Source of the DNA: Dyadobacter fanqingshengii
Lineage (GTDB): Bacteria; Bacteroidota; Bacteroidia; Cytophagales; Spirosomataceae
DNA length: 64,000 nucleotides
Direction: 5' to 3'
Assembly (NCBI RefSeq): GCF_023822005.2
Contig: NZ_CP098806.1
Coordinates: forward strand, 3,658,001-3,722,000
A model generated the notes under the pieces. That model saw nothing but the letters and a program-made list of their open reading frames with translations. It had not been told where the DNA came from and did no database searches. Positions within the stretch are counted from its first letter, which is position 1. Every line of letters starts with the position of its first letter. This document shows positions 1-64,000 of this stretch, piece after piece. The position numbers and the translations under genes were made by a program.

Positions 1-1923
1 CCCAACTTCGATTCGACTGCCCGGGTTTTCAACGGGACAGCAGAAGATGCACTTTCACCCGCGAGAATTGCCAACTCCCGAAACATTGCAGGCGGTTATG
101 TGCATGCTTTACATAAGTCTGAGTGGGGAAGTTTCCATTATCGGATCAAAGGAACTAAGAACGGCGAAGCTGAGCTGGAAGGCGGCTGGCAGAATAATCG
201 GCCATCTACATTGCATTCGCAGCATCGGTTTGTGGAAAATGTTTTTAGCGAGCTGGATGCGCCGGGCGAATGGTTTTTGGATAAAAAAACACAAACGCTT
301 TATCTGTATCCTCCTCAAAAACTTGACATTAGCAAAGCTAACATTGAAGTTTCCCATCTCAAACACATCATTGAACTGATAGGAACGAAGCAAGAGCCTG
401 TTAAAAACATAACCATTAGCAGCATCCGTTTTGAACACACGGAACGCACATTCATGGAACATTATGAGCCACTGTTACGAAGCGACTGGATGATCTATCG
501 TGGCGGGGCCGTGCTCATGGAAAATACTGAAAACTGCCTCATTAAGGATTCCGAATTCACAAATCTGGGCGGCAACGCGGTCATGATCAGCGGCTATAAT
601 GTCGGTTCTGGTGTCACTGGTTCGCATATTTACAACATTGGTTCGAGCGCGATATGCTTTATAGGCGATTCCTCGGCCGTTCGCTCGGCTGCTTTTGGTT
701 ATGAAAATTTCATTCCGCTTGCCAAAATTGACCGCACGCCAGGCCCGAAGAATAACAAGTATCCGCTCAAATGCTTTGCCGAAGGCAATTTGATCCATAA
801 CATTGGAAAAATAGAAAAGCAATGCACCGGCGTGCAGATTGAGATGGCCTCTGAAATTCATGTGAGCCACAACACCATTTATCAGGTGCCGCGTGCCGGG
901 ATCAACATTGGCGACGGAGCTTGGGGCGGGCATCTCATCGAAAATAATGACGTCTTCGAAACCGTACTCGAAACCGGCGATCATGGCGCATTTAACTCCT
1001 GGGGACGCGACCGCTTCTGGCACCCCGACCGTAAAACCATGGATAGCATTGCCGCAACGCACCCGGAGCTCATCTTTCTGGACGCCCAAAAAACAGTGAT
1101 CATCCGCAACAACCGCTTCCGCTGCGACCATGGCTGGGATGTGGATCTGGACGACGGCAGCAGCAATTATCATATATATAACAATGTGTTTATGAGCGGT
1201 GGGCTGAAATTCCGCGAAGGATTTCAGCGGATTGCCGAGAACAACGTCATTCTGAATAATAGCTTTCATCCGCACGTTTGGTTTAAAAACAGCGGCGATG
1301 TTTTCAGGAAAAACATTCTGATGCGTCCATATTTCCCGATCCTGATCAAGGATTGGGGCAAGGAAGTAGACTACAATCTTTTCCCTAATAAAAATGACCT
1401 TAAAAACGCCCAATCAAATAAAACCGACTCGCACAGCACATTTGGCGACGCAGCTTTTGTCGATCCGGAAAACGGCAATTATCAGGTCAAATCTGCAAGT
1501 CCGGCATTGGCTTTGGGATTCAAAAATTTCCCTACGGACCGTTTTGGCGTAACAAAAGAAACATTCAAAAAAATAGCGAAGAAAGTCTCCTACCCTGTTT
1601 TGCTGAATGCTGCTTTGGAAAAAGACATGCAGGAAATGACCTGGCTGGGCGTTAAAATCAGAAATGTGCGAGGCCTTGGAGACCGGTCTGCATTTGGTTT
1701 GCCAGATGAAAAAGGCGTCGTTGTTGTGGATGTTCCTGCCAACAGCATTTTAGTAAAAAGCGGATTGCAGAATAACGATGTGGTTATCAGCGCTAATAAA
1801 GAAAAAACAGACAATGTTGTTCGCCTCGAAGCGATCCGTCAGCAAGTTAACTGGACGGGCCAAATGGATGTGGAAGTGCTGCGTAATCAGCAGACATTAA
1901 CATTGAAATTGAACCTAAAATAA
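1..1923 (+). CDS. Right-handed beta-helix protein with C-terminal PDZ domain (5' partial)
   Basis: The frame is open from base 1, so the true start lies upstream; the GTG at 100 is only an internal codon. About 640 residues are visible. The segment around bases 231-315 carries the ENVFSELDAPGEW motif and a TLYLYPP strand typical of a family of secreted parallel beta-helix proteins. Repeated short strands with Asn ladders (NNRF, NNVF, NNVIL) follow to about base 1340. The last 90 residues (from about base 1640) look like a PDZ domain (LGVKI, GVVVVDV, SGLQNNDVV). Beta-helix proteins of this kind usually bind or cleave polysaccharide outside the cytoplasm. The catalytic class cannot be told from sequence alone, and the signal peptide would be upstream. 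Confidence 0.8.
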   Translation, partial: PNFDSTARVFNGTAEDALSPARIANSRNIAGGYVHALHKSEWGSFHYRIKGTKNGEAELEGGWQNNRPSTLHSQHRFVENVFSELDAPGEWFLDKKTQTLYLYPPQKLDISKANIEVSHLKHIIELIGTKQEPVKNITISSIRFEHTERTFMEHYEPLLRSDWMIYRGGAVLMENTENCLIKDSEFTNLGGNAVMISGYNVGSGVTGSHIYNIGSSAICFIGDSSAVRSAAFGYENFIPLAKIDRTPGPKNNKYPLKCFAEGNLIHNIGKIEKQCTGVQIEMASEIHVSHNTIYQVPRAGINIGDGAWGGHLIENNDVFETVLETGDHGAFNSWGRDRFWHPDRKTMDSIAATHPELIFLDAQKTVIIRNNRFRCDHGWDVDLDDGSSNYHIYNNVFMSGGLKFREGFQRIAENNVILNNSFHPHVWFKNSGDVFRKNILMRPYFPILIKDWGKEVDYNLFPNKNDLKNAQSNKTDSHSTFGDAAFVDPENGNYQVKSASPALALGFKNFPTDRFGVTKETFKKIAKKVSYPVLLNAALEKDMQEMTWLGVKIRNVRGLGDRSAFGLPDEKGVVVVDVPANSILVKSGLQNNDVVISANKEKTDNVVRLEAIRQQVNWTGQMDVEVLRNQQTLTLKLNLK

Positions 1924-1938
1924 GAATCAAAAACCCCC

Positions 1939-3231
1939 TTAGGAATCAAAAATAGTAATTTTCACCTGTGAAATGGTGGCACGCTGCTTTTTGAGAATAG
2001 TAAATTCAAAATGTTTTGTTTTAAACTTCTCACCGACCGCGGGAATTCTGCCCAATTTGTAAATCAAATAACCGGCCAAAGTTTCGTAATCACTTTCCTT
2101 CGAAATATCGTGCGGAAGTTTATCATTGATATCTGTGATCGACGCTGAACCCAATACTGTATATGTATTGTCGCTTTCATTCTTCACAATGGGGATCTCA
2201 TTATCGTACTCATCCTGAATTTCACCCACTAATTCTTCCAAAATGTCTTCCATCGTAACAATGCCGTCGACCCCGCCATATTCATCGATAATCACGGCCA
2301 TCTGCTGTCTGTTTTGCTGGAAATCCCTAAGCAATGCACCGATCGGTTTGGACTCGTGAACCGTGGAAACAGGCCTGATCAGCTCCGTAAGCACAATTTC
2401 TTTGCCCTGACGCATTTTCAAAAGCAGGTCTTTTAAATGCAGTACACCCACGATCTGATCCAATGTATCTTCATAAACCGGAATTCTGGAATAGCCTTCT
2501 TCAATGATCTTTTCCAGTTTTGCCTCATCAAAATCGTTGATATCAACCCCGACAATCTGGGGCCTGGGAATCATGATTTGTTTAGCGATCCGTTCCGAAA
2601 AGTTGAATGCATTTTTGATCAGGTCATAATCTGCGGCCTCGATCATTCCGCTATCTTTCTGCTGCTGAACCAGATAGCGCAGCTCATCGCTGCTATGAAC
2701 CTCACTCCCGTGCGAAGGCGTGATGCCAACGCCTTTGAGAATAAAGTTGGCAATGCCATTTAACATCCAGACGACCGGCCTGAAAACCAGATAGAAAGCA
2801 TGCAATGGATAAGATAAAAATAAAGTAGTCGCTTCGGGACGTTGGATGGCGATGGATTTAGGCGCCAGCTCGCCAAAAACAATGTGCAGAACCGTTATAA
2901 TGGCAAAAGCAGCCGGCAATGCGATCTGATGAGCGAGTTCTGGCTCCAGTGTAATCCCCACCAGTTCCATCCCGCCGATGAGTATTTTCGAAACAACCGG
3001 TTCTCCTATCCAACCCAAACCAAGGCTTGCAAGCGTTATCCCAAATTGCGTAGCAGCGAGATATCCATCCAGATTAGCGACAATCTTTTTCGATAAAATG
3101 GCCATTGCATTGCCCTCCTGCGCTTTTTGCTCCAATTGAGAAGCGCGGATTTTCACGATGGCAAACTCTGCTGCCACGAAAAAACCATTCAACAAGACAA
3201 GTACTAATGTGATTAAAACCTGGATAGCCAT
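1939..3231 (-). CDS. CNNM/CorC-HlyC family membrane protein (DUF21-CBS-CBS-CorC)
   Basis: A 430-residue protein of the hemolysin C/CorC (CNNM) family, which is linked to magnesium or cobalt efflux and ion homeostasis in the inner membrane. The N-terminal half is a DUF21 transmembrane domain (LVLLNGFFVAAEFA, then QFGITLASLGLGWIGEP). A CBS pair follows (IMIPRPQIVGVD; SRIPVYEDTLDQIVGV) and then the linker EYGGVDGIVTMEDILEELVG and a CorC_HlyC domain. The frame stays open 47 codons further upstream, but I chose the ATG at 3231 because it begins directly with the first membrane helix, as in the family. The gene converges on the preceding beta-helix gene and is divergent from the cytochrome lipoprotein gene at 3455. 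Confidence 0.9.
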   Translation of the reverse strand: MAIQVLITLVLVLLNGFFVAAEFAIVKIRASQLEQKAQEGNAMAILSKKIVANLDGYLAATQFGITLASLGLGWIGEPVVSKILIGGMELVGITLEPELAHQIALPAAFAIITVLHIVFGELAPKSIAIQRPEATTLFLSYPLHAFYLVFRPVVWMLNGIANFILKGVGITPSHGSEVHSSDELRYLVQQQKDSGMIEAADYDLIKNAFNFSERIAKQIMIPRPQIVGVDINDFDEAKLEKIIEEGYSRIPVYEDTLDQIVGVLHLKDLLLKMRQGKEIVLTELIRPVSTVHESKPIGALLRDFQQNRQQMAVIIDEYGGVDGIVTMEDILEELVGEIQDEYDNEIPIVKNESDNTYTVLGSASITDINDKLPHDISKESDYETLAGYLIYKLGRIPAVGEKFKTKHFEFTILKKQRATISQVKITIFDS

Positions 3232-3454
3232 TAAAAATGTGTTTTGGAACAAAAAGGGTAATGAACTGCATGTTATAAAAAAAATTATTCCAAATAATAA
3301 GGCTGAACAATATAAGCGTACAGCTCGATTTGTTTTAATATTGTATTGAATGCTTTTTTGACAGTATAACAACTATTAAAATGCCTCTTTAATTTTCTTT
3401 CATTCCCGACCAACACCTAGATTATAACTAAATCCTGAATAAGGAACTGCCTCA

Positions 3455-6400
3455 ATGATTTCCAGAAAACATTTACAAAAACCATTAATTCTTCTTGCTG
3501 CGACCACTGTAGTGGTGGTTTCTTGTATGAAAATGTCGCCTCAGAGCTCGAAAACTGGCGCTACATCTAAAACCAACAGCACCGCAGTTGTCATTAAAGA
3601 GGATGCCGCTACGGGTAAGGCGCATGCCAAAGAGATCCGTGACAAAGCGGTTGTGAAACTGGCCGACGGCCTCAAACTTGATCTCTGGGCGTCTGATTCC
3701 CTGGCACCGGACCCGGTTGCTATTTCGGTGGATGATATGGGAAGGGTTTATTTAAATCGGACAAACCGTCAGAAAAACTCCGAATTCGACATTCGCGGAC
3801 ATCAGAACTGGATGACGGCCTCCATTGGTTTGCAAACCGTTGAAGAACGCCGCGCCTTTCTTCGCAGCACTTTTGCGCCCGAAAAAAGCAAGGAAAACAG
3901 CTGGTTGAAAGACCTTAATGGGGACGGAAGCCATGACTGGAAGGACCTGGCCGTTGAAAAAGACGAGGTCTGGCGCATTGAAGACACGGATAATGACGGC
4001 ATTGCGGACGTTTCCATGCGCATTCTGGATGACTTTTTTGAAGAAGTTTCAGACGTAGCGGGTGGCGTGCTCATTCGCGCGCACGACGCATTTGTAGCCA
4101 TTGCACCTGACTTGTGGCGTTTAACGGATACCAATAATGATGGGGTTTTAGACCAAAAAACATCTATCAGCCATGGATATGGCGTTCACATCGGTTTTGG
4201 CGGGCACGGCATGTCCAACCCGATCGAAGGACCGGATGGCAAGATCTACTGGAACATTGGTGACATTGGTGCCAACATTACCACAGCGGAAGGCGTAAAA
4301 CATGAACATCCAAATTCAGGCATTATCGCCCGTTCCAATCCGGATGGAAGTGATTTTGAGGTTTTTGCGCATGGTTTGAGAAATACGCACGAATTTGTTT
4401 TTGACGAATACGGTAACCTGATCAGCTCAGATAACGATGGCGACCATCCGGGAGAAAGCGAAAGACTTGTGCACGTTGTGGAGGGTTCGGATGCTGGTTG
4501 GAGATCCAACTGGCAATATGGTAAATACACCGATCCTAAGAACAACAGTTACAAAGTTTGGATGGATGAAAAGCTTTACAAACCCCGATGGGAAGGTCAG
4601 GCGGCATACATTATCCCACCAATTCAGAATTTCCACAATGGACCAACCGGAATGCAATATAATCCCGGAACCGCATTGGGATCGGCTTGGAAAAACAAAT
4701 TTTTCCTGGTTGAATTCGTTGGTAACCCCGCTCGTTCGCCAATCTGGGCTTTTGGATTAAAACCAAAGGGTGCTTCATTCGTTTTGGATGGCGAGAAAAA
4801 TATCCTGAACGGAATCCTGCCAACAGGCATCCGCTTTGGGCCGGACGGCGCATTGTACGTGGCTGACTGGATCAATGGTTGGGATACAAAAAATTATGGC
4901 AGAGTTTGGAAACTGGATGTTTCGGATGACAAAAATGACCTGAAAGACCTGCGGGCCGTTACCAAACGCCTGATGCAGCTGGATTATTCGAAGCAAACAG
5001 ACGAAATGCTTTTGTCGTTACTGGGAAATCAGGATATGCGGATCCGTCAGAAAGCGCAATTCGAATTGGCGACACGCGGTGCAAAAGGCGCAACGGTTTT
5101 GAGCAAAGCCATTGCGCAAACGGGCAATCAGCTCGAAAGAATTCATGGCATTTGGGGAATGGGACAGCTGGCTCGCCAGGACAAATCCTATGCGAATGTT
5201 TTAATGACACTACTCAAAGATTCGGATGAGGAGATTTCTGTGCAGGCTGCGAAGGTGCTTGGCGATGCAAAAATTGCCGAAGCAGGCCCGATGCTGATCC
5301 CTATGCTTTCATCAAAAAATCCCAGAATGCAGTTCTTTGGCGCGCAAGCGCTTGGTCGCATTGCTGATAAACAGGCAGTTGCGCCGCTTATCGGCATGAT
5401 TAAGGCAAATAATGATGAAGATGTTTATCTAAGACACGCAGCCGTGCTTGCATTGTCGCGCATTGGCGAGGTGGAGTCCATCTTAGCATTATCTTCCAGC
5501 CCTGAAAAGTCGCTCAGAATTGCAGCAGTGCTTGTTTTAAGAAGATTGCGAAATGAAAAAGTGAGCCTGTTCTTGCAAGATAAAGATGAATATATTGTAA
5601 CAGAAGCCGCGCGTGCCATTAATGATGACTTGTCTATCCCGGCTTCTCTGCCTGCATTAGCTGCGCTTTTGAAGGACAAAAAATTCACTTCCGAACCATT
5701 GTTAAGAAGGGCCATCAATGCTTCGTTACGCGTAGGCACCAACGAACAATTGGATAACCTGATCGCTTTTGCTCAGAGGAAAGATGTCGAGAAAAACGTG
5801 CGTACGGAAGCTTTGGCCGCATTGGGAACGTGGGCAAGTCCATCTGTAATGGATCGCGTGGACGGACGTTACAGAGGCGTTGTTACGCGCGATGCTGCGC
5901 TTGTCAAGTCCAAAGTTCAACCTGTTATCGCCGATTTGCTTGATGATGAAGATTCCGAGACATTAATCGCGGCGGCTCAGATGGTTACAAACCTGGGCAT
6001 GTCCGAAAACAATGCTGCTTTGGCCAAGATACTGAGCACGCATAAAAATGCGAAAGTGCGCACCGCAATGCTTGTGGCGCTGAACACTTTGAAATATGCG
6101 GATATGGAAACGGCAATGAAGCTGGGTATGACCGATGCTGACGCGGACGTCCGTACAGCAGCACTGGGAATGGCAGGAAGCGTAAATATGTCGAAAGAAG
6201 CATTGACAGACATATCTAAAAGTATTTTTGAAAAAGGCAGTGTGCGGGAACAACAGCAAATGCTGCGTGTGCTCGGAACGATCCCGGTTGCTAAAACGGA
6301 AGGGATTTTTGAAGACCTGATTGGTAAATTGACTGACAAGAAATTGCCGCAGAGCCTTGCACTGGATCTTTCGGAAGCAGTGGATTCTACCAAATCCAGC

Positions 6401-6898
6401 ACGCTGATCGCCAAATTGGCTCCGCTTAGAACAACCGGAATGACCGTTGCTGATTATCAGGACGCACTTGTTGGTGGAAATGCACAATTAGGCCGCAGAT
6501 ATTTTATGACCAATTCAGCAGCTGAATGTGTGCGTTGCCATTCCATTGGCGGGCAGGGCGGAGAAGTTGGGCCTAACCTGTCCAACATTGGCAATGTGCT
6601 TTCAAGAGAACAAATATTGCAGGCGCTGATCGAGCCGAGTGCGCGTCTTTCGCCAGGATTCGGAATGGTAATGCTTACATTGAAAGACGGCACATCCGCT
6701 GCGGGAATCCTTTCCCAGGAAAGCGATCATGAATTGGTGTTGAAAACCTCAGAAGCCGAACCATTAAAAATCGCAACGGCCAGGATCGCCAAACGCGAAA
6801 ACGTCCCTTCCAGCATGCCTCCAATGGGCACTGTCATGTCCAAAAGAGAGATCAGGGATGTAGTTGAGTTTCTGTCAGGGCTGAAAAGCGGGAAATGA
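3455..6898 (+). CDS. PVC-type heme-binding lipoprotein: beta-propeller, HEAT repeats, cytochrome c
   Basis: 1147 residues. A lipoprotein signal peptide ends in VVSC with the modified cysteine at about residue 24, so it is probably anchored in a membrane facing the periplasm or outside. Residues about 60-500 form a glucose-dehydrogenase-like propeller (NGPTGMQYNPG, ILPTGIRFGPDGALYVADW). Residues about 510-930 are HEAT-type helical repeats. A C-terminal mono-heme cytochrome c has the CVRCH heme motif at residues 1025-1029 and a probable Met ligand in MPPMG near residues 1121-1124. Relatives are annotated as membrane-bound dehydrogenases and are common in Planctomycetes and Bacteroidota. The substrate is unknown; oxidation of a sugar or alcohol with electron transfer through the heme is an inference. 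A 15-bp hairpin follows the stop codon. Confidence 0.9.
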   Translation: MISRKHLQKPLILLAATTVVVVSCMKMSPQSSKTGATSKTNSTAVVIKEDAATGKAHAKEIRDKAVVKLADGLKLDLWASDSLAPDPVAISVDDMGRVYLNRTNRQKNSEFDIRGHQNWMTASIGLQTVEERRAFLRSTFAPEKSKENSWLKDLNGDGSHDWKDLAVEKDEVWRIEDTDNDGIADVSMRILDDFFEEVSDVAGGVLIRAHDAFVAIAPDLWRLTDTNNDGVLDQKTSISHGYGVHIGFGGHGMSNPIEGPDGKIYWNIGDIGANITTAEGVKHEHPNSGIIARSNPDGSDFEVFAHGLRNTHEFVFDEYGNLISSDNDGDHPGESERLVHVVEGSDAGWRSNWQYGKYTDPKNNSYKVWMDEKLYKPRWEGQAAYIIPPIQNFHNGPTGMQYNPGTALGSAWKNKFFLVEFVGNPARSPIWAFGLKPKGASFVLDGEKNILNGILPTGIRFGPDGALYVADWINGWDTKNYGRVWKLDVSDDKNDLKDLRAVTKRLMQLDYSKQTDEMLLSLLGNQDMRIRQKAQFELATRGAKGATVLSKAIAQTGNQLERIHGIWGMGQLARQDKSYANVLMTLLKDSDEEISVQAAKVLGDAKIAEAGPMLIPMLSSKNPRMQFFGAQALGRIADKQAVAPLIGMIKANNDEDVYLRHAAVLALSRIGEVESILALSSSPEKSLRIAAVLVLRRLRNEKVSLFLQDKDEYIVTEAARAINDDLSIPASLPALAALLKDKKFTSEPLLRRAINASLRVGTNEQLDNLIAFAQRKDVEKNVRTEALAALGTWASPSVMDRVDGRYRGVVTRDAALVKSKVQPVIADLLDDEDSETLIAAAQMVTNLGMSENNAALAKILSTHKNAKVRTAMLVALNTLKYADMETAMKLGMTDADADVRTAALGMAGSVNMSKEALTDISKSIFEKGSVREQQQMLRVLGTIPVAKTEGIFEDLIGKLTDKKLPQSLALDLSEAVDSTKSSTLIAKLAPLRTTGMTVADYQDALVGGNAQLGRRYFMTNSAAECVRCHSIGGQGGEVGPNLSNIGNVLSREQILQALIEPSARLSPGFGMVMLTLKDGTSAAGILSQESDHELVLKTSEAEPLKIATARIAKRENVPSSMPPMGTVMSKREIRDVVEFLSGLKSGK

Positions 6899-6945
6899 TC
6901 TTCAAAGGTCCGGGTCGCCAGCGATTCGGACCTTTGAAGATTTAT
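6898..6945 (+). terminator. Intergenic stem-loop, probable terminator
   Basis: A perfect 15-bp inverted repeat (6898-6912 with 6927-6941) with a 14-base loop begins on the last base of the cytochrome lipoprotein stop codon. Only a short T-rich stretch follows, so termination may be partial. Confidence 0.55.
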
Positions 6946-6950
6946 ATACT

Positions 6951-6958
6951 TATCTTTG
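6951..6958 (+). promoter_or_regulatory. Candidate -7 promoter element of the toxin-antitoxin pair
   Basis: TATCTTTG matches the Bacteroidota -7 consensus TAnnTTTG. It lies 16 bases before the chosen ATG of the DUF433 gene, so the transcript would be nearly leaderless. The nearest TTTG upstream (6933-6936) is only 14 bases away and inside the preceding hairpin, so the -33 element is not convincing. Confidence 0.4.
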
Positions 6959-6974
6959 TAAAAAAGTTAATGTG

Positions 6975-7220
6975 ATGACAACTTACCTGACAGAGAGAAT
7001 TGCAGTAAATCCTGATATATGTAATGGGCGGCCAGTAATTCGCGGCATGAGAATTACTGTCCAGACTATTTTGGAATTTTTGTTCGCTGGCACAAGTCGG
7101 GAAGAGTTACTACATCAATATCCCGGCCTGGAAAATGAGGATATAGACGCCTGTTATCAATTTGCAATTGAAATGATGAACCGTAATTACTTCATCAAAG
7201 AGATAAAACATGTCGCCTAA
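6975..7220 (+). CDS. DUF433 family antitoxin-like protein
   Basis: 81 residues from the ATG at 6975; a GTG at 6972 is the alternative start. The segment NPDICNGRPVIRGMRITV followed by ILEFLFAGTSREELLHQYP is the signature of DUF433, a small helix-turn-helix-like family that acts as the antitoxin beside PIN-like toxins. The stop overlaps the next start by 11 bases, so the two proteins are probably translationally coupled. It is likely the DNA-binding, neutralising partner of the DUF5615 protein. A -7 element lies close upstream. Confidence 0.9.
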   Translation: MTTYLTERIAVNPDICNGRPVIRGMRITVQTILEFLFAGTSREELLHQYPGLENEDIDACYQFAIEMMNRNYFIKEIKHVA

Positions 7221-7554
7221 GTATTTAATCGACGTAAACTTGCCCTACTATTTTTCTCTCTGGAATAACAAAAATTACGTACATCAGCTTGACATTGAAC
7301 GAACCGCTGTTGATTCGGACATCTGGGCGAATGCGAAAGAAAAGCAGATGACCATTATTTCCAAAGATGCTGATTTTTCAAATCGCATCCTCGTATCCTC
7401 TCCTCCTCCAAGAATCATACATTTTCGAACGGGAAACATGTCGATGAAAAATTTTCATATCCTGGTTTCCGAGATCTGGGAAGACGTTCTGAAACTAAGT
7501 GACGAATACAAATTAGTCGTCATATTTAACGATAAAATTGAGGCCTTTAATTAA
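7210..7554 (+). CDS. DUF5615 PIN-like toxin
   Basis: 114 residues. The protein starts YLIDVNLPYYF, the first acidic strand of the Mut7-C/DUF5615 PIN-like fold, and carries IISKDADFSNRIL (second acidic cluster) and PPRIIHFRTGNMSM (the conserved family strand with HFRTGN). These features fit a metal-dependent ribonuclease toxin partnered with DUF433. The 11-base overlap with the antitoxin gene supports a type II toxin-antitoxin operon. RNA target and activity are not determined by the sequence. Confidence 0.85.
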   Translation: MSPKYLIDVNLPYYFSLWNNKNYVHQLDIERTAVDSDIWANAKEKQMTIISKDADFSNRILVSSPPPRIIHFRTGNMSMKNFHILVSEIWEDVLKLSDEYKLVVIFNDKIEAFN

Positions 7555-7565
7555 CTAATCGGCTG

Positions 7566-7583
7566 GGCTTAGGCTGCTAAGCC
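7566..7583 (+). other. Short intergenic hairpin
   Basis: A 7-bp stem (7566-7572 with 7577-7583) with a GCTG loop lies between the toxin gene and the next gene. No T-run follows, so it may be a weak terminator or an RNA-processing signal. Confidence 0.3.
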
Positions 7584-7613
7584 ACAATTTCAATTCATCA
7601 ACGCTGAACATTA

Positions 7614-8660
7614 ATGGAATTAGATAAGAAGGAGGCGGAGGCTGTTAATAAGGCTATTCAATATTGGCGGGACAGCAGCAAAATTTCCGGAGAATTGGCT
7701 GAGGAACTGAGGAATAGTTATCAATTGCGAAATGCTAATGTGGATGCGATTACCATTTACGCATTGATTTCCGCGATTTCTTGTGGCTTACTTGCATTCG
7801 GAGCATTGGTTCTCGATGAAAAATGGCTGGAACAACTGCGTAATAAATGGGGTTTTTCTGAAACCATTTTCGGGATAGGATTTACGGCGTTGGCTGCATT
7901 ATTTATTTTCCTCGCAAAACGAAGGCAAGCTAAATATCCAGCATCAAAAGCCAGCAACGAAACCTACAACATCACCATTATCTTGACCATTGGTATTGCG
8001 ATCACTTACTGGACGCGCAGCTTCACCAATTTTGAAGGAAATTATGCTATTCCACTGCTCATAGCAACGATTGTTTACGGCGGTGCAGCAGTTTTCCTTC
8101 GCTCCACATTGCTTTGGACGGTGATGATCATTTCTCTGGCAGGTTGGTGGGGTGCTCAAACTCACTTCTGGTCGGGTGGCAGTTACCGGTTTCTGGGTAT
8201 GAACTATCCGCTCCGAATGACCATTTTCGGATTGGCCATATGGTTGTTTTCTATTGCTTTGCAAAGGCTTAAACTATTGCCGTTTTTTCAAGAAACCACT
8301 TATTCCATCGGTCTTTTCCTATTTCTGCTGGCCGCATGGACGCTTTCGATATTTGGGAATTATGATGATCTGAGTGGCTGGACGTCGATTAAGCAGAGTT
8401 ATTTTTGGTATTGGGCATTGGGATTTTCTATCATGCTGGCATTACTGCTGGTTTATGCATTCCAGAATAAACTGGATACATTACGCGATTTGGGACTGGT
8501 GTTTTTTCTTGTCAACATTTATACAAGATATTTTGAGTATTTCTGGGACAGGACTAACAAAGGAATCTTCTTTGCCATTCTCGCGCTGTCATTCTGGTTT
8601 GTCGGAAAAAAGGCGGAGCAGCTGCGAAACAAGAATAGTATTTCAAAAGCCGACTCATGA
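7614..8660 (+). CDS. Multi-pass membrane protein, DUF2157-like
   Basis: 348 residues. A soluble N-terminal helical segment of about 45 residues (containing YWRDSSKISGELAEEL) is followed by about ten hydrophobic helices from residue 48 to residue 335 and a basic C-terminus. The amphipathic N-terminus followed by many short helices resembles DUF2157 membrane proteins, whose role is unknown. Its last four bases (ATGA) overlap the start of the next gene, so the two are probably co-translated. No catalytic motif is visible. Confidence 0.7.
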   Translation: MELDKKEAEAVNKAIQYWRDSSKISGELAEELRNSYQLRNANVDAITIYALISAISCGLLAFGALVLDEKWLEQLRNKWGFSETIFGIGFTALAALFIFLAKRRQAKYPASKASNETYNITIILTIGIAITYWTRSFTNFEGNYAIPLLIATIVYGGAAVFLRSTLLWTVMIISLAGWWGAQTHFWSGGSYRFLGMNYPLRMTIFGLAIWLFSIALQRLKLLPFFQETTYSIGLFLFLLAAWTLSIFGNYDDLSGWTSIKQSYFWYWALGFSIMLALLLVYAFQNKLDTLRDLGLVFFLVNIYTRYFEYFWDRTNKGIFFAILALSFWFVGKKAEQLRNKNSISKADS

Positions 8661-8998
8661 GCAACATCAGGCCCATCAGGCAGAACGAAATTGACCTGAT
8701 CCATTTCCTGCTTTTACAATTGAACCTCAATCCAAGCGACTATCCCGTTAGCGATGAAGTGGACGAATACGAGGGCGGAAAAATGGGCAGCATCAGTCTC
8801 GGAGGCAATGTGGACGCGTACGACGGCGACCTGATCCAGGCAGAATACGTAGATAGTGACGGAACGCCGGTTGTCATCACGCTCACCAGGGATAATCAAA
8901 ACCATCTGCTTGACCTCGACTTTTGGAAAGTGGATTTCTCAAAACTAATCGATTATCCCCGACCGGATCAGCTCATATTTACCAAAACAGCAGATTGA
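8657..8998 (+). CDS. Small DUF6984-like protein
   Basis: 113 residues, acidic. Key stretches are NEIDLIHFLL, GGKMGSISL, YVDSDGTPVVITL and LDFWKVDFSKLI, which resemble the DUF6984 family of small proteins of unknown function. The start overlaps the stop of the membrane protein gene (ATGA), implying coupled expression. The gene converges on the MFS transporter gene 13 bases further on. No function is proposed. Confidence 0.65.
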   Translation: MSNIRPIRQNEIDLIHFLLLQLNLNPSDYPVSDEVDEYEGGKMGSISLGGNVDAYDGDLIQAEYVDSDGTPVVITLTRDNQNHLLDLDFWKVDFSKLIDYPRPDQLIFTKTAD

Positions 8999-9011
8999 AA
9001 AAACTTCAAAA

Positions 9012-10253
9012 TCAAGCTTCTTCGTAATCCAATTCCTTTCCATAAGTTTCTTCCATCTTCCATAAGGAAAGCAATGCAAGCCCAAAACAAACAGCACCGA
9101 CAATTGCGCCTGAACTCAAAACGCCCCAGCCTGGCTTCAAAAGTTGGAAGATTGGCAATGTGATCAGAACCGTTGCCCGCACATTGTTGGCTACGGAAGT
9201 GGTAACCGTTGCCCGCAAGTTCGTTCCAAACTGTTCAGCTGTTGTCGTCAGGAACATAGCAATGTAGCCAATTGAAAATCCGAGCCATACATAACAAGCG
9301 TAGAGCACAGTAGTCGATTGAATGCCACCATAAAGCAGCCACACCACCCCAGCAAGCGTCATCGACATCATTAGCAGGATCGCTTTCCGTCTGGATCGCA
9401 GCCATTGACTTAAAATCCCACTGAAAAAGTCGCCGGTAACCACGCCAATGTAGGTGTAAAGCACGCACGATGCTGCCTGAACGTCGGCTGTAATTCCCAG
9501 CGCTTTGGCAAATTCGTTTCCGAAAGTGGCGTATATCCCAATGACCATATAAGTAGGCAATCCAATGCCCATGCAACGGATATAACGCACAAACCGCGAC
9601 CAGCTTGTAAAAATCGTCCACCACGGCACGGGCTTATTCCCTCGTTTTTCAATGCTTTTATTAAAAATTAGTGATTCCAAAACATTGATCCTCAAAACCA
9701 GCAAGATCAAGCCCATTCCGCCTCCTATGAAGTAAGCAATCCGCCAGTCTGTGAGCTTAACGGCGAAAAAGGCTGCAATGGCACCAGCCAGACCGACGCT
9801 GGCCATCAAAGAAGCGCCATAACCACGTAATTCTTTTGGCAAAATTTCAGCAATAAGTGTGATGCCTGCACCCAGTTCACCTGCAAGGCCTAATCCGGCA
9901 ACAAACCTCAAAAATGAATATATTTCAACATTATTGGCAAAACCACAGGCAATGTTGGCCAGTGAATAGGTGAATATAGAGCCAAACAGAACAGACCGGC
10001 GGCCCAGCTTATCGCCTAATATGCCCCACATGAAGCCGCCAATGAGCAGGCCTGCTTGCTGCCAGTTGTAAATATTGGCCCCTATGCGGGAAATCTCTTC
10101 TTCGGACAAACCGAGATCTTTCAGGCTGGGGACACGGACAATGTTGAATAATAGCAAATCATAAACGTCCACAAAGTAACCCAGCGAGGCAACGATAACG
10201 GGAAGCGTAAGAACGGCACTTATTTTAGGTTGAGCAGGAGTGATAACATTCAT
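9012..10253 (-). CDS. MFS transporter
   Basis: 413 residues with about 12 hydrophobic segments. The loop between helices 2 and 3 carries the MFS motif A (GILGDKLGRRSVLFG), and helix 4-5 contains RFVAGLGLAGELGAGITL, like the metabolite:H+ symporter and sugar porter branches. It sits in the inner membrane and probably moves a small organic solute by proton symport. The substrate cannot be read from the sequence. arfB lies 33 bases upstream on the same strand and may share the transcript. Confidence 0.85.
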   Translation of the reverse strand: MNVITPAQPKISAVLTLPVIVASLGYFVDVYDLLLFNIVRVPSLKDLGLSEEEISRIGANIYNWQQAGLLIGGFMWGILGDKLGRRSVLFGSIFTYSLANIACGFANNVEIYSFLRFVAGLGLAGELGAGITLIAEILPKELRGYGASLMASVGLAGAIAAFFAVKLTDWRIAYFIGGGMGLILLVLRINVLESLIFNKSIEKRGNKPVPWWTIFTSWSRFVRYIRCMGIGLPTYMVIGIYATFGNEFAKALGITADVQAASCVLYTYIGVVTGDFFSGILSQWLRSRRKAILLMMSMTLAGVVWLLYGGIQSTTVLYACYVWLGFSIGYIAMFLTTTAEQFGTNLRATVTTSVANNVRATVLITLPIFQLLKPGWGVLSSGAIVGAVCFGLALLSLWKMEETYGKELDYEEA

Positions 10254-10286
10254 TTGGGTAAAAGATGAATTGGCAATGCAGAATGA

Positions 10287-10694
10287 CTAGTCTTCAAAGG
10301 TCTTTTTACGCAGTGATTTAATGTTGGAATTCCGTTGCTTCGTTTGCAACCTATCCAGTTTTGAAGCAAGGGTTGGCCGCGTCGCCCTACGGTTTTTTTG
10401 AACTGTAAATGCCTTTTTGATCAAATCATTAAACTTGGTAATGATCTTTTCCTTATTGGCCAGCTGGGAGCGTTCCGTTTGGTGATACATAACCAGTATC
10501 TGATCATTTGTCAGCTTGTTAGCGAGCTTGTCGATCAATGTTTGCTTTTGCTCGTCAGTGAGTTGCTGCGAATTTTTTATATCAAATCGCAGCTCCACTT
10601 TTGTTTCGACTTTATTCACATTTTGCCCTCCTTTTCCGCCGCTGCGCGCAGTTTGAAAGACCAATTCGTTATGAAGAATTTCAGGGTTGATCAT
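10287..10694 (-). CDS. arfB: Alternative ribosome-rescue factor ArfB (peptidyl-tRNA hydrolase)
   Basis: 135 residues, the usual ArfB/YaeJ length. The catalytic GGQ is at residues 22-24 within ARSGGKGGQNVNKVETKVEL. A basic C-terminal tail (KKAFTVQKNRRATRPTLASK onwards) is the part that in ArfB enters the empty mRNA channel of stalled ribosomes. It hydrolyses peptidyl-tRNA on nonstop ribosomes independently of a stop codon. The short length and basic tail separate it from RF1/RF2. Confidence 0.95.
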   Translation of the reverse strand: MINPEILHNELVFQTARSGGKGGQNVNKVETKVELRFDIKNSQQLTDEQKQTLIDKLANKLTNDQILVMYHQTERSQLANKEKIITKFNDLIKKAFTVQKNRRATRPTLASKLDRLQTKQRNSNIKSLRKKTFED

Positions 10695-10998
10695 GTGCTA
10701 ACTTAAAATATTGTTAACGTGTTGTTAATGTTGACGATGCCGCATAGGGCTAAAGTAGTTTACAAATGTCTTAGAGCAAGCAAACAGATGACGAATTCTT
10801 TTGCCAAAATGAAATAATATCTTAATTATCAACTATTTATAACAACCACATTATGAACCTGGCAAATATCAAACGTTACCCGCTTTCAACCGGGCGATAT
10901 TTATACCGATTGAGGCACTCAGTAACGTTTAAACCAAAACAAAAAAACAGTGTCTTATAAACGATTTAAATAAAGAAAAACAACTAATCCATATAGCC
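10695..10998. other. 304-bp divergent intergenic region with structured element
   Basis: This gap separates arfB (minus) from the DUF6600 gene (plus), so it must hold both promoters; I could not place a clean TAnnTTTG box for either. Its notable content is the inverted-repeat element at 10864-10930, described separately. A 35-codon frame from the ATG at 10853 to a stop at 10960 overlaps that element and has no clear ribosome-binding site. Confidence 0.5.
10864..10930 (+). other. Putative structured 5' leader (interleaved inverted repeats, pseudoknot topology)
   Basis: Two perfect inverted repeats are interleaved: AAATATC (10864-10870) with GATATTT (10896-10902), and AAACGTTAC (10871-10879) with GTAACGTTT (10922-10930). 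A 4-bp CCCG/CGGG hairpin lies inside the first and a TGAG/CTCA hairpin inside the second. The 5' arm 1, 5' arm 2, 3' arm 1, 3' arm 2 order is that of an H-type pseudoknot or two mutually exclusive hairpins. It ends 68 bases before the DUF6600 start. Function is unknown; a cis-regulatory RNA or a protein-binding site are both possible. Confidence 0.4.
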
Positions 10999-12303
10999 AT
11001 GAACATCATGCGAAAACTTCGGATACTGGGCCTGATCTTGCTCACGCTTGGCGGTGTTTCCACATTCACCAAGACGCAGGCTCAGCCCGGGGTTAACATT
11101 TCATTTCAAACATTTTACGAAGAATTATCCCCTTACGGAAGGTGGATCCGCACGCCGCAATATGGCTCCGTCTGGGTGCCTGACGCGCCGCAAGGTTTCC
11201 AACCCTACTCCACCGCGGGATATTGGGAAGTGACCGAATACGGCAACACCTGGGTTTCGGATTACGACTGGGGCTGGGCGCCGTTTCACTATGGCCGCTG
11301 GTCTTTCGATGACTATAATGGCTGGTTTTGGATCCCCGGTTACGAATGGGGACCGGCTTGGGTAAACTGGCGTTCGGGTGGCGGATATTATGGCTGGGCA
11401 CCGCTCGGTCCTGGTATGCAAGTGAACATTTCGGTTAATCTCCCGTCTTTCTGGTGGGTTTTCGTGCCGCAGCGTTACATTTCAAGCCCACGTTGGTTCG
11501 ATTACTGTGCTCCTCGTAACCGCGTTTCGCATTATTATGGCAGAACCACGATCATTAACAATTACTATTATAACAACAACCGGACCTATGCTTATGGCCC
11601 GAGACGTGACGAAATTGAGCGTGTAACAAGAAGAAGCGTTTACGTTCGAGAGATTGATTCAAGAAACCGAGGCAGAGTGGTTGTTGCCGGAAACAGCCGT
11701 GGAAATGACAGATATGACAATAGCCGCGGTTCCAATGAACGCAACAGCAGAAATAACGAATCCAATCGCCGGGGCTCAACGATTGACGTAGGATCGGACC
11801 GCAGCAGCAGAGGCAATGGTGGAAACCCGGGTTATGAGGCTAACCGCCGTGACAACAACAGTCGCAGCAACCGGGAATATGAAGCGCCAACCCGTGCAGA
11901 ACGTGCTCCGGAACGCAACGTCCCAAACTACGGCTCAGAAAGAAACAGCAGATCAGAACGTAGCAGCGAACCGGTGAATCCTGGCCGGAACAGAGAAGCA
12001 TATGAAACGCCTGCGCCAAGACAAAGCCGCTCAGAAAGAGGTTCCTATGAAGCGCCTGCACAACGCGAAAGCCGCCCTGACAGAGGTTCCTATGAGGCAC
12101 CTGCGCAACGGGAAAGCCGTTCACAAAGAGGATCCAACGAAGCGCCTGCACAACGCGAAAGCCGTTCGGAACGCGGTTCTGTGGATAGAGGTTCTTCCGA
12201 ATCAAGAAGCAGCGCTCCTAATGAACGTTCCTCTGGAGGTTCTGAAAGAGGATCAAGAGGTGGCGGCGGAAGCTCGGAAAGAAGCAGCAGGGGGCCAAGA
12301 TAA
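10999..12303 (+). CDS. Secreted DUF6600 (YXWGXW-like) protein with Arg/Ser-rich tail
   Basis: 434 residues. A signal peptide (basic start, LGLILLTLGGV core, cleavage after about residue 29 in TQAQP) leads to a Trp/Tyr/Gly-rich domain at residues 30-165 with repeated YGRW, WVPD, WGWAPFHYGRW and YGWAPLGPG motifs, typical of DUF6600. From about residue 200 the protein becomes low-complexity, rich in Arg, Ser, Asn and Glu, ending with four 15-residue repeats. A cell-envelope or extracellular location is likely; the role is unknown. A strong terminator follows, so it is probably monocistronic. Confidence 0.85.
   Translation: MNIMRKLRILGLILLTLGGVSTFTKTQAQPGVNISFQTFYEELSPYGRWIRTPQYGSVWVPDAPQGFQPYSTAGYWEVTEYGNTWVSDYDWGWAPFHYGRWSFDDYNGWFWIPGYEWGPAWVNWRSGGGYYGWAPLGPGMQVNISVNLPSFWWVFVPQRYISSPRWFDYCAPRNRVSHYYGRTTIINNYYYNNNRTYAYGPRRDEIERVTRRSVYVREIDSRNRGRVVVAGNSRGNDRYDNSRGSNERNSRNNESNRRGSTIDVGSDRSSRGNGGNPGYEANRRDNNSRSNREYEAPTRAERAPERNVPNYGSERNSRSERSSEPVNPGRNREAYETPAPRQSRSERGSYEAPAQRESRPDRGSYEAPAQRESRSQRGSNEAPAQRESRSERGSVDRGSSESRSSAPNERSSGGSERGSRGGGGSSERSSRGPR
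12001..12180 (+). repeat. Four 45-bp in-frame tandem repeats
   Basis: Units 12001-12045, 12046-12090, 12091-12135 and 12136-12180 each encode a 15-residue unit of the form YEAPAQRESRxxRGS. They differ mostly at synonymous or single positions, so the copy number could vary by slippage or recombination without a frameshift. Confidence 0.9.
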
Positions 12304-12320
12304 TTAGCAAAAAGCGCATT

Positions 12321-12363
12321 AAAACAGCCGGGGGAGAAAGTAGTTTTCTTCCCCGGCTGTTTT
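12321..12363 (+). terminator. Rho-independent terminator of the DUF6600 gene
   Basis: A 13-bp perfect GC-rich stem (12321-12333 with 12351-12363) extends inward with further pairs to a 3-base loop at 12341-12343. The right arm ends in a T-rich run. Confidence 0.88.
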
Positions 12364-12398
12364 TATTTATTGTTACCAGCCCCATAATCACCATTTTA

Positions 12399-13418
12399 AT
12401 GGAAATACAATTCGACATTGAGTTTAAGGAAAGTGCGCCAAAATACATGCAGATAATCAAGTCGCTTTTGCAGGCGATTAGTAAGGGGAAACTGAAACGC
12501 GGCGATAAAATTCCTTCTATCAATCAGTTAAGTGAAGAATATTTACTTTCCCGGGACACTGTTGAAAAGGCCTACAAGCATTTGATCAAGGATGGCGTAT
12601 TGATATCTGTTCGGGGCAAAGGTTACTTTATCAACCGCGTCGACATTGAAACATCGGTGCGCATTCTGTTGGTTTTCAACAAAATAAGTAATTATAAAAA
12701 GCAGATATATAATGCTTTCGTGGAGAATGTTGGCCGCAATGTAAATGTTGATCTGCACATTCATCATTCCAATGCCAATATTTTCAAGAATTTGATCAAA
12801 AACAGCCTGGGGGAATACGATTATTATGTGATCATGCCGCACTTCTACGAAAAAGCGGAAGAGGCAATTGAAACATTGAAAATGATCCCGCCGGAGAAGC
12901 TGATTTTACTGGATAAGGACATTGAGCTGAACAGTAAAAAGCATTCATCCGTCTTCCAGAATTTCGAAAAAGACATTGTTTCTGCTCTAAATGAGGCAGT
13001 TGACCTGCTCAAAGTTTACAAAAAGCTGATCCTTATTTTCCCGACCATTATCCGCTATCCCAAAGAAATCATCAAGGGCTTCCGGATCTTTTGCATTCAA
13101 CATGAGTTCGAACACGAAATCATGTACGACTTTCACGAAAACAGCATCGCCGTGAAGGACACCGCTTATGTGGTGATCGAAGAAAATGATCTGGTGAATC
13201 TGATCAAAAAATGCCGCGAGCAGCAGCTGACGATTGGCAAAGACATTGGTATTATATCCTACAACGAAACGCCATTAAAGGAGATCCTGCTGGACGGCAT
13301 CACGACCATTTCCACGGATCACGAGCAAATGGGAAAGACGGCCGCGGAGTTGATAACGGAGAATAGAAGGGCTATTGTAAAGAATCCGTTTACGTTGATT
13401 AGGAGGAAATCATTATAA
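12399..13418 (+). CDS. GntR-family transcriptional regulator with sugar-binding-like C-terminal domain
   Basis: 339 residues. Residues 10-78 form a GntR winged helix (KRGDKIPSINQLSEEYLLSR, then VEKAYKHLIKDGVL and GKGYF). Residues about 88-335 have the alternating strand/helix pattern of a LacI/periplasmic-binding-protein effector domain (RILLVFNK, YYVIMPHF, GIISYNETPLKEILLDGITT). Such GntR-LacI hybrids, like AraR, usually sense sugars. Its target may be the rhamnose genes at 17.2-20.8 kb, but a different cassette lies between them, so this is only inference. A strong hairpin overlaps its stop codon region. Confidence 0.88.
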   Translation: MEIQFDIEFKESAPKYMQIIKSLLQAISKGKLKRGDKIPSINQLSEEYLLSRDTVEKAYKHLIKDGVLISVRGKGYFINRVDIETSVRILLVFNKISNYKKQIYNAFVENVGRNVNVDLHIHHSNANIFKNLIKNSLGEYDYYVIMPHFYEKAEEAIETLKMIPPEKLILLDKDIELNSKKHSSVFQNFEKDIVSALNEAVDLLKVYKKLILIFPTIIRYPKEIIKGFRIFCIQHEFEHEIMYDFHENSIAVKDTAYVVIEENDLVNLIKKCREQQLTIGKDIGIISYNETPLKEILLDGITTISTDHEQMGKTAAELITENRRAIVKNPFTLIRRKSL

Positions 13419-13469
13419 AAATAAACGCCCGAAAAAGCCAAGAACTTAACCTATTTCGGGCGTTTATTT
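13419..13469. terminator. Bidirectional stem-loop terminator
   Basis: A perfect 16-bp inverted repeat (13419-13434 with 13454-13469) with A-rich left and T-rich right ends starts immediately after the GntR stop codon. It can serve the GntR gene on plus and the cassette ending at 13590 on minus. Confidence 0.82.
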
Positions 13470-13589
13470 CTGTTATCCGTCGACAATAAGCGATATGGTC
13501 CGGCTTGGCCTAAATAGTAAAACTACTAACAAGCAAGCCTCTTAACCATAGCCATGTAAATGCGCGAGAAAAAGCATTTGTATTAATCC

Positions 13590-15665
13590 TTAATTGAGGC
13601 GCTTAAAACCTGAATGGCAGACTGGTCCCTCTAATAAATTTGTTATATCACGACCCTCATGCTCACACTCGGCAATCACTTTATAAACACCATCAAGTGA
13701 ATTGAAATATTGATCGATATACTCGTCTGTATGCTCTGTACAGGCGTAGCAATTAGTACTCGCTAAAAATCCTTTTTTAAGCATCTCCTGAGTTATAAAT
13801 GTTTTATATTCCAGAGCTGAACTACTGTTAAAAGAATAAGTACTCAATGCGGGAATACCTGAAACGCTAATTGCAAGCCTATGCTCATCTGCAAGCTGTT
13901 TCCAACCATCCTGCATCTTTTTTCCCTGAGCTGTAATAATTTCCCATGATCTCATCTTCTCCATAACTTCCAGCGTTTTCAAGGCCGCCGCGGGACCGAT
14001 TCTTTCTGTCCAGAAAGTGCTGCTAATAAAAGTTTTCTGAGCAGCTTCCATGACTTCCCTCCTGCCTACAACAGCAGTAAGCGCATACCCGTTTCCAATG
14101 GTCTTGCCATACATGGCTATGTCCGGCTCAACACCGAATTTCTGATAAATACCACCAAAAGTTTCTCTAAACCCGGACGTGCACTCATCAAACACCAGTA
14201 CTATTCCTCGGCTAGTGGCAAGATCCCGTACTTTTTGAAGAAAGTTATTTTCAGGTCCAAAGTTCCTTACCACTTCCATCTTGATCACACCAATTTCGTT
14301 GTTTTCAACAATATGTAGAAGCTCCTCAAAATTGTTGTACTGGAAAGGGAAAACCGTATCTTTTAAATTTTTAGGTACACCCGTAGGATCCAGCCCTGGT
14401 ATGAGGTGACCGGATAAACTGTCACTATCATTATGGTTCGCTGATAAATACCAGTCATGCCAACCATGATAGCCACAGATAGCAACTTTGTCCCTACCCG
14501 ATGCTGCTCTGGCAATTCTGATCGCTATGGAATTAGCTTCGCCACCGGTTCTTGCAAATCGCACCATACTTGCCCAAGGATTTAAATCCACAAGTTTTTC
14601 AGCCAAGTAAACCTCTTCCGGGCAGTTAAAAGTGCTCATGTTACCCGTTCGCACTACATTCATCACTACGGAATCAATCTCTTCGTTTCCATATCCCAAC
14701 GTATTCGTACCTATACCCATGATAGACATGTCGATATATTCCTTCCCATCCAGATCCCATACTTTGCAACCTTGTGCCTTTGAGTAATAAGATGGCCAGT
14801 TGTCTGGCAAGAACATTTCCGGGCGCTTGGAAAGCAACATTGTGCCCCCGGGTATCAGCGTTTTTGCTTTTTCATATAATTTTTGACCTGTGCCGTTGTT
14901 CATCTTATTCGCTTTTAGAGACTTTAAATAACCTTCGTTACGGATAATGTTGTCATTTATATCATTTAGACCGTTTTCAATAATGTAGTTTCCATATTCT
15001 ATCCAGGTTTTTGTTTTGCCTAAATCTTTTACAAGTTTTTCAATCAAAGTGAAATCACGAGGCTCATCAACAGTCATTCTTAGGCTGGAATAATCCTTTG
15101 ATGACAACAGATTTTTAGATGTAAATAGCTGCTGGCCATTATCATTTGAATTATTTCTTATAAATGACGTCACATGTTCCCGATCCGATGTCAATACTGC
15201 TTTATTCCAGGCCGTTTGAAGCGCATGAAAGCTGAATACTTCAACATCCTGGCCGTCTGGAAAACTCTCCACAATGACATTCGCGACATAGTCCACCTTA
15301 CTATCGATCATGAGGGTGATCACCTCATCTATCAGCTGCGGGTCTATAAGCGGACAGTCCGATGTTACTCTTACAACGTAATCGGGTAATTCATCCTTAA
15401 CTGATTGATAGAAGCGGTCGAGTACATCCTCTGTAGAACCTTGGTAAACGCCAACACCCGCAGCCACGGCAATTTTGATGATCTCTTCCACCTTATCCTC
15501 ATGTGTTGTTGCCACAATAACACCCTGAGCTATTTTAGAATTTTTGAGACGGTCTAAATGTATCGAAAGAAGCGTTTCGCCATTAATTTCTTTAAGTATC
15601 TTCTGAGGAAAGCGCGTGCTATTAACACGGGCCTGTGTTACTATAATTATTTTAGGTTTTACCAT
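13590..15665 (-). CDS. SpsF-like cytidylyltransferase fused to class III (GSA-like) aminotransferase
   Basis: 691 residues, two domains. Residues 1-245 are an SpsF/CMP-sugar-synthetase-like nucleotidyltransferase (IIIVTQARVNSTRFPQKIL, then RVTSDCPLIDP). Residues about 260-691 are a glutamate-1-semialdehyde-aminomutase-like PLP enzyme (ARTGGEANSIAIRIARAA; FDEC with D493; PLP-lysine K521 in YGKTIGNG). Both domains keep their key motifs, so the fusion is probably active. Proteins of this type occur in flagellin-glycan and surface-sugar gene clusters and may transaminate and nucleotide-activate an unusual sugar. The 7-base overlap with the aldo/keto reductase gene points to a single operon. The exact substrate is unknown. 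Confidence 0.85.
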   Translation of the reverse strand: MVKPKIIIVTQARVNSTRFPQKILKEINGETLLSIHLDRLKNSKIAQGVIVATTHEDKVEEIIKIAVAAGVGVYQGSTEDVLDRFYQSVKDELPDYVVRVTSDCPLIDPQLIDEVITLMIDSKVDYVANVIVESFPDGQDVEVFSFHALQTAWNKAVLTSDREHVTSFIRNNSNDNGQQLFTSKNLLSSKDYSSLRMTVDEPRDFTLIEKLVKDLGKTKTWIEYGNYIIENGLNDINDNIIRNEGYLKSLKANKMNNGTGQKLYEKAKTLIPGGTMLLSKRPEMFLPDNWPSYYSKAQGCKVWDLDGKEYIDMSIMGIGTNTLGYGNEEIDSVVMNVVRTGNMSTFNCPEEVYLAEKLVDLNPWASMVRFARTGGEANSIAIRIARAASGRDKVAICGYHGWHDWYLSANHNDSDSLSGHLIPGLDPTGVPKNLKDTVFPFQYNNFEELLHIVENNEIGVIKMEVVRNFGPENNFLQKVRDLATSRGIVLVFDECTSGFRETFGGIYQKFGVEPDIAMYGKTIGNGYALTAVVGRREVMEAAQKTFISSTFWTERIGPAAALKTLEVMEKMRSWEIITAQGKKMQDGWKQLADEHRLAISVSGIPALSTYSFNSSSALEYKTFITQEMLKKGFLASTNCYACTEHTDEYIDQYFNSLDGVYKVIAECEHEGRDITNLLEGPVCHSGFKRLN

Positions 15666-16516
15666 GTTGATGGATTTAATAAATTTAAGTCCTCAATGAG
15701 GATAGTGTCAATTGTCCTAAATACTTCTTGCTGTATAGTGATTTCCGACCATTTTAGATTTTGCTTCAACTGTGTGACTGAGTCCACACCTATGAGCACT
15801 CCGTCGATATAGTCTTTTTGCAGGACATATTGCAATGCAAGATGTCCTATGTCAAGTCTGTGCTCATCACAAAGTTGTTTTATTAAATTTAGAGGCTCTT
15901 TTAATGGCGATAACTTAACGGGTATTTTCTCATCATCCATAAAAATGAGTCCCTGCAGGAAAGCCGAGCGCGTATGAATTGTTTTTCCTCTGGACTTTAA
16001 TTCCAACACTGCTTCCGACCTCAAAACATGATTGTCTAGGATATTGAAAGGCAATTGTACCACATTTATGCGGTCATCCTGAGCTAGCTGTTCAAGTTCC
16101 TCATTAGTATAAACTGAGACACCTATGGTTGCCACATTGACGTCCTTATACTTACGGATAAAGAAATCCAGCGCATGCTTATTTTCAGCGTAATGCGAAA
16201 AGGAGTGAAACAAGATGGACGAGATTTTGTCGGACCTTAGCTTTTGTAAGCTGGATTCAAGAGATGAACCGCAATCAACCTGATTACTAAACTTTGTTAT
16301 GATATTGAAGTTTTTTCCAGGATTCTTGCCGAGATAATTGCCGATGACAAGTTCAGAATTCCCGTAACTGCTTGCTGTGTCAAGGGAAGTAACTCCATTC
16401 GTATATGCATGCTCAAGAATTGCAGACGATTGCTCCACCGTAACCTGCCCGGCTGAATTATTTACTCCATATGCAAGCCCAAACTGGACCGTACCGAGAA
16501 TTAACTTATTACTCAT
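15659..16516 (-). CDS. Aldo/keto reductase
   Basis: 285 residues, typical for a short AKR. The tetrad is visible as D46 and Y51 in SLDTASSYGNSE, K75 in IITKFS and H104 in ILFHSFSH. The start ILGTVQFGLAYGVNN matches AKRs found in nonulosonate and surface-glycan clusters. It probably reduces a keto-sugar intermediate with NADPH in the cytoplasm. The gene overlaps its upstream neighbour (GNAT) by 8 bases and its downstream neighbour by 7 bases, so the three are translationally linked. Confidence 0.88.
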   Translation of the reverse strand: MSNKLILGTVQFGLAYGVNNSAGQVTVEQSSAILEHAYTNGVTSLDTASSYGNSELVIGNYLGKNPGKNFNIITKFSNQVDCGSSLESSLQKLRSDKISSILFHSFSHYAENKHALDFFIRKYKDVNVATIGVSVYTNEELEQLAQDDRINVVQLPFNILDNHVLRSEAVLELKSRGKTIHTRSAFLQGLIFMDDEKIPVKLSPLKEPLNLIKQLCDEHRLDIGHLALQYVLQKDYIDGVLIGVDSVTQLKQNLKWSEITIQQEVFRTIDTILIEDLNLLNPSTW

Positions 16517-17021
16517 TTCGCAAGAACATCCTTAGTGTGTCAGTACTATACTTCTCATTTGAAACGAAATCCAGCTCTGTAAAATTTAGTTTCCTGTACA
16601 ATTTTACAGCTCCACTATTACTTTTCAAAACACCCAAAGTTATTCCTGACAGTCGGAGCTGCTTAAAACAGTAATCTATAACCAGACATGACGCTTCACG
16701 AGCAAAGCCCTTGCCCCAACTTTCCCGATCTCCGATCATGATGCCATACTCCCCTGTATTATTAAGCTCGTCTACGGGGCTTATCTTAATATTGCCAATG
16801 TGTTCGCCGGTCTGCTTTATAATTATAGCCCAGAAAAGTGTTTCTTCTCTTTCATGCTTATCAATATAATCTTGCAGCATTTCGTACGTGTAATTTCCCC
16901 CGGATGCTAGATATTTGTTTACCTCAGGGTCATTTAACCAGTTAACATACTTTTCGGACAAGTGTGTCGAAGTCAGCGGCTGCAGTACAAGCCTCTCCGA
17001 TTCTAAAATTGTAGCTTTCAT
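16509..17021 (-). CDS. GNAT-family N-acetyltransferase (RimJ/RimL-like)
   Basis: 170 residues from the ATG at 17021, which begins MKATILESERLVLQPL; the frame extends 13 codons further but without a better start. The acetyl-CoA loop is ESWGKGFAREA and the C-terminal strand is KLNFTELDF. This RimJ-like form is common in sugar-modification operons, where it acetylates an amino-sugar. It is the first gene of the three-gene minus-strand cassette. Acetylation of the amine installed by the fused aminotransferase is an inference from the context. Confidence 0.85.
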   Translation of the reverse strand: MKATILESERLVLQPLTSTHLSEKYVNWLNDPEVNKYLASGGNYTYEMLQDYIDKHEREETLFWAIIIKQTGEHIGNIKISPVDELNNTGEYGIMIGDRESWGKGFAREASCLVIDYCFKQLRLSGITLGVLKSNSGAVKLYRKLNFTELDFVSNEKYSTDTLRMFLRNE

Positions 17022-17174
17022 TGAATTATATTTATTTAATAATAAACTGTTGCTCAGCATCAGTAAGTGTGAGGTTATATTTAGCGCTGGAAAGTTACAG
17101 AATTTATGTGTTGTTTTCCTAGATGGTACGATCCCTGTTGAGTGAGATTCCCAACCACGTTCTCGGAAAAATCA

Positions 17175-17228
17175 TTATAAAAAAGCAATTGCCCCGGGCT
17201 TAGGCCCGGGGCAATTGCTTTTTTATAA
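17175..17228 (-). terminator. Perfect 25-bp hairpin terminator at the rhaI end
   Basis: The arms 17175-17199 and 17204-17228 pair perfectly over 25 bp around a 4-base loop; the core is GCCCCGGGC and the flank is A/T-rich on both sides. The right arm includes the rhaI stop codon (17223-17225). It can terminate rhaI on minus and would also block reading from plus. Confidence 0.88.
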
Positions 17229-18506
17229 TCCGGTGGCGACTGTTATTTTCCCTCGCTCATTCATCAACCCATTCCGAACTTTCAAATTCCTAAACAACCC
17301 AATTGGATCCAGTGAACCGCCGCTTAGTCGCATGGATTCGCGGACTAGCGGCCGCACATCGGTTCTGAATGCATTTTGAAGAATTTGCTGGGCTAGCACT
17401 ACGTCGTTTTGATTTCTGGCTTGTTCCAGTTTTTTGCGGTCAACGAGTAATGCTTGTGCGTAGGAGATTAATATTGCTTCCACCGATTGCAGTAAGTCTT
17501 CCAATGGATCTTTTACATTGTGGCTTGCATCGATCATCCAGGCGTAAGTGTCAGCCAGACGGTTTGCGCGTTTCATGCCTTCTACCAGTTCCACGAAAAT
17601 CAGGAAAAGCATATAAGGACGAATGCTGCCGACGGTTAAGTCGTCGTCGCCATATTTGGAATCGTTGAAATGGAAACCTGCCAAACGGCCCTCCATCATT
17701 AATGTCGCGACAATTTGTTCGATATTTGCATTTGGTAAATGATGGCCCAAATCCACCAGCACATCTGCCTTTGGCCCCAGTTTCTGACAGAAAAGCAATG
17801 AACTGCCCCAATCCTGGATTACGGTTGAATAAAAGTTCGGCTCGTATGCTTTATATTCCACATAAACTTTCCAATCAGCAGGCAATTCGGCGTATATTTC
17901 TTGTAACGATTCCAGCGTATTTTGAAATGCTTTTACAAAATTGGATTGCCCCGGAAAACACGATCCATCTGATAGCCAGATTGATAACGCTTTCGATCCC
18001 AGATCCTTACCATATTTTATCACTTCAATATTATGCTCAACAGCTTGTTTTCTAACCGCAGGATCAACGTGTGAAAGCGACCCAAATTTATACGAATGCT
18101 GCTGGTCCTTCTGGTCCTGAAATGTATTGGAATTAACCGCATCAAATTTCAAGTCCAATGAAGTTGCCAAACCGATAATCGATTCTGCCTGCTGTGGAAT
18201 GTCCCAGGGAATGTGCAGCGAAATGGATCCACTCGAACGGTTCAATGCATGCAAGAGTCCGACGTCCTCCACTTTTTCTTCCAAGGAACGCGGTTCGCCT
18301 CCTCCTGAAAATCTTCCAAAACGCGTCCCGCCCGTCCCCAAAGCCCAGCTCGGAATGGCAACCTGAAATGCTTCCAAAGCACTTATTACTTCGCTGGCAT
18401 TGATCCCCTGCTCGCCAAGCTGCTCTTTTAAAAAGTTGAGCTGGTTATTATGACGCGACATTATGCTGTCGTTATGCTGGTCAATCTGATATTGGTCGAT
18501 TTTCAT
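17223..18506 (-). CDS. rhaI: L-rhamnose isomerase (rhaI type)
   Basis: 427 residues, a TIM-barrel sugar isomerase of the Pseudomonas stutzeri-type L-rhamnose isomerase family, distinct from E. coli RhaA. Metal and substrate motifs are visible as VEYKAYEPNF (Glu), VDLGHHLPNANIEQ (Asp/His) and FHFNDSKYGDDD (His/Asp pair). It converts L-rhamnose to L-rhamnulose in the cytoplasm. It lies 122 bases downstream of the aldolase/dehydrogenase gene on the same strand, so a shared operon is likely. Neither a rhamnulokinase nor a rhamnose permease is adjacent. Confidence 0.93.
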   Translation of the reverse strand: MKIDQYQIDQHNDSIMSRHNNQLNFLKEQLGEQGINASEVISALEAFQVAIPSWALGTGGTRFGRFSGGGEPRSLEEKVEDVGLLHALNRSSGSISLHIPWDIPQQAESIIGLATSLDLKFDAVNSNTFQDQKDQQHSYKFGSLSHVDPAVRKQAVEHNIEVIKYGKDLGSKALSIWLSDGSCFPGQSNFVKAFQNTLESLQEIYAELPADWKVYVEYKAYEPNFYSTVIQDWGSSLLFCQKLGPKADVLVDLGHHLPNANIEQIVATLMMEGRLAGFHFNDSKYGDDDLTVGSIRPYMLFLIFVELVEGMKRANRLADTYAWMIDASHNVKDPLEDLLQSVEAILISYAQALLVDRKKLEQARNQNDVVLAQQILQNAFRTDVRPLVRESMRLSGGSLDPIGLFRNLKVRNGLMNERGKITVATGL

Positions 18507-18523
18507 TTTTATTGAAATTTAAA

Positions 18524-18556
18524 AGACTTCCCAGGTTTTGAAAACTTGGGAAGTCT
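18524..18556 (-). other. Hairpin between rhaEW and rhaI
   Basis: AGACTTCCCA (18524-18533) pairs with TGGGAAGTCT (18547-18556), extended by a nearly complete GGTTTT/AAAACT helix. It lies in the gap between two co-directional rhamnose genes. It could be a partial terminator or an mRNA-stability element that sets the expression ratio of the two genes. Confidence 0.5.
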
Positions 18557-18628
18557 AATTTGAAAATTCTAAAATCATTTAAAACATTTCCGCGACTTTA
18601 AAGTGGCGGGAATGCTTCGGGATCTCTT

Positions 18629-20752
18629 TTATCTGAGGAACGCCGCAGGAACACCGCCGTCCACATTAATTACGTTTCCGGTGCTTTTATTCAACAAACC
18701 ACTCACGAAAATGTAAACTCCGTTTGCAATGTCTTCTGTATGGATTTCCGCATTCAAAACCGTTCTTTTGGCATAATATGCAGGTAATTCCGCCACACTG
18801 ATGCCATAAGCTTTCGCGCGTCCCGCTGCCCAGCCGCTTTCCCAGATCTTACTTCCGGCAATCACAGCGTCAGGGTTAACAACATTGACACGGATTTTAT
18901 CAGGTCCTAATTCGGCAGCCAAAAGGCGTGACATGTGCTGCTGAGCCGCTTTCGCAGTTCCGTAAGCCACGTTGTTTGGTCCTGACACAATCCCGTTTTT
19001 GCTGGCAATGTTAATGATATCACCGCCCAATCCTTGTTGACGCATAATGGCAACCGCTTCCTGAGAAACCAGGAACTGGCCTTTTACCAACACATCCTGC
19101 AAAATATCCCAATCCTTAATGGTTGTTTCCAGCAATGGTTTGGAGATAGACAAACCGGCACAGTTCACAATGATATCAACGCCTCCGTATTTCAATTTAG
19201 TCGTATGCAAAGCCGCTTTGATCTGATCCACTTCCAGCACATTCGCGATGGTGGTTGCCGAAAAGTCTTTGCCAAATTTAGCGTCGAATTCAGCTTTTGT
19301 TTCTGCCAAAGCTTTTTCATCAATGTCCGAAATCACAACGCAGGCGCCTTCTTGCAACAGCTTTAATGCAATGGCTTTTCCAATTCCGCCAGAACCGCCG
19401 GTAACAATAGCAATTTTGCGTGAAACTGACTTTTCTTTCGGCATACGTTGCAATTTCGCCTCTTCAAGAAGCCAATATTCAATATCAAATGCCTCTTGCT
19501 CAGGCAATGAAACATAAGAAGAAATCGCTTCCGCGCCCTTCATTACATTAATTGCATTAGTATAAAATTCTGCTGCCACACGCGCCGTTTGCTTGTCCTT
19601 CGCAAACGAGAACATGCCGACACCCGGCAACAATATAATTACCGGATTCGGGTCACGAACTGCGGGGCTGTTGTCATGCTTACACCGATCATAATAGGCT
19701 TGGTAATCAACACGGTAAGCCTCAAACTGAGGACGAATCTGATCCAGGATTTCCTGGTCTGTTCCACCCAGTTTATCAAATGGAAAATCCAGAACCAACG
19801 GACGGATCTTTGTACGCAGGAAGTGATCCGGACAGCTGGTGCCCAATGGCGCCAACTTATCAAGATCGTGGCTGCCAATAAATTCAAGTACGCGCGCATC
19901 GTCCGTAAAGTGACCGATCATCGCTTGCTGCTCTGAAGCCAATCCGCGCAAATAGGGAGCCAGCTTACCGGCAATTTCCGAACGGCGTGCTTCCGGCTCA
20001 CTTTCCAGGCGCTGACCTCCGAAAACCGGACGGTTTTTGCCATAATTTTCATTCAGATATTCCGACGCTTTTTCAATCGTATCCAGCGTATTAATGTAGG
20101 ATTCGTAAGCTGTGTCACCCCATGTGAATAATCCGTGTCCACCCAATACAATTCCGCGGATACCAGGATTTTCTGCCAATGCCTGTTCCAGTTTTAATCC
20201 AAGATCAAAACCGGGACGTTGCCAGGGCACCCACGCCAGTTCTCCGTTAAACAGTTCTTTTGTAATTGCCTCACCTTCTTTCGAAGCCGCAATAGCGATT
20301 AATGCATCCGGGTGCAAGTGATCAATGTGCTTGAAGGGCAATAAGCCGTGCAGGGGCGTATCTATGGAAGGCGCTTTGGATTTGAGATCATAAATGCAAT
20401 GGTTGAAAAGCTCCACCATTTCATCTTCAAATTCCAATCCGCGGTAAATATTTTTCAGATTATGCAAGCGGTCCTGATAAAGCCCTGCGAGGCCGCTTCT
20501 TGTCAAAGTGCCAATATCACCACCAGAACCTTTGATCCACATTACCTCAACCGGATTGCCAGTCAGCGGATCTTTTTCGATCGTTTTACAACTTGTGTTA
20601 CCGCCTGCATAGTTGGTAAGACGGAGGTCTGCGCCCAACAAATTGGAACGGTACAAAAGAAGCGCTACCTGGTCATCACCGAGCGAAGCCGCCTTACTTT
20701 CATCCCATAAATAGCTTACGTAGCTGTACTGGCTTACATTAGAACTGCTCAT
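18629..20752 (-). CDS. rhaEW: Bifunctional rhamnulose-1-phosphate aldolase / L-lactaldehyde dehydrogenase
   Basis: 707 residues. The N-terminal half (about 1-400) is a class II aldolase/adducin domain with zinc-ligand histidines in PLHGLLPFKHIDHLHPDAL and GIVLGGHGLFTWGD. The C-terminal part (about 425-707) is a short-chain dehydrogenase with the IAIVTGGSGGIGKAIAL Rossmann motif and the YGTAKAA catalytic Tyr/Lys. The fusion matches the RhaEW family: it cleaves L-rhamnulose-1-phosphate to DHAP and L-lactaldehyde and then converts the aldehyde. It is the first gene of the rhamnose operon. A 14-bp palindrome 36 bases upstream may be an operator. Confidence 0.93.
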   Translation of the reverse strand: MSSSNVSQYSYVSYLWDESKAASLGDDQVALLLYRSNLLGADLRLTNYAGGNTSCKTIEKDPLTGNPVEVMWIKGSGGDIGTLTRSGLAGLYQDRLHNLKNIYRGLEFEDEMVELFNHCIYDLKSKAPSIDTPLHGLLPFKHIDHLHPDALIAIAASKEGEAITKELFNGELAWVPWQRPGFDLGLKLEQALAENPGIRGIVLGGHGLFTWGDTAYESYINTLDTIEKASEYLNENYGKNRPVFGGQRLESEPEARRSEIAGKLAPYLRGLASEQQAMIGHFTDDARVLEFIGSHDLDKLAPLGTSCPDHFLRTKIRPLVLDFPFDKLGGTDQEILDQIRPQFEAYRVDYQAYYDRCKHDNSPAVRDPNPVIILLPGVGMFSFAKDKQTARVAAEFYTNAINVMKGAEAISSYVSLPEQEAFDIEYWLLEEAKLQRMPKEKSVSRKIAIVTGGSGGIGKAIALKLLQEGACVVISDIDEKALAETKAEFDAKFGKDFSATTIANVLEVDQIKAALHTTKLKYGGVDIIVNCAGLSISKPLLETTIKDWDILQDVLVKGQFLVSQEAVAIMRQQGLGGDIINIASKNGIVSGPNNVAYGTAKAAQQHMSRLLAAELGPDKIRVNVVNPDAVIAGSKIWESGWAAGRAKAYGISVAELPAYYAKRTVLNAEIHTEDIANGVYIFVSGLLNKSTGNVINVDGGVPAAFLR

Positions 20753-20787
20753 ATTATCTTATTTAATTAATTATCATTTTTTGAGGT

Positions 20788-20801
20788 AAATGGTCCCATT
20801 T
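20788..20801. promoter_or_regulatory. Candidate operator palindrome upstream of rhaEW
   Basis: AAATGGTCCCATTT has perfect 6-bp arms around two bases and lies 36 bases ahead of the rhaEW ATG (minus strand). It is of the size and position expected for a sugar regulator such as the nearby GntR protein. No second matching copy was found near rhaI, so the assignment is tentative. Confidence 0.35.
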
Positions 20802-20942
20802 CCTGAAAGGGTTTCAAATTACAAATACTACTCTGTAACGGGCACAAGATTAGAAAACTTACCAATTCCCACCGTCCTGTTGTATCCTGCATGTAGAAAT
20901 AAATTAAGAAATAATGGGAAAATTGGAAGTTAACATCAAATT

Positions 20943-20982
20943 AAAATGGTCTGAGCCAGCCACTAACTGTTCAGACCATTTT
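20943..20982 (-). terminator. Terminator of the prolyl oligopeptidase operon
   Basis: A perfect 12-bp stem (20943-20954 with 20971-20982) has an A4 start and T4 end. On the minus strand it lies 62 bases after the peptidase stop codon. Confidence 0.65.
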
Positions 20983-21043
20983 CAGAGCGTTTTACCTTAC
21001 TTGATAAATTTTGGATTTGTATTTTTTTTCAATTCGGGTAACA

Positions 21044-23182
21044 TTACTTCCAAACCAACCCCATATTAGAAAACATAAAGGCATAAATGTCCGCTTGTGT
21101 TTCTAACGCTTTCTTGGTGTTGCTGGCCCCGTGGCCGGAATTGGTATCGATGCGGATAAGCAACGGGTTGTCGGATGATTTGCCGGCTTTTGCTTGGAGT
21201 TCGGCTGCGTATTTAAATGAATGCGCGGGCACTACACGGTCGTCGTGATCTGCGGTTGTGACCATTGTTGCGGGATATTTGCCGCCTTCCTTAATGTTGT
21301 GCAGCGGCGAATAGGCGTAAAGCACTTTGAATTCTTCGGCGTTGTCGCTGCTTCCGTAATCCGCGATCCAGTTCCAGCCGATGGTGAATTTGTGAAAGCG
21401 AAGCATGTCCATCACACCCACAGCTGGGAATGCGACTTTGAAAAGCTCGGGGCGCTGGTTCATAACGGTTCCCACGAGCAATCCGCCGTTAGATCCGCCT
21501 TGGATGGCTAATTTGGATGCTGATGTATATTTTTCTTTAATCAAAAACTCGGCTGCAGCAATGAAATCATCGAACACATTCTGCTTTTTGAGCTTCATCC
21601 CCTGCTCGTGCCATTTCTCACCATACTCGCTTCCGCCGCGCAAATTCGCCTGCACATAAATCCCGCCCTGATCCAGGAAAGGAATGCGCGTCGGGCTGAA
21701 AGCGGGGGTTAAGCTAATGTTGAAGCCGCCATAACCGTACAATATCGTCGGATTGGAACCGTCGCGTTTCATTCCTTTTTTATAGGTAATGAAAGCCGGG
21801 ATTTTAGTGCCGTCTTTGCTGGGATAGAAAACTTGTTCCGTCTCGTAGTCTTCCGGTTTGAATGTCACTTCCGGTTCACGGAAAACTGCGCTTTTCTTGC
21901 TGGCAATGTCGTATTTGAAGATCGTCGGCGGGTAATTGAATGATGTATAGGTGTAAAAAACAAAGCTGTCCCCGCGCTCACCACCAAACCCACTGGCGGT
22001 TCCCAGCCCCGGCAACTTCACTTCGTTCTCCAATGTGCCGTCCACGCTGAAAACATAAGCGCGGCTGCTAACGTCTTTGGAATAAGATGCAAATAGCTTA
22101 TTACCGGCCAGCCCGGCACCTAAAAGCGGCTCGGGTTTTTCGGGCAGGACTGTTCTCCAGGATTTTGATGCCGAAACATAGCGCATAACCTTGCTATTCG
22201 GCGCATTTTCATTCGTTTCAAATAAAAAGTCATCTCCAATGTTTTCGATGACACCGTACTGAAAATCGGTGATCTCTTCTTTAATAGGATTAAATGTTTT
22301 TTCTCCCTTCTTCAAAATCCACAAACCATTTCCATCTTTCCCTTTCCCGCGGTCGCTTACACTCAGCACGGCAAATTGCTCATCCTCAGTTGTTCCAATA
22401 GTGTGAAACCGCTGGGGATTTGCAGCGTCCTCAAAAATGAGTTTGTCCTCGTTTTGTGTTGTGCCAATTTTGTGGAAATAAACCTGGTGGTTCTCATTTT
22501 TGGCGGCTAATGCACTGCCTTCCGGTTTGGGATAGCGACTGTAATAAAATCCATCGCCTTGCCAGGCAGCGCCCGAAATTTTGACCCATTCAACCTTATC
22601 CGAAAGCATTGAAAGGGTTTTCATATCCATGACCTGATATTCCTGCCAGTCGGAGCCGCCTTTGGAAAAACCCAAAACAGCGTGGTTACCATCTTTTGAA
22701 AGACTGAAAACAGTAAGTCGGGTCGTTCCGTCTGCGGAAAGTTTGTTGGGATCAAGCACCGTTTCAGGCGTTCCGTTTTCACCTTTTTGGCGATATAGCA
22801 CTGCCTGATTTTGCAGACCATCATTTTTATAGAAATAATAATAGTCTCCCTTTTTCCTCGGAGCCGAATATTTAGGATAATTATATGCCTTTTCCAGATC
22901 AAGAAAGATCTTATTCTTAAAAGGAATTTTATCCAGATAACTAAAAGTAACCTCATTTTGCGCCTTAACCCACTCGCCCGTTTCATCGGAGCGGTCATCT
23001 TCAAGCCAGCGATATGGATCTGCAACTTTCACTCCATGATATTCGTCAATGTGATCAACGCGATTTGTTGATGGGTAATCGAGCTTTTGAGCTAAACCGT
23101 CGTTCAGCATAGAAGCGGCAATGATAGTCATTCCAATATTTTTAAAATTCATAAAACGGTTTGGCACTGAATAGTATCGCAT
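21044..23182 (-). CDS. Prolyl oligopeptidase family serine peptidase (S9A), exported
   Basis: 712 residues, the normal POP length. An N-terminal hydrophobic segment (MTIIAASMLNDGLAQ) suggests export to the periplasm. The seven-bladed propeller starts at DPYRWLEDDRSDET. The catalytic domain has the nucleophile S564 in QGGSNGGLLVG, the Asp in ADHDDRVVP and the His in NSGHGAS. It cleaves short peptides after proline. The start overlaps the upstream stop by one base (TAATG), which supports the ATG at 23182; an ATG at 23152 is an alternative that would give a more usual signal peptide. Confidence 0.93.
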   Translation of the reverse strand: MRYYSVPNRFMNFKNIGMTIIAASMLNDGLAQKLDYPSTNRVDHIDEYHGVKVADPYRWLEDDRSDETGEWVKAQNEVTFSYLDKIPFKNKIFLDLEKAYNYPKYSAPRKKGDYYYFYKNDGLQNQAVLYRQKGENGTPETVLDPNKLSADGTTRLTVFSLSKDGNHAVLGFSKGGSDWQEYQVMDMKTLSMLSDKVEWVKISGAAWQGDGFYYSRYPKPEGSALAAKNENHQVYFHKIGTTQNEDKLIFEDAANPQRFHTIGTTEDEQFAVLSVSDRGKGKDGNGLWILKKGEKTFNPIKEEITDFQYGVIENIGDDFLFETNENAPNSKVMRYVSASKSWRTVLPEKPEPLLGAGLAGNKLFASYSKDVSSRAYVFSVDGTLENEVKLPGLGTASGFGGERGDSFVFYTYTSFNYPPTIFKYDIASKKSAVFREPEVTFKPEDYETEQVFYPSKDGTKIPAFITYKKGMKRDGSNPTILYGYGGFNISLTPAFSPTRIPFLDQGGIYVQANLRGGSEYGEKWHEQGMKLKKQNVFDDFIAAAEFLIKEKYTSASKLAIQGGSNGGLLVGTVMNQRPELFKVAFPAVGVMDMLRFHKFTIGWNWIADYGSSDNAEEFKVLYAYSPLHNIKEGGKYPATMVTTADHDDRVVPAHSFKYAAELQAKAGKSSDNPLLIRIDTNSGHGASNTKKALETQADIYAFMFSNMGLVWK

Positions 23183-25065
23183 TATTTGATAACGTCAACT
23201 TCTAGTGAGCTGGCAGCACCTGCCTGGTGATAAATAGTTTGCTTCGCGCTGATAAAATCCGAATCCTCCGCTTTGTAAATATTCTCTACGTATTTCTGTG
23301 GATTGCGATCGAAGAGCGGGAAAGCTGTGCTTTGAACCTGCACCATAATGCGATGGCCTTTTTTAAATGTATGCAACACGTCCTGCAAGCGGAATTTAAT
23401 GTCGGTCATTTTTCCTGCCACCAATGCTTCCGGTTTTTCGAAACTGTTGCGGAACCGCGATCTCATGATTTCACTTCGCACCATCTGTTGGTAACCCGCC
23501 AGAATGGTCGTAGGATTGGGCAGATATGCGTGATTTTTTTCGTCGCCCGGATACACGTCGATGAGTTTTACAAAAAAATCCGCATCGGTTCCGGTCGTGC
23601 TGATCTTCAACAATGCTGTGATTTCTCCACCTAATGTAATGTCCTGATCCAGCACGTCGGTTTGAAAAACTAGCACATCCGATCGCGTAGAAGCGAAACG
23701 CTGATCTTCTGACATGTATTCAAATGGTGTAAAACCCGCCATCTGCTTGTAGTTCGCGGTGTAAGGAACCGGTTTTGCCGGATCGCTCACATATTCACTC
23801 ACAGATTTTGCCTGCGCAGGCTCTTTGAAATCCAGTTTGCCGCTTTCGTGAAAATATAACTTGCGCTTTTCAACAGCCGCCACCGGCCATTTATCGAATG
23901 TTTGCCAGGCTTTTTTACCCGTATCAAACATGTAAGCCTCAGGCAAACCCGTTTTCCCATCACCTGCCTCTTTCAGGAAATGTTTGAAAAATTTCGCCTC
24001 AATATTGGTCTGATAAAAAGTCGCGATGCTATCCCCGAAATAAATGTCATTATGCAATGTATGGCCGGTTTCCCTGCTCCAACGACCGTGACCGAAAGGG
24101 CCGACAACGATCGTATTATAAGTAAAAGGGTTATTTTTCTCGATCGTTTTATAAGTGTTCAAAGGACCATAAAGATCTTCCGCATCAAACCACCCGCCAA
24201 CAGTCATGAAGGCATGCTTAATGTTCTTCAAATGCGGCAGAATGTCCCTTTTTTGCCAGAATTCGTCTTTGTTAGGATGGTTAACCGTCTCCTGCCAGTA
24301 GAAATTCTTTGAATAGTATTTATCAAAATTTTTGAGCGATCCAATGTTGAGGTTGAATGTGTATCCATCCGGCTTGGCTTCGAACATTTCAGGTGTAAAC
24401 CAGGAAGATGTGGTTGGCTTGGGAGGTTTGATCCCGAAAACCGGAAAGGTAAGGTAATAGCCCTGCGTAAATGCTCCGTTGTGGTGAAAATCGTCAAAAA
24501 AGAAGTCGGCAATGGGTGCTTGCGGTGAGGACGCTTTCAAGGCAGGATGCTCCGAAAGTGCACTTGCCGTAGTGTAAAAACCGGGATAGGAAATGCCCCA
24601 CTGACCTACTTTACCATTGTTATTGGGGACATTTTTCAAGAGCCACTCGATCGTATCATAAGTGTCCGAAGCCTCGTCTACGTCCGCTTTGCCTTTTTTC
24701 TGCGCAATGTGCGGCGTCATGTTCGTCCACTCGCCCTCGCTCATGTAACGGCCACGCACATCTTGGTATACAAAAATAAATTTATCACGCATTAATGTTG
24801 GACTTGGGCCGATCCTGGGCGGATAATTGTCTGGCCCATAAGGCGCGACGCTGTAACAGGTGCGCTGCATTAAAAAGGGATATTTCTTTTCTGCTGAGGC
24901 GTCTTTGGGGCTGTAAACAATGGTGTGCAACTTCACGCCATCGCGGACAGGAATGTCGTATTCCGCCTTCGTATAATTTTCACGGATAAATTTTTCATCT
25001 CCATTCTGCGCATTTGCAACAGTAACAACGAGCATCAAAACGACGCTTAATAGATTTTTCATCAT
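23182..25065 (-). CDS. CocE/NonD (X-Pro dipeptidyl-peptidase S15) family hydrolase, secreted
   Basis: 627 residues. A signal peptide (MMKNLLSVVLMLVVTVANAQ) is followed by an S15 alpha/beta-hydrolase domain (YDIPVRDGVKLHT, FIFVYQDVRGRYMSEGEW). The nucleophile is S159 in WGISYPGF. The C-terminal jelly-roll is typical of X-Pro dipeptidyl-peptidases and alpha-amino-acid ester hydrolases. The substrate could be an Xaa-Pro peptide or an acyl ester; pairing with a prolyl oligopeptidase by a TAATG junction favours peptides. It lies between a lipoprotein gene (9 bases) and the peptidase gene in one operon. Confidence 0.9.
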   Translation of the reverse strand: MMKNLLSVVLMLVVTVANAQNGDEKFIRENYTKAEYDIPVRDGVKLHTIVYSPKDASAEKKYPFLMQRTCYSVAPYGPDNYPPRIGPSPTLMRDKFIFVYQDVRGRYMSEGEWTNMTPHIAQKKGKADVDEASDTYDTIEWLLKNVPNNNGKVGQWGISYPGFYTTASALSEHPALKASSPQAPIADFFFDDFHHNGAFTQGYYLTFPVFGIKPPKPTTSSWFTPEMFEAKPDGYTFNLNIGSLKNFDKYYSKNFYWQETVNHPNKDEFWQKRDILPHLKNIKHAFMTVGGWFDAEDLYGPLNTYKTIEKNNPFTYNTIVVGPFGHGRWSRETGHTLHNDIYFGDSIATFYQTNIEAKFFKHFLKEAGDGKTGLPEAYMFDTGKKAWQTFDKWPVAAVEKRKLYFHESGKLDFKEPAQAKSVSEYVSDPAKPVPYTANYKQMAGFTPFEYMSEDQRFASTRSDVLVFQTDVLDQDITLGGEITALLKISTTGTDADFFVKLIDVYPGDEKNHAYLPNPTTILAGYQQMVRSEIMRSRFRNSFEKPEALVAGKMTDIKFRLQDVLHTFKKGHRIMVQVQSTAFPLFDRNPQKYVENIYKAEDSDFISAKQTIYHQAGAASSLEVDVIK

Positions 25066-25074
25066 GGCTTTTGT

Positions 25075-25992
25075 TTATTTTCTCTTGTAAAAATTCAAAG
25101 TGACGCTCGCGGCACTGGATCTTTCGCTGATTGTATAGAAACCTTTTCCATCGGCATCCATACAAACCGCCTCGCCCTGCGGCTCAAGCGCAACCAATAA
25201 TTGCTTTGTGGAAGGCTGGGTCAAGGTTTGCCCGATAGATTCTCCCGTTTTCACTTTCCAGTAATATACTGCAAGATAAGTTCTGATGAGAATTTCGCTG
25301 CCATCTTTGGAAATATTTCCACCCGTAACCAATCCTACGCCAGGAACGGTTCCCATTTTTTCCGCGACTATGGTTTCGGTTGTGGATTGGGGGAATGCAA
25401 GCCGGTAAATGCCTGTATTTTGGCCTTCCTTTGAAATAATAAACAAATCTTTCGAGGCCGGATCGAGCATTAACGATTCCGCATCCCTCGGACCATCGGG
25501 ATAACTGAATGTGATCTTTTCCAACTTCGAGCCATCAAAACCCGCATTGGCATTGGCCACCTCGGGGATCCGGAAAATTACGCCTACCTGACTTTTCGGC
25601 TCATTATTATTGCCAATGTCGCCGATATATAAATAATTCACTCCAGCATTTGGCCCGGGACCAGCTGCAACATCTTCCCAATCGCGGTTAGCCGAGCCTG
25701 GAATGTTCATTTCCTTAATATTCTTCCCATCTGCACTCAGCAAATACAATGAATTAGGCTGGCCGGAATCCTGGTTGACCCAAAAATTACCGGGCATATT
25801 GTAACTCGCAACAATTCCGGAAGCTTCATCAACAATGCCTGGTGTTATAGCGACTTTTTGAGGGGTTGTTTCGAAATCGGCGGTTGGCGTTTCGTCTGGT
25901 TTCGGGGGAGGATCGCATGCACAGGTAACACAAAAAATAATGGACGACAGAACCACTCCTATTTGTCCGCTCAGCCTTTTATATAATTTCAT
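25075..25992 (-). CDS. Putative secreted lipoprotein with propeller-like repeats
   Basis: 305 residues from the ATG at 25992; the frame runs three codons further. A hydrophobic signal ends in a Cys-rich stretch (FCVTCACDPPP), likely a lipoprotein site although the lipobox is not ideal. The rest has repeats of the WD40/esterase-like propeller type (VDEASGIVASYN, NRDWEDVAAGP, YLYIGDIGNNN, GPRDAESLMLDP, LFIISKEGQNTGIYRLAF). The DIGDN-like and DAESL motifs are found in uncharacterised surface proteins. No catalytic site was recognised. It is the first gene of the minus-strand operon and is divergent from aspS. Confidence 0.7.
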   Translation of the reverse strand: MKLYKRLSGQIGVVLSSIIFCVTCACDPPPKPDETPTADFETTPQKVAITPGIVDEASGIVASYNMPGNFWVNQDSGQPNSLYLLSADGKNIKEMNIPGSANRDWEDVAAGPGPNAGVNYLYIGDIGNNNEPKSQVGVIFRIPEVANANAGFDGSKLEKITFSYPDGPRDAESLMLDPASKDLFIISKEGQNTGIYRLAFPQSTTETIVAEKMGTVPGVGLVTGGNISKDGSEILIRTYLAVYYWKVKTGESIGQTLTQPSTKQLLVALEPQGEAVCMDADGKGFYTISERSSAASVTLNFYKRK

Positions 25993-26027
25993 AGAAAACA
26001 CTTCATGTTAGATTTGCTAAAAATACG

Positions 26028-26035
26028 TACTTTTG
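26028..26035 (+). promoter_or_regulatory. Candidate -7 element of aspS
   Basis: TACTTTTG fits TAnnTTTG and lies 49 bases before the aspS ATG. No well-spaced -33 TTG is visible. Confidence 0.4.
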
Positions 26036-26084
26036 CGCCATTTATTATCAGGCAGTTTTACTATATCAGTATTAAAAAAGTTAT

Positions 26085-27842
26085 ATGTTACGTACCCATA
26101 CCTGTGGAGAGTTAAGCTTAGAACATGTAAATCAAGAGGTTGTATTGTGTGGATGGGTTCAGCGTGTCCGCGATAAGGGCGGCATGATCTGGCTTGATTT
26201 GCGTGACCGCTATGGAATAACTCAGCTTCTGTTTGAAGAAGGAAAAACACAGGCTAATGTGCTTGAAATTGCACGTTCATTAGGTCGCGAGTTTGTTATT
26301 TCAGCAAAAGGTCAGGTGATCGAAAGGCTTTCGAAAAATGATAAAATCGCCACGGGTGATATCGAGATCCGCATTTCTGAACTAAATATATTGAATCCTG
26401 CAAAATTGCCTCCCTTCCTGATCGAGGACGAAACGGACGGTGGCGACGATATCCGGATGAAATACAGATATCTGGATTTGAGAAGAAATAATGTTCGTAA
26501 AAATTTACAATTAAGACATCAGGTTGCGCGTCACACACGTGCCTACCTGGATGAGCTTGACTTTATTGAGGTTGAAACACCCGTATTAATAAAATCCACA
26601 CCGGAAGGCGCACGGGACTTTGTGGTTCCAAGTCGCATGAACCCGGGTGAATTTTATGCTTTGCCGCAATCACCGCAAACATTTAAACAATTGCTGATGG
26701 TAGCAGGCTTTGACCGTTATTATCAGATTGTGAAATGTTTCCGTGATGAAGATCTACGTGCGGACCGCCAGCCGGAATTTACACAGATCGACTGTGAAAT
26801 GTCCTTTGTGACGCAGGAAGACGTTTTAAATACATTTGAAGGGCTTATCCGTAACTTATTCAGCAAAGTAAAAGGACTGGATCTGCCGGAAGTTCCCCGC
26901 ATGACTTATGCAGATGCCATGCGCCTGTATGGCTCAGACAAGCCGGATATCAGGTTTGATATGCAATTTGTTGAATTGAAAGGAGCTGCGCAAGACCTTA
27001 CTTCGGGCAAAGGTTTCAGTGTTTTTGATGATGCCGAACTGGTTGTAGGCATTTGTGCACCGGATAGCGCCGTATATACCCGCAAACAACTGGATGAATT
27101 AACGGAGTGGCTGAAACGTCCGCAAATAGGAGCAAAAGGGCTCATTTATGTGCGATATAATACCGATGGTTCACTGAAATCGTCCGTTGACAAATTCTAC
27201 GCCGAAGAAGACATTAAGAAATGGGCTGAGGCGTTTAATGCTAAACCGGGAGATTTGATCCTGATCATTTCGGGAGCCGCAGACAAAGCGCGCAAGCAAT
27301 TGAATGAACTCCGCCTGGAAATGGGAACGAGGTTAGGGCTGAGAAGTTCGGACGAGTACAGCGCATTATGGGTGCTGGATTTCCCACTTTTGGAATATGG
27401 AGAAGCTGAAAATCGCTGGTTTGCCATGCACCATCCTTTTACCAGTCCGAAGCCGGAAGATATTCCTTTGCTGGACAAAAATTTAGGAGCGGTTCGGGCC
27501 AATGCATACGATATGGTGATCAACGGCGTTGAAGTGGGCGGAGGTTCAGTCAGGATTTTCGAAAAAGAGCTGCAAAAGCAAATGTTCGGAATACTTGGAT
27601 TTACCGAAGAAGAGGCTCAGGAGCAATTTGGATTCCTAATGAATGCATTCGAATTTGGCGCTCCTCCTCATGCAGGAATCGCGTTTGGATTTGACCGTCT
27701 TTGTTCGATTTTCGGCGGAGCAGATTCGATCAGGGACTTTATCGCGTTTCCTAAAAATAACTCAGGGCGTGATGTTATGATTGATTCTCCGTCTGTTATA
27801 TCGGATGCACAATTAAAGGAACTGGCGATCAAAGTAGAATAG
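26085..27842 (+). CDS. aspS: Aspartate--tRNA ligase
   Basis: 585 residues, normal for bacterial AspRS. The N-terminal OB-fold anticodon-binding domain ([30 protein letters not shown] begins here) is followed by class II motif 1 ([14 protein letters not shown]), motif 2 ([19 protein letters not shown]), the bacterial GAD insertion (about residues 280-410) and motif 3 (GIAFGFDRL). It charges tRNA-Asp in the cytoplasm. It stands alone on the plus strand, between the divergent lipoprotein operon and the exopolysaccharide locus. Confidence 0.98.
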
Positions 27843-27902
27843 TTTAAATACTTATTGGATTAATATATTTATCGCGGGGAATTTAATTATTGTAAGATTT
27901 CG

Positions 27903-27910
27903 TAGTTTTG
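27903..27910 (+). promoter_or_regulatory. Candidate -7 element of the exopolysaccharide locus
   Basis: TAGTTTTG fits TAnnTTTG and lies in the 140-bp gap between aspS and the SLBB export gene, 73 bases before its ATG. It would drive the first genes of the locus. The -33 region is not clear. Confidence 0.4.
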
Positions 27911-27982
27911 CTGCTTGCTTATTCGAGCACCCCGGATCAATTTAAAATGCGTTTCGACGCCATTTAATATAATTAACACTGC

Positions 27983-30388
27983 ATGCATTATTTATCTAAA
28001 AAATTAAGCGCCATTCGGATAGCTTTTTTTATCCTACTGGTAAGTACAGCTACCCGAGCCCAAGATCCAGCGCCACAAACTCCGACCACCGTACCGAGTC
28101 AACCGAATCCAACACAAACCACTCAGCCACCTGTTTCTAATTCACAGGCTATTGAATTTTACAATCAGGCCAAGCAGTCAGGGATGTCTGATATGGACAT
28201 TGAAAAAGCGGCTTTGCAGAGAGGTTACACGCTGGATGATATTTCTGCCATGCGCAAACGCCTGGAACAAACATCAAAAGACAACACGAAAAACGACCCC
28301 AATCGTGACCAGCTGGACGAAACCAGGGAGCAGGATGATCTGGATGAGTTAGAAGACGAAACAAATAACGAAAGGGATACAACAGCAGCAGGAAGAGCAA
28401 GATACAGAAGACTGAACCGGACATTTGGTTCGTCTTTCTTCCGCAGAACTTCCACCACTTTCGAGCCCAACCTCAGAATACCAACGCCGAGAAACTACAT
28501 ACTCGGGCCGGATGACGAACTTGTTGTTGACATTTACGGAAACTCGGTAGACAACTTCCGCATGAAGATCAGTCCCGAAGGAACGGTTAAAATGCTCAAT
28601 CTAGCGCCGGTTTACGTCAACGGACTTACCATTGAGCAAGCCAGCGAACGAATTGTTAACAGGTTAAGACAAGCATATTCGAGCCTTAACCGCCCCGGCT
28701 CAGGAACATACTCTACGATCACCCTTGGCAATGTACGCAGTATCCGTGTCATGATCACCGGCGAGGTTGTCAGGCCTGGCACTTACACAGTTTCCTCATT
28801 AACGACTGCTTTTAACGCACTTTATGTTTCGGGAGGTCCGGGACGTAACGGTTCTTATCGTAACATTGAGGTAATTCGTAATAATCAGATTATTCGCCAA
28901 ATTGACCTTTACCGGTTCCTCATAGACGCGGATTTACGAGACAACATTTCTCTGCAAGACCAGGACATCATTCTAATTCGCCCCTACGATACCCGTATAG
29001 AACTCACAGGCGAGGTTAAGAAGACAGGGATCTTTGAGGCGAAAGCCGGTGAGACAGTGAAGGATTTGTTCAAATACGCAGGCGGCTTTACTCCTGAGGC
29101 GTCCACCAAATTGATTCAATACCAGAGAAATACTGGTACTAATTTCGTGATCGGAAGCATTGATTCTGTTCAGGTCGGAACATTTGTACCAAAAAATGGC
29201 GACATATTTAGTGTCAAAAAAATACTTGATGTTGTCGCAAACCAGGTTGAAGTGCGGGGCGCCGTTACCAGGCCGGGCATTTATGCCCTGGACGAGCGTA
29301 CAAAGACTGTCAAAGAATTAATAACGATCTCAGAGGGGATTAGTCCAAGAGCGTTCCTGAATCGTGCATTACTTGAAAGATCCAGCGGAGACACGCAGAC
29401 AGGGCTTGTCGCCATTGATTTAAGAAAATTATTAAATAATGAAATTCCGGACATCGTATTATTGCCAGGCGACATTCTTACGATCAAGTCAGTCGAAGAC
29501 CTGAAAGAATTCACATTTCTGTCCGTACGCGGCTCAGTAATCAATCCAGGTGAATACTACTATTATAAAGACATCACCATTGCCGATTTGATTTTCCAGG
29601 CAGGCGGCTACACAGAAGGCGGTATTCCCTATCGCATTGAAGTTTCCAGAAGGGTCAAGAATGATACGACCGGACTTCCAAATGATCAGAATGTACGGAT
29701 TTTCACGCTGGACGTTGCGGACAACCTCACGCTGAATGAGCTCGACCAGAAGTTCGCGCTACACCCGTATGACATTGTGCTGGTGCGTAAATCACCAAGA
29801 TATGAATCCCAGAAAATGGTAACCATTTTTGGTGAAGTAACTTATCCAGGCACTTACACGATCCTCAACAATTTTGAAAAAATATCTGATCTGTTCCCAA
29901 AAGCAGGCGGAATGAAGAAAGAAGCATACATTGAAGGTGCCAGATTCTACCGGAAACAAGAACTGGTGGCATTGGATTTAAAAGCGGTTTTAGAAAAACC
30001 TTCTCTGCCGTCCAACTTGCTTCTTGCTGACGGCGACACAATTTATGTTCCCAAAAAATCGGAAATGGTACGGATTCAAGGTGGAGTTTATAACCCATCT
30101 TTGGTGAATTTTGATCCTGGATTCAATTTTCATGAATACATTTCGCAAGCGGGTGGATTCATCGAGAGAGCTCGGAAGAACAGGATCTATGTTTCGTATC
30201 CCAACGGAAGAACGCATCGCACAAGCAAGTTTTTATTCTTCAGATCCTACCCCAAGGTTGAACCCGGATCTACTGTGACAGTTCCTGTGAAGGAACCAAA
30301 GCCTGAACAGCCCATGTCTCGCGGTGAAAGGTTAGCTATCATCTCGTTATTCACAACTTTGGCCATTGCTTTAATAAGAATTCTATAA
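27983..30388 (+). CDS. Wza-like polysaccharide export protein with multiple SLBB domains
   Basis: 801 residues. A signal peptide (ending near TRAQDP) is followed by a low-complexity Pro/Gln/Thr and acidic region (about residues 25-130), a polysaccharide export domain (YILGPDDELVVDIYGN, near residue 172) and several SLBB domains (GEVVRPGTYTVSSL, GEVKKTGIFEAKAGE, GAVTRPGIYAL, GSVINPGEYYYY, GEVTYPGTYTI). A C-terminal hydrophobic segment is at residues 785-800. It forms the outer-membrane/periplasmic export channel with the Wzz protein encoded five bases downstream. It is longer than E. coli Wza (379), as is usual for Bacteroidota. Confidence 0.93.
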   Translation: MHYLSKKLSAIRIAFFILLVSTATRAQDPAPQTPTTVPSQPNPTQTTQPPVSNSQAIEFYNQAKQSGMSDMDIEKAALQRGYTLDDISAMRKRLEQTSKDNTKNDPNRDQLDETREQDDLDELEDETNNERDTTAAGRARYRRLNRTFGSSFFRRTSTTFEPNLRIPTPRNYILGPDDELVVDIYGNSVDNFRMKISPEGTVKMLNLAPVYVNGLTIEQASERIVNRLRQAYSSLNRPGSGTYSTITLGNVRSIRVMITGEVVRPGTYTVSSLTTAFNALYVSGGPGRNGSYRNIEVIRNNQIIRQIDLYRFLIDADLRDNISLQDQDIILIRPYDTRIELTGEVKKTGIFEAKAGETVKDLFKYAGGFTPEASTKLIQYQRNTGTNFVIGSIDSVQVGTFVPKNGDIFSVKKILDVVANQVEVRGAVTRPGIYALDERTKTVKELITISEGISPRAFLNRALLERSSGDTQTGLVAIDLRKLLNNEIPDIVLLPGDILTIKSVEDLKEFTFLSVRGSVINPGEYYYYKDITIADLIFQAGGYTEGGIPYRIEVSRRVKNDTTGLPNDQNVRIFTLDVADNLTLNELDQKFALHPYDIVLVRKSPRYESQKMVTIFGEVTYPGTYTILNNFEKISDLFPKAGGMKKEAYIEGARFYRKQELVALDLKAVLEKPSLPSNLLLADGDTIYVPKKSEMVRIQGGVYNPSLVNFDPGFNFHEYISQAGGFIERARKNRIYVSYPNGRTHRTSKFLFFRSYPKVEPGSTVTVPVKEPKPEQPMSRGERLAIISLFTTLAIALIRIL

Positions 30389-30393
30389 ACTGT

Positions 30394-31443
30394 ATGGCTG
30401 AGATACAATCTGATAAAAACACCGACACACTTGAAATAAGCTTTTTTGAGGTTCTGGGGTTTTTCAAAAAATACTTATTGGTTCTTATAGCTGCTGCCGT
30501 ACTGTCGGCTATTATCGGGGTGGCGTTCAGTTTCTTGCTTGCTAAGAGATATACCGCGCAGACCATCCTGTTGCCCGAACTTGGTTCCAGTAGAAACAGC
30601 TCCTTTTTTAGCATGGCTTTGGGCGGCGGATCTGATCCAAGCGGCAAATTGGTTCCTGAACTATACCCGAACATTCTTTCAACAATTCCTTTCGGACAGT
30701 ATTTGTTGAAAATTCCGGTTGTTGACGAAAATAATGTATCCTACCCTTCTCTGGAAAGCTACATGAACCGAGACAGCTCACAGAGTTTTCTGTCCAGCTT
30801 AATGTCTTTTGGAAGAACACCTAAGGAAGACACTAAAGCTAAATCTCCCAATCCCAACATTAAGATCCTTGCGTTTACGTCCAAGCAGGAAAGGATGGTG
30901 AATGCCGCGAAAAACCTGGTGCAAGCCACAGTTGGAACCACTGATGGGATCATTACAATTGAAAGTGAAATGACCGATCCGGTTGTTGCAGCAATGGTGG
31001 TTGATGCCAGCGAGAAATATTTGATTGAATACGTCAGCGATTACACCATTTCCAAAACCACGCAGCAGGTTGACTTTCTCCAGAAACGTGTGCAGGAAGC
31101 CAGAAAAAGGCAACAAAGCGCTGAATATGCCTTGCAAGCTTACAGGGATACCCATAGAAACACTTTTCTGAATGTGGCCAGGATTGAAGAACAAAGGCTG
31201 CAAGCCGAGTATGTGCTTTCCCAGGCAATATATTCGGATCTGTCCACGAAGATGGAGCAATTTAAAATTCGTGAAAAAGAAGAGAAACCGGTTTTTAAAG
31301 TTCTTGAGCCCGTGCGCGTCCCACTAGCCAAAAGTAGCCCAAAACGTCTCTTTATCGGAATCATTTTTTCAGTTTTAGGCCTCTTTGCGACGCTTACCTA
31401 TATCATTTTCTTCAAGGAAAAGCTTCACAAGCAACTTGTTTAG
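30394..31443 (+). CDS. Wzz-type chain-length determinant (no tyrosine-kinase domain)
   Basis: 349 residues with two membrane helices (about 27-50 and 322-342) and a periplasmic segment containing a predicted coiled coil (residues about 210-290, rich in Gln/Glu/Arg). The PxxP stretch near the second helix (EPVRVPLAKSSPKR) is typical of Wzz/PCP proteins. It controls chain length and couples Wzx/Wzy synthesis to the SLBB exporter. There is no C-terminal Walker-type BY-kinase domain. Confidence 0.9.
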   Translation: MAEIQSDKNTDTLEISFFEVLGFFKKYLLVLIAAAVLSAIIGVAFSFLLAKRYTAQTILLPELGSSRNSSFFSMALGGGSDPSGKLVPELYPNILSTIPFGQYLLKIPVVDENNVSYPSLESYMNRDSSQSFLSSLMSFGRTPKEDTKAKSPNPNIKILAFTSKQERMVNAAKNLVQATVGTTDGIITIESEMTDPVVAAMVVDASEKYLIEYVSDYTISKTTQQVDFLQKRVQEARKRQQSAEYALQAYRDTHRNTFLNVARIEEQRLQAEYVLSQAIYSDLSTKMEQFKIREKEEKPVFKVLEPVRVPLAKSSPKRLFIGIIFSVLGLFATLTYIIFFKEKLHKQLV

Positions 31444-31487
31444 CACTATACATCTGTAAAACTATTTTTAAACTAAATCTCACTAAC

Positions 31488-32504
31488 ATGCTAGATTTGA
31501 CCGGTAAATCGATACTTATAACAGGAGGAACTGGTTCTTTAGGTAAAGCATTAACCGCAACGATTTTCGAAAGATGGCCTAATGTGAAAAGGCTTGTCAT
31601 CTTGTCCAGAGATGAACAAAAGCAATTTCAGATGGCGCAGGAATACACACCAAACAAATATCCCCAGATTCGTTTTTTTATTGGTGATGTGAGAGATGAG
31701 GAACGTTTACGGAGAGCTTTTAAAGGAATTGACTTTGTAATACATGCAGCAGCTATGAAGCATGTGCATATTGCTGAATACAACCCTACCGAATGTGTTA
31801 AGACCAATATCAATGGTGCTCAAAACGTCATCGCTGCGGCGCTGGATACGGAGGTAAGCCATGTGGTTGCGTTATCAACTGACAAAGCGGCGGCCCCGAT
31901 CAATTTATACGGCGCCACGAAGCTTACTTCGGATAAACTGTTTATCGCGGCCAATAATATCCGCGGACGCAATCCCATTAAGTTTTCAGTAGTTAGATAT
32001 GGAAATGTGATGGGCTCAAACGGATCGGTGATTCCTTTCTTTATTAATAAGAAAAAGGAAGGTGTGTTACCGATTACAGTGGAAAACATGACCCGCTTCA
32101 ACATCTCGCTTAAAGGCGGCGTGGACATGGTTTTGCATGCATTGGAGACAGCCTGGGGAGGAGAACTTTTCGTTCCGAAAATTCCATCCTATAAGATACT
32201 TGATATCGCAGAAGCGATCGGACCAGAGTGCGAGCACCGCGTCATTGGCATCCGTCCGGGAGAAAAGATTCACGAGGAAATGATCACTACATCCGACTCA
32301 TTCTTTACTTATGATCTGGGCAAATATTATGTTATAGTCCCTCAGACACCTGTTTGGAGCATTTCAAACTTCATTAGTCACTTCAATGCGACGAAAGTGC
32401 CGGACGGTTTCTCCTACAATTCCGGAGATAATACAGAATGGGAAACGGTTGAAAGTTTGCGGGCTTTGATCGTAGAGCACGTAGATCCCGACTTCACAGT
32501 TTAA
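31488..32504 (+). CDS. pseB: UDP-GlcNAc 4,6-dehydratase (inverting), PseB
   Basis: 338 residues, an SDR enzyme. The Rossmann motif is ITGGTGSLGKAL near residue 11, and the catalytic residues are D132, K133 and Y141 with K145 (STDKAAAPINLYGATK), which match the family numbering of FlaA1/PseB. It converts UDP-GlcNAc to UDP-4-keto-2,6-dideoxy-L-arabino-hexose, the first step to pseudaminic acid. The next gene starts 11 bases later. It is strongly distinguished from epimerases by the STDKA motif. Confidence 0.95.
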   Translation: MLDLTGKSILITGGTGSLGKALTATIFERWPNVKRLVILSRDEQKQFQMAQEYTPNKYPQIRFFIGDVRDEERLRRAFKGIDFVIHAAAMKHVHIAEYNPTECVKTNINGAQNVIAAALDTEVSHVVALSTDKAAAPINLYGATKLTSDKLFIAANNIRGRNPIKFSVVRYGNVMGSNGSVIPFFINKKKEGVLPITVENMTRFNISLKGGVDMVLHALETAWGGELFVPKIPSYKILDIAEAIGPECEHRVIGIRPGEKIHEEMITTSDSFFTYDLGKYYVIVPQTPVWSISNFISHFNATKVPDGFSYNSGDNTEWETVESLRALIVEHVDPDFTV

Positions 32505-32515
32505 TTCTTCTTTGA

Positions 32516-33694
32516 ATGATCCCATACGGAAAGCAAAATATAACCGAGGAAGACATTAGAGTCGTTACCGAGGTGTTAAAGTCAGATTATCTTACCCAAG
32601 GTCCCAATATTCAGCAATTTGAAACTGCTTTTGCTGAATATGTAGGGTCGAAATACGCGGTTGCGGTGGCAAATGGCACCGCTGCGTTGCATTTGTGTAC
32701 ACTTGCATTAGGTGTAAATCCTGGTGATAAAGTGATAACCACCTCGATTACTTTCGCAGCCTCGGCGAACTGCATCCGCTATTGCGGAGGGGAGGTTGTA
32801 TTTGCAGATATCGACCCTTCAAGCTATCTGATTGATATACATTCAGTACGAAACTTGCTGGAAAACGCCGCCCAAGGGACATATAAAGGCATTGTTCCGG
32901 TTGATTTTGCAGGCAGCGCCGTGGATCTGGAAGCTTTCAAAGAGTTGGCGGATGAATTTGGCCTATGGATCATTGAAGACGCTTGTCATGCGCCGGGTGG
33001 TTTTTTTACAGACTCTGCTGGAAATCATCAGCTATGCGGAAACAGCAACTTTGCGGATCTCGCCATTTTTAGCTTTCATCCGGTCAAGCATATTGCTTGC
33101 GGAGAAGGCGGAATGATCACGACCAATAACTTGGAATTGTATCAGAAATTGCTTGCGCTCAGAACACATGGGATTGTAAAATCGAATGATCTGTATATAA
33201 ACAGCATTGAGCTGGCCGGTGGAGCGGAACAGTATCCGGGCTGGTACATGGAAATGCAAACCTTGGGTTACAATTACCGCTTGACGGATTTTCAGGCTGC
33301 GTTGGGCGTAAGCCAGCTTAAAAGGGCCGACGCCGGCCTTGAAAAACGCAGGGCAATTGCTGCAACTTACCAGGCTGCGTTTTCTAACAAAGCATTCATA
33401 TATGGACAAAGCGGCGTGGTAACAGGCCATGCGTATCACCTGTATATTATTGAGGTTGAGGATCGGTTAGGTTTATACAATTACCTGCGGGGAAAAGAGA
33501 TTTTTGCGCAAATACACTATATACCTTGCCATTTAATGCCCTATTATCAAGGCTTGGGGTGGAAAATCGGTGATATGCCAAACGCCGAAGCGTACTATCG
33601 TGGATGTATCAGCCTGCCCATGTATCCCACGTTGACGGATGAAGAGCAGTCGTTTGTAATAGATGCTGTTAACGATTATTATAACAATGGGTAA
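32516..33694 (+). CDS. pseC: UDP-4-amino-4,6-dideoxy-N-acetyl-altrosamine transaminase, PseC
   Basis: 392 residues, DegT/DnrJ/EryC1 family. The PLP-lysine is K191 in FSFHPVKHIACGEGG, and the EDACHAPGG motif carries the cofactor Asp. The N-terminus IPYGKQNITEEDI matches PseC. It aminates the PseB product using glutamate. The stop codon is followed at once by the fragment of a lost pseF gene. Confidence 0.95.
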   Translation: MIPYGKQNITEEDIRVVTEVLKSDYLTQGPNIQQFETAFAEYVGSKYAVAVANGTAALHLCTLALGVNPGDKVITTSITFAASANCIRYCGGEVVFADIDPSSYLIDIHSVRNLLENAAQGTYKGIVPVDFAGSAVDLEAFKELADEFGLWIIEDACHAPGGFFTDSAGNHQLCGNSNFADLAIFSFHPVKHIACGEGGMITTNNLELYQKLLALRTHGIVKSNDLYINSIELAGGAEQYPGWYMEMQTLGYNYRLTDFQAALGVSQLKRADAGLEKRRAIAATYQAAFSNKAFIYGQSGVVTGHAYHLYIIEVEDRLGLYNYLRGKEIFAQIHYIPCHLMPYYQGLGWKIGDMPNAEAYYRGCISLPMYPTLTDEEQSFVIDAVNDYYNNG

Positions 33695-33807
33695 CTGCTT
33701 GGCAATCATACATTGATAATCCTGTCGAAGAACAAGTGCAGGATATAGACACACCATCGGATTGGTTGATGGCGGAAATGAAATACAAATTGCTTTATGA
33801 TAAGTAA
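33685..33807 (+). pseudogene. pseF: 3' remnant of pseF (CMP-pseudaminic acid synthetase)
   Basis: A frame of about 40 codons, without its own start, runs from just before the pseC stop codon to a TAA at 33805-33807. Codons 33739-33765 read QDIDTPSDW, followed by AEMKYKLLYDK to the stop: this is the characteristic C-terminus of PseF/CMP-NeuAc-synthetase proteins (QDIDTxxDWxxAExKYK). The stop overlaps the pseG ATG (33797) by 11 bases, the kind of junction expected between intact pseF and pseG. So almost the whole gene was deleted between the pseC end and this point. The upstream end of the homology is uncertain. Confidence 0.85.
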
Positions 33808-35248
33808 ATTATATATCAGAACGGATGGAAGTTCCAGCATTGGCCTTGGTCATCTCGTCAGGTGTATAGCTTTGTCAAAAATGCTGGATGACAGCTTTAA
33901 CATTCATTTTGCATGCAAACAAATTCCCGATAGCATTGCTGTCGAAATCCGGGATGCAGGCTTTGCCCTTCTTATCCTTCAAAACGACAATGAGCTATTG
34001 TCTGTCTTAACGCCCGAAGACATGGTTGTAGTCGACAGTTATGAGCTTGAAAGTGATTACCAGCAAGCAATTAAAAAAATTGGGTGCCAGTTAATTTGTA
34101 TTGACGATCTGCACGAGAAACCTTCTTATGCAGATCTGATTTTAAATCATACACCCTGCGTATCCCCACAGGAATATAACGCACAACCATACACGCAATT
34201 TGCACTTGGCCCCTCCTATGCATTAATCCGTCCCGCATTTTTAGAACTTGCCGTAAAAGAGCGTGTGCAAGTTGATAGTGCTTCCGTTCTGATTTGTTTC
34301 GGAGGTTCGGATAGCAGAAATCTGACAAAAGTAGCATTAAGTGTAGTGTCGACTTTCAGCCAGTTTAAAAACATAGCAATAGTAACCGGGACTGCATATA
34401 GTCATCAACAGTCGTTAGATGAAATATTGGAACAGCAGGATAACGTTGTTCATTATCATAATATCAGCGCGGAGGAAATGGCGCAACGAATGTCAGAGGC
34501 TGATCTCTGCATTGTTCCAGCAAGTGGGATTTTGACAGAAGCACTTACTTCAGGCGCAAAGATTATTTCGGGAATGTATGTTGATAATCAGATATTTGTC
34601 TTTGAGAATTACAAGAGGGCAAATGCTTTTATCAGTGCTGAAAATTTTTCAGAAGAAAATCTTTTCCTCGCGGTTAAGAATTACTTTTCACAAGAACATG
34701 TAAAGGGTGCCCGGCTTGTTGATGGACAGTCTGGCGAGCGCATTAACAAACTTTTTCAGCAGCTGGTTAAAGAACGTGATTTTCATCTCCGCAGGGTTAC
34801 CATTGAAGACGCGGAATTGACATACCAATGGGCATCCGATAAGAAGGTCCGCCAATATTCCCTTAGCCAAAGTACAATACAATTTGACGACCACCTTGCC
34901 TGGCTTTCCAGAAAATGGACAGATCCGAAATGTATATTTTATATTGCATTGTTTTGCGGAAAACCTGTTGGCTCCATTCGATTTGATTTGAATGATGGTG
35001 ATGCGGTTATAAGTTATCTGCTGGATCCAGATTATCATGGCCAGGGCTTGGGGGCTGTGATGTTAAAAAAGGGCATTCTGTCCCTCGGTGAAGCTTCCGA
35101 AGACAAAATAGAACGGCTTTCCGGAATTGTAATGCCAGATAACATTTCATCTTGCAGAACATTTGAACGATTTGGATTTGAGAGAGAGCATGATGGTGAG
35201 AATTATAAATACACTATGAACATTCATGATGAAAATAGGAACATTTGA
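33797..35248 (+). CDS. PseG-PseH fusion: UDP-sugar hydrolase and N-acetyltransferase
   Basis: 483 residues, two activities. Residues 1-325 are PseG, a GT-B-fold hydrolase that removes UDP from UDP-2,4-diacetamido-2,4,6-trideoxy-altrose (RTDGSSSIGLGHLVRC with the catalytic His at residue 19). Residues about 330-483 are a GNAT acetyltransferase like PseH (RRVTIEDAELTYQWASDKK, acetyl-CoA loop YHGQGLGAVML near residue 414, CRTFERFGFERE). PseH normally acts before PseG, so the fusion may channel the intermediate. It overlaps pseI by 23 bases. Gene order is pseB-C-(F)-G/H-I. Confidence 0.93.
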   Translation: MISKLYIRTDGSSSIGLGHLVRCIALSKMLDDSFNIHFACKQIPDSIAVEIRDAGFALLILQNDNELLSVLTPEDMVVVDSYELESDYQQAIKKIGCQLICIDDLHEKPSYADLILNHTPCVSPQEYNAQPYTQFALGPSYALIRPAFLELAVKERVQVDSASVLICFGGSDSRNLTKVALSVVSTFSQFKNIAIVTGTAYSHQQSLDEILEQQDNVVHYHNISAEEMAQRMSEADLCIVPASGILTEALTSGAKIISGMYVDNQIFVFENYKRANAFISAENFSEENLFLAVKNYFSQEHVKGARLVDGQSGERINKLFQQLVKERDFHLRRVTIEDAELTYQWASDKKVRQYSLSQSTIQFDDHLAWLSRKWTDPKCIFYIALFCGKPVGSIRFDLNDGDAVISYLLDPDYHGQGLGAVMLKKGILSLGEASEDKIERLSGIVMPDNISSCRTFERFGFEREHDGENYKYTMNIHDENRNI

Positions 35249-36266
35249 TATAAATAAAAACAGTCCTGTATTTATCATCGCAGAACTGTCGGCTAACCAT
35301 AATGGCAGCCTTGAAACAGCCATAAAAACGATCAGGGCGGCTAAACGAGCTGGTGCCGATTGCATAAAATTGCAAACCTACACTGCAGAAACGATTACCA
35401 TTGATTCACGCCTGGATGATTTTCGCATTGGCGGAACAATTTGGGATGGTCAGTATCTTTTTGATTTGTATAAGGAGGCATATACCCCGTGGGAATGGCA
35501 TGCGGAATTGTTTCGCGTGGCAAAAGAAGAAGGATTGGTTTGTTTTTCTTCTCCTTTCGACCCTACTGCCGTTGAATTTCTTGAAGAACTGAATGTGCCT
35601 GCATATAAGATCGCTTCGTTCGAAATCACCGATATTCCTTTAATTGAATTAGTCGCATCCAAGGGTAAGCCAGTCATTATTTCCACTGGTATAGCCACAG
35701 AAGAAGATATTCGGCTCGCTCTGGACGCTTGTGCAAGACAGGGTAACGATCAAATTGCGTTACTGAAATGCACATCGAGCTATCCTGCTCCGATTGCTGA
35801 GGCAAATATGACCATGATTAAAGACTTTGCAGAACGGTTCAATGTTATAAGCGGCCTTTCTGACCACACCATCGGTAACACTGTTCCTGTTGTAGCTACC
35901 GTTCTTGGCGCAAAAATCATTGAAAAGCATTTTATTTTAGACAGAGCCATCGGAGGCCCGGACGCTTCATTTTCCATGAACGAATCGGAATTCTCGGAAA
36001 TGGTGAAATCCGTAAGAGAGGCGGAGCAAGCGATCGGTGTAGTAGACTATAAATTGACGGAAAAGCAGTCAAAAGGAAAGGACTTTTCTCGATCTTTATA
36101 TGTGGTTGAGGACATTGCGGCCGGAGAGCTCATAACAGAATCGAATGTCCGCTCGATCCGTCCGGGTTTTGGTCTACATCCAAGACATTTGAAAGACATC
36201 CTCGGAAAGCCTGTTAACGCGGACCTGAAAAAAGGATCCCGGATGACATTGGATAAAATCGCCTAG
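35226..36266 (+). CDS. pseI: Pseudaminic acid synthase, PseI
   Basis: 346 residues. The NeuB TIM barrel (AELSANHNGSLETAI near residue 19, SSPFDPTAVEFLE, STGIATEEDI, LKCTSSYPAP, LSDHTIG, EKHFILDR) covers 1-270 and a C-terminal SAF/antifreeze-like domain (SLYVVEDIAAGELIT, IRPGFGLHPRHL) covers about 285-346. It condenses the PseG product with phosphoenolpyruvate to pseudaminic acid. The ATG at 35226 lies within the preceding gene. The TSSYPA form is seen in PseI rather than NeuB. Confidence 0.94.
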   Translation: MMKIGTFDINKNSPVFIIAELSANHNGSLETAIKTIRAAKRAGADCIKLQTYTAETITIDSRLDDFRIGGTIWDGQYLFDLYKEAYTPWEWHAELFRVAKEEGLVCFSSPFDPTAVEFLEELNVPAYKIASFEITDIPLIELVASKGKPVIISTGIATEEDIRLALDACARQGNDQIALLKCTSSYPAPIAEANMTMIKDFAERFNVISGLSDHTIGNTVPVVATVLGAKIIEKHFILDRAIGGPDASFSMNESEFSEMVKSVREAEQAIGVVDYKLTEKQSKGKDFSRSLYVVEDIAAGELITESNVRSIRPGFGLHPRHLKDILGKPVNADLKKGSRMTLDKIA

Positions 36267-36400
36267 TCACCTTTGCTTTTATACATGTAATACACTTTCC
36301 CTGCCATCATAGCCAAGAACCGTAGACAACATATTAGATTTCTCCCAAAGATAATAACTCCCGGTCTAGGATTACGAAAGCACATTAAATTGAAGTTATA

Positions 36401-37729
36401 TTGAGCTACCTGAATAGCAAGCATACCTTGAAACATAGGATTGGCAGTATAAAAAAGCATCCGCTTGTTAAAAATAGTATATTGTATGTTATAACAGATG
36501 CTGTTAACAAAGCAGTTCCGTTTTTACTTCTTCCGTTACTTACACATTATTTACTTCCAGCCGATTACGGAATTGTTGCCAACTATAATGTTTATATCAA
36601 TTTCCTGGTCATATTTATTGGGATCAGTTCTCAAAGCATTATTTCAGTCAATTTCTATAAATTGGATAAGGCAGAGATTGGCAAATATATATTTAACATA
36701 TTCTTTGTAATTTCCATAACAATTACGACTTGCGGGCTGGTCATTTTTTTATTCCAGAAGCAAATAGAAGACTTTCTGTCTGTTGGCCAAATCTTTGTCG
36801 TGAGTGGGTTGGCAATCGGCCTTTCTCAGGTGCTAAGCTCGATAAGCCTAATCCTTTGGAGATTAGAAGAACGTCCATTGGCTTTTGGTGGTTACCAGAT
36901 TTCCCAAACAATCTGTGATGTCACTATATCATTGATTTTGATCACGATGTTTGACATGGGATGGCGAGGAAGACTGATTGGCATTGGCACCAGTTCTATC
37001 ATATATGGATCCATCAGCATCTTTTTATTATGGAAGCGCGGCTATTTAAGCGTCTATTATAATAAATTGTACATCAAGGAGACTCTGAGATTTTGCCTCC
37101 CGATGGTTCCTCATGCATTGAGCGTTTGGGCCAGGGCTGGATCTGATCGGCTCATCGTATCAAATCTGGCGGGTGTTTCCGCAAGTGGTATCTATGCGGC
37201 TGGATTCCAATTTGGTCTGCTCATTTCATTTCTGACGCTTGCTTTCAACAATGCTTACGCTCCGTTTATCTATAAAAGTTTATCATTAACGGATGAGCGT
37301 ATCTTAGAGTCAAAAAAGCAAAAGCTGGTCAAATTCACCTATTTATACATTGCGGCGTTGCTTTTGTTAACATTCCTTGCATCCATTGCGTCCAATTTTG
37401 CAATAGACAATTTTTTGTCAGCAAAATATGCAGAGGCGAAAATGTATGTGGGCTGGGCGTTATTTTCACAAGCTTTTCAAGGGGTATATTTAATGTTCGC
37501 TACTTACATTTTTTACGTAAAGAGATCCGCATCGCTAGCCATTGTTACTTTTATTTGCTCCGCACTACAAGTTGCATCATCATATTATTTGGTGAGTAGC
37601 ATTGGGCCGCTAGGAGCGGCATATTCAAATTTCACAATCAGTCTGCTCAACTGTATTGTTGTCATGATTCTTAGTGCAAGAGTCTATCCAATGCCTTGGT
37701 TAAATTTTCGCGTTCTCCTGGCCAGATAG
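36401..37729 (+). CDS. Wzx-like oligosaccharide flippase
   Basis: 442 residues with about 12 hydrophobic helices, in the polysaccharide-export (MVF/MATE-like) fold (KAVPFLLLPLLTHYLLPADYG at the N-terminus, then ARAGSDRLIVSNLAGVSASG). It flips undecaprenyl-linked repeat units across the inner membrane. The start is a TTG at 36401; no ATG is available before the first helix. Its position among Wzy, Wzz and glycosyltransferases supports the call. Confidence 0.9.
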   Translation: MSYLNSKHTLKHRIGSIKKHPLVKNSILYVITDAVNKAVPFLLLPLLTHYLLPADYGIVANYNVYINFLVIFIGISSQSIISVNFYKLDKAEIGKYIFNIFFVISITITTCGLVIFLFQKQIEDFLSVGQIFVVSGLAIGLSQVLSSISLILWRLEERPLAFGGYQISQTICDVTISLILITMFDMGWRGRLIGIGTSSIIYGSISIFLLWKRGYLSVYYNKLYIKETLRFCLPMVPHALSVWARAGSDRLIVSNLAGVSASGIYAAGFQFGLLISFLTLAFNNAYAPFIYKSLSLTDERILESKKQKLVKFTYLYIAALLLLTFLASIASNFAIDNFLSAKYAEAKMYVGWALFSQAFQGVYLMFATYIFYVKRSASLAIVTFICSALQVASSYYLVSSIGPLGAAYSNFTISLLNCIVVMILSARVYPMPWLNFRVLLAR

Positions 37730-37752
37730 CATTACCCAATTCACCATACGCT

Positions 37753-38796
37753 ATGATTAACGACATAAAAAGGCAAATTGTAATACAGGCCGAAAAAACG
37801 AAAATCTTTCGGAAAATATATTGCGCAGTTAAAAGATATAAATCCGCTGACTTTCCTGTGCAGGTCAAGTCCCGGCAATCGGTCGACATTTTCGATCTTC
37901 AAAAATTGAGTGCACCACTCCCTTATCATCCTCATTTTTACTTTTATGACTGTAACTATTACGGAATACTTTTTCAGCTCTTGAAATATAGTAAAGTTGA
38001 CATTAACGACAACGGTCTTCCACTCCACGAAATTTACCTGGAACATGGGATCATAATCGGAAATCTCGTCCGTGCAGATTCAGTTAACCTTGCAAGGAAA
38101 ACATTGACTTTCAGCAAATACAGGTCACAGTTCATCTTAGAAAAAACAGGTAAGACGCCTAGTTTGATTGGCCCTTACATTCACTATGCCCAGGGAATTC
38201 TCAATCAGGAAGCTTTGTCGAAAACCAAAACAAGCTTAGGAAGGGTTCTTTTGGTTTTTCCAACCCATTCTATTGGGGCAGTTGCTGCGGAATATGATAA
38301 GAACCAGTTCTGCCTGGAAATCGAAAAACGAAAAGCCGGGTATGATACGGTACTGGTGTGTATGTACTGGAAAGATGCCCAAAACGGCGACCATGATTAT
38401 TATCAAAAAATGGGTTATAAGCTTACCACCGCGGGTCACAGAGACGACCTGTATTTTTTAGATAGGTTGAAATCAATCATCTTGCTTGCTGATATGGTTA
38501 TTTCAAACAGCACGGGAACCCATATCGGATACAGTCTTTTTCTGGGTAAACCGAATTACCTTTTCAAGCAGGATGTGGCATTGGTATCCAAATCTCAAAG
38601 TGGGGACATTTTATTAAGAAATCATTATCAAACGGAGGTAACGAACACAAAGAGTAAAGATAATCAACTGCTTTACGACACCTTTGATGTATTTGAGGAA
38701 AAGATCACTTCGGACCAGTATGAATTGGCAAAACACATTTGGGGTTTTGATTGCGTTAGAACACCTGAGGAATTAAAATCAATCTTACTTAATTAG
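37753..38796 (+). CDS. Unrecognised polysaccharide-biosynthesis protein, GT-like
   Basis: 347 residues from the ATG at 37753; the frame is open 19 codons further, overlapping wzx. No membrane helix and no family that I can name with certainty. Two halves with alternating strands and helices suggest a GT-B or polysaccharide-pyruvyl-transferase-like fold. Conserved-looking stretches are FYDCNYYGILFQLL, LEHGIIIGNLVR, VLLVFPTHSIG and MVISNSTGTHIGYSLFLGKP, the last like a nucleotide-sugar-binding loop. By position it probably adds or modifies a sugar of the repeat unit. Confidence 0.6.
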   Translation: MINDIKRQIVIQAEKTKIFRKIYCAVKRYKSADFPVQVKSRQSVDIFDLQKLSAPLPYHPHFYFYDCNYYGILFQLLKYSKVDINDNGLPLHEIYLEHGIIIGNLVRADSVNLARKTLTFSKYRSQFILEKTGKTPSLIGPYIHYAQGILNQEALSKTKTSLGRVLLVFPTHSIGAVAAEYDKNQFCLEIEKRKAGYDTVLVCMYWKDAQNGDHDYYQKMGYKLTTAGHRDDLYFLDRLKSIILLADMVISNSTGTHIGYSLFLGKPNYLFKQDVALVSKSQSGDILLRNHYQTEVTNTKSKDNQLLYDTFDVFEEKITSDQYELAKHIWGFDCVRTPEELKSILLN

Positions 38797-38809
38797 TTCT
38801 TCATTGTGT

Positions 38810-40099
38810 ATGAAAGTATCTGCACTCCATATCTCTATCAAAAAGGATCTCAAAATTGATATCCGGAAATTGATATGCATTAACCTTGTGCTAATTGCAT
38901 TTTTTGATTCCTACCCAGTCTATAGCACAATTGTCCCGGTTCGTGTGTTTGTATATGGGTTGAAATTTCTTAATATGTATGCTCTTCTGGTGCTTTTGAT
39001 CAGAAACAGCTACAAAAACTATATTCTCGCGGCATTAATATTTCCTGTTTGGTGGGCCTATTATAATGAGGACTCGCTGCTGACTTCAATTCAGTTGTTA
39101 TATTCTGGTATTTTCCCAGTTTTAACCTTCGCGCTGCTGAGAGATGAGGAGCGATTTAAAGTAGCTCAATGGTACATAAAGTTATTTATTTGGTTATTGA
39201 TAATTGGATTACCCATTTATCTGATCATCAACCTATTTGATATACCCCCGTTATTCTCTATTCAGCGTGGTGAGGTGGGGAAAGGACGGGTTTATGATAA
39301 TTATCTGTTCTTTTACTGGAGCAGGGCAGGAGTGGAAAATCGGTTCAGCTCAGTTTTTGATGAGCCAGGTGTTGTCGGTACGATTATTCCCCTCATCATG
39401 TTCTACTATCGACGTATGCTTAGTCGTTTTGAGTTCTGGGTATTAATAATATCCGGAGTTCTTTCTTTATCTCTCTTCTTTCTAATTGTTTTCTTACCAG
39501 TAATATATTTTTCTAGCACTCGATTATTATCAACAAAACAGTTAGCCTTTCGTATTGCTTTTTCTACTGTTTTTATTTGTATTTCCTACGTAACCTTTGT
39601 TTTCGCGGCAAGGAGCACAAAGGACGATCCATTATTGTCGCACCGCGTTTACAATCGTTTCGAGTGGCAGAACGACTGGATTGTTGGGGTTGTAAATAAC
39701 CGGGACACAAGGATCAGAGGTTTTGAATCCATGTATCAGGGCTTCATTGATGAAAGCGATGCAGATTTGTATACGGGACGTGGAAAAGATTATATGCTGA
39801 AAGTATACGGCGGATCAACATTATCGTATCGGGTATTTGTTTTGGAACGTGGGATACTCATTCTTTTCTACCTGGCTTTTCTATTCGCGTATTTCCATCC
39901 CTGGCGAAAGTATTTCATATTCAGCCTCATTTCCATGCTGATTTTAATGCTTGTGTTCTTTCAGCGGCCCAGTTTGTATTCAATCAATTACTTTGTCTTA
40001 GTATATGTTGGCTTGAAGTTGTTTGAAATGCAAGCCCAAAACAAGTCTGAAAAACTAGATCCAGATAATGAGAATAGTCCACATTATTCCATCTCTTAG
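38810..40099 (+). CDS. Wzy-like O-antigen/exopolysaccharide polymerase
   Basis: 429 residues from the ATG at 38810. It is very hydrophobic with about ten helices and a long extracytoplasmic loop (residues about 260-340, containing SHRVYNRFEWQNDW and YTGRGKDYMLK), the usual Wzy layout. Wzy enzymes share little sequence identity, so topology and context carry the call. It polymerises repeat units on the periplasmic side. Its 3' end overlaps the next glycosyltransferase gene by 32 bases. Confidence 0.75.
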   Translation: MKVSALHISIKKDLKIDIRKLICINLVLIAFFDSYPVYSTIVPVRVFVYGLKFLNMYALLVLLIRNSYKNYILAALIFPVWWAYYNEDSLLTSIQLLYSGIFPVLTFALLRDEERFKVAQWYIKLFIWLLIIGLPIYLIINLFDIPPLFSIQRGEVGKGRVYDNYLFFYWSRAGVENRFSSVFDEPGVVGTIIPLIMFYYRRMLSRFEFWVLIISGVLSLSLFFLIVFLPVIYFSSTRLLSTKQLAFRIAFSTVFICISYVTFVFAARSTKDDPLLSHRVYNRFEWQNDWIVGVVNNRDTRIRGFESMYQGFIDESDADLYTGRGKDYMLKVYGGSTLSYRVFVLERGILILFYLAFLFAYFHPWRKYFIFSLISMLILMLVFFQRPSLYSINYFVLVYVGLKLFEMQAQNKSEKLDPDNENSPHYSIS

Positions 40100-41186
40100 C
40101 AGAGGTGGGGCAGAAAGATTTGTTGTTGATCTATGCAATGCGCTTGCCAACATCAAGGATACAGAGATTTATTTGATTTCATTAAAAGATAATGCTGTTC
40201 AAAACTCTTTTGTTTCAGAAATTAGCGACCGGGTGACGTATATTTCATTTGGAAAAAAAGCCGGATTCGATCCCAAAGTTTTATTGCAAGTCACGCAATG
40301 GATTCACAAGGTGAAACCCGATGTTGTTAATACCCATACCAGTTCGTTCGAATATCTGAACATTAATGTTTTTTTCAATGTCCCGTCAGGCATTAAAACT
40401 TTTCATACAGTCCATAACAGGGCCGCTCAGGAATGCCCGAACAGCCTTTTAAAAAAAGTCAGGAGCTATTATTATAGGACGGGCAAAGTAGTGCCAATTA
40501 CCATTTCTCTCGATGGCAAGGCCACATTTAAAAACTATTATGATCTCACTAACGATCACTTGATTGTCAACGGCCGTCCTGAGCTTCATGTAACTCCGGA
40601 ATTGACTGAGGTGAGGAGGACTTATCCGGTTAATGAAAAGGAGTATTTGTTGTTGAATGTAGGTCGGGTTGTGGAAGCGAAAAATCAGGCTATGCTGGTG
40701 CGTTCGGTTCAGGCTTTCAACCGGCGGGTTGCTGACAAAAAATGCAGGCTGCTAATTATTGGGGATTTAAGAGAACAGAATGTTGTAAATGAACTCAAAG
40801 ACCTTATCAAAGGGGATCCCTTCATTGATCTGATTGGTGCGAAAGAAAATGTAGTGGATTACCTGTCCATTGCTGATGCCTTTTGCTTATCAAGTCATTA
40901 TGAAGGAATGCCTATTTCCCTGATTGAAGCGCTGTCGCTCGGCTGTATTCCCATATGCACCCCAGTTGGCGGGATTAAAGAGATGCTTACAGATAAGGTG
41001 AATGGCTTCCTCAGCAACGATACAACCCAGGCAGCATATCTGGAAGCAATTATGAATTTTCATCTATCTGATAATAAAGAACATATAAAACTAAATTGTG
41101 TCCAGACATTCGCAAAAAACTATCATATCCGCTCAACTGCTGAAAATTATTACGCTTTATACAGGCAAAAAACGGCGTTAAACTAA
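40068..41186 (+). CDS. Glycosyltransferase family 4
   Basis: 372 residues, GT-B fold. The N-terminus MRIVHIIPSLSRGGAERFV is the standard GT4 start, and the C-terminal donor-site motif is EGMPISLIEALSLGCIPIC, the family's E-x7-E signature. It likely adds one sugar to the lipid-linked repeat unit at the cytoplasmic face. It begins inside the polymerase gene. Donor and acceptor are not predictable. Confidence 0.92.
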   Translation: MRIVHIIPSLSRGGAERFVVDLCNALANIKDTEIYLISLKDNAVQNSFVSEISDRVTYISFGKKAGFDPKVLLQVTQWIHKVKPDVVNTHTSSFEYLNINVFFNVPSGIKTFHTVHNRAAQECPNSLLKKVRSYYYRTGKVVPITISLDGKATFKNYYDLTNDHLIVNGRPELHVTPELTEVRRTYPVNEKEYLLLNVGRVVEAKNQAMLVRSVQAFNRRVADKKCRLLIIGDLREQNVVNELKDLIKGDPFIDLIGAKENVVDYLSIADAFCLSSHYEGMPISLIEALSLGCIPICTPVGGIKEMLTDKVNGFLSNDTTQAAYLEAIMNFHLSDNKEHIKLNCVQTFAKNYHIRSTAENYYALYRQKTALN

Positions 41187-41252
41187 CGGAACTTGGCACG
41201 ATTGTTACAGGCAAATTCAGTTCTGTCGCATCAGAAAATCAAATACTTCATT

Positions 41253-42566
41253 ATGAAACTCTTATCACTCTGGGCAACGCTTGTCTTTCTGCAACTTCTA
41301 ACTTTGGAAGCCTACTCTCAGCGGAAAGTCTTATCCTACGACTCACTGAAACATTCAAGCAGGGTTAGTAAAGCGGTTATTAACTTGAATATCCAAAAGG
41401 ATTTCGGCGCGGTCCCTAATGACACGATCAATGACCACGCGGCATTCCAAGCCGCGTCTGAGTTCATTAATCGGCGGAAAGGAAATTGTGTATTAATCAT
41501 CCCAACGGGTACTTACATTGTGGGTAAGCAAGAAAAATTGAAAAACCGCGATTACTTCTATCGTGGCACCGATGTTATCCAGATCTTAAACGCAACGAAT
41601 GTTACAATCAGGGGTGAAGCCGGAAGCAAACTCAAATATGATGTCGGGTTAAGATTCGGAACGTTTGATCCGGCAGACGGGTCCAGTACTAACATCACGA
41701 TGGATTGTACGCCGAAAACAAAAACAACGTCCAGTAAGCGCGCCGACCTGGGAAGGTGTATCGTCATTGGAAGCAGTCGCAATGTGGTTATTGAGAATCT
41801 GGAATTAGACGGAAACTTCTTTTCCGAAACTCTCAATAATATGAACAGTTACAACCTGAAATGTACCGGCAAAAAAAGCGCAGAATTTGACCCGAAAAAG
41901 ATTAACATCGGAGGTGGTTACGGCGATTGTGGAATCCAGCTGGCACATTATGGCGTCTTTGTATCACATTCAGGCGATGTTGTAATACGAAAAGTGACTG
42001 CGAAGAGATTTGGATTGGACGGCATACAGGTTGCTAATTCTCATACAGAACCTGGTCAAAAAAATGTAAAAATTATACAGTGCAAGCTGGATTTTAATGC
42101 CCGGACAGGTCTGGCACTGACCGGCGGCGATAAGATGGAGATTACAGGCACTTCCCTCACCAACACCGGAGGTTGTATGTATGCGTCCACGGGAACCGGC
42201 GTTGACATTGAGGCTCAGATTGACGCAAAAAGAAAAGAAAAACTGGTGACTAATGTTAAGTTCACGAACTGCAAGTTCGCCAACAACAGCTCCGGGGAAA
42301 TTTTGGCTAAATTTGGATTGGGTTCGTCCAATATCACATTTGAAGGGTGTGACATTAAAAGTTCAACCCGGGCGATCAATCTTGGAAGGAAAAACACAGG
42401 ATACAAATTCGTTAACAACAGGATCAGCGGCACCAAAATTATTCTTTTAGAAGGTCAAAAAATTGACATCAGGGATGAAGTTCAGTCCAAAAGTTCGCGA
42501 ACCACTAATACATTGCGCACATCGAGCCCGGAGAATGTCTTCCAAAACAATGTATTGGTAGACTAG
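41253..42566 (+). CDS. Secreted right-handed beta-helix (pectate-lyase-like) protein 1
   Basis: 437 residues from the ATG at 41253, chosen because it starts a good signal peptide (MKLLSLWATLVFLQLL, cleavage near EAYSQ); the open frame extends 20 codons upstream. The mature part opens with the pectate-lyase-3-like motif DFGAVPNDTINDHAAFQAA and has a right-handed beta-helix through to about residue 400. It sits between two glycosyltransferase genes. A role as a lyase, epimerase or hydrolase that trims the exported polysaccharide is likely but unproven. Confidence 0.82.
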   Translation: MKLLSLWATLVFLQLLTLEAYSQRKVLSYDSLKHSSRVSKAVINLNIQKDFGAVPNDTINDHAAFQAASEFINRRKGNCVLIIPTGTYIVGKQEKLKNRDYFYRGTDVIQILNATNVTIRGEAGSKLKYDVGLRFGTFDPADGSSTNITMDCTPKTKTTSSKRADLGRCIVIGSSRNVVIENLELDGNFFSETLNNMNSYNLKCTGKKSAEFDPKKINIGGGYGDCGIQLAHYGVFVSHSGDVVIRKVTAKRFGLDGIQVANSHTEPGQKNVKIIQCKLDFNARTGLALTGGDKMEITGTSLTNTGGCMYASTGTGVDIEAQIDAKRKEKLVTNVKFTNCKFANNSSGEILAKFGLGSSNITFEGCDIKSSTRAINLGRKNTGYKFVNNRISGTKIILLEGQKIDIRDEVQSKSSRTTNTLRTSSPENVFQNNVLVD

Positions 42567-42610
42567 GGCACCCCTTTTCGCTATGCGCGGTAACTGTATA
42601 AAAAGCTTGA

Positions 42611-43717
42611 ATGAAAGTATTAGTAATCACCAATGATATTTCTCAAGGCGGCGGAGAAAAGCTCCTGGCCTCCTCTCTCCCCATTTTTAAAAAGAAAGGC
42701 GTTGATATCGCCCTGCTGCTGCTGAATGCAAAAGGATCTGTACCCGCTTTTTTATCGGATATCCAAAACTCCAGTATTGCGATTCATGATCTCAGTATCG
42801 ACAACTTTTATAACCCGTTATGTGCCTGGGAAATACGCAAGTTTCTTGAAGCAAATTCCTATGACGTTGTTCACGTTCACTTGTTTCCGGCGCTTTATTG
42901 GGCAAGCCTGGCTGTCTCATTCATGAAGGTCAAGCCGGTTTTGATCTTTACGGAGCATAGTAATCACAACAAAAGACGTAATAAAAAATATTTGCAGAAA
43001 ATCGAGCAGGCTGCGTACAGGCCCTATTCTGCTATTATTGCGATTACTGACAGCGTGAAAGAAAAACTGGCCCAATGGATTAACCAAAGCACCAAAATCC
43101 AGACCATCAACAATGGCGTGGACCTCAGTACTATTGCCAATGCTCCGAAACTTGACAGATCCGCCTTATGCGCCCAACTGAGCATTCCCCCCAATGCAAA
43201 GCTCATGCTGATGGCTGCCAGCTTCAGGTATCCGAAGGACCAGGGAGCGGTTATTAAAGCTTGTGCAATTTTAGGAGAAGGTTATCATATTTTGCTTGCG
43301 GGCGAAGGCGAATTGAAAGAAAAAACCCAGGCGCTGGCTGTCGAGTCCGGCGTAAAAAATCAAGTGCATTACCTGGGTTTCCGAACGGATATTTCTTCTT
43401 TGATGAAAACCGTGGATTTAAACATTCTTTCATCCGCGTACGAAGGAATGTCTGGCGTTACACTGGAATCGCTCGCGGCTGCGGTTCCGTTTCTTGGTTC
43501 AGATGTTGCCGGGATCAGTGAAATTGTACCCGGCAAATCTTTCCTTTTTGATCCTGGGAACGAACATGATTTAGCTGGTAAGATCGCATCCATTCTACAA
43601 AATCCCGACTTGTCCAGAAGCATGATAACGGAGGCTTCTGCATTTGTTAAAAAATTTGACATGGAATACATGGTTGATAAATACATCCAACTGTACGAAA
43701 TGCTGCTAAATCGGTAA
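42611..43717 (+). CDS. Glycosyltransferase family 4
   Basis: 368 residues. GT-B fold with ITNDISQGGGEKLLASSL at the N-terminus, FTEHSNHNKRRNKKYLQKIE in the acceptor half, and YEGMSGVTLESLAAAVPFLG as the donor-site motif. It acts in repeat-unit assembly at the cytoplasmic face. No promoter lies between it and the preceding genes; 167 bases and a promoter-like element follow it. Confidence 0.92.
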   Translation: MKVLVITNDISQGGGEKLLASSLPIFKKKGVDIALLLLNAKGSVPAFLSDIQNSSIAIHDLSIDNFYNPLCAWEIRKFLEANSYDVVHVHLFPALYWASLAVSFMKVKPVLIFTEHSNHNKRRNKKYLQKIEQAAYRPYSAIIAITDSVKEKLAQWINQSTKIQTINNGVDLSTIANAPKLDRSALCAQLSIPPNAKLMLMAASFRYPKDQGAVIKACAILGEGYHILLAGEGELKEKTQALAVESGVKNQVHYLGFRTDISSLMKTVDLNILSSAYEGMSGVTLESLAAAVPFLGSDVAGISEIVPGKSFLFDPGNEHDLAGKIASILQNPDLSRSMITEASAFVKKFDMEYMVDKYIQLYEMLLNR

Positions 43718-43825
43718 TTACTGGACTAACGTTCAGCTTTTTTGTCTCATATTGCAATTTATTCATAGTACAAGTTCGTAAATATTCTACAAGTGTTTTA
43801 GGTTATTGTTATTTTGCTAGTTAAA

Positions 43826-43860
43826 TTTGTTCTACAAATCTAGAATTAGTTCTATATTTG
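43826..43860 (+). promoter_or_regulatory. Candidate internal promoter of the second beta-helix gene
   Basis: TATATTTG (43853-43860) matches TAnnTTTG and TTTG (43826-43829) is a possible -33 element, 23 bases upstream, slightly longer than the usual 19-21. The ATG follows 24 bases later. The surrounding sequence is much more AT-rich than the coding DNA. Confidence 0.5.
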
Positions 43861-43884
43861 AACAACTTAATTAAACATCGTAAC

Positions 43885-46071
43885 ATGACAACTTGGTTAT
43901 CAAAATGCTTCTGCCTTGTGTTAATCAGTATGCTGGCACTTTCATCTACGTATACAAATGCAATTGACCCCATCCGTTTTTCAATAAGTACATCGGCCAC
44001 AGAAGTTTTGGTCAATGAAGAATTTGAAATCAAGATCAAGGCAGATCTCTTAAATATTCCTACCAATACAGTTTACGTTTTCGAAAGTGCCCGAGCATTT
44101 CGCTTAAAAGTGATCCTGCCGGAAGGATTTCGGCAAACCGGAGGATCTTTTAATGACTTTATTGAAGGCGAATTGAGCGGTAACAAGCCTTCCGCTTTTT
44201 ACACAATCAAAGGAAAATTTGTGAGTGCCGAGAGATCTGGTGTCTTCCAGCTGCTCAGAAGCCATAAGTCTGCAAACAGTGCCAGCCAGTTCGTCGAGGT
44301 GGACAGGCTTTCGTTCGGCATGACCGAGGGCTTGCCGGAAGGAGCGGCAAATGCCCGCATCGCACTCGCAGGAACCGTGTCATATGTCCCTTACCTCAGT
44401 ATGTCGGCCCTGAGATCCATTGCGGATACTGCCACCAGCGTTTTCATCACAGATCAGGGCGGAGCCGGAATTTTCAAGCATAACCCGTCCTCGACCAAAG
44501 CGGATGATGGCGCCCTGACAATCATTACGTCGGGCAAAAGATATGAACGCGTTTACTCGGGCCCGGTAAATGTTGAGTGGTTCGGTGTAGTCGGTGACGG
44601 GGCGACAGACAATACTGTGGCGTTACAAGCAATGCTTGACAGAGCGGATATCAGCAGCATCTACTTCCCAAAACCAGCCGTATCTTATCGGATTAAAAGA
44701 TTGAACCTACGCTCAAACAAAACGCTCATCCTAGATGAGGGTACTATTGTTGAGGGGCTTGGCACTTTGGGCGCTGAGGAAAGAATGATCATGATGAACA
44801 ATGTGCAAAATATATCCATAAAAGGAACCAATGTTGTTTTTAAAGATCAAAAAGCGAAATATACCAGTGGAGAACAGCGGCATATCTTTGCCATGCTGGG
44901 TGTGACAAATGTTACTATCGAAGGCGTTGCTGCAAACAACAGCGGTGGAGACGGTTTTTACATCGGAGTGAGCACCACGCAGAAATTCTCGGAAAATGTT
45001 AGACTGATCAACGTTAGCGCCGACAATAACAGACGGCAGGGTCTTTCAATTGTTTCAGGTAAGAACATTGAAGTTGTTAGTTCGGTATTTTCGAATTCAA
45101 ACGGCACTGCTCCGAATGCCGGGATTGACATTGAACCCAACAATCCTGACGAATTTCTGGAAGGCATCCGCATCACGAACCCGACCACAAGAAACAACGC
45201 CGGCGGCGGCATAGTGATACTTATTGATGATTTCAAGGGAACAAATCGCGTGGTAGACATTACCATTACCAATCATAATGATGACGGCAGCGTGTACGGG
45301 GCCTATGTTTCCAGGGCAACCGGCGCTATTGCAGGAACCATTACGTTTCATAGTCCGGTTTGGAAAAATAATCGTGCAAATGGCTTTTGTGCCAGCAATT
45401 ACAGTTCGAACGCCTGCACTCTTCTGGTGAATGATCCCACGGTAATCAACTGCAACGTGGCTGGGTCGACTCACGCCGTGTTTGGCTCGGCAATACTGGT
45501 ATATCGTGAAGCTAGTGCATTGGGTGACGCGAATGTTGGCAACGTTCATATTATCCGGCCCAGGGTCCAGGATACCAGGAGCCCCAGAAAAATTGTTTCT
45601 GCATTTGCATTTGAAGACATTTCAAAAAAAGGGGCTGTTAAAAATTGCAGTCTCATAGACCCTGTAACGCTGGATGGCCTTGACGTCTTGAAATATGTAC
45701 ATTTTGCCGTTTTGGAAAATTTGGCACTATCCGACAAGCACGAGAAACTGACTTTTGACATTGCCCAGGCGAACAGAACCCTTACGTATGGCTTTTACAA
45801 AAGAGTATTCCATAACGCAACTTCAACCGGACTAAGGACCATTTCACTGAACGGTTTGCCCGCTAACTATCCTGAAATAACTTTTGAAGTTCGGAACGGA
45901 CAGATTTTGCGCCTCATACCACACGTAAATGATAACATTTTGCCGCTTTCGGCCAATAATGGTAAGTATATCCAATGCAATGTCGTGGGCAGTAAAATTA
46001 CGCTTCGCAAAACCACTACAAATTCATGGCAGGTGAAGGAGATGATCGGAACCTGGACAGTGCAGCCTTGA
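43885..46071 (+). CDS. Secreted beta-helix (pectate-lyase-like) protein 2 with N-terminal Ig-like domain
   Basis: 728 residues from the ATG at 43885; a TTG at 43858 overlaps the promoter element and is rejected. The signal peptide is [18 protein letters not shown]. Residues about 30-170 form a beta-rich, Ig/cohesin-like domain. The motif [20 protein letters not shown] (near residue 231) opens a pectate-lyase-3-like helix with repeated Asn-rich turns ([19 protein letters not shown]). It ends with a small beta domain. It has its own promoter, unlike most of the locus. It may cleave, epimerise or bind the polysaccharide; the family cannot be fixed by eye. Confidence 0.82.
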
Positions 46072-46144
46072 TGCTTTAACCGCGAGCAAGACAACTTCCA
46101 TAACATTTTTACATCAAAGGCAACCGATTTTTCCGCGTATCAAC

Positions 46145-46152
46145 TATTTTTG
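46145..46152 (+). promoter_or_regulatory. Candidate -7 element upstream of the UDP-sugar dehydrogenase
   Basis: TATTTTTG matches TAnnTTTG, 29 bases before the ATG at 46181. No clear -33 TTG is seen. It overlaps the palindrome at 46150-46166. Confidence 0.4.
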
Positions 46153-46166
46153 TCAATTATTGACAA
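46150..46166. promoter_or_regulatory. Candidate operator palindrome
   Basis: TTGTCAATTATTGACAA has perfect 7-bp arms around a 3-base centre and overlaps the end of the -7 element, where a repressor could block transcription start. The regulator is unknown. Confidence 0.35.
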
Positions 46167-46180
46167 TTATAACAGACTAT

Positions 46181-47446
46181 ATGCACCTAGAAAATAAGAC
46201 AATTTGTGTAATCGGCCTTGGTTATGTGGGCCTGCCTCTCGCAGTTGAATTTGGTAAAATTTTTGAAACAATAGGGCTTGACATTGATCAGCAAAGAATT
46301 AGTGAACTCGTTAATCATTTTGATCGAACACTTGAAGTTGATTCCGACGGTTTAAAAGCTGCCGCAAAATTGAGGTTCACCTCAGACCCGAGCGAGATTC
46401 AAAAAGCCTCAATCTTCATCATCACAGTTCCAACCCCGGTTGACCAATTTAACAACCCCGATCTCACTCCTGTCAGAAAAGCCACGGAAACTGTTGCACG
46501 AAATTTAAAAGTAGGTGACATTGTCATCTATGAATCAACGGTTTACCCTGGTGTCACGGAAGATTACTGTGTTCCGATCCTCGAAAAAATTTCCGGGTTG
46601 ACATTTAATCAGGATTTTTTCTGCGGTTATTCTCCGGAAAGGATCAATCCAGGCGACAAGCACCACACTTTAACCAAAATCAGAAAGGTAACTTCCGGAT
46701 CAACTCCCGAGATCGCAGAAGAAGTAAATAATTTATACGGCGCTATCATTACTGCGGGCACATTCAAGGCGTCAAGCATCAAGGTTGCCGAATCTGCCAA
46801 AGTGATAGAAAATGCGCAGCGCGACATCAACATTGCCTTTGTAAACGAACTCGCGAAGATCTTCAACTTGCTGAAAATTGATACGAGCGAAGTGCTGGAA
46901 GCAGCTGGAACAAAATGGAACTTTCTTCCTTTCAAACCGGGGCTGGTAGGCGGGCACTGCATTGGTGTAGACCCGTTTTATCTGGCGCAAAAGGCTAAGG
47001 AAGTTGGTTACCACCCCGAAATCATTCTGGCCGGCCGAAGGTTGAATGATTCCATGGGCTCGTATGTTGCTACCCAGTTTATCAAACTGCTTATACAAAG
47101 TGAACGTAAAATAAAAGGCCAGGATGTGCTGGTTCTCGGAATTACTTTCAAAGAAAACTGCCCGGACATCCGCAATAGCAGAGTAATAGACATTATCAGA
47201 GAACTGGAATCTTACGAAATGAATGTTCATGTTTATGATCCATGGGCCAACAAAGATGAAGTCCAGCATGAATACGGGATCACGTTAATCGATAATCTGG
47301 AAGAAATTGAAAAATATCAGGGCATCATCGCTGCCGTGGGGCACGACCAATTGCTTGATCTTCAAATACCCTCAGGAGAAAATGGCCCGATCGTTTACGA
47401 TGTAAAAGGAATATTTCCGAAAGAAAAAATGTACGCCAGGCTGTAA
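46181..47446 (+). CDS. UDP-N-acetylglucosamine/galactosamine 6-dehydrogenase (WbpO/TviB type)
   Basis: 421 residues from the ATG at 46181. UDP-glucose/GDP-mannose dehydrogenase family with the NAD motif [30 protein letters not shown], and the catalytic C260 in [12 protein letters not shown]. The sequence NPDLTPV and the [10 protein letters not shown] stretch fit the TviB/WbpO branch acting on UDP-HexNAc. It yields UDP-GalNAcA or UDP-GlcNAcA. The epimerase gene follows. Confidence 0.9.
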
Positions 47447-47517
47447 TAGCATGCCGGTATATTCATTAATAAACTTCAATTGCGTTTCTCAGTATACATT
47501 TCGCCGTTTTGTATCCC

Positions 47518-48510
47518 ATGACTTTCAATAAATATCATCAGCAGGATATCTCATCCTCCAAGTTTTTAGTAACCGGAGGTGCCGGGTTTATCGGCTCAAA
47601 TATCGTCGCTTATCTTGTTCATTATCAAGCAGCCAAGATTGTTGTCCTGGATAATTTGTCAACCGGTTATCTGGAAAACATTGCTGAATTTATAAACAAC
47701 GGTCAGGTTCAATTCATTGAAGGGGACATCCGGGATTACAAAACCTGCACAGAGGCCATGCAGGGAATTGATTTTGTTTTGCATGAAGCAGCTCTCGGTT
47801 CGGTTCCGAGAAGTATCAATGACCCTATTACTACCAATGATGTCAATATCAGCGGCTTCCTGAATGTATTGCAAGCTGCCAAAGAAGCCGGAGTAAAAAG
47901 AATGGTATACGCTGCATCGTCATCCACTTATGGCGACAGCCCTTCGCTGCCCAAACAGGAAGCGATCATTGGAAATCCTTTATCGCCTTATGCGGTCACC
48001 AAATATGTGAACGAACTTTATGCAGATGTTTTTTCCCGCACTTACCAGTTCCATAGCATTGGCCTGAGGTATTTCAATGTTTTTGGGCCAAAACAAAACG
48101 TTAATGGGCCATATGCCGCAGTAATTCCGTTATTTATAACTCAAATTTTGAATGGGGAAAGACCTGTGATCAATGGTGACGGACTTACCTCAAGAGACTT
48201 TACATTCGTATCAAATGTGGTTCAGGCCAATATTAAGGCGCTGCTTACAGACAACATTGTGAAGCATGAAGTTTTTAATGTGGCCTGCAACGAGCAAACT
48301 TCACTGACTCAACTGGTATCTGCCATTACTGAAAATCTGGGCAGCTCACTGGAACCCATTTACAAGCCGGAAAGAAAAGGAGATGTAAAGCATAGCCTCG
48401 CCGATATTTCAAAAGCCAGCAATCAATTGCATTATCAACCTGAAATCCTGTTTAAAGATGGCTTGAAGGAAACCATTACGTATTTTCAAGAATTGATTGG
48501 CGCGTCCTGA
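47518..48510 (+). CDS. UDP-N-acetylglucosamine 4-epimerase (WbpP/TviC type)
   Basis: 330 residues from the ATG at 47518. Extended SDR with VTGGAGFIGSNIV, LHEAALGSVPRSI, SSSTYGDSP and the catalytic Tyr/Lys in SPYAVTKY. The AALGSVPRS motif is typical of WbpP/TviC HexNAc epimerases. With the dehydrogenase it gives UDP-GalNAcA from UDP-GlcNAc. The two genes are in the same order as in Vi-antigen-type pathways. Confidence 0.92.
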   Translation: MTFNKYHQQDISSSKFLVTGGAGFIGSNIVAYLVHYQAAKIVVLDNLSTGYLENIAEFINNGQVQFIEGDIRDYKTCTEAMQGIDFVLHEAALGSVPRSINDPITTNDVNISGFLNVLQAAKEAGVKRMVYAASSSTYGDSPSLPKQEAIIGNPLSPYAVTKYVNELYADVFSRTYQFHSIGLRYFNVFGPKQNVNGPYAAVIPLFITQILNGERPVINGDGLTSRDFTFVSNVVQANIKALLTDNIVKHEVFNVACNEQTSLTQLVSAITENLGSSLEPIYKPERKGDVKHSLADISKASNQLHYQPEILFKDGLKETITYFQELIGAS

Positions 48511-48540
48511 TCATTGCTGATGTAACAGCAGCACACCTAG

Positions 48541-49710
48541 ATGAACAAAATCAAATTACTTAGAATAACCACTGAAACTTATTCGCTACGTATATTACTC
48601 AAAGGACAATTGAGATATATGTCGGAAAATGGAATGGATGTGTATATGTCCAGCACGCCCGACAAACACGTGGCGGATATGGAGGAAAGCCAGAAGGCGC
48701 GCTTTTATCCGCTTCACCTTTCCAGGGAGCTGACGCCGTTTAAAGATCTGATCGCCTTGTATAACACCATTCGGTTGATCAGGAAAATCAAGCCTCAGAT
48801 TGTCCATACACATTCTCCCAAAGCTGGAATTATTGGAATGCTTGCAGCATATATTTGCAATGTTCCGCTCAAAATGCACACCGTCGCCGGCTTGCCGCTG
48901 ATGGAAGTGACGGGCCCAAAAAGGAAGCTGCTCAACTTTGTAGAGTCTTTGACTTACTGGTGCGCAGACTGGGTTCTGCCTAATTCCCAGGAGCTCAAAC
49001 AATTCATTCTGGACAACAACCTGAGTTCAGATAAATCAAAAGTGAGCGTGCTGGGAAACGGCAGCAGCAATGGTATCGACTTGGAATACTTTTCTGTGAA
49101 TCCAAGCCTGCTGGCAGAAAGCCGCGATTTCAGGGAACAACATGGCATCGGCGAGCACGACATTGTACTAGCCTTTATGGGACGGCTCGCCAATTATAAG
49201 GGTGTTAACGAATTGGTAAAAGCATTTCAAATTCTTCAGCAGCACCATAATAACCTCAAACTCATTCTGATCGGCGCCCCGGAGGATCTGAATCCGTTAG
49301 AAGAAGCCACCGATAGCGAGATCGTTAATAACAAATCTATCATAGCAGTCGGGCACCAAAACGATGTGCGAAAATTTCTGGTCAGTTCAAATATATTCGT
49401 GTTTCCAAGCTACAGAGAAGGTTTCCCCCAAGCCCTTTTGCAAGCAAGCGCAATGGGCATTCCATGCATAGCAACCAACATTAATGGCTGCAATGAAATG
49501 ATTGAGGATGGGAAAACCGGAATTCTGATTCAGCCCAAAAGCGTCCAAGCGATTGTAGAAGCATGCGAAAAATTGATAGAAAATCGCCAGGTCAGCGAAA
49601 GGATGGGAATGTTAGCGCAACAATTTGTGCTTAGAAATTTTGAACAGCAGCAGTTATGGAAAGCGATTCATTCATTTTATAATTCAAAATCAACGGCCCA
49701 AAAGCGTTGA
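48541..49710 (+). CDS. Glycosyltransferase family 4 (PglA-like)
   Basis: 389 residues. GT-B fold with THSPKAGIIGMLAAY, HTVAGLPLMEVTGPKRK, GNGSSNGIDLEYF and the donor motif YREGFPQALLQASAMGIPC. The HTVAGLP and GNGSSNGID motifs occur in transferases that add the second sugar to undecaprenyl-PP-HexNAc in Bacteroidota. It sits directly upstream of the initiating phosphoglycosyl transferase, fitting that job. Confidence 0.92.
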   Translation: MNKIKLLRITTETYSLRILLKGQLRYMSENGMDVYMSSTPDKHVADMEESQKARFYPLHLSRELTPFKDLIALYNTIRLIRKIKPQIVHTHSPKAGIIGMLAAYICNVPLKMHTVAGLPLMEVTGPKRKLLNFVESLTYWCADWVLPNSQELKQFILDNNLSSDKSKVSVLGNGSSNGIDLEYFSVNPSLLAESRDFREQHGIGEHDIVLAFMGRLANYKGVNELVKAFQILQQHHNNLKLILIGAPEDLNPLEEATDSEIVNNKSIIAVGHQNDVRKFLVSSNIFVFPSYREGFPQALLQASAMGIPCIATNINGCNEMIEDGKTGILIQPKSVQAIVEACEKLIENRQVSERMGMLAQQFVLRNFEQQQLWKAIHSFYNSKSTAQKR

Positions 49711-49963
49711 AGAAAAAAAATAAAAAAGCAATCTGCACGTCAGTATAAATCAAGCACACCTATCTTTATGAAATACTTAACGACCCCTCCCTTCCATAAT
49801 TCATCCAATTCAATGTGCCGCGTTGGCTTGAATTATAGGCCTTAAAATAGCTGAAACGCACCGGACGTTCACTATAGTACGCTAATTGTTTCAAATTAAG
49901 AAATTTTAGGTTATAATTGCATTCTTTTTGCACACGCTTTTAATTTACTATTGCCGCACACAT
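49711..49963 (+). other. 253-bp gap before the initiating transferase gene
   Basis: AT-rich DNA with no coding frame. A loose promoter-like TATAATTG sits about 45 bases before the ATG at 49964, preceded by TTG 20-odd bases upstream. One mismatch from the -7 consensus makes this weak. Confidence 0.3.
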
Positions 49964-50965
49964 ATGGATCAAACTTCTGTTTCTAATCGAAAGTACGTAC
50001 ATCGATTGTTAAGCAAAAATGCTTCTACCGATGAAATTCTGATTATCACAAGTTATGACTATTTTCTTCAGAAGTACGATCTCAAACTTCTGCGACAGAT
50101 TTACAGGGAGATCATTCTGGTTCCACATACCGCAGACGATGACTATCTGATCAATTATACTGTAAGGCCTTTACTGGACAAATTTGAAAAAGTCCATCTT
50201 GTCACCAATCCACATTACGACAAGCGGAATAAGGTCATTTACGAACTGGTAATCCGTAAAAACAAGTCGATCAGGATCACAACGGTTTACGACTTTTGCG
50301 AAAAAAATTTAAAGAAGGTTTACATTCCTGAGGACATTTCGGAATTGAATCCGAACATTACGGATATGCCGGCTTTCGGCAAAAGAGTCAGATATCCAAA
50401 AAAGATCATCGATGTCTCCATATCAATCATTCTTTTCCTGCTGACACTCCCACTCTGGATCCTGAGTTATTTCCGGATCAAACTCCAGTCTCCGGGCCCT
50501 GTTTTCTATTATCAGGAAAGGGTTGGCATGGACAACAAATCATTCAAATGTATCAAGTTTCGGTCTATGGCACTGGATGCCGAGTCCAATGGTGCAACAT
50601 TCTCCAAGAAAAACGATTCCAGAACATTCTCATACGGGTCATTTATGAGAATGAGCCGGATTGACGAGCTTCCACAGATCATTAATATATTCAAAAGAGA
50701 CCTATCACTCATAGGTCCCAGGCCGGAAAGACAGGTTTTCACAGAAACATTTGACGAGCTGATTCCTTACTACAACAGCAGGCATGCTATTAAACCCGGA
50801 ATCACGGGCTACGCCCAAGTAATGTATTCCTACGGAGCAGGCGTCTTCGATGCGCGCCATAAGTTGATGTATGACCTTTATTACATTAAAAACTGGTCGT
50901 TGTATCTGGAATTGAAAATTATCCTGCTCACGGCCGTTGTTATTTTCGGTAAGAGAGGACGCTAG
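49964..50965 (+). CDS. Initiating sugar transferase (polyprenyl-phosphate phosphoglycosyl transferase)
   Basis: 333 residues from the ATG at 49964. Residues 1-130 are a soluble alpha/beta domain without the usual membrane helices. One hydrophobic segment (about 134-158, ISIILFLLTLPLWILSYF) precedes the bacterial sugar transferase domain (SPGPVFYYQERVG, FKCIKFRSM, catalytic RIDELPQ with the Asp-Glu pair, SLIGPRPERQVF, PGITGYAQV). It starts the repeat unit by placing a sugar-1-phosphate on undecaprenyl phosphate. It resembles the short monotopic PGTs rather than full WbaP. Confidence 0.93.
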   Translation: MDQTSVSNRKYVHRLLSKNASTDEILIITSYDYFLQKYDLKLLRQIYREIILVPHTADDDYLINYTVRPLLDKFEKVHLVTNPHYDKRNKVIYELVIRKNKSIRITTVYDFCEKNLKKVYIPEDISELNPNITDMPAFGKRVRYPKKIIDVSISIILFLLTLPLWILSYFRIKLQSPGPVFYYQERVGMDNKSFKCIKFRSMALDAESNGATFSKKNDSRTFSYGSFMRMSRIDELPQIINIFKRDLSLIGPRPERQVFTETFDELIPYYNSRHAIKPGITGYAQVMYSYGAGVFDARHKLMYDLYYIKNWSLYLELKIILLTAVVIFGKRGR

Positions 50966-51005
50966 ATTAATTCCCGAATTGTTTTCCGCAGTTAAAAAGT
51001 TCTGC

Positions 51006-52421
51006 ATGAGGAATTTATTCTTAATGCTGCTACTTTATGTAGCAACGCAGGCAAGCGGTTTCTCTCAGGATTCAACATTACATTATTCTGCGGAAATCAA
51101 AGGCGCTCTGGCTTCCAAGCAAACACCATACTTATTTCATACAAATACCTACGGTGTAATACCAACAAACGGCTCGTTTGCGCTTGCCCAGGCCAGTTTT
51201 CATAAAGTCTATAGTCCGCATAATCCCCGCTTTTTCCAGTGGTCAGCCGGAGCTGAGTTGGTAGCGACGGCAAATAAGTCATCTTCAGTATTCTTTACAG
51301 ACCTTTTTGTAGCTGCCAAAGCCGGCCCTGTTGAGATTAGTATTGGACAACGTAAAGATTTTTATGGGTTGGGTGACAGTTTATTGACTACCGGAGCTGT
51401 TGCAATTTCTTCCAATGCAAGGCCCTATCCTAAAATTCAGATCTCCACGCCGCATTTCGTCAACATTATTCCTGGCAACGATATTATCACTTTCAAATTC
51501 TCCTATTCAGATGGATTGTTTGGACCGGCAAGATCAATTTACGGGAATGTAAGGACCGTGCCCGAAATATACCTTCATCATAAATCCATTTACCTGAAAC
51601 TCGGAAAGAAAAGCCACATTCTAAATCTTTTTGCTGGATTCAACCACCAGGTAATGTGGGGCGGAGAGGATAAGATTTTTTCCGGCGGGCTTAAACGGTC
51701 CGAAGCATATCGTTACGTCGTCCTTGGTAAGCCTTGGGCGGCTAGCAGGGTTGGGAATCATTTCGGGACGATTGACATCGGCATGCAATTACAAGGCAAA
51801 GCCTGGACCGCATTTTTGTATCGACAAAGCATTTATGAAGATGGCTCAATAGCAAACCTTTCCAACATTGCTGACGGACTGAACGGATTGAGGTTCAAAA
51901 GGAATAATCGCCAATATGACGGTCTTCAACTGAATACTGTGTTGCTGGAATACGTTTATACAAAATATCAGGGTGGGAACGTGTTTGACTTTATAACGGG
52001 CACGTTCGGCCGGGACAATTATTTTAACCATTACGTGTACAGCCAGGGTTGGTCATACAAAGGCAGAACGTTTGGAACTCCATTGATTGCTCCGCAACAC
52101 CTGATAAGAGACAAATTGAAAAGTTCTCCAAACCTCTTCACAGCGAACAACCGCCTGATCGCTTTTCACGCCGCAATTGAAGGCTCTTTCAACAAAGCAA
52201 CATTTCTATTAAAAGCCAGTCATTCCATCAATTCCGGGACTTATAACAAGCCATTTAGCAGTTCGATTAAACAGACGTCATTACTCGCACGGATCGAGAC
52301 ACCCCTAAAGTTTATAAACGAAAGTTATTTAAACCTATCTCTAGGCACGGATTTTGGACATTTTTATCCAAACAACACTGCTATTTTGATAGGATGGAGA
52401 AAATCCGGTTTTATCAGATAA
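51006..52421 (+). CDS. Wzi-like capsule assembly outer-membrane protein 1
   Basis: 471 residues from the ATG at 51006, which begins a signal peptide (LFLMLLLYVATQASGFSQ); the frame is open 23 codons further. It belongs to the capsule assembly Wzi family of beta-barrel proteins, with YLFHTNTYGVIP, NPRFFQWSAGAE, GQRKDFYGLGD, NHQVMWGGEDKI, GNHFGTIDI and FLYRQSIYEDGS. In E. coli, Wzi anchors capsule at the outer membrane. It is the first of three tandem paralogues. Confidence 0.88.
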   Translation: MRNLFLMLLLYVATQASGFSQDSTLHYSAEIKGALASKQTPYLFHTNTYGVIPTNGSFALAQASFHKVYSPHNPRFFQWSAGAELVATANKSSSVFFTDLFVAAKAGPVEISIGQRKDFYGLGDSLLTTGAVAISSNARPYPKIQISTPHFVNIIPGNDIITFKFSYSDGLFGPARSIYGNVRTVPEIYLHHKSIYLKLGKKSHILNLFAGFNHQVMWGGEDKIFSGGLKRSEAYRYVVLGKPWAASRVGNHFGTIDIGMQLQGKAWTAFLYRQSIYEDGSIANLSNIADGLNGLRFKRNNRQYDGLQLNTVLLEYVYTKYQGGNVFDFITGTFGRDNYFNHYVYSQGWSYKGRTFGTPLIAPQHLIRDKLKSSPNLFTANNRLIAFHAAIEGSFNKATFLLKASHSINSGTYNKPFSSSIKQTSLLARIETPLKFINESYLNLSLGTDFGHFYPNNTAILIGWRKSGFIR

Positions 52422-52468
52422 CTTTGGGAAATCAACTCAATCCCTTAATGAGTAATTTTTACATTTAA

Positions 52469-53911
52469 ATGCCGGTCCCACTCTTTCAGATGCGAGTCTG
52501 CCTTTTTGCCGTAATTATCTGTCTCGCGTTAAATGCTCACGCCCAAGACTCAACTATCTATTATAGAGCCAGCCTAATGTTGTCTGGCGCGACGGATCAA
52601 ACTCCTTTTTGGGCACATGCAAACCAGAATGGCAACATTCCCATGGACGGCAACTTTGGCATAGCCAATGCCGGTGTGTACAAAGTCTATAATCCACACA
52701 ACCCCAGAACTTTTCAATGGAGCGCTGGCATTCAGGGAATTGCAAGTTACGGAAAGTCAGGAAAGGCGTTTCTGTCTGATGCCTACATCGCAGGACGCGT
52801 CGGAAAATTGGAAATTTTGGCAGGACAGAAAAGCAATGTCGTAGGCCTGATGGACACCACGATGACATCTGGTTCGCTGTCGATGGCTGGAAATTCCCGG
52901 CCATTTCCCCGAGTACAAATATCAATTCCGGAATATCTTCCGCTCTATTTCACTAAAAATTTGGTGTCACTGAAATTCTCTTATTCCGAAGGCTATCTGG
53001 GAAGCAGCAGGCTTAACTATGGAATTGAAAGAGAAGTTTCATACACTTATTTTCACCAAAAATCATTGTATTTCCGATTTGGAAAACCCACTGACCGCCT
53101 GAACATTTACGTAGGTGCCAATCATCAGGCGATTTGGGGAGGAGAAGATAAGATAATCCCACTGTATAACTTGGAACCCCTGAAAGCATACTGGTATACA
53201 ATATCGGGGAAAACATTAAATTACAATAAGGTTGGCCATCATTTTGGCACCGTTGATCTCAGAGCTGAATGGCGCGGGAAAACATGGTCCTATTTTGTTT
53301 ACAGACAAAACATTTACGAGACAGGCTCGCTTTTCAGTATTATCAATTTTGACGATGGACTGAACGGGATCAGGGTAAAAAGGATCAAACCGCTGCCTGC
53401 CGGATCATCCCGGTTTGCATTCCAGAGTTTTTTACTGGAAGCCGTTGGCACGAACAGCCAGGTGAACAAATCACCACTATCAGGTCTGGCAATTTATGAA
53501 AAGGGTAATTATTACAATAGCTACATTTACCAACGCGGGTGGGCATATTTCAACCGTGGAATTGGCACGCCGTTGGCACCTTCATCTCAAATAACGCGAT
53601 CTTCGCTGCCCACCAATGCTTCTGAGTTTACTAATAATAACCGCTTTTGGGCGTTTCATACTGGTGTCACGGCCACATGGCTTAAAACGTATTTCGGCTT
53701 GAGAGGCACATATTCAAGGAATTCAGGCTCCTTACTAAGCCCTTTTGAATCGATGAAAGAGCAAATTTCCCTGTCACTTACGGCTGAGAGGAATCTTAAA
53801 TTATTAAACGGTTGCAGCGTATTTACCAACATTACTTCTGATTTTGGCCAGCTTTACCCAAATTCTCACGGCCTGATCATTGGTTTAAGGAAAAATGGAT
53901 TTTTGGATTAG
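52469..53911 (+). CDS. Wzi-like capsule assembly outer-membrane protein 2
   Basis: 480 residues with a signal peptide (cleavage near LNAHAQD); an ATG at 52490 is the other possible start. Same motifs as the first copy: PFWAHANQNGNIP, NPRTFQWSAGIQ, GQKSNVVGLMD, NHQAIWGGEDKI, GHHFGTVDL, FVYRQNIYETGS. The copies share family motifs but clearly differ, so duplication is old. It lies 47 bases downstream. Confidence 0.88.
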   Translation: MPVPLFQMRVCLFAVIICLALNAHAQDSTIYYRASLMLSGATDQTPFWAHANQNGNIPMDGNFGIANAGVYKVYNPHNPRTFQWSAGIQGIASYGKSGKAFLSDAYIAGRVGKLEILAGQKSNVVGLMDTTMTSGSLSMAGNSRPFPRVQISIPEYLPLYFTKNLVSLKFSYSEGYLGSSRLNYGIEREVSYTYFHQKSLYFRFGKPTDRLNIYVGANHQAIWGGEDKIIPLYNLEPLKAYWYTISGKTLNYNKVGHHFGTVDLRAEWRGKTWSYFVYRQNIYETGSLFSIINFDDGLNGIRVKRIKPLPAGSSRFAFQSFLLEAVGTNSQVNKSPLSGLAIYEKGNYYNSYIYQRGWAYFNRGIGTPLAPSSQITRSSLPTNASEFTNNNRFWAFHTGVTATWLKTYFGLRGTYSRNSGSLLSPFESMKEQISLSLTAERNLKLLNGCSVFTNITSDFGQLYPNSHGLIIGLRKNGFLD

Positions 53912-53965
53912 GACCGCTTTTTGATGTTGCTGATATGTCCAATATGAATAGCAAAAAGTTATACT

Positions 53966-53973
53966 TATTTTTG
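53966..53973 (+). promoter_or_regulatory. Candidate -7 element of the third wzi-like gene
   Basis: TATTTTTG fits TAnnTTTG, 40 bases before the ATG at 54014. The nearest TTG upstream is 26 bases away, so the -33 element is doubtful. Confidence 0.38.
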
Positions 53974-54013
53974 TCAGATGTCACATTATACACATTAAGA
54001 AAAAGCTGAGGGC

Positions 54014-55495
54014 ATGCCTATGAAAATCTTTCCGATCCTACTATTTCTGCTTTGTATATCATTCGCCGGTTTTTCTCAAACAGAAGAGCCAGGCCCGGAG
54101 ACTGAATACGCGGATTCTACTAATAATTTTATTGAAATAGCGGGTTTTGGAAGCACCAATACGCATACTCCGTTCTGGATCCAAGCCAATCAATTTGGCA
54201 CTGTGCCCCTTGACGTCCCTGCTGGAACAGCACGTATTTCCTTTGAAAACTATTGGCCTCTTTCCTCCAACTGGCGTGCCGGAGTTGGTGTTGAAGCTGT
54301 GGGGAATTTTAATAAAAATACAAAAATGCTTGTTCCTCAGCTGCATGCAACATTGAAATACAAAAATTGGGAGCTTTTCGTGGGAAGAAAGAAGCAACAT
54401 GTAGGTCTTGCCGACTCTACACTGGGCACCGGTTCTTACGCCTGGTCGGGAAACGCGCTTCCGATACCAAAGATATACATTGGCACCAGCGGTTTTGTGG
54501 CTGTTCCTTTTACAAAAGGATGGATCTCATTTAACGCATTCTACTCCGACGGGCTTTTCGAAAAAGGCAGACCGGTAACCAGCGGTCTCAAATTTCATCA
54601 AAAAGCCTTCTATGCCCGGATAGGAAAAGTTAATTCAAAACTAAAACTATATGGTGGGTTCAACCATCAAGTGCAATGGGGTGGGAAAACAAAATATTTA
54701 ATCAAGGATCCGGAAAGCGGAAAATTGCCCGATGGCTTCTCTAACTACGTTTACGCCGTTTTTGGAACAATAGGCGGAACTGGAAATGACATTTCTCACT
54801 TTGATAGCACGAACCGTGTAGGAAACCATTTAGGCTCGTTAGACCTGGCAATGGAAGTTGAGACCTACGGAAGCACCATTTATTTATACCGTCAATTTAT
54901 TTATGAAGATGGCTCCTTGTTTTATATGGAGGGCATAAAGGATGGTTTGACGGGCCTTCGTATCAAAAGGAAGAATTCATACGGGGCTAACTTTGAGATA
55001 ACCGAAGGCGTTTTGGAAATGCTTTTCACAAAAGATCAGGGCGGCGACCAGTTTGAGATGGGGAATGGCAAGAAACGCGGCAATGATAACTATTTCAACA
55101 ATCAACAAATCCGCGATGGATGGTCCTACCATGATCGCACCATAGGAACGCCATTTATCCCTCCTACCTCGCAGACTAACTGGAAATGGCCCAATTACGC
55201 TGACAATTTTACCAGTAACAACCGTGTGCTAGTCTGGCACGTGGGTTTAAGAGGAACATTATTCCGAAAGGTGCAATGGCATACGAAAATGTCTTTTTCC
55301 AGCAACTCGGGATCATACAGAGAACGCTTTGCTGGCTCTCCAAAACAATTTTCTGGGCTCATTGGAGCCCAGACGGATGTCGATGTCCTGGGTGGCATGA
55401 CCATCAAAGGCTCGTATGCGAGTGACATCGGCGACTTGTATCGCAAAACCCACGGATTTATGCTGGGAATCAGAAAAGATTTTTCGTTTAATTGA
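54014..55495 (+). CDS. Wzi-like capsule assembly outer-membrane protein 3
   Basis: 493 residues with a signal peptide (MKIFPILLFLLCISFAGFSQ). Motifs shared with the other two are PFWIQANQFGTVP, GRKKQHVGLAD, NHQVQWGGKTKY, GNHLGSLDLAME and YRQFIYEDGS. The D-K pair of WGGEDK is replaced here by KTKY, and it has a Gly-rich insertion near residue 250. It ends the exopolysaccharide locus and converges on the HIT gene. Confidence 0.88.
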   Translation: MPMKIFPILLFLLCISFAGFSQTEEPGPETEYADSTNNFIEIAGFGSTNTHTPFWIQANQFGTVPLDVPAGTARISFENYWPLSSNWRAGVGVEAVGNFNKNTKMLVPQLHATLKYKNWELFVGRKKQHVGLADSTLGTGSYAWSGNALPIPKIYIGTSGFVAVPFTKGWISFNAFYSDGLFEKGRPVTSGLKFHQKAFYARIGKVNSKLKLYGGFNHQVQWGGKTKYLIKDPESGKLPDGFSNYVYAVFGTIGGTGNDISHFDSTNRVGNHLGSLDLAMEVETYGSTIYLYRQFIYEDGSLFYMEGIKDGLTGLRIKRKNSYGANFEITEGVLEMLFTKDQGGDQFEMGNGKKRGNDNYFNNQQIRDGWSYHDRTIGTPFIPPTSQTNWKWPNYADNFTSNNRVLVWHVGLRGTLFRKVQWHTKMSFSSNSGSYRERFAGSPKQFSGLIGAQTDVDVLGGMTIKGSYASDIGDLYRKTHGFMLGIRKDFSFN

Positions 55496-55497
55496 TC

Positions 55498-55513
55498 AAC
55501 ATCGATTGATGTT
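55498..55513. terminator. Weak hairpin between convergent genes
   Basis: AACATC and GATGTT pair over 6 bp with a GATT loop, between the third wzi-like gene and the HIT gene. Weak as a terminator. Confidence 0.3.
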
Positions 55514-55527
55514 AATTCCTTGGCCGT

Positions 55528-55920
55528 TTACTGAATTTCAGCCCTGATCTTCGCGGCCAGTGCAGCCAGTTCCTCCTGAGACATTTTTATCTTTTTAGAG
55601 AAATCCGCATCGGCCATGCTGTTCAGAGGCAGCAAATGAATGTGCGTGTGTGGCACTTCTAAACCAATCACCGTCAGACCGATACGCAAACAAGGAACAA
55701 CTTTTTGTAAAGCTGGGACAATGTTTTTGGCAAAGAGAAAAAGGTTTGAATACTCTTTTTCGTCCAGATCAAAAATGTAGTCAACTTCTCTTTTCGGGAT
55801 TACCAATGTATGTCCGGCTGTTATTGGAAATGCGTCCAGAAATGCGAGAAAATCATCCGTTTCGGCGATTTTATGACTGGGAATTTCACCTTTTACGATT
55901 TTTGAAAATATAGATGCCAT
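55528..55920 (-). CDS. HIT-family nucleotide-binding hydrolase
   Basis: 130 residues from the ATG at 55920, which begins MASIFSKIVKGEIP, the classic HIT start. A longer frame upstream is the antisense of the DUF1080 gene and is rejected. The HIT motif is HTHIHLLP (His-phi-His-phi-His-phi-phi), and FPITAGHTLVIPKRE precedes it. It hydrolyses nucleoside phosphoramidates or dinucleotides (Hint-like). Confidence 0.95.
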   Translation of the reverse strand: MASIFSKIVKGEIPSHKIAETDDFLAFLDAFPITAGHTLVIPKREVDYIFDLDEKEYSNLFLFAKNIVPALQKVVPCLRIGLTVIGLEVPHTHIHLLPLNSMADADFSKKIKMSQEELAALAAKIRAEIQ

Positions 55921-56047
55921 CAGAATATCAATGAAATATCGTTGTGTTGCAGACGAGCACGACAATCGCGCTTTAACTTTTTTCAAATAAGTAATTAAAA
56001 ACTGAAAAGTACTTAATATTGTGTTCCAAAACTTTAACAATAAGGAT

Positions 56048-56758
56048 ATGAATTTTACAAATTGGCGTGCTTTCACTAAGGCAGGCGTGGTTGCATTATT
56101 TTCACTGGCTTTTATCTCAAATAGCGCAGAGGCGCAGGACAAGGGCAAATGGGTGAAATTATTCGACGGTAAAAGCCTGAATGGCTGGCACAGCTGGCAG
56201 TCGGACGAGGTGTTGCCACAATGGAAAGTTGAAAACGGCACCATCGTTCTTGCAGAAAAAGGCGGCAAGGATCTTGTTACGGATAAAGAATACGGCGATT
56301 TCGAATTGGAATTGGAATGGCAGATCTCGGAAGGCGGCAACAGCGGCATTATTTATCATGTTATCGAAGATAAAAAGTATTGCTGCCCATATTCAACCGG
56401 ACCTGAAATTCAAATCCTGGACGATGTAAAGCACCCCGATGCAAAAGCAGGCAAAGCAGGAAACCACAAATCAGGATCGCTTTATGACATGCTTCCTCCG
56501 ACAGACTTCGCTGCTGTAAAGCCAGCCGGACAATGGAACAAAGCGAAAATAGTGATCAAAGGCGGTCGCGGCGAAAGCTGGCTGAACGGCCAGAAATTAG
56601 TTGATTTCCCAACGCAAGGCGGCGACTGGGACAAATTGGTTGCCAATAGCAAATTCAAAACCTGGGAAGGATTTGGTGCTTCTTCAAAAGGCAAGATCGC
56701 CTTACAGGATCACGGTAACAAAGTTGCATTCAGAAATATCCGGATTAAGGAGCTATAA
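56048..56758 (+). CDS. Secreted DUF1080 (3-keto-disaccharide hydrolase) protein
   Basis: 236 residues from the ATG at 56048, with a signal peptide (AGVVALFSLAFISNSAEAQ). DUF1080 motifs are WVKLFDGKSLNGWHSW, YGDFELELEWQISEGGNSGIIYHV, GPEIQILDD and GKIALQDHGNKVAFRNIRIKEL. The concanavalin-like fold is found in proteins acting on 3-keto-glycosides and other glycans in Bacteroidota. The end overlaps the convergent helicase gene by 6 bases. Confidence 0.92.
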   Translation: MNFTNWRAFTKAGVVALFSLAFISNSAEAQDKGKWVKLFDGKSLNGWHSWQSDEVLPQWKVENGTIVLAEKGGKDLVTDKEYGDFELELEWQISEGGNSGIIYHVIEDKKYCCPYSTGPEIQILDDVKHPDAKAGKAGNHKSGSLYDMLPPTDFAAVKPAGQWNKAKIVIKGGRGESWLNGQKLVDFPTQGGDWDKLVANSKFKTWEGFGASSKGKIALQDHGNKVAFRNIRIKEL

Positions 56759-59700
56759 TGGCTCGTAATGCACAGTGTTAGTCCAATACTCGCGGCTGTA
56801 AATGCGGCTGTAAGGCCAATTTTTCTGCTGCAAAAGAAGGGGTAAGTAGGCGTGCGGTTCTTTTGACGATTTGCTATAATGATATAAATCATCGTCGGTC
56901 AGGATCAATCCCTTATAAACCCCTTCTTTTTTTATGGTAATGTCCCCAAACGGAAGCTCCTTTCCAAAATCATCATTTTGCTTCAATAACTGATCTTTCA
57001 GCAGCCAGTCGGACCTGAATTTTCCCGTTCTAAAAGGCTCGGGACGGAACCTACCTTCCGACACATTCAACGCATATTCAAGATAGGCTTTGAGGATTTT
57101 CGGGCCTTCGTTTGCCGTTTGGTCCGTGTGCAATTGTGCTGGCCAGAGGCTCGTTACAAAGTAAATTCGCTCCCGCGCACGCGTAACGGCAACATTAAGC
57201 CTGTTTTCCCCACCCTGCATATTGAGGCTGCCAAACTGCATGGAAATCTTGCCTTTCTCGTCAGGCGCATAGCCCATTGAAAAAATGATAATGTCGCGTT
57301 CATCGCCCTGAACATTCTCAATGTTTTTGACGAAAAGATCTTTAAAGGAAACATTTTCCCGTTCCAATGCATCCTGAATGGCATTTTGCTGGTAAAAGTT
57401 AAATGTCACCACACCGATACTCTTGCCCGTTTCACCAAGCTCCTTTATCAATTCGATTACTTGCTCAATTTCAACGAGATTAATGTTGTTTTTCCAGACT
57501 CCATCCGTTTTAATGTATTGAATGCCAGGCTGGTCATCATTAATTCTTGAAAAATCCGGAAGCAGCCTTAATGTGTCTTTATAGAAATTCCGGTTAGAAA
57601 AGTCAATAAGGTCCAGTGAAAGGCTGCGATAATGTCCTGTAAGTTGATATTGATCAAGCGATTGCGCGGCAAGATCAAGTAATGACTCAATTTCGATAGC
57701 GGCTGTATATGCTTCCTCTTCTACTTTTTCTTCGTAGCGGATTTTGTATAAATCACTTGGAGAAAGCTGCTTACTATCCCCGGTAACAACAATTTGCGCA
57801 CCCCGGAACGCAGCCGGCAACCCGTATTCAGCGTAACATTGCGACGCTTCGTCAAAAATCACCAGATCAAACAATGCTGCCTGCATGGGAAAAATGGCAG
57901 AAACTGCTTCCGGCGAAGCCATCCAGCACGGAACCAGCGAAAAAACTTCATCGGTATAGTTTTCAAGCAGTTTACGAATCGGCCAGATCTTTCTTTTCTT
58001 CGTTACCTGATGCCCCAGTTCGCGGTAAGTCACACGGTTACCGAGCCTGTTTTTCTCAATATCTTCGTAAGTGGCTTCGCGCAGCTTTATGCCCGTAATG
58101 TCCGTGCTCAGCTTCTGCTTTTCGGTAATGCTTTCTTGCAGATTGGTCTCCCATTGTTTCATTTTCAATGAGGTAACCGCACGTAAATCCGGAAATTTGC
58201 TTTCAATGTGTTCGATCCAGGCAAGCCGAATGCTGTTTTCAAAAAGATTAACAAGATCGTCTGCACTGGAAAGTCCAAGTTTTTTGCTTTGATCGACCAC
58301 AATCTTGGTGACCGCTCGTTCGGGAATAGTCATATTCTCAAACAGACTGTCCATATCGACCATTGAATCGAAATCCCTGGTTAATGATGTCAGCAATTGC
58401 TGACTGTAAAATTCGGGCTCTTCCAGCAGGTTTTTAATCTGCTGCGGCAATAGAAATGGAAGCATTGCCGCCTCCAATTTGCTCCAAACGCCAATCCAGA
58501 CATTCAGATCATTGACCGTCTGAATAAATGAATGTTGGGTTACACATTCATTTGCAATGTTTTTCAATGTCAGAAACCAGGGATCAAATGTTGCCATTAC
58601 CGCCGCGTCGGCTGCTGCTTCTGATTTTTGAAAAAATGAAATGTATTGCGTACCAACATTGTCATCATCCCGATCAATGTATGTCGGATCAAAATTCAGC
58701 TTCTTATTGGTAAGCCAACTTTCCAGCTCAATCCTGTTTTTTACTTTTATTTCAAGTTTGGAAAGATCATCCAGTGACGTTGATAGCCCATTTTCCCTGG
58801 CAACTTGTTCCACTTCCTTTTTCTCTTTTCCAAACAAATTCCACCAAATGCCCGAAACCGTAGCGCTATTTGCATCAATTGATTTCCTTAGCGATTGTAA
58901 AAAGGCTTGTTGTTTGTCATTAGGCAGAGAAAATTCAATGCCGTCTTCCGCCAGATATCCTTCCAGCGCGTCGGTGGTTTGCCTGATGAATGCGAGCCGC
59001 TCATGTCCGCCTGCCGAACTAGCTATGTATTTTTTGAAAAGATCAAATGTTGTCTCATCGGAAATAAGCGCTGCAATGTTATTTAACCGCTCGGTGATCT
59101 CACTTTTTCTTTCCAGATAGTCCAATGAAAAAGGTTGTCTGGTCAGAAGCTCGAACTTTTTTACTTGCCTGGCAAATACTTCGGGCCACTCCAGAAGCAT
59201 TCTTTCCATGCTCCGCAATTCACTTAAACCGAATTTGGCAAAGCTTCTGCGTTTTGCCCAGACGTGATCAGCAGGAAAATATAAAACATAGGCACTATAC
59301 GTTTTAAGCCGCCTCCTGAAATGGTCCAGACTATCCATCCGAAACGACCGGTAATGTTCCCTGATTTCAGCATTTGGACCTTTTTGGTCGCTTTTCAGAT
59401 AAAGCTCTTTAATGCTAACCCCACATTCGGTCTCATCAAATAATGCTTCGCGAAATGCATTCAGATCATGAACAGTGCGATCTATCGCCCGACTTTGCTG
59501 GGTAAATTGTCTTTCAAGAAACACCGCATCCAGACTGTAATTCTGCTGTTTGTATTCTTCAACTTTACCGATTTGCGAAGCCAGCTGTCTGTAAAGTGCA
59601 GGACGATCATTCTTAAAATCATGAATAAGGCCCACAAAATCAGTCATTCCAATCGTTTGGAGTCGTTGATATACAACGTCAAGGGCAACCCGTTTCTGGC

Positions 59701-60751
59701 AAACCAGCAAAACACGCTTTCCTCTCGATGCGAAATCAGCCATCAGATTACAGATTAGCTGCGATTTACCACTGCCCGGAGGCCCTTGCACAACCACCGA
59801 TTTCCCGGATTTTACAGCCAGAATAATTTCTTCCTGCGATTGGTCGACCGGAAAAGGTGTTAAGATCTCCTCTTCCCTTACCGTTTTATTTGTAAAAGGC
59901 GAATCTACGGTGTCCGTTTGCCCATCCCAATCCGTTTCCCGCTCTTCTTCTGCCAACAACGGAATTGAAAAAGAACTATCCTGCGCATGGTCTAGGAGCA
60001 AATTATAATCGGGAACAAGATAGGAACCCGCCTGGGGGAAAATCCCGAGCACTGCTTCGGGGAAAAGTTTCAGCTCTCCGTTACGTTCAGTAGCAGCCAG
60101 TTCCGAACTTTTCTGCGCATTGAACGTGACAAGTTTGTCTTCAAAAAGCTCCTGGTTAAAATTGATTTTCAGTGGAGTAGACTTCAACCATTCATACAAC
60201 TGGGTCCTGAATTCCAGAAAATCTTTTGGGAAGTCTTCAAACGATTTTTCGAGAATTTCATCTGAAACAGGCGACTCGTTGAAATGCGCATAGGCGAGCG
60301 CAAAACTTGAATTCAGGATCACATCACTTTCAGGAACCTCGAAAAGGCACCATTGCTCCCTATCCATTTTTAATGTGACCGGAAAAAACAAAAACGGTGC
60401 GTGAATGGGCGTCCCATCCGAAAGTTTTCCCTTAACAAACGGATACCCCACATACAAATCCCGCGAACCCCGCTCCTCTTCAATAAACTTCTCCGTACGC
60501 GAAATTTTCCGCAGCTTCTTACTGACTTCATTCACCTTTTCAAAACGGGAATCGGCAACGTCACAGAGCGCAATGCGTGTTTTTCCCAGCACCAACTGCT
60601 TTATAAGGTCAACAGACGGCTTTTCAAGCAAAAAATCAGTCTCATGAAGATCCAGAAACTGTTCCGATGGTAACCCGGACAACAGCAATGATTTATTACG
60701 CGTACTAAGATTTGTAAGTCGTTTTAAGTAAGCTTTTAGAATGCGATTCAT
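56753..60751 (-). CDS. Large SF1 helicase/ATPase, DUF4011-type N-terminus and Vsr-like C-terminus
   Basis: 1332 residues. The N-terminal region (LKRLTNLSTRNKSLLLSGLP) is like DUF4011-type helicases. The Walker A motif is GPPGSGKSQLI with K329, and Walker B is IFDEASQCY with D967/E968. Further SF1 (UPF1-like) motifs follow (VTGDSKQLSPSDLY, LTGHYRSLSLDL, NVQGDERDIIIFSMGYAP, RLNVAVTRARERIYFVTS). A long helical insertion of about 600 residues separates Walker A and B. The last 50 residues look like a Vsr/MTES-type nuclease end (DDDLYH, then RIYSREYW). Such helicases occur in DNA processing or defence; the role is not settled here. Confidence 0.88.
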   Translation of the reverse strand: MNRILKAYLKRLTNLSTRNKSLLLSGLPSEQFLDLHETDFLLEKPSVDLIKQLVLGKTRIALCDVADSRFEKVNEVSKKLRKISRTEKFIEEERGSRDLYVGYPFVKGKLSDGTPIHAPFLFFPVTLKMDREQWCLFEVPESDVILNSSFALAYAHFNESPVSDEILEKSFEDFPKDFLEFRTQLYEWLKSTPLKINFNQELFEDKLVTFNAQKSSELAATERNGELKLFPEAVLGIFPQAGSYLVPDYNLLLDHAQDSSFSIPLLAEEERETDWDGQTDTVDSPFTNKTVREEEILTPFPVDQSQEEIILAVKSGKSVVVQGPPGSGKSQLICNLMADFASRGKRVLLVCQKRVALDVVYQRLQTIGMTDFVGLIHDFKNDRPALYRQLASQIGKVEEYKQQNYSLDAVFLERQFTQQSRAIDRTVHDLNAFREALFDETECGVSIKELYLKSDQKGPNAEIREHYRSFRMDSLDHFRRRLKTYSAYVLYFPADHVWAKRRSFAKFGLSELRSMERMLLEWPEVFARQVKKFELLTRQPFSLDYLERKSEITERLNNIAALISDETTFDLFKKYIASSAGGHERLAFIRQTTDALEGYLAEDGIEFSLPNDKQQAFLQSLRKSIDANSATVSGIWWNLFGKEKKEVEQVARENGLSTSLDDLSKLEIKVKNRIELESWLTNKKLNFDPTYIDRDDDNVGTQYISFFQKSEAAADAAVMATFDPWFLTLKNIANECVTQHSFIQTVNDLNVWIGVWSKLEAAMLPFLLPQQIKNLLEEPEFYSQQLLTSLTRDFDSMVDMDSLFENMTIPERAVTKIVVDQSKKLGLSSADDLVNLFENSIRLAWIEHIESKFPDLRAVTSLKMKQWETNLQESITEKQKLSTDITGIKLREATYEDIEKNRLGNRVTYRELGHQVTKKRKIWPIRKLLENYTDEVFSLVPCWMASPEAVSAIFPMQAALFDLVIFDEASQCYAEYGLPAAFRGAQIVVTGDSKQLSPSDLYKIRYEEKVEEEAYTAAIEIESLLDLAAQSLDQYQLTGHYRSLSLDLIDFSNRNFYKDTLRLLPDFSRINDDQPGIQYIKTDGVWKNNINLVEIEQVIELIKELGETGKSIGVVTFNFYQQNAIQDALERENVSFKDLFVKNIENVQGDERDIIIFSMGYAPDEKGKISMQFGSLNMQGGENRLNVAVTRARERIYFVTSLWPAQLHTDQTANEGPKILKAYLEYALNVSEGRFRPEPFRTGKFRSDWLLKDQLLKQNDDFGKELPFGDITIKKEGVYKGLILTDDDLYHYSKSSKEPHAYLPLLLQQKNWPYSRIYSREYWTNTVHYEPL

Positions 60752-60775
60752 AGATACTCAAACGATCCTGATTGC

Positions 60776-61849
60776 TTAACTATTGGATATGGTTTCAGGT
60801 GTTACTTCCTTTTTCTCCGGAAACACCACGGAAGCGAGGATACTAACCGCCAGAATGCCCAGAATTACATAAAGAGAATATACAGTTTCAAATCCTAATG
60901 CTTCCAGTTGTGTGTGGAAAAGCATTTTTCCGCCTATAAACACAAGCAAAACACCCAATCCATATTTCAGGAAGCGGAAAAGACCCATAATGTTGCTCAG
61001 GAAGAAGAACATGGAACGAAGCCCCATGATGGCGAAAATATTGGAAAAGAAGACGACGTAAGGATCTTTTGTAACCGAAAAAACCGCCGGAACCGAGTCC
61101 ACAGCAAAGATCAGGTCGGTAAATTCTACAATCAGAACAACTACAAAAAGCGGGGTCACTAACCACTTGCCTTTTTTCAGGACAAAGAAATGCTCCCGGA
61201 CGTATCTTGGGAAAACGGGCAGATATTTGGAAGCAAACTTCACAACCGGATGTTTGGCCGGATCAATTTTTTCGTCCCCTCCACCCTCAAAGAAGATCTT
61301 CCCTCCCTGATAAACCAGCAGTAAACCAAAAACGTAAATGATCCATTCGAAACGCTGCATTAATGCTGATCCCAGGAAAATAAATATGAAACGCATAACA
61401 ATTGCGCCCAGAACACCCCAGAATAGCACTTTTTTATAATATATCGGCCTGACACCAAAAGAAGAGAATATCAAGATGATGACGAAAATATTGTCGACTG
61501 AAAGCGCATATTCAAGCAGATATCCCGTGATAAATTCGAGGGACATGTTCTTTCTATAAATTTCCAGACTGCCCTCATAATCGCCAGGAATAAGCTTCAA
61601 ATGCGGCGCATACTTGTCTTTGACTGCGGACAAGTCGGCAAAATTGTTCATTCCGTGCACCAGATCACCGTGTGTATTAATGATCACATAGAATACAAGC
61701 GCAAGAAAAATCCACGCAACCGTCCAGGCGGCAGCTTCACCAAATTTTACAACATGGTCTTTTTTATTAAAAACGCCAAGGTCCAAAAGCAGCATTACGC
61801 TGATGACTAATATAAACCCGCCGAAAAACAGAACTTCGTTAGAAAACAT
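60776..61849 (-). CDS. TerC/Alx family inner-membrane protein
   Basis: 357 residues, about nine helices. The signature is LLEYALSVDNIFVIILIF, with EFTDLIFAVDSVPAVFSVTK in the second half, both acidic motifs of the TerC/Alx family linked to metal-ion (Mn2+) export and tellurite resistance. The insertion at about residues 70-100 is of the Alx type. It lies 24 bases downstream of the helicase start and is on the same strand, but as an upstream gene of it. No yybP-ykoY-type leader was recognised upstream. Confidence 0.93.
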   Translation of the reverse strand: MFSNEVLFFGGFILVISVMLLLDLGVFNKKDHVVKFGEAAAWTVAWIFLALVFYVIINTHGDLVHGMNNFADLSAVKDKYAPHLKLIPGDYEGSLEIYRKNMSLEFITGYLLEYALSVDNIFVIILIFSSFGVRPIYYKKVLFWGVLGAIVMRFIFIFLGSALMQRFEWIIYVFGLLLVYQGGKIFFEGGGDEKIDPAKHPVVKFASKYLPVFPRYVREHFFVLKKGKWLVTPLFVVVLIVEFTDLIFAVDSVPAVFSVTKDPYVVFFSNIFAIMGLRSMFFFLSNIMGLFRFLKYGLGVLLVFIGGKMLFHTQLEALGFETVYSLYVILGILAVSILASVVFPEKKEVTPETISNS

Positions 61850-61933
61850 GAATGAATATTTTTTAAAAGAAAAATCGGAACGAAGACAGGACCTGGCATT
61901 GAAACAGTAACCTATGCAATCCTGTCAAAGAGG

Positions 61934-61941
61934 CAAAGGTA
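61934..61941 (-). promoter_or_regulatory. Candidate -7 element of terC
   Basis: TACCTTTG on the minus strand fits TAnnTTTG and gives a leader of about 80 bases before the terC ATG. No -33 TTG was found at the right distance. Confidence 0.35.
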
Positions 61942-62149
61942 ACTAAAATATGAGGTGCTAAAATTAAATAGGACGGGCGGCAGAAAATTTATGCCAGCCC
62001 GGATCGCCTGCAATTAAATCCACACATTACATTCCGGATATTCCGGCATATTTTTCATCTAAATAAAAAAATATGCGTAGCATACCAATTGAGTAACAAT
62101 TTGTTAATAAAAAGTCGAGTTTTTTTTACTAAATATTTCAGCTAAAAAC

Positions 62150-62180
62150 TTGCGTCACATATTGCCTGTACCTACATTTG
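62150..62180 (+). promoter_or_regulatory. tRNA promoter, TTG-N20-TACATTTG
   Basis: TTG (62150-62152), 20 bases, then TACATTTG (62173-62180) exactly fits the Bacteroidota sigma-ABfr promoter. The tRNA-Gly gene begins 26 bases after the -7 box. The clearest promoter in the window. Confidence 0.8.
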
Positions 62181-62205
62181 CACCACCATAATCAAAAACG
62201 GTTAT

Positions 62206-62278
62206 GCGAAAGTAGCTCAGCTGGTAGAGCGCGACCTTGCCAAGGTCGAGGTCGCGGGTTCGAACCCCGTCTTTCGCT
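62206..62278 (+). tRNA. tRNA-Gly (GCC)
   Basis: 73 bases. Acceptor arms GCGAAAG/CTTTCGC, D-arm AGCTCAGCTGGTAGAGC, anticodon loop TTGCCAA (anticodon GCC), and T-loop GGTTCGAACC. No encoded CCA. A separate terminator follows. Confidence 0.97.
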
Positions 62279-62286
62279 CAGAGGTT

Positions 62287-62312
62287 AAAGCACCGGAAAC
62301 GGTGCTTTTTTT
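62287..62312 (+). terminator. Terminator of tRNA-Gly
   Basis: A 9-bp stem (62287-62295 with 62300-62308) closed by a GAAA tetraloop, then a run of T to 62312. Confidence 0.85.
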
Positions 62313-62343
62313 CTCTATATGCCATCTTATTTTCATGGCTAAT

Positions 62344-62429
62344 GCCGGGGTGGTGGAACTGGTAGACACGCAGGACTTAAAATCCTGTGAGCCGAAACGC
62401 TCGTACGGGTTCGATTCCCGTCCCCGGTA
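62344..62429 (+). tRNA. tRNA-Leu (TAA)
   Basis: 86 bases with a long variable arm (class II). Acceptor arms GCCGGGG/CCCCGGT with a terminal G:U, anticodon loop CTTAAAA (anticodon TAA), T-loop GGTTCGATTCC. No encoded CCA. Confidence 0.97.
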
Positions 62430-62430
62430 C

Positions 62431-62463
62431 AAAGCCTCTGGAATCTCACCAGAGGCTTTTTTC
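62431..62463 (+). terminator. Terminator of tRNA-Leu
   Basis: An 11-bp stem (62431-62441 with 62449-62459), 7-base loop, and T-rich tail. Confidence 0.85.
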
Positions 62464-62535
62464 TTGCTCTTATGTTTTAATTAAGCAATACTTTTCTACA
62501 TTTATCATCCTGACGATTTTTCAATCTTTGCCCGC

Positions 62536-63234
62536 ATGAAGCTTTTGCTTATTGAAGACGAACCCAGTGTGATTTCCCTCATTCAAAGAAGTCTTTCTGC
62601 TTCCGGACATGAAATAACGGTGGCGATGGATGGTAAATCGGGGCTTGAAATGGCCACACACCACGCATTCGACATGATCATGCTGGACCTGATGCTGCCT
62701 GTCATCAATGGTATGGAGGTTTGCAGAAAGATCCGCAGCGCTGGTTTTAATACCCCTATCCTCATGCTTACCGCACTCGGGACAACCGAAAACATCGTTT
62801 CGGGACTGGACGCCGGGGCGGACGACTATATGACGAAACCATTTAAACTGGCCGAGCTCGAAGCCCGTATCCGGACGCTGACAAGACGTGGAAAAGAAGT
62901 TGAAAAAGAAAATAATGGTGTGACATTGAAAATCGCAGACCTGATCTTGAATACGGAGTCCAAGATCGTGCAAAGAAATGGCCACACCATTGACCTCACC
63001 GCCACAGAATTCCGACTGCTGGAATTTTTGATCAACAACAGAAACAAAGTGCTGAACAGAATGGAGATCCTGGAAAATGTCTGGGACATCAACTTCAATC
63101 TGGGCACGAATGTCGTGGATGTGTATATCAACTATCTTCGCAAAAAAGTGGATAAGAATCAAAAGAATAAACTAATACACACCGTTTTCGGCATGGGATA
63201 TGTGATGCGCCAATCTTATGAAGATCCAAACTAA
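62536..63234 (+). CDS. OmpR/PhoB-type response regulator
   Basis: 232 residues. Receiver domain 1-120 with the acidic pair E7/D8, phosphoacceptor D51 (MIMLDLMLP) and the conserved Lys in DDYMTKPF. A winged-helix DNA-binding domain covers about 130-230 (LTATEFRLLEFLINNRNKVL, VWDINFNLGTNVVDVYINYLRKKVD, IHTVFGMGYVM). It overlaps the next gene, its likely kinase, by 17 bases. The class resembles CusR/CopR-type regulators, but its signal is unknown. Confidence 0.95.
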   Translation: MKLLLIEDEPSVISLIQRSLSASGHEITVAMDGKSGLEMATHHAFDMIMLDLMLPVINGMEVCRKIRSAGFNTPILMLTALGTTENIVSGLDAGADDYMTKPFKLAELEARIRTLTRRGKEVEKENNGVTLKIADLILNTESKIVQRNGHTIDLTATEFRLLEFLINNRNKVLNRMEILENVWDINFNLGTNVVDVYINYLRKKVDKNQKNKLIHTVFGMGYVMRQSYEDPN

Positions 63235-64000
63235 AATTGCCCTTATTTTCACGATACTTACTTCGGGCATCATTATAGCACTGAGCATTTTCATTTATAC
63301 TTTCGGGTCGGAGAGTGTTTCCAACAGCTTTTATCATCGTCTGGAAGTCCGATCGGACATTATTGGGCACGCGGCATTACAGGAAAGCAAATCCACCACT
63401 TCTATATATTACGACATTAAGGAAAGGCATCTGGGAGACCTGCCCTTTGAACAACATCACATTATAAAAAACGGCGAGGTTGATAAGGCGAAAAGATTGA
63501 AAGAACAATTGCCTATGCCGCCTTCTTTCTATGACAACATTGTCAGGAAGGAGCCAGCCCGTTTTTTCAAGAATGACACGTCGTATGTCGGGCTGAACAT
63601 TAGCCAGGGTGGAAAAATGATCATTGTCCTGTCGTCCGCAGTGGACCTTTATGGTTTGGAAGAAATAGAGAACCTGAAAAAACTGCTTACAGTGGGGTTT
63701 TTTATTTCAATGATCTTTGTTTTCACATTTGGAAAATTGTTTTCTACACAAGTTTTCAATCCAATCAGGCGCATTGTTAGCAATGTGAAGGGAATAAGCG
63801 CGCATAATTTGCATCAGCGCCTGGAAGTTGCGGGCAGTAAGGACGAGATCGACGACCTTACGCACACGTTCAATGACATGCTCAACCGCCTTGAAATTAC
63901 ATTTGAAATACAGAATAATTTTGTGAGCAATGCCTCTCATGAGTTCAAAACGCCGCTCACCGTTATCAGTGGCGAAGCGCAACTTGGCCTTTCACAAGAG
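63218..64000 (+). CDS. Sensor histidine kinase (3' partial)
   Basis: The ATG at 63218 lies inside the response-regulator gene and the frame stays open to the window end (261 codons), so the gene is cut off. A helix at residues 5-28 (IALIFTILTSGIIIALSIFI), an extracytoplasmic sensor domain of about 120 residues, and a second helix (about 157-175) are followed by a HAMP domain (NPIRRIVSNVKGISAHNLHQ) and the HisKA H-box with H241 in NASHEFKTPLTVISGE. The catalytic ATPase domain would be beyond the window. It autophosphorylates and passes phosphate to the adjacent regulator. Confidence 0.93.
   Translation, partial: MKIQTKIALIFTILTSGIIIALSIFIYTFGSESVSNSFYHRLEVRSDIIGHAALQESKSTTSIYYDIKERHLGDLPFEQHHIIKNGEVDKAKRLKEQLPMPPSFYDNIVRKEPARFFKNDTSYVGLNISQGGKMIIVLSSAVDLYGLEEIENLKKLLTVGFFISMIFVFTFGKLFSTQVFNPIRRIVSNVKGISAHNLHQRLEVAGSKDEIDDLTHTFNDMLNRLEITFEIQNNFVSNASHEFKTPLTVISGEAQLGLSQE

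Follow-up and report, generated by a model that had tools for sequence, protein, structure and literature searches.

A Dyadobacter pseudaminic acid operon that has lost pseF, and an SpsF-type cytidylyltransferase encoded outside it as the probable replacement

Synthesis of the CMP-activated form (CMP-Pse) of pseudaminic acid (Pse), a sialic-acid-like sugar, is generally taken to end with PseF, and the pse operon described here raises the question of what becomes of that step when the remaining genes stand intact around a missing pseF. The operon lies in a window of 64,000 nucleotides from Dyadobacter fanqingshengii (contig NZ_CP098806.1, positions 3,658,001 to 3,722,000; all coordinates below are those of this window) and comprises the following features:

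31488 to 32504, plus strand: pseB, intact (NCBIfam TIGR03589, 494.8 bits, cut-off 407.75)
32516 to 33694, plus strand: pseC, intact, its stop overlapping the surviving pseF start (TIGR03588, 451.5 bits, cut-off 423.5)
33687 to 33716, plus strand: what is left of the pseF 5' end, namely eight codons, then a ninth codon and a TGA (alignment with seven intact pseF genes)
33727 to 33807, plus strand: what is left of the pseF 3' end, its final 26 codons with the TAA, and an 11-base overlap with the start of pseGH (TIGR03584 and tblastn, see below)
33797 to 35248, plus strand: pseG-pseH fusion (pseGH), intact, 483 aa (TIGR03590 PseG over cut-off at 207.5 bits; PseH model at 37.3 bits, short of its cut-off of 93.1; GNAT matches in Pfam)
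35226 to 36266, plus strand: pseI, intact (TIGR03586, 507.6 bits, cut-off 340.25)

Translated, 33685-33807 reads QWVTAWQSYIDNPVEEQVQDIDTPSDWLMAEMKYKLLYDK followed by a stop, and the sole NCBIfam model that it matches is the PseF family TIGR03584 at profile positions 201-221 of 222 (E 1e-4, 22.0 bits against a whole-protein cut-off of 205.7, thus a remnant and not a full PseF), with no Pfam family matched at E <= 1. Tblastn against eight relative loci recovers the last 26-27 residues of the remnant in seven of them, with identities of 74-92% and E-values from 5e-10 to 3e-13; the eighth, from D. tibetensis, gives a chance-level match only (E 9.9). The TAA and the pseGH ATG share an 11-base overlap, which the alignment shows in all seven relatives too, and this bears out the preliminary description of this stretch as the last codons of a PseF-like gene with a stop overlapping pseG.

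Alignment with these relatives, seven Dyadobacter that keep a 690-nt pseF and share the C-terminus of the remnant, corrects that description in two respects: the deletion starts within pseF and not at the pseC stop codon, and the terminal codons are not all that is left. The pseF ATG at 33687 survives, overlapping the pseC stop as in the seven relatives, and with it the first eight codons in all (MGNCLAII, where the relatives have MxKxLAII); one H codon comes next, and then a TGA at 33714-33716 that ends the frame at codon 10. Altogether 121 nt of pseF are left, where all seven relatives have 690 nt, and the net loss of 569 nt is no multiple of three, so that the frame was shifted as well. The breakpoint can be placed only within a few bases, and by eye both flanks carry similar letters around AATCAT. 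As both ends align with the seven intact genes between pseC and pseGH, the remnant descends from pseF at the syntenic place; a chance match is rejected by the same alignment and by the E-values above.

These data show that the pse operon of this Dyadobacter once held a pseF and lost it through a deletion inside the gene, 569 nt net, while pseC, the beginning of pseGH and the remaining pse genes were left untouched. The spared last 81 nt, in which pseGH starts, may have kept pseGH translated. This 3' scar differs from the corresponding D. psychrophilus sequence at six of its 81 nt, three of them specific to this genome against the four nearest relatives, and by such divergence it looks young. 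The operon is otherwise like the classical one of the seven PseF-bearing Dyadobacter, with the same genes, the same order, the same pseC/pseF and pseF/pseGH overlaps and the same flanking wza, wzc and wzx-type genes; the window alone has pseF cut to 121 nt and, inserted upstream, an SpsF block unique in the genus. Adjoining the wzx-type gene, a 366-aa open reading frame (37696-38796) with no NCBIfam or Pfam match at E <= 0.01 is likewise kept in all seven.

The SpsF block lies about 18 kb upstream of the scar, outside the pse operon (it ends at 17060, and pseB begins at 31488), and consists of the following:

13412 to 17250, no strand assigned: insert that carries the SpsF block, flanked by a GntR-type regulator gene and by an L-rhamnose isomerase gene, the latter identified by eye (blastn of the flanks, gene order of L101)
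13590 to 15665, minus strand: SpsF-type cytidylyltransferase (residues ~1-250) fused to a class-III aminotransferase (~256-691), the proposed PseF stand-in (CTP_transf_3, 103.2 bits; Aminotran_3, 134.3 bits)
15659 to 16516, minus strand: aldo/keto reductase (AKR) of the block (Pfam Aldo_ket_red, 108.1 bits)
16509 to 17060, minus strand: GNAT acetyltransferase of the block (Acetyltransf_3, 91.6 bits; on the PseH model 47.5 bits, where the cut-off is 93.1)

The SpsF match to PF02348 spans residues 8-215 of the fusion and far exceeds the family cut-off of 22.6 bits, and the nearest solved chain is 6oew_A, annotated 'Cytidylyltransferase' (E 2.1e-31). AKR, SpsF and aminotransferase follow one another in this order on one strand (13590-16516), with the GNAT gene upstream as in two clusters from other genomes (L200 and L203, below). 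The same aligned flanks are present without the insert in D. psychrophilus (G087) and in G160, separated by ~217 bp and ~131 bp, respectively (blastn). A full-length relative of the SpsF::aminotransferase fusion was found in none of the other genomes among the 48 of the genus, the next best match being to the aminotransferase half in G181 (43%), and because the block is absent from this remaining sample, its insertion here is favoured over its loss in D. psychrophilus and G160. The insert brings no pseB, pseC, pseG or pseI of its own, and the block adjoins genes of rhamnose catabolism (named by eye). Judged from sequence, the fusion may reflect a recent joining of two neighbouring genes.

Two further proteins resemble its halves. 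A D. chenhuakuii aminotransferase, a protein without genome context, is 96% identical over 63% of the window fusion (P0015, 437 aa) and, by eye, begins at a methionine internal to the 691-aa fusion; a stand-alone 253-aa SpsF (P0242) is 90% identical to the window SpsF. No PseF labelled D. chenhuakuii occurs among the best 120 of 7998 scored, which says little since most entries carry no such label.

Across the genus, PseG scores over its cut-off in nine of 48 genomes, and PseF does so in seven of those nine, directly upstream of pseGH, leaving the present genome and D. tibetensis (G142) with PseG and without PseF. In a sample of 200 genomes of the family, PseG exceeds its cut-off in 52 and PseF in 67; tables compared by hand give PseF in 49 of the 52 PseG genomes, a match by genome and not by adjacency (18 genomes have PseF without PseG over cut-off), the three exceptions being this genome, D. 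tibetensis and G003. The ten pse-bearing genomes considered together (nine Dyadobacter and G003) divide accordingly: the seven with PseF match the SpsF domain weakly, at 31-35 bits, like the KdsB of this genome (31.7), and the three without PseF have an SpsF-type protein, namely this genome, G003 (257.4 bits) and D. tibetensis, whose protein is far more divergent (33.7 bits on the SpsF domain, although 76.5 bits on CTP_transf_3). The G003 cluster reads PseB-PseC-AKR-SpsF-aminotransferase-methyltransferase-PseGH-PseI and that of D. tibetensis PseB-PseC-AKR-SDR-(NeuB-like::SpsF)-PseGH-PseI, with AKR and SDR assigned by similarity and by eye. D. tibetensis thus resembles the window in genus, in lacking PseF and in carrying an SpsF-type domain with an AKR, there inside the cluster; it differs in that its SpsF domain is fused to a NeuB-like domain and placed elsewhere in the SpsF tree, that its cluster has no aminotransferase of the window's kind, and that its pse proteins are 34-80% identical to those of the window. 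This fusion of a NeuB-like and an SpsF-type half, 590-594 aa long, recurs in L052 (6652-8424, D. tibetensis), L138 (from 6211) and L155 (from 5271), Pfam assignments being for L052 only; it stands beside a separate PseI in L052 and L155, and the three SpsF halves group together in the tree with support 100.

We then compared 80 PseG loci from genome contigs, drawn by PseGH alignment and blind to cytidylyltransferases. PseF-class genes are present at 55 and SpsF-class genes at 22, with no locus holding both, and the three with neither lie on contigs that end within 1.7 kb upstream of PseG. The counts are to be read with the composition of the set, which is rich in Bacteroidota, includes mutually related loci (L177 and L180 share one contig) and is classed by custom profiles built from 30 PseF seeds and five SpsF seeds, the latter including the sequences of the window and of D. 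tibetensis, which is thus both seed and counted locus; L139 is counted as PseF although it scores 191.9 bits on the curated model, under the cut-off of 205.7. AKR and aminotransferase accompany SpsF at 11 of the 22 loci, AKR alone at four and neither at seven. In one locus of a Tannerella metagenome-assembled genome (L143:4834-7705) the order is AKR-PseF-aminotransferase (GSAM), a PseF of 260.7 bits occupying the slot where relatives have SpsF. The two classes can thus trade places within the same block, and AKR and aminotransferase do not strictly require SpsF as their partner; we read L143 as a natural swap in the opposite sense.

The block itself recurs beyond the genus. In a sample of 390 genomes of the order, 12, this one included, match the aminotransferase at E <= 1e-120, and all 11 others have PseC and an SpsF-type protein near it, while no open frame in the surroundings of those 11 blocks has PseF as its best class. 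PseI is present in ten of these clusters (the L206 contig is only 10.8 kb long) and PseB in nine, and PseG is recognised in four (G090, L205, L206, L207), also when searched with a profile of eight PseG sequences. The other seven (L198-L204) combine PseB or PseC, the SpsF block and PseI, with no recognisable PseG in the 20 kb read, from which it follows that the block does not always serve the standard Pse route; these clusters either follow a non-standard route to the acid or contain a PseG that escapes recognition. The gene order of L200 and L203, PseB-PseC-GNAT-AKR-SpsF-aminotransferase, contains that of the window block, and L206 and L207 carry an SpsF::aminotransferase fusion. In a quick tree of 34 rows with SH-aLRT support only (the duplicate row L052, from the same genome as L128, being left out), the window SpsF falls in a set of nine rows (98) within a set of 20 (99) that comprises 19 labelled rows from AKR-SpsF-aminotransferase clusters and the window's own.

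We consider it probable, though well short of certain, that the CMP-activation step has passed to the SpsF-type cytidylyltransferase, a distantly related, non-orthologous enzyme encoded outside the pse operon. PseB, PseC, PseGH and PseI would produce Pse or a Pse-like acid for SpsF to couple to CMP, and the reductase, aminotransferase and GNAT protein of the block might alter the sugar, their family names together suggesting an added acylamino group. The preliminary description had left the matter as an either/or between another cytidylyltransferase and a sugar that is no longer made. The first branch is now the better supported, because the window holds an SpsF block of the kind that occupies the place of PseF in other pse clusters; it falls short of proof, and the recognition of PseG in only four of the 11 block clusters lowers our confidence in it. 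It is also possible, if doubtful, that the exchange of enzymes led to a different sugar, a chemotype switch: the three partner enzymes of the block would add and acylate a further amino group, SpsF would charge mainly that product, and loss of PseF would have been favoured as PseF would feed unmodified Pse into the same surface glycan.

That the pathway is instead dead or dying seems to us rather unlikely. On this reading the loss of pseF would be recent, CMP-Pse would not be produced, decay would have yet to reach the rest of the pse operon, and the SpsF block would act on another sugar. The little-changed scar fits such a course, as do the position of the block outside the operon beside rhamnose catabolism genes, the seven block clusters without recognised PseG, and a pseB omega of 0.040 here (vs G160), somewhat above the 0.010 of D. 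psychrophilus. Yet pseB, pseC, pseGH and pseI are all intact, with pairwise omega of 0.036-0.12 against D. psychrophilus, a point of limited weight because the scar looks young: intact genes do not prove use, and pairwise dN/dS cannot separate use from recent disuse after so recent a deletion. Furthermore, the genome carries a single PseG locus, and the insert brings no pseB, pseC, pseG or pseI.

A different enzyme acting in trans, either KdsB or the NeuA-like protein at 5.19 Mb, appears improbable. A search of the genome for another pseF, neuA or CTP_transf_3 gene, as had been proposed, found no second PseF, and we reject that possibility: no protein reaches the PseF cut-off of 205.7, and of the four proteins that pass the PF02348 cut-off one is the SpsF fusion, another the NeuA-like protein, and the remaining two, identified by eye, are KdsB and a MobA-like protein. 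On the PseF model no protein of the genome scores higher than the NeuA-like one, whose 141.4 bits are still under the PseF cut-off, and which belongs to a second nonulosonic acid locus (L103:8793-11658, C1 ~5.19 Mb) in which NeuB-type, NeuC and NeuA-like genes stand in a row, NeuC scoring 370.3 bits, over cut-off, and the NeuB-type protein 285.4 bits, under its cut-off of 399.65. Similar NeuA-like proteins are however common in the genus alongside PseF (144.5 bits on the PseF model in D. psychrophilus), so that this one is no special partner of pseF loss. An assembly artefact hiding an intact pseF is highly improbable: although the deletion is seen in a single assembly of the strain, that genome is in two contigs and 99.73% complete, and each of the two surviving ends of pseF carries own-specific substitutions.

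If replacement by SpsF is the correct reading, this genome seems to show a change of hands under way, with a pseF scar beside a newly arrived SpsF copy. Pathway scoring by PseF alone would call such strains broken, and the SpsF block could help to locate possible producers of modified Pse-type acids. Our literature search found no report of Dyadobacter pseudaminic acid, of a missing pseF or of this case.

Published systems offer three points of comparison. In Bacillus subtilis, SpsF is a putative cytidylyltransferase of a nonulosonic acid pathway, and without spsF legionaminic acid still forms in the mother cell but is missing from the spore surface, although complementation of the mutant failed (PMC7439481); the likeness to the window lies in name and putative role, and the B. 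subtilis acid is legionaminic. In a Pse-type cluster of Vibrio B9-25K2, an SpsF-like domain has been suggested to replace a missing NeuA homologue (PMC7371886), there fused to the AKR as a bifunctional protein, and not to the aminotransferase as in the window.

The third is Tannerella forsythia ATCC 43037, with genes designated pseB (Tanf_01185), pseC (01190), pseF (01200), pseH (01225), pseG (01235) and pseI (01240) beside the 445-aa GtfS (PMC6120980), which is Tanf_01245 (PMC6120980, PMC6388019), and with pathway enzymes that are reported to have been produced recombinantly and characterised (PMC6388019). In the locus of the same strain (L179), PseC is followed by an AKR, a 255-aa SpsF-type ORF and an aminotransferase, and PseG and PseI by a 445-aa ORF. 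By gene order, with tags counted in steps of five, Tanf_01200 ('pseF') maps to the SpsF-type ORF, which scores 91.8 bits on CTP_transf_3 and 23.4 bits on the PseF model. Between pseC and pseG the count works out, eight tags to eight genes, provided that only one of two overlapping ORFs is counted, with the caveat that pseH (01225) would then be a 538-aa ORF that has a NIF/HAD-type and no GNAT match in Pfam, a GNAT ORF sitting two genes before it. Besides the GNAT protein and this NIF/HAD-type protein of 538 aa, the cluster (L179:5058-7947) encodes a phosphopantetheine-binding protein of 72 aa. Transfer of glyceryl groups to carrier proteins is a role of FkbH-type proteins, so these genes could be the source of the glyceroyl group, the origin of which is called unresolved in PMC6388019. 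Like the window, T. forsythia combines an AKR, an SpsF-type protein and an aminotransferase (39, 48 and 66% identical, respectively, to their window counterparts); unlike in the window, the block stands inside the Pse cluster, after PseC, and SpsF and aminotransferase are separate genes.
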